From: Vicinamibacteria bacterium
GTDB taxonomy: Bacteria > Acidobacteriota > Vicinamibacteria > Vicinamibacterales > UBA2999
NCBI GenBank assembly: GCA_025938035.1
Contig: JAICQE010000052.1
Coordinates: 1 to 23,456, forward strand
DNA: 23,456 nt
Direction: 5' to 3'
This document shows positions 1-23,456 of the stretch, piece after piece (position 1 is the first letter of the stretch; each line of letters begins with the position of its first letter). The notes under the pieces are model-generated. The model was given only the letters and a program-made list of their open reading frames with translations, was not told where the DNA came from and made no database searches. Made by a program: the position numbers and the translations under genes.

Positions 1-235
1 ACGGAGACACGGAGACGCACGGAGATTTCGCCACGACAAAGCGCAACGCTGCGACGATCACCATGCGGCCGTTCGATTGCCGCCGAAGGCGGCCTGCCGC
101 GATGTAAGCGGCCGTAGGATACAAACCGCACTGGCGCCGACAGCGGCTTGTATCTACGGCCGCTTACATCACGGCTGACGGCGTGCTTTGCACGCCGTCG
201 ATCGAACGGCTCTCCGTGCGTCTCCGTGTCTCCGT
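1..235. repeat. Nested inverted-repeat element upstream of the hydroxylase gene
   Basis: A perfect 25-bp inverted repeat joins 1-25 with 211-235; the sequence is a CGGAGACA-like degenerate tandem. Inside it, 68-77 is the exact reverse complement of 201-210. Three further hairpins lie between: 79-84/88-93 (6 bp, GAA loop), 101-129/143-170 (about 28 bp with one bulge and one mismatch, GATGTAAGCGGCCGTAG at the outer ends), and 178-186/190-198 (9 bp, TTT loop). The whole stretch can therefore fold as one long branched hairpin. No coding region is convincing here. It may be a non-autonomous mobile palindromic unit or a bidirectional terminator; the left arm may continue beyond the window edge. The structure is seen directly; the role is unknown. 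Confidence 0.75.
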
Positions 236-350
236 TTCTCCGTGTCCGTTGCCTCCGCATGTCTCGTTTTCGCAGCAAGTCAGGGTTTGCGGGGAGCGCG
301 TGATTTGCTCGATGGAACGTCTGTTGCTATCGTGCTGATAGGGCCGTGCG

Positions 351-1262
351 ATGAACGACGACGCCCCGATCGTCGAGTACGGCGAGCCGATCGATCCGAA
401 GTCGATCATCGAGCCGACGGACCCGGATACGCTCGAGCTGGAGCCGGGGCACCCGGGCCTGGGCGACGACGGCTACGTGCAGCGGCGGCGGGACCTCTTC
501 GCGCGCTGCCGGCAGCACCGGCTGGACCAGCTCGGTCCCCCACTCATCGAATACACGGCTGAAGAGACCCGCATCTGGCGGGAGGTCACGCCGAAGCTGC
601 ACGAGCTGCACCTCCAGCATGCCGGCTCGATCTATCTCGAAGCGAAGACCGCCCTCGGAATCAGCGCCCACGAGATCCCGCAGCTCCGCTCGTTGAGCGG
701 CCGGCTGCAGCATGAAACCGGGATGCACCTGGTGCCCGCCGAAGGCCCGCTCGCGTATCGAACGTTCTACGGCTACATCGCGAAACGCGGGTTCCCGGTG
801 ACGCAGTTCATCCGCCACGGCTCGCATCCGGAGTTCACGCCGGAGCCGGACATGATCCACGACTGCCTTGGTCATGTTCCGCCGCTGATGAACCACGATT
901 ACGCAGAGCTGTTGACGCTCATCGGACAGGCCGCGACCGCCGCCCGTGATCCGCTGCACGTCCTGGCGCTGAAGCGGTTCAGCTGGTACTCGATCGAATT
1001 CGGTTTGATCGAAGAGAACGGCGCGACGAAGGTCTTCGGCGCCGGCATCCTCTCGTCAACCGGCGAGATTCCGTTCTCGGTGCTCTCTAACGACGTCGTG
1101 CGCCGGCCGTTCGTGACCAGCGAGGTGATCGAGACAGATTACGACCCGAGTCGGATGCAGGATCACCTGTTCGTGATCCCGTCGTTCGCCTGGCTGCGCA
1201 AGGAAGCGGAGAATCTGGTCGAGCGGCTGCTCGGGACCGATCAATTCACCTTCAGGCGCTGA
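351..1262 (+). CDS. phhA: Aromatic amino acid hydroxylase (phenylalanine 4-monooxygenase family)
   Basis: A 303-residue protein of the pterin-dependent, non-haem iron aromatic amino acid hydroxylase family, which in bacteria usually converts phenylalanine to tyrosine in the cytosol. The iron-binding triad is visible: His170 and His175 in PDMIHDCLGHVP, and Glu216 in WYSIEFGL, with the spacing seen in animal and bacterial enzymes. The C-terminal catalytic core covers roughly residues 65-280. The N-terminal 60 residues are acidic, and I see no convincing ACT domain. The ATG at 351 has only a weak ribosome binding site. The 3' end overlaps the convergent gene ending at 1241 by 22 bp. Phenylalanine is the likeliest substrate by family frequency; tryptophan hydroxylation cannot be excluded from sequence alone. 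Confidence 0.93.
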   Translation: MNDDAPIVEYGEPIDPKSIIEPTDPDTLELEPGHPGLGDDGYVQRRRDLFARCRQHRLDQLGPPLIEYTAEETRIWREVTPKLHELHLQHAGSIYLEAKTALGISAHEIPQLRSLSGRLQHETGMHLVPAEGPLAYRTFYGYIAKRGFPVTQFIRHGSHPEFTPEPDMIHDCLGHVPPLMNHDYAELLTLIGQAATAARDPLHVLALKRFSWYSIEFGLIEENGATKVFGAGILSSTGEIPFSVLSNDVVRRPFVTSEVIETDYDPSRMQDHLFVIPSFAWLRKEAENLVERLLGTDQFTFRR

Positions 1263-1999
1263 TAGCGCTGCGCCGGATCCTCGTAGTACCGGTTGTCCTC
1301 GCAGATGTATTCCTCGATCTTGTAGCCGGGCCAGCGCTTGTACATCCACGTCCAGGTCCACGGCTTGGTCAGGAATTCCGGATCGACGACGGTGACCGCG
1401 TTTTCGAGAATCTCGTCGTTGACGAGCCGCATGCGCTCCGTGATGCGCATGTTCATCGAATGCGGCGTGTTGCGGAAGCGCGCGGACTCCTTGACGCCGA
1501 CGGTCTCGACGATCAGCGTGCTGCCCTCCCACCGCCCGGTCGAGTGACCGGCGAAGCGAGGTTCGGCATCCTCCGGCGCGACCGGCTTGGCGCCGAGATG
1601 AATGCGGCGGACCTGTGTAAACGCTTCCTGGATGATCGTGATCTGACCCGGCGTCTCGAGGATCTCCATCGGAAACGTCGACTGCATCATCCCCGGCATC
1701 CCTTCGGGTATGCACGCCATGCCGGTCGACGGTGGCGGGAGTCCCTTTTTGGTGAGCTCGGCGTTGCGCGCCTGGAGCGCACGCAGTTCATCGAGGTAGG
1801 GCTGTTTCAGTGGCGGCTCGGGGATCGGCGCAGGCGGTTTGACCGGCGTCTTCGGCTGTATTCCCGATCCGAAGCCTTCACCACGCAGCGGATACGCTTC
1901 CCACGATCCGTTGATGCCGCGCACGACCGGCGATTGCGCGAACACGGTTCCAACTGTGGCCGCCGCGAGCAAGGTGATGAGCGTCAGTCGCATCCTCAT
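1241..1999 (-). CDS. Secreted protein of unknown function, partner of the DUF6152-like gene
   Basis: A 252-residue protein with a clear signal peptide (residues 1-19, ending TVFAQ). After a proline-rich stretch, the core contains the pattern GHSTGRWEGSTLIVETVGV, which I recognise from secreted proteins of unknown function in Acidobacteriota and sphingomonads. The C-terminus is rich in aromatic residues (PWTWTWMYKRWPGYKIEEYICEDN). Start: ATG at 1999 is preceded at good spacing by GTGAGG. An upstream in-frame start at 2101 would run far into the neighbouring gene and is rejected. It lies 7 bp downstream of the 2007-2405 gene on the same strand, so the two are very likely cotranscribed. Genes of these two types often occur side by side (from memory). 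I assign no biochemical role. Confidence 0.85.
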   Translation of the reverse strand: MRMRLTLITLLAAATVGTVFAQSPVVRGINGSWEAYPLRGEGFGSGIQPKTPVKPPAPIPEPPLKQPYLDELRALQARNAELTKKGLPPPSTGMACIPEGMPGMMQSTFPMEILETPGQITIIQEAFTQVRRIHLGAKPVAPEDAEPRFAGHSTGRWEGSTLIVETVGVKESARFRNTPHSMNMRITERMRLVNDEILENAVTVVDPEFLTKPWTWTWMYKRWPGYKIEEYICEDNRYYEDPAQRYQRLKVN

Positions 2000-2006
2000 C
2001 GGAACC

Positions 2007-2405
2007 TCACTGAATCGTCGCCCGCCCGGCGACCGCGCCGTTCGAGAATTTCCTGCCGTCGGCCAGCGTGATCTGTTTGAGCAGCGCCGCCGGCTCTCCA
2101 TTACGGAGCGGCGACACGATCACGGTGATCCGATCGCCCGGCTTGATCATGTTGAACTTCCACCCGGCTCTGTTGAGGATGCTCGTGCTCGCCCCCTCGA
2201 TCAGCCAGTGCCGCTTCTCACCGGTCTTCTCGTCCGCGGCGTCAATCTCGATGTAGACGTGGGGATTGACCCACTTGAACTCGCTGACGACGCCGGACAG
2301 CTTGATCTGCAGCGTGCTCTCATAGGGCGCGAACGAGTGATGCGCGAGGGCGGGCCTCCCCGAGAGGACGCCAAGGGCCAGCAGAGCCGGAAGGATCGTC
2401 TTCAT
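2007..2405 (-). CDS. Secreted DUF6152-like protein
   Basis: A 132-residue protein with a signal peptide (residues 1-21, LSGRPALA before AHHSFAPY). The mature N-terminus begins with the paired histidines AHHSF typical of DUF6152-like proteins, followed by a small beta-rich domain (GVVSEFKWVNPHVYIEID). It is probably exported to the periplasm or cell surface; the histidine pair suggests metal contact, but that is inference. First gene of a two-gene operon with the gene ending at 1241. A TATACA hexamer on the minus strand (2420-2415) sits only 9 nt upstream of the ATG, so the transcript may be leaderless or nearly so. No ribosome binding site is apparent, which agrees. Confidence 0.85.
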   Translation of the reverse strand: MKTILPALLALGVLSGRPALAHHSFAPYESTLQIKLSGVVSEFKWVNPHVYIEIDAADEKTGEKRHWLIEGASTSILNRAGWKFNMIKPGDRITVIVSPLRNGEPAALLKQITLADGRKFSNGAVAGRATIQ

Positions 2406-2414
2406 GGCGCGGAG

Positions 2415-2420
2415 TGTATA
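2415..2420 (-). promoter_or_regulatory. Putative -10 hexamer of the DUF6152-like operon
   Basis: TATACA on the minus strand, with 9 nt between it and the ATG at 2405. Transcription from such a site would start within a few bases of the ATG. A -35 element is not obvious. Confidence 0.4.
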
Positions 2421-2430
2421 TCATCCCCGG

Positions 2431-2472
2431 TTGGTGGTTGGTGGTTGGTAGTTGGTGGTTAGAGGTTAGAAA
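2431..2472. repeat. Period-7 tandem repeat (TTGGTGG units)
   Basis: Successive heptamers TTGGTGG, TTGGTGG, TTGGTAG, TTGGTGG, TTAGAGG and TTAGAAA fill the divergent gap between the genes starting at 2405 and 2489. The unit keeps its 7-bp phase over six copies with drift at the right end. It may separate the two divergent promoters; otherwise the function is unknown. Confidence 0.85.
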
Positions 2473-2488
2473 AACTAGTGGAGGTCTC

Positions 2489-3139
2489 ATGCGCACCCGC
2501 CCTGTCGCAGCCCTCATCATCATTGCGTCCACGATCGTGGCCGGCGGTCAGTCGAAGTACCCCTCGGACATCCACCCGGAGTCGCTGTCCCGCCTTCCAC
2601 CCGTACAGCGCGCGAACCTCGACGAGGAAGGCAAACGCATCTGGGATGCGCTGTCCGGCGCGAACAAGGCGATTCCGCTGACCGGCCCGTCGGCCGTCAC
2701 GATGCACAGCCCCAGAGCGGCTGAGCCGATTTACGCGCTCAATCAGTACCTGCGCAAGACGGTGGCGGGCGCTCGCTACTTCGAGCTCGCGGCGCTCGTC
2801 GCCGCTCGCGAGTTCGACCAGCAATATGAATGGTCCGCCCACGAGCCGGCGGCAGTTCGAGCCGGCGTTGAACAGTCCGTCGTCGACGCGATCAAGTTCA
2901 ACAGGAGCCTGAATGGCGTGCCGGAGAAGGACGCCGCGCTCATTCGACTCGGACGCGCGATCTTCCGCGATCACCGGGTGAGCTCGGAGGTCTGGGCACA
3001 GATGGAGAAACTCTTTGGCCGTCAGGGCGCGGTCGAGCTGACCATCGTGATGGCCGACTATGCGATGGCCGGTTTCATACTGACCGCTGTCGATCAGCAA
3101 CTGCCGCCGGATCGCAAACCGCTGCTGCCGGCGCGCTGA
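2489..3139 (+). CDS. Secreted carboxymuconolactone decarboxylase-like (CMD/AhpD-fold) protein
   Basis: A 216-residue protein. The ATG at 2489 is chosen because GGAGG lies at 2480-2484 and a signal peptide follows at once (MRTRPVAALIIIASTIVAGG). The reading frame is open further upstream, but that part translates the heptamer repeat and is not protein-like. The core (about residues 75-195) matches the all-helical CMD fold: ELAALVAAREFDQQYEWSAHEPAAVRAGV carries the conserved E..H....A...G pattern. There is no CxxC, so it is not a peroxidase of the AhpD type. It belongs with the many exported CMD-like proteins of Acidobacteriota whose substrate is unknown. Confidence 0.85.
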   Translation: MRTRPVAALIIIASTIVAGGQSKYPSDIHPESLSRLPPVQRANLDEEGKRIWDALSGANKAIPLTGPSAVTMHSPRAAEPIYALNQYLRKTVAGARYFELAALVAAREFDQQYEWSAHEPAAVRAGVEQSVVDAIKFNRSLNGVPEKDAALIRLGRAIFRDHRVSSEVWAQMEKLFGRQGAVELTIVMADYAMAGFILTAVDQQLPPDRKPLLPAR

Positions 3140-3262
3140 GCGCCAAAGTCCGCGGAGATTACGGAGAGAACGGATTCACAGCAACGAAGGAACGAAGACC
3201 TTTCTCCAATGTCGCGCTTCCGCCGGCCAGCACCGGGTATATAGTGTCCGCACGGTGAACCT
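3140..3262. repeat. Intergenic gap with a degenerate CGGAGA-type repeat
   Basis: The stretch 3145-3175 (CCGCGGAGATTACGGAG followed by AGAACGG) is the same type of sequence as the outer arms of the element at 1-235. Near the right end TATAGT at 3240-3245 may serve as a -10 for the VOC gene, giving a leader of about 10 nt. Nothing else is recognisable. Confidence 0.5.
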
Positions 3263-4153
3263 ATGAGACGAACTGCTTCGCTCGCGTTTGCGCTCCTGAT
3301 CGTTGTGCTCGCCGCGGGCCCGTATGCCCAGTCACCCGCGCCGGCGGCAACTGCCGCTCCGTACTTCGCGGAGAAGTCGATGAACGTGTTCCGCCGCTTC
3401 AACGGCGACGGCGTCAAGACGCTGCAGTTCTATGGGCAGGTGCTCGGCTTCGGCGACGTCGGCGCGATCGGCGGCGTGTCGCGGTATCAGGTCGGCCCCT
3501 CACAGCTGAAGTTCACACGCGCGGGCGCGAATGCGAAATTCACGCGCGGCGGAATTCATGACGCCGCGGGTGTACGCCTGTGGACGATGTGGTTTGCCGA
3601 TGAAGCGGTGCTGACGAAGCGTTTCGAAACACACGGGCTTCCAGCGCCGTCGTTCAAGACGGTCGACGGCATCCGCAGCGCGCTGGTCGCGGATCCGGAC
3701 GGCGAATGGGTGCAGCTCGTCATCGCGCCGGGCGCCGCGAAGGAAACCTACGGCCGGCTCGAGATCGGGATCGCCGCGAACGATCTGGAGAAGAGCCGCG
3801 CGTTCTATCGCGCGTTCGTCGGTCTCGAAGAGCTGGCGCCGGTGAAGGATCCGGTCATTGGAGTGACCAAATACCCCTTCCGCAACGGCTCGACCACGAT
3901 CAGCGTGTGGGCCACGCCCGGACCGAAGCCGACCAACCGATCGCTCGCCGGCATCCAGTACGTCGTCAAGCCCGTCGATCCGATCTGGGCCCTGGCGCAG
4001 GAGCGCGGGATTCAGGTGGAAACGCCGCTCGGCGAAACGATGCCGGGACTGGTGACGACGTGGCTGCTGGATCCCGATCAGGTCACCAACTACTTCGCGG
4101 AGATTCGTCCGCGTCAGCGCCCCGCGCAGACGGCGGCAGCGCCAACACAGTAA
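3263..4153 (+). CDS. Secreted protein with two VOC (glyoxalase/dioxygenase-fold) domains
   Basis: A 296-residue protein with a signal peptide (residues 1-22, ending GPYAQ). Two vicinal-oxygen-chelate modules follow: about residues 40-155 (MNVFRRFNGDGVKTLQFYGQ to DPDGEWVQLVIAP) and about 165-285 (LEIGIAANDLEKSRAFYRAF to LLDPDQVTNYFAEIRP). The repeated pattern of a helix containing FY and a strand ending D-P-D-G/Q is diagnostic of the fold. Metal-binding residues are not convincingly conserved, so catalytic activity is uncertain. Export of a VOC protein is unusual in most phyla but common in Acidobacteriota in my experience of such genomes. The proline and alanine-rich tail (residues 284-296) is probably disordered. 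The ATG at 3263 lacks a strong ribosome binding site. Confidence 0.85.
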   Translation: MRRTASLAFALLIVVLAAGPYAQSPAPAATAAPYFAEKSMNVFRRFNGDGVKTLQFYGQVLGFGDVGAIGGVSRYQVGPSQLKFTRAGANAKFTRGGIHDAAGVRLWTMWFADEAVLTKRFETHGLPAPSFKTVDGIRSALVADPDGEWVQLVIAPGAAKETYGRLEIGIAANDLEKSRAFYRAFVGLEELAPVKDPVIGVTKYPFRNGSTTISVWATPGPKPTNRSLAGIQYVVKPVDPIWALAQERGIQVETPLGETMPGLVTTWLLDPDQVTNYFAEIRPRQRPAQTAAAPTQ

Positions 4154-4163
4154 TCAACCGCCG

Positions 4164-4248
4164 GTCCGCCTGAAGGCGGACACTACGAGTGAAAAGTCCG
4201 TTCCGTCTCAACGCGGAAGCGACGAGTCTGAGGCGGAAGCTACGAGAA
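4164..4248. repeat. Intergenic GTCCGCC hairpin and degenerate GGCGGAAGCTACGAG repeats
   Basis: A perfect 7-bp stem (4164-4170 with 4175-4181, TGAA loop) is followed by CACTACGAG. The variants GCGGAAGCGACGAG and GGCGGAAGCTACGAG follow within 65 bp. They look like copies of one short dispersed repeat. The stem also lies just after the VOC gene stop, so it could end transcription, but no T-run follows. The rest of the gap to 4346 holds nothing I recognise. Confidence 0.55.
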
Positions 4249-4346
4249 GCGCAGCGACGTCCACTGTTTTCGTAATCGCCGCTCGAGCATCTGGATGCAC
4301 CCATCGGCGGATATGTGACGGCACCAAGGTTGCCCTGTATGTTCCG

Positions 4347-5087
4347 GTGGAACCATTCAAACCGAACGACGCCAAACCGGCGGACGTCAAGATCGACCTC
4401 GAGCTCGACGACCTCAAGCTGGACGCCACGGCAAACGTCGAGCCGACTGATCCCAAACGACCCGGTTCCGGAATGCCTGTGATTGTGGTCGCCATCGTCG
4501 GAGTCGTCGCAGGAATGGTGACGATGCTCGCGGTTGTCAGCACTCGCACCCAGGCAGTCAGCAAGCCGGCGCCGCTGGCTGCGGCAGCTCCGGCAACGCC
4601 GGCGCCTCTTGTCGAAGAGGGTCCCACACCGACGTGGACCGGATCGCGACGGGCCAGCTGGGCGAATGATGGATCGAAGACGATCGCCTTCACGCTGGCG
4701 TCCACTCGCGACCTGCCTGTGTGGATGAACCGGGCGAGGCCGGCGCTGATCGTGCGTTGCCTGTATCGGACGACCGAGGCGTTCGTGATGCTCGAGACGT
4801 CCACCAGCTTCGAGCAGGATGCCAACCGCCGCACGGTCCGCGTCCAGTGGGATGACGACGCGACGGCCGTTCAGCAATGGACGGTCTCCGAGACGGCGCG
4901 GGAGCTCTTCGCCCCGGATGGCGTCGCGTTCGTACGGCGCATGGCGAGCGCAAAACGCCTGCGGTTCGGATTCGCGCCGTTCAACGCGGAGCCGGTTACG
5001 GCGGAGTTTGCCGTCGAAGGTTTCGACAAACTGGCCGGCCTGGTTGCCAGCACCTGTGGATGGCGTTTCGACGAACCCTTGAGCTGA
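4347..5087 (+). CDS. Single-span membrane protein with VasI-like C-terminal domain
   Basis: A 246-residue protein. Residues 1-41 are charged and cytosolic, 43-65 form one transmembrane helix (MPVIVVAIVGVVAGMVTMLAVV), 66-92 are an Ala/Pro-rich linker, and about 95-243 form a periplasmic domain. That domain resembles VasI, the type VI secretion-associated family: a starting W, LIVRCLYR, WTVSETARELFAPDGVAFVRRMASAKRL, and the ending CGW. No other T6SS gene is present, so a link to secretion is unlikely; similar domains occur in stand-alone envelope proteins. The start is GTG at 4347; no in-frame ATG precedes it. Its stop codon abuts the stop of the convergent gene at 5088 with no gap. Confidence 0.7.
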   Translation: MEPFKPNDAKPADVKIDLELDDLKLDATANVEPTDPKRPGSGMPVIVVAIVGVVAGMVTMLAVVSTRTQAVSKPAPLAAAAPATPAPLVEEGPTPTWTGSRRASWANDGSKTIAFTLASTRDLPVWMNRARPALIVRCLYRTTEAFVMLETSTSFEQDANRRTVRVQWDDDATAVQQWTVSETARELFAPDGVAFVRRMASAKRLRFGFAPFNAEPVTAEFAVEGFDKLAGLVASTCGWRFDEPLS

Positions 5088-5936
5088 TTACCGCGCGACC
5101 GCTCGCCCGTACACCTCGATCCGGCCGACGTTGACGAAGCCTCCCCAGCCGTGACCGCTTCCCGGCAGGAGGTCGGCAAACCCGACTTCGTCCACCCTTG
5201 ACAAGTCCGGCTTCTCCACCCAGTTCTGACCGCGCGTCACGACGCGTGCGATGTCGAGCGGCAGCCAGCGTACGTTCGCGATCGCGACCTCGGAATCGAG
5301 AAAGAGCGTCGAGTTGGCGGAGTGGGCGCCTTCCCCGTAGTCGCCAACGAGCCACGTGCCGTCGGCCAGCTTGACCAGCGGACGCACGACGTGGAATCCG
5401 GATGTGCGCGTGACCCATCGGATCCGCGCCAGGCCGCGCAGGTCCACGTAGCTCTTTCTGTGACGCAGCGTGACCGCAACGGGTGTCTGACAGACGCCCG
5501 TCCAGAGGTTCGGCGGATCCGTCGGCGAGCCCGCGGCGACCTTCTGCGGCGGCGGGTTCTGGTTGTAGCCGGCCAGCTGCACGCAGCTGGGGCCGGTCCA
5601 GTCGCGTGCGATCGAGCCGGTTGGCGGCTGCTTCAAATAGGCCGCAACGTTATTGGCGTTCGGATCGTAGAGCCGCAGCTCGAGATCAGCGTTGGTCACG
5701 GCCGCGGACGTCACGCCGCCCTCGGGCACGAAATCGGCGGCAGCGTCGGGCGGTCGATCGCGCTGACGCCAGGCCTCCCGCAGAAACAGCGGCGGAAGAC
5801 CGATCGGCACCGCAGGCGGCTCGACTTTGCCGGTGGCGGGCTGAGCAGTACCCTGCGCCGCCGGGCGTGACGACGCTGTCAGGATCGAAGCGACGACGAA
5901 CGATGCCGCAAACAGCCCGAAAAAGAGTGCCCTCAT
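5088..5936 (-). CDS. Secreted protein of unknown function
   Basis: A 282-residue protein with a signal peptide (MRALFFGLFAASFVVASILT). The ATG at 5936 is preceded by AGGAG at 7-nt spacing, which decides against the longer frame opening at 5984. Residues 20-50 are a Pro/Ala-rich linker. The C-terminal half contains SYVDLRGLARIRWVTRTSGF and DEVGFADLLPGSGHGWGGF, patterns I know from exported acidobacterial proteins of unknown function; the alternating strands suggest a beta-sandwich (galactose-binding-like) fold, which is inference. Transcribed divergently from the PRC-barrel gene across a 64-bp gap. Confidence 0.8.
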   Translation of the reverse strand: MRALFFGLFAASFVVASILTASSRPAAQGTAQPATGKVEPPAVPIGLPPLFLREAWRQRDRPPDAAADFVPEGGVTSAAVTNADLELRLYDPNANNVAAYLKQPPTGSIARDWTGPSCVQLAGYNQNPPPQKVAAGSPTDPPNLWTGVCQTPVAVTLRHRKSYVDLRGLARIRWVTRTSGFHVVRPLVKLADGTWLVGDYGEGAHSANSTLFLDSEVAIANVRWLPLDIARVVTRGQNWVEKPDLSRVDEVGFADLLPGSGHGWGGFVNVGRIEVYGRAVAR

Positions 5937-6000
5937 TCTGGTTCTCCTGAGCTTAGGAATTGGCAGCGGCCTTGCTGATTCCACGGACGAGGAGACGACA

Positions 6001-6306
6001 ATGGCTGCTCAGTTCCAATACATCGCACCCGCTGACGTCGTCATCGAAGGTGTTCCCGCAACGGAGATGACCATTTGCGCCGCCACCGGGCGCGCCGTCG
6101 GGCGGCTGCGCGGCTTCATCGTCGACGCCACTGAGCGGCACATTCGATATCTGGTCGTTCGCGGATCGGGCGTGTTCGCCAAGACGACACTCCTGCCGTT
6201 CTCGATGCCTCGCGTCGATTTCGATCGCCGCACGATACGGGTCGACGTCAGCGATCAGCAGCTGTGGCAGCTTCGCGACTTCACGCCGGACGCCATACTC
6301 GCCTGA
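6001..6306 (+). CDS. PRC-barrel domain protein
   Basis: A 101-residue protein without a signal peptide, preceded by a GAGGAG ribosome binding site. The core (about residues 30-80) is a PRC-barrel: GRAVGRLRGFIVDATERHIRYLVVRG, then LLPFSMPRVDFDRRTIRVDV. PRC-barrels are small beta-barrels found in RimM, photosynthetic reaction centre subunit H and stress-related proteins, where they act as protein- or RNA-contact modules. The short stand-alone form is usually associated with stress responses, but nothing here fixes a partner. It precedes the metallophosphatase gene by 40 bp on the same strand; that gene appears to have its own promoter. Confidence 0.85.
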   Translation: MAAQFQYIAPADVVIEGVPATEMTICAATGRAVGRLRGFIVDATERHIRYLVVRGSGVFAKTTLLPFSMPRVDFDRRTIRVDVSDQQLWQLRDFTPDAILA

Positions 6307-6334
6307 ACGCGCGCCCTGCACGTAGGGCGAAGGA

Positions 6335-6340
6335 TATACT
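6335..6340 (+). promoter_or_regulatory. Putative -10 hexamer of the metallophosphatase gene
   Basis: TATACT in the context GGATATACT lies 6 nt before the GTG at 6347. Transcription would begin at or within a base or two of the GTG, so the mRNA would be leaderless. No ribosome binding site is present, in agreement. Confidence 0.45.
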
Positions 6341-6346
6341 CGCGGT

Positions 6347-7456
6347 GTGAACACGGCTACCCACCGCAGCCTTCGGACGGCCGCCACTATTGCGGTGGTG
6401 CTTGCCGTCCTGTTTTCCGCGCCAGCCGGTCCGCCACGCGCGCAGAGCAACGCCGCGGAACCTCCTTGTGACATCACGACCACCGAGCGGGTCGTTGCCG
6501 TCGGCGACGTCCACGGCGCCTACGACCGGTTCGTGGCCATGTTGCGCGGCGCCGGGCTGATCGACGGACGGCAGCGATGGACGGGCGGCCGGGCGCGGCT
6601 GGTGCAGACAGGCGACGTCCTCGATCGCGGCCCCGATTCGCGGAAGGTCATCGATCTCCTGCGCAAGCTGGAAAATGAGGCATCACGCGCCGGCGGACGC
6701 GTGCACGCGCTCCTTGGCAACCATGAATTCATGCGCATTGTCGGCGACTGGCGCTACGTGAGCGCCGGCGAATTCAAGGCATTCCAGACCGGCGAGTCGG
6801 CCGCGTTGCGGGATCGGGTGCACGAGCTGAACGCCGGGCTGGCGGACAAGCGCGCGCGCGCCGAGAAACGCGACTTCAACGAGCGCGAATACCGGGCGCA
6901 GTTCATGAAGGACTTCCCGCTTGGCTATTTCGACATGCAGCTCGCGTTCGGCAAGGACGGCGACTACGGGAAGTGGGTGCGGAGCCGCATCGCGGCAGTC
7001 AGGATCAACGGCGTGCTGTTCATGCACGGCGGCGTGAGCGACATGGTGGCGAATCTCGGCTGCGAAGGGCTCAACGCGGAAGTGCAGCGCAACCTCGCGG
7101 CCATACCGGTTCCGCCCGAGCAGTTGACGTCGCTGCTGTCGTCACGAGAGGACGGCCCGCTGTGGTACCGCGGAATGGCGTCCGAACCGGAAGCGTCGTT
7201 CGAGCCGATGCTGGACAGCATCCTGAAGCGGTTCAACGTCCGTGCGGTCGTGATCGGTCACACGCCGGTGGCCACCGGACAAATCACGGGGCGGTTCAAC
7301 GGCCGCGTCGTGCTGATCGACACCGGCATGCTGAACGGAGAATTCTTTCCGAAGGGCGTGGCGTCAGCGCTCGAGATGCAGGGAAACACGCTGGCAGCCG
7401 TTTACGAGGACGGCCGCCGCGTGCCGCTTACTGCCCCGTCGCCGGCGACAAAGTAA
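6347..7456 (+). CDS. Secreted calcineurin-like metallophosphatase (Shewanella-like PPP family)
   Basis: A 369-residue protein with a signal peptide (hydrophobic residues 11-27, PRAQS cleavage region). All motifs of the PPP/metallophosphoesterase family are intact: GDVHG (Asp54, His56), GDVLDRG (Asp90), GNHE (Asn125, His126), MHGG (His227) and GHTP (His305). The order and the wide insertion between GNHE and MHGG match the Shewanella-like (Shelphs) protein phosphatases. The predicted location is periplasmic or extracellular. Whether it acts on phosphoproteins or on small phosphoesters is open. The start is a GTG with a -10-like TATACT only 6 nt upstream. The 3' end overlaps the convergent gene at 7428 by 29 bp. 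Confidence 0.9.
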   Translation: MNTATHRSLRTAATIAVVLAVLFSAPAGPPRAQSNAAEPPCDITTTERVVAVGDVHGAYDRFVAMLRGAGLIDGRQRWTGGRARLVQTGDVLDRGPDSRKVIDLLRKLENEASRAGGRVHALLGNHEFMRIVGDWRYVSAGEFKAFQTGESAALRDRVHELNAGLADKRARAEKRDFNEREYRAQFMKDFPLGYFDMQLAFGKDGDYGKWVRSRIAAVRINGVLFMHGGVSDMVANLGCEGLNAEVQRNLAAIPVPPEQLTSLLSSREDGPLWYRGMASEPEASFEPMLDSILKRFNVRAVVIGHTPVATGQITGRFNGRVVLIDTGMLNGEFFPKGVASALEMQGNTLAAVYEDGRRVPLTAPSPATK

Positions 7457-8270
7457 AGAACACCGCGCCCTCGCCACGGCCGGCGATCAGCTTTTCAAAG
7501 TGCTGCACGAGCGCATCGCGACGCCGGAGCAGCGACCTGATCTCGGGCCGCGTCAGCGCACCCTTCATCGCCTGCGAGATCGACTGCTCCGTGAGCTGCT
7601 TCATCTTGTCGAAGAGGGTGCGCTCGATCCTGATCAGCTCGTCGGGCTTCAAGAGCGACGTATTCGTCCGGAACGCGCGCGTGTGATCGATGAGCCACAA
7701 GGTCCAGTCCTTCGTCCACAGGACGTTGCCGCGGTTGCGGTCGCGGTTCTGAATCAGCTCGTCCCAGACGCGCATGACGTGAATCTGTCTCTGTGTCCGC
7801 TGCGGATCGGGCCCCATCATCGCGGTGTCGCCCAGCTTCATGCGCCCGCTCTCGTCGAACATCACGTCGTCGATCCACCACGTGACCGCAGCATTCTTGC
7901 CTTTGTAGCGGCGTTCCACCGACATGGGCACCGTGTCGAGGCCGACCAGCTGGGCCAGGCGGTAGCCGGCGATGTTGTAGCGGTATGTGTCCGTGAAACC
8001 GATCTCCGAGGCCTTCCCCGCATCGAACAGCGCCTTGGCCTGATCGACCGTCTGGAACTGCGCGTCGTGCGTCAGCACGCCGTTGGACAGCGTTGCCCGA
8101 ACGGGCCTCGTCACCCCGTCGCTGGTCGTTCTCTCCCTGACGATTTCAGCGGTGGCGAGAAAACGTTCCATCTGCTCGCGCGTCAACGGGACGGGCGACT
8201 GCGGCGCCGCGGCGCGCGGCGCGAGCACGACGATCAAAGCGACCACCAGGACCCGAGTGATGAGAGCCAT
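7428..8270 (-). CDS. Secreted protein with a HipA/PI3K/Fam20-like kinase motif
   Basis: A 280-residue protein; ATG at 8270 is preferred over GTG at 8291 because AAGGGGG lies 7-8 nt upstream. A signal peptide covers residues 1-24. The central region carries ELIQNRDRNRGNVLW (Asp177, Asn182) and then LWLIDHTRAF (Asp195). This Asp-x4-Asn followed by Asp is the catalytic loop plus metal-binding aspartate layout of PI3/4-kinase-like, HipA and Fam20C-type kinases. Upstream, GFTDTYRYNIAGYRLAQLVG fits the helix leading into that lobe. I see no clear glycine-rich loop. A secreted ATP-using kinase would be unusual; it could be a degenerate kinase or a binding protein. The family name is not certain. Confidence 0.6.
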   Translation of the reverse strand: MALITRVLVVALIVVLAPRAAAPQSPVPLTREQMERFLATAEIVRERTTSDGVTRPVRATLSNGVLTHDAQFQTVDQAKALFDAGKASEIGFTDTYRYNIAGYRLAQLVGLDTVPMSVERRYKGKNAAVTWWIDDVMFDESGRMKLGDTAMMGPDPQRTQRQIHVMRVWDELIQNRDRNRGNVLWTKDWTLWLIDHTRAFRTNTSLLKPDELIRIERTLFDKMKQLTEQSISQAMKGALTRPEIRSLLRRRDALVQHFEKLIAGRGEGAVFFTLSPATGQ

Positions 8271-8290
8271 TCGGTGCCCCCTTCTCAGCA

Positions 8291-8347
8291 CAGTTGTCAG
8301 TTGTCAGTTATCAGATGCCAGTTTGTCAGTCGTCAGACGACAGCGCG
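8291..8347. repeat. Period-7 tandem repeat (CAGTTGT units)
   Basis: Units beginning CAG recur every 7 bp: CAGTTGT, CAGTTGT, CAGTTAT, CAGATGC, CAGTTTGT (8 bp), CAGTCGT, CAGACGA, CAGCGCG. They fill almost the entire gap between the stop of the transporter gene at 8352 and the start of the kinase-like gene at 8270. The copies decay from left to right. Function unknown. Confidence 0.8.
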
Positions 8348-8351
8348 GATT

Positions 8352-11300
8352 CTACGCCTGAGCTGCGACTCCCGGTAGGGTTTTTCGCGGCAGGGCGATG
8401 ATCTCGCTGAAGACCCCCTGCATCAGATCAACGTTGTCGGTCAGCACAGCGAACAGGTCGTCGTGCTCGATACGGAGCGCACGCCCGGGCTTCGTGACGA
8501 CGGCCCGTGCGCCGGCCGCGCCGCCCGACAGGGTTTCGACGAGACCGAAAGTCATCCCAGGTGCCGCCACAGCGACGCCGCGGTGCGTTTCGAGCTGCAG
8601 CTCGCCCTCGAGCACCTGGAACACCGCCGGCGGCGGGTCATCGGGCTCCACCAGCACGGTGCCCTCGGTCATCGGGATTTCCGCCGCCCCTTCGATCAAA
8701 GCCAGCAGCTGCGCGGGTGTGGCACGGGCCAGCAGCGGATGGTCGCGAAGCATGAGGGCCCGGTCGACTGGCCGCAGGAGCGAGACCGCCGGGTCGGATT
8801 GCATGGGATGTCTGACGTCCTGCCAGGAGGCGCGCGCGAGAAGCATGTGAAAGAGGCGCTCGGCGAGCAGTACGTTGCCCGACACCATGGTCAGCAGCTC
8901 TCCAGCGCCGATCCGCAAGCAGACGAGCGACTCGGCGGCTCGAATCGTGACGGCCGGCGGTGCGCCCTGCAGGACGTCCTCGAGGCCGAGGACCGCGGGC
9001 GCGCCGATCTCGCCCGCCGCGCCGGAGGGGTGGACGATCTGCACCGCACCTTCGATCAGAAACTCGACGTGCTCCGGCACGGCGCCGGGGTGAAACAACT
9101 CGCGGCCGGCGGGGTGACGCGCTTCCTCGCCCGCGGCGGCGATGCGGAAGAGCTCCTCGACGGACACGAACTCGAACAGCGGGATGGTGCGCACGCGATG
9201 CGCCAGCTCCACGATCGGCAGCGACTCGCTCGCCGCAACTCGCCCGGCGCGACGGAGTTGAAGCGCCCAGCTGGCCGCGGCGACCGCCGGCCGGCTGTCC
9301 GCGGCGCCATGGGTCAGCACGTACTCGACATCACCGGCCAGCGCCCACAGGTGGTTGTGAGCCACGAAGTGGACCGCCGCGGCACAGAGCACCGGGTCGT
9401 CGTCGTGCAGCACACGCGCCAGCGCGTCCTCGAGATCGCGCGGCCGCGTCTTGAGGGTGAGGTACGCGTGCCGAAGCCGTCCGGTGTCCGAGACTTCCTC
9501 GAGGATCGGCAGGACGCGCTTCCGGACCGCACCGGTCAGCAGGTTGTCCAGGTACTCCACAGCGGCGGCACGGCGCCGTCCGTCACCGTGCTCGATGGTG
9601 TAGCGCGCGGCGGCGACGTGATCGGTGTGGTAGAGCAAACCGAGGAGCCGGTAGATGCAATCGATCGCGTGGTCGAGGTGTTCGTCGAGCGCGCGGACCA
9701 GCAGCGTTCCGTGCGTGCGCGCGTCGCGCCGGAGATCGTGCGCTACGCACAGATAATTGCAATGGCGGGATGCCTCCCGCAGGACCGATCGTTCGATCAC
9801 GTCAGCCGGAAAGGCCAGCGAGCGGTGCTGCCGATGCAGCTTCTCGATGGCGGCGATCGCCTTGAAGCGCAGAAAGCGATCCGGATCCGCCAGCGCGCGG
9901 ATCAGCGCGTCCATCGCCGCCTGACTCGGGATCAGCGCCAGTGTGGCGGGGATGTGCCGCCGTACCCACAGGTCTTCGCGTGGATCGGCGAGCGCGTGCG
10001 CCAGCGCGTCGACAGCCGCGGCGCCGTATCCGACCAGCGCGTCACGCGCGGCCTTCTTCAGAACGCGATGTCCAAGCAGCGAAATCAGCGCCGGCAGGAA
10101 CAGCCCGTCCGCCGCGCCCAGCGTGCGGGCGCTGCCGATGGCGGCCTCGACGACGCGCGTGTCGTGGTCGTAGATGAGCGGAACCAGCAGCGGCCTGAAT
10201 CGCGGCGCGCTGACGTACGCCAGCGCCACGGCCACCTCACGGCGGCCCACGGCGCCGGCATCGCGCGCATCGGCGATCAAGCGCTTGAACGTCCGCTCCG
10301 CCGCCTCGACATCGCTGCCGACGCCCGACTGGGCAAGCCCCATCGCGGCGCTGACGACGACCTCGGGCTCCGGGTCACTGAGATGACGCCGCAGCACGAC
10401 GGCGGCATCCACGTGCGAGAACTCCGCGAGCGCGCGGAGCGCCGCCGCGCGCACGCCAACGTCGGGATCGTGCGTGAGCCGCTCGACCGCGGGCCGCCAG
10501 CGCCGCGCGATCTGCGAACGCACCGAACCAAGCGCGCGCAGCACGCGCGCGCGCACCTGCGGTGACTCGTGATGCAGCAGCAGAGGCGAAATGAGGTGCC
10601 GCTTGTCCAGGGTCTCCAGCATGCCGATCGCATAGAGCACTGCGGTCGGATCGGGATCCGAGAGCTCCTCGACCAGCGCTTCGACCGTCGCGGGGTCGCC
10701 GACGTCGACCGGGACCGAATCGACCTCGAGCGTGCGGGTGTCGAGACTCTGACGAAACATGTTCAGGTACTGCCGCCGGGCGGCAAGCGCGGTGGCGATC
10801 CACAACACCATGACGCCCACACTGGCGTAACTGAGCCGGCGCCAGTCGAAACCGAATCCCCACGGCTGGATCAGCACCAGGATGATCGCCGCCGTCACGC
10901 CCTTGGCAAACCGATCCATCGTGACATCGACAAACGGCTTGACCCGGTACTTCAGCTCGGAAGCCATCGGCAGGAACAACACTTCACGCGACGTCTTGTC
11001 CACCGTGTAGCGGAGGGTCGAATCGAAAACCCGCGCGGCTTGCGGCGCCCAGAACGCCCCGGTCAGCAGGATGATGATCGCCGCTGACCCGAGTGCAATC
11101 GGCAGCAGGACAAGGGCGAAGGCAAGACCGAACGATCGGTGAATGCGGCTCGTCACCGCGACCTGCAGCACGAAGCCGACGACCGAGGTGTAGACAATGA
11201 CCCGCGCGAGGAATGCCGCAATGCCGGCATCCCCTTCGAGGCCCTTGAACGCTTCGGCCGCCATGTTCAGCTGCTGTTCCACGATCGTCGCGGCGCCGGC

Positions 11301-12020
11301 CGCACAGGCCACGACGAGCGCGACGATCCGCAGGTGCGGAGACGCGAGCAGCAGACCGATCGCCTCCCGTCCACCGATGCCGGTTTCCTCGGGAAGCGGC
11401 CTCACGCCGCCGACGGCGTGGCGGCGGTTGATCGCCATGACCAGCGCCAGGCAGCCGATGAGTGTCGCCGCACTGACGAGAAGGAGACTGTCGGTTCCGA
11501 TCGCGTGGACGATGGTCGCCACAATCGTCGCACCCGCCGCTCCACCCAGACTGGCGCCGGCGCCGATGAAGCCGAACAATCGCTTGGCCTGTCTGGCGTC
11601 GTAGACCTCATTGGCCAGCGTCCAGAACTGGCTGATGAGAAGAATGCCGAGGATCTGGCCGAACAGGTAAAACGCCACGGCGACCCACTCGGCCCGTGTC
11701 CGCAGCAGGAGCGAGAAGACGACCAGAAGCACGACGATGGCCGCCTGCGTGGCGGGAATGACGTGCCGGCGCGCGAGCCGGCCGGTGGCCGCGGCGTACC
11801 AATGCATCACCACGCCGACGACGACCGCCCCGGCGAGCAGCACGTACGGGAGGTTGGCGGATCCGAGATCGGAAATGAACCTGGACCGCGTCAGCGGTTT
11901 GAGGATGTTGTAGGAGGTCATCGCCAGGAAGGAGTACGCGAACAGCAGCGCGGCGATGACGCCGTCGCCCTGGCGGAAGGCGAGCAGCGGCCCGGCAACC
12001 CGATTGGCCCAGTCCTTCAT
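8352..12020 (-). CDS. NTT-like nucleotide transporter fused to HEAT repeats and two cNMP-binding-like domains
   Basis: A 1222-residue three-part protein. Residues about 18-415 hold roughly 12 transmembrane segments of the Npt1/Npt2 (ADP/ATP translocase-like) type; SYNILKPLTRSRFI and FWTLANEVYDARQAKRLFGF are recognisable family patterns. Residues about 440-905 are HEAT-like helical repeats (DPDPTAVLYAIGML, DPDVGVRAAALRALAEF, DPEPEVVVSAAMGLA, DPDRFLRFKAIAAIEKL). Residues about 945-1060 and 1095-1205 are two cyclic-nucleotide-binding-like domains. Their phosphate-binding cassettes (1011-1030, 1158-1175) lack the usual Glu and Arg, so ligand binding is doubtful. This is the last gene of the operon, 43 bp after the RsbW-like gene. 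ATG at 12020 has no strong ribosome binding site. Transport of nucleotides is family inference; it may act as a sensor. Confidence 0.85.
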   Translation of the reverse strand: MKDWANRVAGPLLAFRQGDGVIAALLFAYSFLAMTSYNILKPLTRSRFISDLGSANLPYVLLAGAVVVGVVMHWYAAATGRLARRHVIPATQAAIVVLLVVFSLLLRTRAEWVAVAFYLFGQILGILLISQFWTLANEVYDARQAKRLFGFIGAGASLGGAAGATIVATIVHAIGTDSLLLVSAATLIGCLALVMAINRRHAVGGVRPLPEETGIGGREAIGLLLASPHLRIVALVVACAAGAATIVEQQLNMAAEAFKGLEGDAGIAAFLARVIVYTSVVGFVLQVAVTSRIHRSFGLAFALVLLPIALGSAAIIILLTGAFWAPQAARVFDSTLRYTVDKTSREVLFLPMASELKYRVKPFVDVTMDRFAKGVTAAIILVLIQPWGFGFDWRRLSYASVGVMVLWIATALAARRQYLNMFRQSLDTRTLEVDSVPVDVGDPATVEALVEELSDPDPTAVLYAIGMLETLDKRHLISPLLLHHESPQVRARVLRALGSVRSQIARRWRPAVERLTHDPDVGVRAAALRALAEFSHVDAAVVLRRHLSDPEPEVVVSAAMGLAQSGVGSDVEAAERTFKRLIADARDAGAVGRREVAVALAYVSAPRFRPLLVPLIYDHDTRVVEAAIGSARTLGAADGLFLPALISLLGHRVLKKAARDALVGYGAAAVDALAHALADPREDLWVRRHIPATLALIPSQAAMDALIRALADPDRFLRFKAIAAIEKLHRQHRSLAFPADVIERSVLREASRHCNYLCVAHDLRRDARTHGTLLVRALDEHLDHAIDCIYRLLGLLYHTDHVAAARYTIEHGDGRRRAAAVEYLDNLLTGAVRKRVLPILEEVSDTGRLRHAYLTLKTRPRDLEDALARVLHDDDPVLCAAAVHFVAHNHLWALAGDVEYVLTHGAADSRPAVAAASWALQLRRAGRVAASESLPIVELAHRVRTIPLFEFVSVEELFRIAAAGEEARHPAGRELFHPGAVPEHVEFLIEGAVQIVHPSGAAGEIGAPAVLGLEDVLQGAPPAVTIRAAESLVCLRIGAGELLTMVSGNVLLAERLFHMLLARASWQDVRHPMQSDPAVSLLRPVDRALMLRDHPLLARATPAQLLALIEGAAEIPMTEGTVLVEPDDPPPAVFQVLEGELQLETHRGVAVAAPGMTFGLVETLSGGAAGARAVVTKPGRALRIEHDDLFAVLTDNVDLMQGVFSEIIALPRKTLPGVAAQA

Positions 12021-12063
12021 GGAGTAGGCGGACGCTATCGCGGCTGCCGACGCGATGCAAGCG

Positions 12064-12489
12064 TCATGACATGCGTTTCGTGAGACGCAGTCTGTTGGTG
12101 CCGTCCTTCCGCTCGTAGTTCATTTCATCGGCCAGCTCGCGCAGCAGGTGAAGTCCGACTCCGCCGATCGGGCGCTTCTCCGGAGGGAGCGACAGATCGG
12201 GACGCGGGGCCTCGAGCGGATTGAACGGACTGCCGTCGTCGATCACGTCCAGCCGCAACGTGCCCTCGCTCACGCTGAGAAGGAAATCGATCGTGTGATT
12301 GTTCGAGTCCTGGTAGCCGTACTTGATGCAGTTCGTGACGAGCTCTTCGATGGCGAGGCTGACGAGGTACATGGCCTCGAACGACACCTGCTGCTCCACC
12401 AGCCACGCCTCAGCCTGCACGGTGGCGGGTAGGATGGCGTCGATCGTACCAGGCACCTGCAGTGTCAGCGTTGCGGGGCTCGAACTCAT
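12064..12489 (-). CDS. RsbW/SpoIIAB-type anti-sigma factor serine kinase (HATPase)
   Basis: A 141-residue GHKL-fold protein. The N-box is AIEELVTNCIKYGY (Glu48, Glu49, Asn53), the G1 box DVIDDGSPFNP (Asp85, Gly86) and the G2 box GGVGLHLLREL (109-119). This is the compact layout of anti-sigma kinases that bind a sigma factor or phosphorylate a STAS-domain antagonist. ATG at 12489 overlaps the stop of the upstream STAS gene as ATGA, so translation is probably coupled; the open frame upstream of it lies inside the neighbour and is ignored. The adjacent STAS domain is the obvious substrate. No sigma factor is encoded nearby, so the final target is unknown. Confidence 0.9.
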   Translation of the reverse strand: MSSSPATLTLQVPGTIDAILPATVQAEAWLVEQQVSFEAMYLVSLAIEELVTNCIKYGYQDSNNHTIDFLLSVSEGTLRLDVIDDGSPFNPLEAPRPDLSLPPEKRPIGGVGLHLLRELADEMNYERKDGTNRLRLTKRMS

Positions 12490-14714
12490 GCGCGGCTTTC
12501 GATCTGCTGAATGGACCGGCAGATCAATGCGGCGCTGCAGGCCGCGTAGCGCTTGAGACGGGGCGACAGCTGTCGATAGCACACGACCGGGTACGTCCAC
12601 TCGAGCAACGCGATCCAGTACGGCACCATGTCCGTCTCGAAGAGCGTCGCGCGATCGGCGCAGCGCCGCAACAGGCTGATGCCGGCATGTGCGCGCGCCA
12701 CCATCGGATCGATGCCGTCGTACCGGAACGGAGGCGGCTGGTCGAGGGCGGTCACGCTCATCAGCGCCTCCTCGAATTCCACGAGCCGCCGCAGCTCCTC
12801 ATCGCTGTCCGGATCGATCATCTCGAACTTGAGCACCGGCTCCATCCGCGCGAAATCCGAGACCGCGTTTCTCGGCCGGGTCTCGGAAAAATCGATCACG
12901 TAGAGATTGTCACGCTCGTCGACGAGGATGTTTCTCAGATTGAGGTCACCGTGACAGACAGCCGTGTACCACAGTCGCGACTCCCGTGCGCGCCTTGGAT
13001 ATTCATGTTTGAGGAACCGGAAGGGGTTTGGAAGGCGGGTCCCGAGCTCAGGGCAGTCGAACTCCGGTGCGTCTGCCGGGATGCCCAGCACCTGCTCTGC
13101 GGTCTCGAACAGCGAGGGGAACAGGCGAAGCGGCGTGTGATCGCGGAAGAGGAACACCGGCTCCCATTTCGGCTGCCCGTACCACGGCTTGAGCACGCGC
13201 GTAAACACCTGCTCGAGGAGCGTCATGACTTCACCGACGGGGCGCTGCCGGTAATGATCGTAGAGCCATGCCAGCCGGCTGTCGGGTCCGTTGATGCCGA
13301 GGAAGTTGTAGCGCAGGCCAGCCCACTCGCCGACCTGGGCGTCGCCAAGGACGGTCGTTCCGTTGTTCAGAATGAAGCGCGACACGTAGTTCTGGTTCGC
13401 CTCCACCTCGCGCCGCGTCACCTCCGTTGCTCCGATCTTGACAACGCCCGGAAGCGTACGGCGGCCGTCCTGGTCGTACGCGACCGCCTTGAACGTGCTC
13501 GACATGAAGCCGCCGTGCAACGGCGTGAGCGTCACGGAACGGCAGTCGGCATAGAGGCGACGGATGATGGCGTCCCATTCCTGCCGCCAGGTGGCGTCGC
13601 CCTCGACGGTGACCTGCAGCAACTTGGCCGCGCCGCTTCTGATCTCGCGCGGCGCGAACACCCACACCAGCGCGTGCGTCACGGGCGGGCACGCGGACAG
13701 GGCCACGATGCCGCCGAGCGACTCGAGCGTCGCCTGACCGCGCAGGACGTCGTGGAGTTCGCCGGCGCCTTCCATGTCCGGTCGTTTCCGTAACGTGACG
13801 GCGCCGCCAATGAGGCACCGGCCCGACGGAAGCGGCGTGCCGCGCTCGAGAGGGGCATCCTGATCGAACGCGATTCCAGTAGCGAACACGCCGGGAGGTT
13901 GCCCATCGGTCCGCGCGAGCGCCGCAAAGCCGAATGCCGCCGACCCGGCCCCGGCGGCGTGTTCGAACAGCTCGTCCAGCGCATCGAACAGCGAAAAGCC
14001 GCTCGACGCCTCTAACTCCAGAATCGACGCCGGGGCTCCCGACAGCCCCCAGGCCGACGCGACGTCAATGGGCACGATCTGCGAGGCGTCGCCGACCACG
14101 AAATCGGTGACGCCGTCCGCGTCGGCATCGAGCACCGCGGTGAACTGCGGCGTGCTGACGAACTGTCCGTGGGCGCTGCCGCCTTCCGGCGTCGTAGCGC
14201 CGAGGCGTCCGATACCGAACGCCACCCCGAGATCGCCGGGGCTCAGGGTGAGAGGGGTCCATCGCTCGAGGGTGCTTTCCGCTCCGGTCAGATGGCGAAT
14301 CCGCGCGCGGCACCGGCTGGAGGTGACCTCGATCGCCGGAGCGAGCAGCGCCGCCGCGCGAGCCTTGAGGATTCCGCGCTCGACCGTCGGCTCGATCTTC
14401 CAAAAGCTGTCGAGGCGCGAGACCTCGAGCACCCGGCGAACGAGCGGCGCCAGCGCGGCGAGCACGAGGCCGCCATCCTTCGCCTTCAGCCGTGTTTCCA
14501 GTGAAACCAGCGAACGAATCCCGAGGCTGGAAAGATATGTGACGCCGGTGAAGTCGAGCACCCAGTGGGCGGTCTCAGTTTCGAGCGCGCCGGCCCGGTC
14601 ATCGAAGACTACGGCGGCAGCTCCGTCGAAACGGCCGGTGAGCGTCAGGACGGGAACGCCGGCTCCGAACGAGACCGCGATGTCCATGCGATGCGACATC
14701 TTACGATTTCGCAT
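12486..14714 (-). CDS. STAS domain fused to APH/TCAD9-like kinase
   Basis: A 742-residue fusion. Residues about 10-115 are a STAS (anti-sigma antagonist) domain; YLSSLGIR places the phosphorylatable serine at 62 or 63. Residues about 125-375 are of unknown type, with acidic DADADGVTDF and VVGDAS segments. Residues about 395-735 form an aminoglycoside-phosphotransferase-like kinase lobe pair: GGFMSSTF as nucleotide loop, Lys426 in VVKIG, HGDLNLRN (Asp590, Asn595) and VIDFSE (Asp608). All catalytic residues are present. The kinase part resembles the ternary-complex-associated domain TCAD9; that name is from memory. The stop overlaps the RsbW-like start as ATGA. ATG at 14714 is taken; ATGs at 14699 and 14687 are also possible. 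Gene order implies a phospho-relay controlling the last gene or a sigma factor elsewhere. Confidence 0.85.
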   Translation of the reverse strand: MRNRKMSHRMDIAVSFGAGVPVLTLTGRFDGAAAVVFDDRAGALETETAHWVLDFTGVTYLSSLGIRSLVSLETRLKAKDGGLVLAALAPLVRRVLEVSRLDSFWKIEPTVERGILKARAAALLAPAIEVTSSRCRARIRHLTGAESTLERWTPLTLSPGDLGVAFGIGRLGATTPEGGSAHGQFVSTPQFTAVLDADADGVTDFVVGDASQIVPIDVASAWGLSGAPASILELEASSGFSLFDALDELFEHAAGAGSAAFGFAALARTDGQPPGVFATGIAFDQDAPLERGTPLPSGRCLIGGAVTLRKRPDMEGAGELHDVLRGQATLESLGGIVALSACPPVTHALVWVFAPREIRSGAAKLLQVTVEGDATWRQEWDAIIRRLYADCRSVTLTPLHGGFMSSTFKAVAYDQDGRRTLPGVVKIGATEVTRREVEANQNYVSRFILNNGTTVLGDAQVGEWAGLRYNFLGINGPDSRLAWLYDHYRQRPVGEVMTLLEQVFTRVLKPWYGQPKWEPVFLFRDHTPLRLFPSLFETAEQVLGIPADAPEFDCPELGTRLPNPFRFLKHEYPRRARESRLWYTAVCHGDLNLRNILVDERDNLYVIDFSETRPRNAVSDFARMEPVLKFEMIDPDSDEELRRLVEFEEALMSVTALDQPPPFRYDGIDPMVARAHAGISLLRRCADRATLFETDMVPYWIALLEWTYPVVCYRQLSPRLKRYAACSAALICRSIQQIESRA

Positions 14715-14839
14715 GCCGATCGGGAGGAACTGCCGTACGAATGAAACGCCGGGGCGACACGAGGTCGCGCCGGTCCATCATGGTGCGAATCGATGGTAGG
14801 CTCTCAGTCGGGTTCTCCCAGGCACACGTGAGGTTGCAG

Positions 14840-15736
14840 ATGCCGCGGATCCTTGTGATGGGGCTCATGGCAGCCGGGCTCATGGCCTCGGCCGATATGT
14901 TTGCACAGGCGCCAGCTGCGCCCGAGCCCGGCATCGCATTCGAAGTCGCGTCCGTCAAACGCAACACCACCAATTCCGGCCTTTCGCGCTCCGCCGATCA
15001 ACCCGACGGCAGTTACTCCGCGGTCAACATGCCATTACGCACGTTGATCCTGTACGCCTTCCGGCTGCATCCGGTGCTCGATCGCGGGCGCGTCGTCGGA
15101 GCCCCGGCATGGGTTGAATCCGAGCGCTTCGATATCACCGCGCGCGCGCCCGCGAACGCGACCGCCGATCAGGTGTGGGACAGGTTGCGAACGCTGCTCG
15201 CCGATCGCTTCAAGCTCGCCGTCCACACCGAGCCGCGCGAGGGCCCGGTGTACGCGCTGGTTCTGGCGGAGGAGGCGGCCGCCATGCGGCCGAAACCCTC
15301 ATCGCTGGACTGTTCGGTCGCCGGCGGGCTGCAGACGTCTCTCGGACCACAACGCGAAACGGCGGTACGTCCAGGAGCCCCACCCCCGCCTGCCGTCCCC
15401 ACACGCTGCGGTCTCAGCTACGCAGTAGATGCGAACGGCAGCCTGGTCATCGGCGGCGCCCAGTCGATGGCCGCGTTGGCGCGAATCCTGGGCCGTCCAG
15501 CCGGCCGACCGGTCGTCGATCGAACGGGATTGTCAGGACTCTACGATTTCGTCCTCCGGTGGGCGCCCGAACAGCGGGGCAATGGCGGTGCTGGCGGCGC
15601 TGCGCCCGCTGCAATATCCGACGGACCATCTCTGTTCACCGCGCTGCGTGATCAACTGGGACTGAAGCTCGACGCTCAACGCGGTCCTGTGGACGTCGTG
15701 GTGGTCGACCGCGTCGAGCGGCCGACGCCTGACTGA
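14840..15736 (+). CDS. TIGR03435 family protein (secreted, function unknown)
   Basis: A 298-residue protein. ATG at 14840 is chosen because TGAGG lies 7 nt upstream and a signal peptide follows (MPRILVMGLMAAGLMASADMFAQ); the frame is open from 14741, but those 33 residues are not secretory. The family hallmarks are clear: FEVASVKRNT (after the signal), MPLRTLILYAF, GAPAWVESERFDITARAP, LRTLLADRFKLAVHTEPRE, VDRTGLSGLYDF, and the end LDAQRGPVDVVVVDRVERP. TIGR03435 proteins are greatly expanded in soil Acidobacteriota (Solibacter, Vicinamibacteria); their function is not known. It starts 126 bp from the divergent STAS-kinase gene, a gap that should hold both promoters. Confidence 0.93.
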   Translation: MPRILVMGLMAAGLMASADMFAQAPAAPEPGIAFEVASVKRNTTNSGLSRSADQPDGSYSAVNMPLRTLILYAFRLHPVLDRGRVVGAPAWVESERFDITARAPANATADQVWDRLRTLLADRFKLAVHTEPREGPVYALVLAEEAAAMRPKPSSLDCSVAGGLQTSLGPQRETAVRPGAPPPPAVPTRCGLSYAVDANGSLVIGGAQSMAALARILGRPAGRPVVDRTGLSGLYDFVLRWAPEQRGNGGAGGAAPAAISDGPSLFTALRDQLGLKLDAQRGPVDVVVVDRVERPTPD

Positions 15737-15913
15737 TCGCTCGATCACTTCATCGTTTCCTTCTCTGCGCACCTCTCTGCGTCCATCCATCCGACGGCGA
15801 TCACGAACGTACGGCGCTTCACGCCGCTGAAAACAATTGCGGGCGGCGATCCCGCCTGAGACACTCCGTCGATGCGCGCGGCTGCATCAGCATGCGCGAA
15901 CGACAGGTGACTC
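15737..15913. other. Intergenic gap before the cysteine-rich peptide gene group
   Basis: At 15763-15786 CTCTGCG-type degenerate repeats occur, related in style to the CGGAGA repeats near position 1 and 3150. A minus-strand open frame (15745-15933) contains SGVKRRTFVIAVGW but has no homologue I recognise and no ribosome binding site. No confident promoter is visible, although one for the downstream group is expected here. Confidence 0.4.
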
Positions 15914-16615
15914 ATGAAGCGTGGTCTCCTCAACTCAATCTCGATCGCGTCGGCGCTGATCGTCGTCGCCTGGATCGCATGGGTCGTGCTCTTCCCGCCG
16001 CCACCGGTCGTCGTCGGGGCGACGAGTCTATCGGTTCCCTCACGTCCCGTCTCGATCGAGTCCGCCGTGCAGCAGGGCGCGTCGGATGCACCGGTAGTCG
16101 TGGTGGTCTTTTCAGATTTCCAGTGTCCTTATTGCGCGAGGCTGGCGCAGGGCACGATTCCGCAGCTGCAAAAGCGATACGTCGCCGCCGGGAAAGTGCG
16201 GCTGGTATTCCGTCATCTGCCGTTAACGACCATCCATGCCGATGCCATGCGTGCGGCGCAGGCTGCCGCCTGCGCCGGACGTGCGGGGAAGTTCTGGGAA
16301 ATGCATGACCGCCTGTTCGACGACCGACAGCGGCTGGGCGCGGCTGACATCGCGGCGAAGGCCAGGCGCCTATCGCTCGATGACGGATTCGAACGCTGCC
16401 TGACCGAGGAGACGGCGCGTGAGGAGGTCGAACGCGACATGGCCGAGGCACGGGCGCTGAGCATCGCGGCGACGCCCACCGTGCTCGTCGGACGGCCCGA
16501 TGACAGCGGCAGCGTCCGTGTGACGCATCGATTCGGGGCGATCCCCTTTTCGCAGCTCGCCGCCGCAATCGACGACCTTCTGAGCGGCGCCGCCGCGCAC
16601 AAAACGGGTGCATAG
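15914..16615 (+). CDS. Membrane-anchored DsbA-family thiol-disulfide oxidoreductase
   Basis: A 233-residue protein. Residues 8-27 form an N-terminal membrane anchor or signal; about 45-225 form a thioredoxin-fold domain of the DsbA/DsbG (Thioredoxin_4) type. The active site is FQCPYC (Cys71, Cys74), and the cis-proline loop is TPTV (Pro188). The helical insertion spans about residues 105-180, with an extra pair of cysteines (Cys120, Cys162). CPYC resembles the oxidising dithiols of DsbA more than the isomerase type. ATG at 15914 is preceded by AGGTGA. The gene for an 11-cysteine exported peptide begins 35 bp downstream, so disulfide formation in that peptide is the natural inferred role. Confidence 0.9.
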   Translation: MKRGLLNSISIASALIVVAWIAWVVLFPPPPVVVGATSLSVPSRPVSIESAVQQGASDAPVVVVVFSDFQCPYCARLAQGTIPQLQKRYVAAGKVRLVFRHLPLTTIHADAMRAAQAAACAGRAGKFWEMHDRLFDDRQRLGAADIAAKARRLSLDDGFERCLTEETAREEVERDMAEARALSIAATPTVLVGRPDDSGSVRVTHRFGAIPFSQLAAAIDDLLSGAAAHKTGA

Positions 16616-16640
16616 CCAGTAATCGGAAACCAATATTCCA

Positions 16641-16645
16641 GGAGG
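16641..16645 (+). promoter_or_regulatory. Strong ribosome binding site deciding the peptide start
   Basis: GGAGG ends 5 nt before the ATG at 16651. An out-of-frame ATG at 16646 and an in-frame GTG at 16648 are too close to it. This consensus site is among the best in the window, which fits a highly expressed precursor peptide. Confidence 0.75.
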
Positions 16646-16650
16646 ATGTG

Positions 16651-16917
16651 ATGAGGATTGCAGCGAAATACGTTTCACGGCTTCGACTGTCCCTCGGCGG
16701 ATTGGCGCTGGTGACGCTCTTCGGCTTCAGCGGCAGCGCCGTCAGGGCCTACATGTTTGAGGACTGTATCGAGGAATGTGGACCCTGCGTGGTATGGGCG
16801 CTCAACTGTGATTCGTGCACTGAATACAACGGCGGGTCGTGGTGCGAAGCGTGGGGCGAAGGATGCACCGAGGGCGGTTGCGACTGCGGCGGCGACCCCG
16901 GCTGGTACTGCTGCTAG
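16651..16917 (+). CDS. Secreted cysteine-rich acidic peptide (11 Cys)
   Basis: An 88-residue protein. Residues 1-33 are a classical Sec signal peptide (basic start, hydrophobic LGGLALVTLFGF, SAVRA before the likely cleavage). The predicted mature part, about residues 34-88, has 11 cysteines (39, 43, 46, 53, 56, 65, 72, 77, 79, 87, 88), 11 Asp/Glu, no Lys or Arg, many Gly and Trp, and ends in Cys-Cys. The odd number leaves one free thiol, a dimer, or a modified Cys. Two DsbA-like proteins flank it (15914 and 17779) and a peptidase follows. I recognise no family; disulfide-rich bacteriocins such as fulvocin C are a loose analogy. A metal-binding peptide is another option. A GC-rich hairpin follows at 16957-16988. 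Confidence 0.85.
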   Translation: MRIAAKYVSRLRLSLGGLALVTLFGFSGSAVRAYMFEDCIEECGPCVVWALNCDSCTEYNGGSWCEAWGEGCTEGGCDCGGDPGWYCC

Positions 16918-16956
16918 TCGATCCGCGGCCCTCACGCGAATTGCGGGCGGGTCGCT

Positions 16957-16988
16957 GCGCGTGCGCGCGGCGCGGCCGCCGCACGCGT
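16957..16988 (+). promoter_or_regulatory. GC-rich hairpin after the peptide gene
   Basis: GCGTGCG (16959-16965) pairs with CGCACGC (16980-16986), and GCGGC (16967-16971) with GCCGC (16975-16979); one C is bulged and the loop is 3 nt. A C-G pair and a G-T wobble extend the stem outwards. About 12 perfect pairs of almost pure G and C lie between the peptide stop and the next gene, without a T-run. It could protect the 3' end of the peptide message or attenuate read-through. Confidence 0.55.
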
Positions 16989-17013
16989 CACCACTACACG
17001 TGCAGGAGAAGTG

Positions 17014-17772
17014 ATGCGGACGGCGGCCGCAATGGTTTGTCTCATGGTCGTGGCTGCGATGCCCTCGGGCGCGCAATCCTCTGGCGCCACTGCAGCCGCG
17101 CGGCGACTCGCCGCGGCGCGGGAAGCAATCGGCGGCGGCGGCCGACTGCAGGCGATTACGTCGCTCGTCATCCGCGGCCAGGCCCGGCACCGCAACCAGC
17201 ATTACAAGAAGCGTCCAGGCGCCACGCGCGAGTGGATCGACCGGACGCTCGAGGTGCGCGCTTCATGGCCGGATCACTTCCTCATGATTGGCACGCTCGA
17301 TCTGGCCGGACGACGCGTCGAACACCGCGAGGGCTTTGCGGGCCAGAGCAGCCTGGCGGCAAAGTTCCAGGCCGCCTCGTATTACCAGATCGAATTCGCG
17401 CGGCGGATGTTGCTGCTGCTGCTGCGCACCGACACCGTGTTTCCGCTCACCGCAGTGTCAACCGCAGGACGCTCCGGCGCACTGGAGTTCACGGGCGCAC
17501 ACGAATTCCATGCGCACCTGGAGATCGATCCGCAAACCCGGTTTCCGACGCGATTGCGGTCGCGTCACCGTCGATTCGACGGACAGGGACGCCTTGCCAC
17601 GGGCATGATGCCGTGGTCGGTCGTCACCGTCGAGCGACGTGTCGCCGTCGGCGGGCTCACGGTTCCCGATCGGTTGCGTTACTCGGATGACGAGGGGCAG
17701 ACCCTGGCCATCGAGACCTACAGCTCACTGCAGTTCAACTCACCGTTGACGAGTGCGGATTTCCGGAGGTAA
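17014..17772 (+). CDS. Secreted LolA-like protein of unknown function
   Basis: A 252-residue protein with a signal peptide (residues 1-20, PSGAQ). ATG at 17014 follows AGGAG with 5-nt spacing; the GTG codon just before it is too close. The opening AREAIGGGGRLQAITSLVIRGQA is typical of acidobacterial proteins that share the half-barrel fold of the LolA/LolB lipoprotein carriers. Later segments alternate short beta strands (WIDRTLEVRASWPDHFLMIG, LEIDPQTRFPTRLRSRH), in keeping with that fold. In LolA-type proteins the concave face carries a lipid or hydrophobic cargo. Within this gene group it could bind or escort the exported peptide, which is inference. It ends 6 bp before the next start. Confidence 0.75.
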   Translation: MRTAAAMVCLMVVAAMPSGAQSSGATAAARRLAAAREAIGGGGRLQAITSLVIRGQARHRNQHYKKRPGATREWIDRTLEVRASWPDHFLMIGTLDLAGRRVEHREGFAGQSSLAAKFQAASYYQIEFARRMLLLLLRTDTVFPLTAVSTAGRSGALEFTGAHEFHAHLEIDPQTRFPTRLRSRHRRFDGQGRLATGMMPWSVVTVERRVAVGGLTVPDRLRYSDDEGQTLAIETYSSLQFNSPLTSADFRR

Positions 17773-17778
17773 TTGCCG

Positions 17779-18927
17779 ATGTCTGAACACCAAGCACCCG
17801 GACGAGCGCTGTACGTATTGCTCGTGTGCGGGATCGGCGCCGCAACGTTGTGGCTTGTGGCGATGGTTGCATCCTACGGGGTGGCAACGGCCACGCTTCC
17901 CTTCTGGCTTGCGCCGCACGTGAACACCCTGACGACAACCGCGAGATGGCGCGGTATCCCGGCCGAATTCTTTGAATTCGTCTGGGCGCTGACGGTCATC
18001 GCCGGGGCGATCGCGGCGCTGCGCGGCGATGGCGAACGACGGCGCCAGATCCTCACCGGGCTATTCGTAGGGAGCATTCCCTTGACGGGGCTTGCCCTGT
18101 GGCTGTCGATGCTGCTCCCACGGCCCCTCGCCGCCATGGTCGGCGGCGCGCTCGGGGCGATCGTCGTAGTGGTCAGCGCACACCAGGTACCTGCCCGCTG
18201 GCGGGGCGTTGCAATGGCGATCCGCGCCACACTGACCGCGCCAGCCGCAAGGACTACCGTCCTGGCCGGGCTCGCCGTCACAGTGCTTGCCGGGGAGATG
18301 ATCGGCGCCCGCACCCGCGCGCTGACGCCCGAGCAGGCGAAGGACCAGCTCTTTCGCCGCGGATGGGCGGCCACGCCGGTGACGGCCGCCCAGTTCACGG
18401 CCGACAACGCGATCCGCCTGGTTGTGTTCACTGATTACGAGTGTCCGTTCTGCAGCGCCGCGGTACCGCGCATGGATGAGACGATTGCCACCTTCACGAA
18501 GGATACCGGGCGATCGGTGGACGTCCTCATCAAGGACTACCCGCTCGAGTCCGAGTGCAACCGGGCTCGTTCCGACACTCTTCACTCGGCGGCCTGCGAG
18601 GCCGCCGCAGCCGTGCGGCTCGTACACCGCCAGCGCGGGCCGGATGCGGCCAAGGCCTTCGGCGTCTCGCTCTACGAAAACAACCGCCAGTTGCGGGATG
18701 CGGTCCGCCGCGGCATCGCGGAGCTCGGACTGAGTGCCGAGTACACGCGTGCGTATGCGTCCCTGCTGGACGAAGTCGCCGGCGAGGCTCAGCTCGGCGC
18801 CCGACTCGGAGTGCGGGGCACGCCGTCGTTCTTCATAAACGGCCGGTTGCTGCGCAACTGGCGGCGCCTGGACCTGGCGCTCCGGCTCGAACACGAGCGG
18901 ATGGCGCAGTCGAGTGGACAGCCTTAG
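17779..18927 (+). CDS. Multi-span membrane protein with C-terminal DsbA-like domain
   Basis: A 382-residue protein; GGAGGT at 17765-17770 sits 8 nt before ATG 17779. The N-terminal half has about five hydrophobic segments (approximately 11-33, 62-81, 92-113, 117-135, 158-175). The C-terminal half (about 195-372) is a DsbA/Thioredoxin_4 domain with ECPFC (Cys222, Cys225) and cis-Pro349 in GTPSFF; Cys260 and Cys273 lie in the helical insertion. The architecture recalls VKOR-DsbA fusions, which reoxidise the thioredoxin domain with quinone. However, the membrane part has a single cysteine (Cys17), so the VKOR redox cysteines are absent. It is either a different type of anchor or a degenerate VKOR. 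It lies 3 bp before the M28 gene. Confidence 0.85.
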   Translation: MSEHQAPGRALYVLLVCGIGAATLWLVAMVASYGVATATLPFWLAPHVNTLTTTARWRGIPAEFFEFVWALTVIAGAIAALRGDGERRRQILTGLFVGSIPLTGLALWLSMLLPRPLAAMVGGALGAIVVVVSAHQVPARWRGVAMAIRATLTAPAARTTVLAGLAVTVLAGEMIGARTRALTPEQAKDQLFRRGWAATPVTAAQFTADNAIRLVVFTDYECPFCSAAVPRMDETIATFTKDTGRSVDVLIKDYPLESECNRARSDTLHSAACEAAAAVRLVHRQRGPDAAKAFGVSLYENNRQLRDAVRRGIAELGLSAEYTRAYASLLDEVAGEAQLGARLGVRGTPSFFINGRLLRNWRRLDLALRLEHERMAQSSGQP

Positions 18928-18930
18928 CTC

Positions 18931-20280
18931 ATGACGCACACGTTCGCTGCCCGCCGCCACGTGCACGTCGCCATGATGCTGGCAGCCGTGAGTGTTCCGG
19001 CCGCGAGGGCACAGTCTCCGCCGCCGCCGGCAACGATGGCGCAATCAGTGCGCGGTCACATGGAGTTCCTCGCCAGCGACGCGTTGAACGGACGAGGGAC
19101 CGGCACGCGAGACGAATGGATCGCCGCGACCTACGTCGCCGCGCAGTTGCGCCGATGCGGCGTCGATCCCGCAGGACCTGACGGAGCGTATGTCCAGCTC
19201 GTGGACGCGCCGCCCCGCGCGCTGTCGGCGCCGCCGCGCATCGTGGTCGGCGCGGGCAACACCTATACCCACGGCCGCGAGATCTTCGTGCGGTGGGTCG
19301 GCCGGCCCGGCACTTCCGGCCCGCTCGTCAAATATACGGCCGGGCGAGCGATTCCGCCGCAGGCTGTCGTGTTGACGACCGCGGACTCGGAGCCGCCTCC
19401 AGAGATGCTCGCAGGCGCCGCGGCCATCCTCGTGGACGAGCCCGAGAGGGAACGCGCGCGGTGGCCGCTGCTTCCCAGGTTGCGTATTTCTCTCGCCCTG
19501 ACGCGCGAATGGAGAATCGCGGTGAGCCGCGACGTTTATGCACATCTCTCGAAGCTGCCCGAAGGCACGCCGGTGCGCCTCGAGGCGTCGTTCGAGACCG
19601 CCCGCACATGGAACGTCCTCGGCCAGCTGCGCGGCGCCGCGGAGGGACGCGATCAGACGATTCTCCTGCACGCGCATCTCGATCATCTCGGCAACAGGGG
19701 CACGGGCGCGGACTCCGTCTACAACGGCGCCGACGACGACGCGTCCGGGATCACCGCGGTCCTCGAGCTTGCGTGTGCGCTCGCGGCAATGCCGCGGACC
19801 GAGCGATCCTGGGTGTTCGCATGGTTTGGCGCCGAAGAGACAGGAGGCATCGGATCGCGCCATTTCGCCGAACAGGCGGCCCGACTCGATGGGCTCGTCT
19901 TCAGTCTCGGCTTCGAAATGCTCGGCCGGCCGGATCCGGAGATCGCTCCGCGCGTCGTCTGGCTCACTGGATACGACCGCTCCACGCTCGGCCCCGAGCT
20001 GTTGCGCCTCGGCGCCAATCTGGCGCCCGACCCCCATACTGAACAGCGCTTCTTCTTCCGCTCGGACAATATTCGGCTGGCGCAGCGGGGTGTCGTCGCG
20101 CACGCAGTGGCAAGCTTCGGCCTGCATGCGGACTATCACCAACCGACGGACGAGTTGTCGCAAATCGACGTTCCACATCTCGTCGAGGCGATCCGATCGA
20201 TGATCCTGCCGTTATGGACTCTGGCGAATTCTCGATTCGAGCCAACGTGGCATCCCGGCATGCAGCCGCCGGTGCGATGA
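18931..20280 (+). CDS. Secreted M28 family metallopeptidase
   Basis: A 449-residue exported protein (signal about residues 1-28, PAARAQS). The zinc aminopeptidase core occupies about residues 225-435. Ligands can be placed: HAHLDHL (His249, Asp251), NGADDDASG (Asp269), AEETGG (Glu302-Glu303) and DYHQPTDEL (His403). The fourth position is Glu329 in FEMLGRP rather than the commoner Asp. Residues 40-220 contain the partial protease-associated-like region seen in this family. M28 enzymes remove N-terminal residues from peptides in the periplasm or outside the cell. Its place in the group suggests trimming or breakdown of the cysteine-rich peptide, but a general nutrient role is equally consistent. 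The start has only a weak ribosome binding site, 3 bp after the previous stop. Confidence 0.9.
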   Translation: MTHTFAARRHVHVAMMLAAVSVPAARAQSPPPPATMAQSVRGHMEFLASDALNGRGTGTRDEWIAATYVAAQLRRCGVDPAGPDGAYVQLVDAPPRALSAPPRIVVGAGNTYTHGREIFVRWVGRPGTSGPLVKYTAGRAIPPQAVVLTTADSEPPPEMLAGAAAILVDEPERERARWPLLPRLRISLALTREWRIAVSRDVYAHLSKLPEGTPVRLEASFETARTWNVLGQLRGAAEGRDQTILLHAHLDHLGNRGTGADSVYNGADDDASGITAVLELACALAAMPRTERSWVFAWFGAEETGGIGSRHFAEQAARLDGLVFSLGFEMLGRPDPEIAPRVVWLTGYDRSTLGPELLRLGANLAPDPHTEQRFFFRSDNIRLAQRGVVAHAVASFGLHADYHQPTDELSQIDVPHLVEAIRSMILPLWTLANSRFEPTWHPGMQPPVR

Positions 20281-20298
20281 TAGGGAGGCGCTGACGTG

Positions 20299-21717
20299 AT
20301 GAACGAAGGCGGTTCGCCTGCCCGCCAGTTCTGTTCCTACAATCAGGAGCGCCTCCTGCTCAGTCAGGAGATCGCGCGGACGGCTGGGCGGAGGCCGCGT
20401 CGGCACGATTGGCCGATGGTCTTCCAATTACGTACGCTCGATGCGCGGCTGCTCGAACGGACCGTCAACGAGGTCGTCGCCCGTCACGACGTTTTGCGGA
20501 CCGCGTACGTTCCCGCGTGGTCCGGCGCCTCGGCGGCGCGCCAGTCACAACTGACCCGGTTCGCACGCACACAGCTCTTCACCTGCGGCATGTACGTTGC
20601 GCGCGTGGCCGCCGATGCGCAGGTGCGGCTGGAGCAGCTCGCCGTCAACGGATCCGCGGACGTGGACAACCCCGACATAGACGATCTCATCGATGACTGG
20701 AGCATCGTGCCCCTCGATCCCGGGCGAGCGCCGATCACCCGCGCAGCCGTCGTCTCGGGCGCGGGCAACACGCACTTGCTCCTGTTGCTGTTGTCTCACA
20801 TGGTGTGTGACGGCTGGTCGGTCTCGATATTCTGGCGCGAAATCGAGGACATTTACACCGCCGCCCTGGCAGGCCGGGCGCCCCGGCTACAGGAAGTCGG
20901 CATGCAGCACTCGCAGTTCGCGGCAGAGGAGCATGCCGCGGTCGACCACGGCCTCTTCACCGATTCCGTCGCCTACTGGTCGCGGCAGTGGGCGCAGCTC
21001 GGGCCCGCGCTCGTCCGCCATCGCGAGCTGCCATGCGCGTGTCACGGCGCTTCACCACTGGTGCCACCGGCAATTCGATCAGAACGGGTCGCCCTCGGTG
21101 CCATCATCGCGAACGCGCTGACGCAGATGTGTCGCACGCGGAACCTGACGACGTTTGCCGTCTTCAGATGCGCCGTGGCGATCGTGTTTCACCACCTCAC
21201 GAGCAAGGGGCAGGTGGCATTGTGGAGCAACTTCTTGAATCGCCCGAGCGTGAGCTCGCAGCGCATGATCGGCTGGTGCTCGAACGCCCACGCGCTCATG
21301 ACCGACATCGGTGCGGCTCGAACCTGCGACCATCTGGCGCGGCAAATCGCGGCGCAGATGTCGCAGGCGCATCAGCATCAACGCCTTTCGTTGCCAGCGT
21401 TGTGGCAGATCTTGGGACGCTGCCTCGAAGGGGGTGACACGCGGATCGTGTGCGACGTACAGGGCCGTTTTCGCGCCGGCGGACAGGGCATCATGGTTCC
21501 GATCGGATGGGCCCGGGGGCGCGAATGGACCGACCTCGACGTCCGGCTGCACGAGACTGACGCGGAGGTCGTCGTCACCTACGACAGCAATAGGTACGAT
21601 GCCACGGGCGTGGCCGCGATGGCGCGCGCCATCCACCATACCCTCGCGGCAATGACGGCGGACATGGACTCCCCCATTGACCGCACGCGTGAGGCAATTG
21701 ACGCCGTATCCGCCTGA
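20299..21717 (+). CDS. Stand-alone condensation-domain protein (NRPS C-domain fold)
   Basis: A 472-residue protein without signal peptide or membrane span. It follows the condensation-domain pattern end to end: SYNQERLLL near the start, RTVNEVVARHDVLRTAY, LLLLSHMVCDGWSVSIFWREIEDIY, SNFLNRPSVSSQRMIGWCSNAHAL. The active-site motif HHxxxDG reads SHMVCDG: the catalytic second His (His167) and Asp171 are kept, the first His is Ser. No adenylation or carrier domain is nearby, so it is not part of an NRPS here; free-standing members act as acyl- or aminoacyltransferases or ester-forming enzymes. ATG 20299 is taken; GTG 20296 is equally possible, with GGGAGG at 20283-20288 serving both. Last intact gene of the group, 18 bp after the M28 gene. 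Confidence 0.85.
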   Translation: MNEGGSPARQFCSYNQERLLLSQEIARTAGRRPRRHDWPMVFQLRTLDARLLERTVNEVVARHDVLRTAYVPAWSGASAARQSQLTRFARTQLFTCGMYVARVAADAQVRLEQLAVNGSADVDNPDIDDLIDDWSIVPLDPGRAPITRAAVVSGAGNTHLLLLLLSHMVCDGWSVSIFWREIEDIYTAALAGRAPRLQEVGMQHSQFAAEEHAAVDHGLFTDSVAYWSRQWAQLGPALVRHRELPCACHGASPLVPPAIRSERVALGAIIANALTQMCRTRNLTTFAVFRCAVAIVFHHLTSKGQVALWSNFLNRPSVSSQRMIGWCSNAHALMTDIGAARTCDHLARQIAAQMSQAHQHQRLSLPALWQILGRCLEGGDTRIVCDVQGRFRAGGQGIMVPIGWARGREWTDLDVRLHETDAEVVVTYDSNRYDATGVAAMARAIHHTLAAMTADMDSPIDRTREAIDAVSA

Positions 21718-23001
21718 GTGGCATCGCGCCGGTCGTCCGCCGAAGCCGATGGCCGCACGCTGCGCGTCGCGCTGGTGCAATACGCCTCCCTTCCGGCTCT
21801 GGACGATGGCATAAAAGGGGTGACCGAGGCCCTCAGGGCCCGCGGATACGTGGACGGCGGACCATGGCCACGGCAAACGCCATCGCCAGCGAGGTGACGA
21901 GCAGCGACTTCGATCTGATTATTTCGGCGTCGACGGCGTCGCTCCAGACGATTGCCAACGCAAACCGGTTTGCCACACTGCCACGAAGGCACGTGTTCGG
22001 CCTGACGTCGTATCATCTCGACCATCCTCCCTACATGACAGGCCTGGGCAGCCTGCCTCCGGTCGAGGACGCGTTCCGGCTGGCACGGGAGCTCAAGCCC
22101 GACTTGAAGCGCGTTGGCCTCGTCTGGAACCCGAACGAGGCGAATTCCGTTGCCGCAACCAACCTGGCGCGAAAGGTTTGCGGCGACCTTGCGATTCAAC
22201 TGATCGAAGCGAACGCCGAAAACGCGACGGCGGCCGGTGAGGCCGGCGCGTCGGTGCTGTCACCGGTGGCAGATTCCAGCGGCAATCTTCACGCCGGCCG
22301 ACGTGCTGTTCGACGCGTCCGGCGGGCATGCGAAGGCGCCTGCGGCGGTCTCGATGAAGAAGAAGACCGTCGATCTGATCATCATCGGGACGAACGGGTC
22401 CGGGAAGTCAACGCTGCTCAACGCCGTCGCGGGCTCCTTCAGCCTGACGTCGGGGCCATCAGGCTGGCCGGCCACGCCATCACGAACTGGCCCGAGCACC
22501 GGCGCGCGAAGTACATCGGCCGCGTGGTTCAGAACCCCTTCAGCGGCACGGCGCCGACGATGTCGATTGCGGAGAATCTGGCGCTGGCGTCACGCCGCGG
22601 CAGGCGGCGCGGGATCGGCTGGGCGGTGAACCGGCGCGCTGCCGGCGAGCTCCGCGATCGGATCCGGACGCTGAACATGGGCCTCGAGGATCGCCTCGAC
22701 AACGCGATCGGCAGCCTGTCCGGCGGCCAGCGCCAGGCGCTCACGCTGCTGATGGCGTCGTGGCTCAAACCGGACCTGCTGCTCCTCGACGAACACACCG
22801 CCGCCCTCGATCCGAAGAGCGCCGATCATGTCATCCGCCTCACGCACGACATCACCGAGCGGGACAAGCTCACGGCGCTGATGTGACCCCTTCAATGCAC
22901 AGGCGGTGAATCTCGGCGATCGGATCGTCATGATGCAGGTCCGCCGGCGCGAGCAGCTCGACGCGTCCGTTGCCGAGATGCTCAAGCGCGACTACGTCTG
23001 A
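21718..23001 (+). pseudogene. Remnant of a TrpXYZ-type ABC transporter (binding protein plus ATPase)
   Basis: 21718-21850 encodes a binding-protein N-terminus (LRVALVQYASLPALDDGIKG) without signal peptide. The frame then shifts, and 21864-22262 continues with MATANAIASEV to RVGLVWNPNEANS after a short deletion. The rest of the binding protein, the permease and the ATPase N-terminus are missing. At about 22351 the ATPase resumes in another frame with the P-loop GTNGSGKS (Lys at 22405). A one-base loss in the GGGG at 22455-22460 moves it to the first frame, which holds LSGGQRQ (22716-22736) and LLLLDEHTAALDP. A stop at 22884 follows a lost G. The H-loop reads VTPSM instead of VTHSM. After another frameshift the C-terminus (RRREQLDASVAEML) ends at 23001, with about 24 residues deleted. 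Clearly non-functional. Confidence 0.85.
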
Positions 23002-23183
23002 GGCAGACGGCCGCGGACAGGCTTCCGTGCGGTTGACATCGCGTCGGCCCTTGTGGTTTTCTGTGATCGTCGTGAAAGTCACCTTCGTCCCGGTCTATTC
23101 GGAACCGCTGGCGCGACTCGCCGGCATCTGGACCGGTGTACGCAGGTGATGTAAAGCCCGGCACTTTTTCCAACGTTTCAACC
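23002..23183. other. Intergenic gap without a recognisable gene
   Basis: Short open frames occur on the plus strand (one reads VIVVKVTFVPVYSEPLARLAGIW, ending at 23149) but none has a ribosome binding site or a known pattern. The gap lies between the ABC remnant and the terminator and may contain more decayed sequence. Confidence 0.4.
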
Positions 23184-23226
23184 AAGGGCCATCACCTTCA
23201 CCGAGGTGATGGCCCTTTTTCTTTTT
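23184..23226 (+). terminator. Intrinsic terminator with 14-bp perfect stem
   Basis: AAGGGCCATCACCT (23184-23197) pairs perfectly with AGGTGATGGCCCTT (23204-23217) across a six-base loop TCACCG. A T-run (TTTTT C TTTTT, up to 23226) follows. It is the strongest rho-independent terminator in the window. It lies upstream of the ORF at 23233, so it closes transcription from the ABC remnant or acts as a leader attenuator for the ORF. Confidence 0.85.
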
Positions 23227-23232
23227 GCTGCG

Positions 23233-23456
23233 ATGACGAGCACCCGGCACAACCACACCGACCAACGGCGCCTGAATGCGGCGCTGCGGCTGGTGCTGCG
23301 CCGCTATTACGCGCAGGTGCGCCGCGGGAAGGTCTACGCGGTTCCCGCTCTCCTTCTGCCCGCCGTCGGCGACGTGCTGACGATCTACGCGCCCCCGCTC
23401 GTCGTCGCACGATTGCTGGCGAGGTTCGGACAGCGTGAGCAGGTGACGTTTTCGGA
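23233..23456 (+). CDS. N-terminus of a probable ABC exporter (partial, runs off the window)
   Basis: The open frame has 74 codons with no stop before the window end. After a basic start (MTSTRHNHTDQRRLNAAL) come LRRYYAQVRRGKVYAVPALL and a hydrophobic stretch ending in IYAPPLVVARLLARF. This is the usual opening of the transmembrane half of type I ABC exporters: a Tyr-containing amphipathic helix, then TM1 with a PP-L-V pattern. An in-frame ATG at 23209 would place the start inside the terminator stem; ATG 23233 has no ribosome binding site. The ABC assignment rests on a short stretch and is moderate. If right, it could export a product of the adjacent gene group, but the terminator and the decayed transporter lie between them. 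Confidence 0.5.
   Translation, partial: MTSTRHNHTDQRRLNAALRLVLRRYYAQVRRGKVYAVPALLLPAVGDVLTIYAPPLVVARLLARFGQREQVTFS

Follow-up and report, generated by a model that had tools for sequence, protein, structure and literature searches.

The question raised by this locus is whether six closely spaced genes, two of which encode DsbA-like proteins and one a Cys-rich secreted peptide, together constitute a single pathway or harbour a smaller functional unit. The preliminary description of the window (i.e., the whole 23,456-nucleotide stretch of Vicinamibacteria DNA analysed herein) had grouped all six as one system for the production and oxidation of an exported peptide, encoded by plus-strand ORFs with gaps of 3–96 bp. 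That arrangement was confirmed between positions 15914 and 21717, where the following features are tightly packed:

15914..16615, plus strand: dsbA1, encoding an N-terminal TM anchor and a DsbA/Thioredoxin_4 domain (Pfam, solved DsbA relatives, clade alignment, and tree)
16640..16645, plus strand: AGGAGG Shine-Dalgarno sequence of the peptide gene (direct reading)
16651..16917, plus strand: gene for the secreted, acidic 11-Cys peptide (homologue P0002 with 11/11 Cys)
16651..16749 and 16750..16914, plus strand: predicted signal peptide and mature part of the same peptide (judged visually and with a crude rule)
17014..17772, plus strand: gene for a secreted protein resembling the LolA/LolB superfamily (no Pfam family; relative P0004 at 46%; weak fold matches)
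17779..18927, plus strand: dsbA2, encoding ~5 TM-like segments and a DsbA domain, with CPFC at 18442–18453 (Pfam DSBA)
18931..20280, plus strand: gene for a secreted M28 metallopeptidase (PF04389, 7.3e-34; aminopeptidase relatives)
20296..21717, plus strand: gene for a stand-alone condensation-domain protein (Pfam Condensation, 7.2e-33)

In gene order, the intergenic gaps are 35, 96, 6 (or 0), 3, and 15 bp; dsbA2 is drawn from the ATG at 17779, with an alternative TTG start possible at 17773. The labels originally given to DsbA1, DsbA2, the M28 protein, and the condensation protein agree with Pfam in all four cases.

The peptide ORF is a real gene, not a chance reading frame, given that (i) the AGGAGG ends five bases ahead of its ATG, (ii) residues 1–33 appear by eye to form a Sec-type signal ending in AVRA, and (iii) a relative of 64% identity retains all 11 Cys. 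The claim of an 11-Cys secretory peptide is thus upheld, as is conservation of its cysteines, with 11/11 kept in both protein-database relatives (P0001, 99% identity; P0002, 64%). The mature peptide comprises 55 residues; Cys and Asp/Glu account for 11 each, and Lys, Arg, and His are absent. It contains CxxC pairs and is rich in Trp, Tyr, and Phe. As the Cys number is odd, at least one must be free, intermolecular, or modified. The peptide matched no Pfam family at E ≤ 1. A pattern scan of genome_contigs and viral_contigs, within its sensitivity, turned up no relative, and no credible one emerged from the 193 genomes returned for the class of G003 (a group to which the window is presumed to belong; "the class" hereafter). 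Scanning 1.68 Mb for small ORFs by a crude rule (Sec-like start plus ≥7 Cys) returned the window peptide and seven others, most of the latter implausible by eye.

The adjoining DsbA1 qualifies as a DsbA-type thiol oxidoreductase through its domain (Thioredoxin_4, PF13462, 2.3e-30; DSBA, PF01323, 2.3e-16), its CPYC active site (16124–16135), and its cis-Pro (TP); two further Cys are conserved in the clade alignment (A13), and solved DsbAs match the protein down to 1.8e-18. Its top NCBIfam match was NF041057 (Rcas_1661 family thioredoxin-like (seleno)lipoprotein), at 111 bits and so under the 190-bit cut-off for that family, from which DsbA1 differs in having CPYC without an in-frame TGA. The DsbA1 model found matches in 169/193 genomes of the class at E 1e-15, allowing the surroundings of its homologues to be compared.

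For this comparison, a neighbour was defined as a Cys-rich secreted ORF on the same strand and ≤500 bp from the DsbA gene, with signal peptides assigned by a crude rule. The first 40 loci comprised DsbA1-search ranks 1–20 plus 20 from lower ranks, mainly shorter frames; long-frame matches were separated out as a control (B), and 20 additional short-frame loci were drawn from lower ranks. Further controls were the best DsbA2 match at each of 20 loci (C; VKOR-DsbA-type places) and ORFs of 200–420 aa in the same 100 loci. Of the 63 short-frame homologues of DsbA1 (at 60 loci), 16 had a Cys-rich neighbour, versus 1/20 long-frame DsbAs, 0/20 VKOR-DsbA-type places, and 6/576 random ORFs. Two earlier rules, run on the initial 40 loci together with the window, yielded 9/43 places versus 153/6848 random positions (≤170 aa, 1.5 kb) and 11/43 versus 26/7599 (≤350 aa, 1.2 kb). 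The rule had been relaxed to admit larger proteins once initial results were in, and the controls were fetched afterwards, so it was in part fitted to the first 40 loci (14/42 places positive); at the 20 further short-frame loci, 2/21 places were positive, one of them in the clade described below. By eye, the counted neighbours at L187, L189, and L174 are doubtful.

When 84 DsbA domains were placed in a maximum-likelihood tree, DsbA1 fell within a 16-member clade (support 99/93, and still 98/90 after the addition of 20 rows), of which 11 members had a Cys-rich neighbour, compared to 7/68 domains outside. With the window set aside, the clade count of 10/15 exceeded that for random ORFs (6/576; p = 1.7e-14, or 8/13 and p = 1.1e-11 when each locus, and so L181, was counted once), for other short-frame DsbAs (6/48; p = 1e-4), and for all remaining DsbA places tested (7/108; p = 3e-7). 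This clade is thus statistically tied to adjoining Cys-rich secreted ORFs. Five of its 16 members failed the rule: at L198 and L180 the neighbour lies ~0.75 kb and ~2.3 kb off, respectively; at L200, with no neighbour under the rule, the contig ends ~270 bp upstream; and for L176 and L182 no Cys-rich neighbour was found. Inside one class, these DsbAs repeatedly adjoin a gene for a Cys-rich exported protein, the candidate substrate. A phylum-wide search with the clade model, taken in E-value order, supplied 19 matches from genomes outside the class set plus one new place in G113 (a second match in L288 being left out); 0/20 had a Cys-rich neighbour and 0/20 fell inside the clade, so the pairing was not replicated beyond the one class.

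Such counts could also arise if fast-evolving DsbAs and genes for Cys-rich secreted proteins both gathered in variable regions, with no functional link between them. The end branches of the clade are long (~0.4–1.6), making branch attraction possible as well, and permeases of ADOP type, an abundant acidobacterial family, are likewise found in these neighbourhoods. Against this, only 6/576 random ORFs of the same loci had such a neighbour; moreover, several DsbA–neighbour distances are below 100 bp, two pairs overlap, and L181 carries three clade DsbAs, each adjoining its own, different Cys-rich ORF. We consequently regard mere co-residence as an unlikely explanation.

The partners themselves are diverse. 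In a first batch, nine of ten matched nothing in Pfam at E ≤ 1, the tenth being collagen-like; in a second batch of six (including the L209 neighbour, a by-eye pick left out of the counts), five had a Pfam match at E ≤ 0.01, e.g., TSP_3 and M19, one of these below curated cut-offs only. Certain larger neighbours group into families with one another. Eight neighbours have fewer than 90 mature residues (the window peptide included), all being net acidic with 7 to 11 Cys; when six other small peptides and P0002 were compared with the window peptide, P0002 was clearly alike, that at L178 weakly so, and the remaining five not. As most neighbours show no homology to the window peptide, it is the DsbA clade that recurs rather than the peptide. 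These data also bear on whether the peptide might instead be a metallothionein-like metal binder, with the DsbA genes merely handling thiols. Its CxxC pairs, odd Cys count, 11 acidic residues, and lack of basic residues would suit such a role; its richness in Trp, Tyr, and Phe would not, nor would a partner oxidase of a type that removes free thiols, nor the dissimilarity of five of the six other peptides compared. Metal binding hence strikes us as quite improbable.

Cooperation of all six genes can be envisaged as peptide export, oxidation by DsbA1 and DsbA2, trimming by the M28 peptidase, carriage by the LolA-like protein, and modification by the condensation enzyme. The shared strand and the 3–96-bp gaps would fit this, as would the resemblance of the M28, LolA-like, and DsbA proteins to envelope proteins. 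The set, however, did not recur. When eleven window proteins (the six included) were compared by tblastn (E 1e-3) with 40 of the 60 short-frame DsbA1 loci, the LolA-like protein, the condensation protein, and the window peptide had no match; the M28 protein had one (L194, opposite strand), and DsbA2 matched solely at the DsbA1-like genes themselves. The searches, over loci and genomes alike, turned up no second copy of the six-gene set, leaving a six-gene pathway unproven. The expectation that the genes would co-occur in relatives was borne out only loosely for the DsbA1-type pairing, with mostly non-homologous peptides, and failed for the four extra genes, which are rarely together within these collections; their grouping with the pair as one system found no backing at the 40 DsbA1 loci.

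The condensation protein carries PF00668 and the catalytic second His of HHxxxDG, with SHMVCDG (20794–20814) replacing that motif and aligned with HHIVSDG. It has no visible signal peptide, so any action on a Sec-exported peptide would have to precede export, and its best match in the 193 genomes (26%) is a stand-alone protein inside an NRPS-like cluster; both points speak against the longer pathway, which we deem improbable overall. The M28 protein combines PF04389 with metal-ligand motifs: alignment to a solved aminopeptidase recovers HLD, GADDDASG, and EE, and the last ligand was placed by eye only. The LolA-like ORF encodes a secreted protein with no Pfam family at E ≤ 1, one protein-database relative besides its own copy (P0004, 46%), and partial matches only in 24/396 genomes of the phylum. 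Its fold assignment is weak, as the AlphaFold model has a pLDDT of 55 and no Foldseek match at E ≤ 0.001, the top six (E 0.008–0.09) being DUF1329 (E 0.008), LolA3, and LolB interspersed with unrelated folds. The four downstream genes may share a transcript and may be passengers.

Our preferred reading, to which we assign a probability of roughly 0.65, is that dsbA1 and the peptide gene form a two-gene unit, in which the peptide is the dedicated substrate of a DsbA-type oxidase anchored in the membrane. The case for one enzyme serving one substrate comes from the clade relatives, which also adjoin Cys-rich exported proteins of several families. The peptide would exit via Sec, and in the envelope DsbA1 would hand disulfides from its CPYC to the 11 Cys. 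Re-oxidation of DsbA1 could fall to a housekeeping VKOR-DsbA encoded elsewhere, judging by what the presumed class shows in its other genomes: the DsbA2 model has matches in 162/193 of these (E ≤ 1e-12), and at its ten best loci the five proteins in the right frame all have the VKOR Cys, with 3/3 of those scanned matching Pfam VKOR (~4e-27 to 5e-27). Dedicated disulfide folding involving both oxidoreductases had been suggested at the outset; this idea is independently supported for DsbA1 and the peptide, as the DsbA1 clade repeatedly lies beside Cys-rich secreted proteins, and the link to DsbA2 is unproven. DsbA2 itself (Pfam DSBA, 7.2e-9, C-terminal to the TM-like segments) has the five-TM-plus-DsbA layout of VKOR-DsbA fusions and the extra Cys of their DsbA domain; it differs from them in that Pfam detects no VKOR domain at E ≤ 1 and none of the four VKOR redox Cys is present. 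It is possibly a fusion that has lost those Cys, with a profile comparison of its membrane part to VKOR (P 19% over only 26 columns) being suggestive only of such a derivation.

More broadly, and more tentatively than for the pair itself, we propose that in one acidobacterial lineage a membrane-anchored DsbA clade has been evolving as one-enzyme-one-substrate cassettes with shifting exported disulfide-rich partners, many without a family and sometimes in tandem, an idea to which we give somewhat less than even odds. Bacterial peptides of this small, disulfide-rich kind tend to escape detection, since their sequences have little in common and gene calling often misses them. If the clade does mark them, its neighbourhood would offer a direct route to cataloguing them, and the clade could guide searches for a whole undescribed repertoire of such peptides, that of the window included; DsbA substrate choice would likewise become testable with natural enzyme–substrate pairs. 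The pairing of this clade with Cys-rich ORFs appeared in no title or abstract opening found among open PMC papers.

Among known systems, the sublancin operon of Bacillus subtilis (sunA-sunT-bdbA-sunS-bdbB) is described as relying on BdbB for the two disulfides of sublancin, with BdbA dispensable (PMC6391423). Like the window pair, it encodes a thiol-disulfide oxidoreductase with a Cys-containing exported peptide. Sublancin, however, is a glycocin exported by SunT, whereas the window peptide has a predicted Sec-type signal, and the DsbA clade adjoins Cys-rich ORFs of several families. Neither a glycosyltransferase nor a peptidase-ABC exporter was detected by Pfam or NCBIfam among the six genes, and a glycocin assignment for the window pair was rejected on that account. 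DsbL/DsbI of uropathogenic E. coli has arylsulfate sulfotransferase as its partner. It is presented as an extra DsbA possibly dedicated to a specific substrate group (PMC6067686). The window differs in having no DsbB/DsbI-like gene among the six, and its type of neighbour is a Cys-rich secreted protein. Finally, the bacterial cis-defensins are small Cys-rich peptides, one of which was reported from Acidobacteria, and the words "thioredoxin" and "oxidoreductase" are absent from the available portion of that paper's text (PMC11561630). As described there, they resemble the window peptide in small size and Cys-richness.

Three genes of the DsbA1 clade, the 16-member group that includes the window gene dsbA1, lie together in a stretch of about 14 kb at one locus from another genome (L181; G113:C2:3000-22500), and each is adjoined by its own Cys-rich secreted ORF (22, 30 and 8 Cys). 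Two of these partner proteins are similar to each other and to the partner at locus L230.

Outside the clade, at two further loci, a large Cys-rich protein immediately follows the DsbA gene:

L192:9996-14057, large secreted protein with 30-33 Cys and M19-like stretches
L210:10234-14376, large secreted protein with 30-33 Cys and M19-like stretches

This pairing is similar to that of the clade, with giant putative substrates.

Elsewhere in the phylum, DsbA relatives from other genomes (L280, L283, L284, L286, L287, L288, L289 and L291) carry an in-frame TGA in place of the first active-site Cys (Q*PFC or similar). This is as expected were selenocysteine encoded there, making these proteins candidate selenoproteins; family NF041057 is named for such a (seleno)lipoprotein.

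Other families also occur around clade DsbA genes, in each case recorded as raw presence: ADOP-type duplicated permeases (L178, L182, L183, L194 and L198; assigned by TIGR03434, with 5/5 scoring below the family cut-off) and TIGR03436 VWFA proteins (L176, L178 and L181, the last below cut-off).

In the window itself, the remaining genes described here are as follows:

8355-12020, minus strand, 1222-aa protein in which a TLC ATP/ADP-transporter-like domain occurs together with HEAT repeats and two cyclic-nucleotide-binding segments
12067-14714, minus strand, HATPase_c_2 protein adjoining a STAS protein (Pfam)
14741-15736, TIGR03435/DUF3738 protein, ending 177 bp upstream of dsbA1
21864-22886, fusion ORF of part of an ABC substrate-binding protein and part of an ABC ATPase (Pfam)

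NCBIfam assigns the product of 14741-15736 to the Soli_TIGR03435 paralogue family, which is known from acidobacteria. The STAS protein also matches TCAD9, the ternary complex associated domain of Pfam, at 1.3e-44, and it and its HATPase_c_2 neighbour may constitute an anti-sigma or conflict-type regulatory pair. The fusion ORF looks like what deletions in a decaying transporter operon would leave behind.
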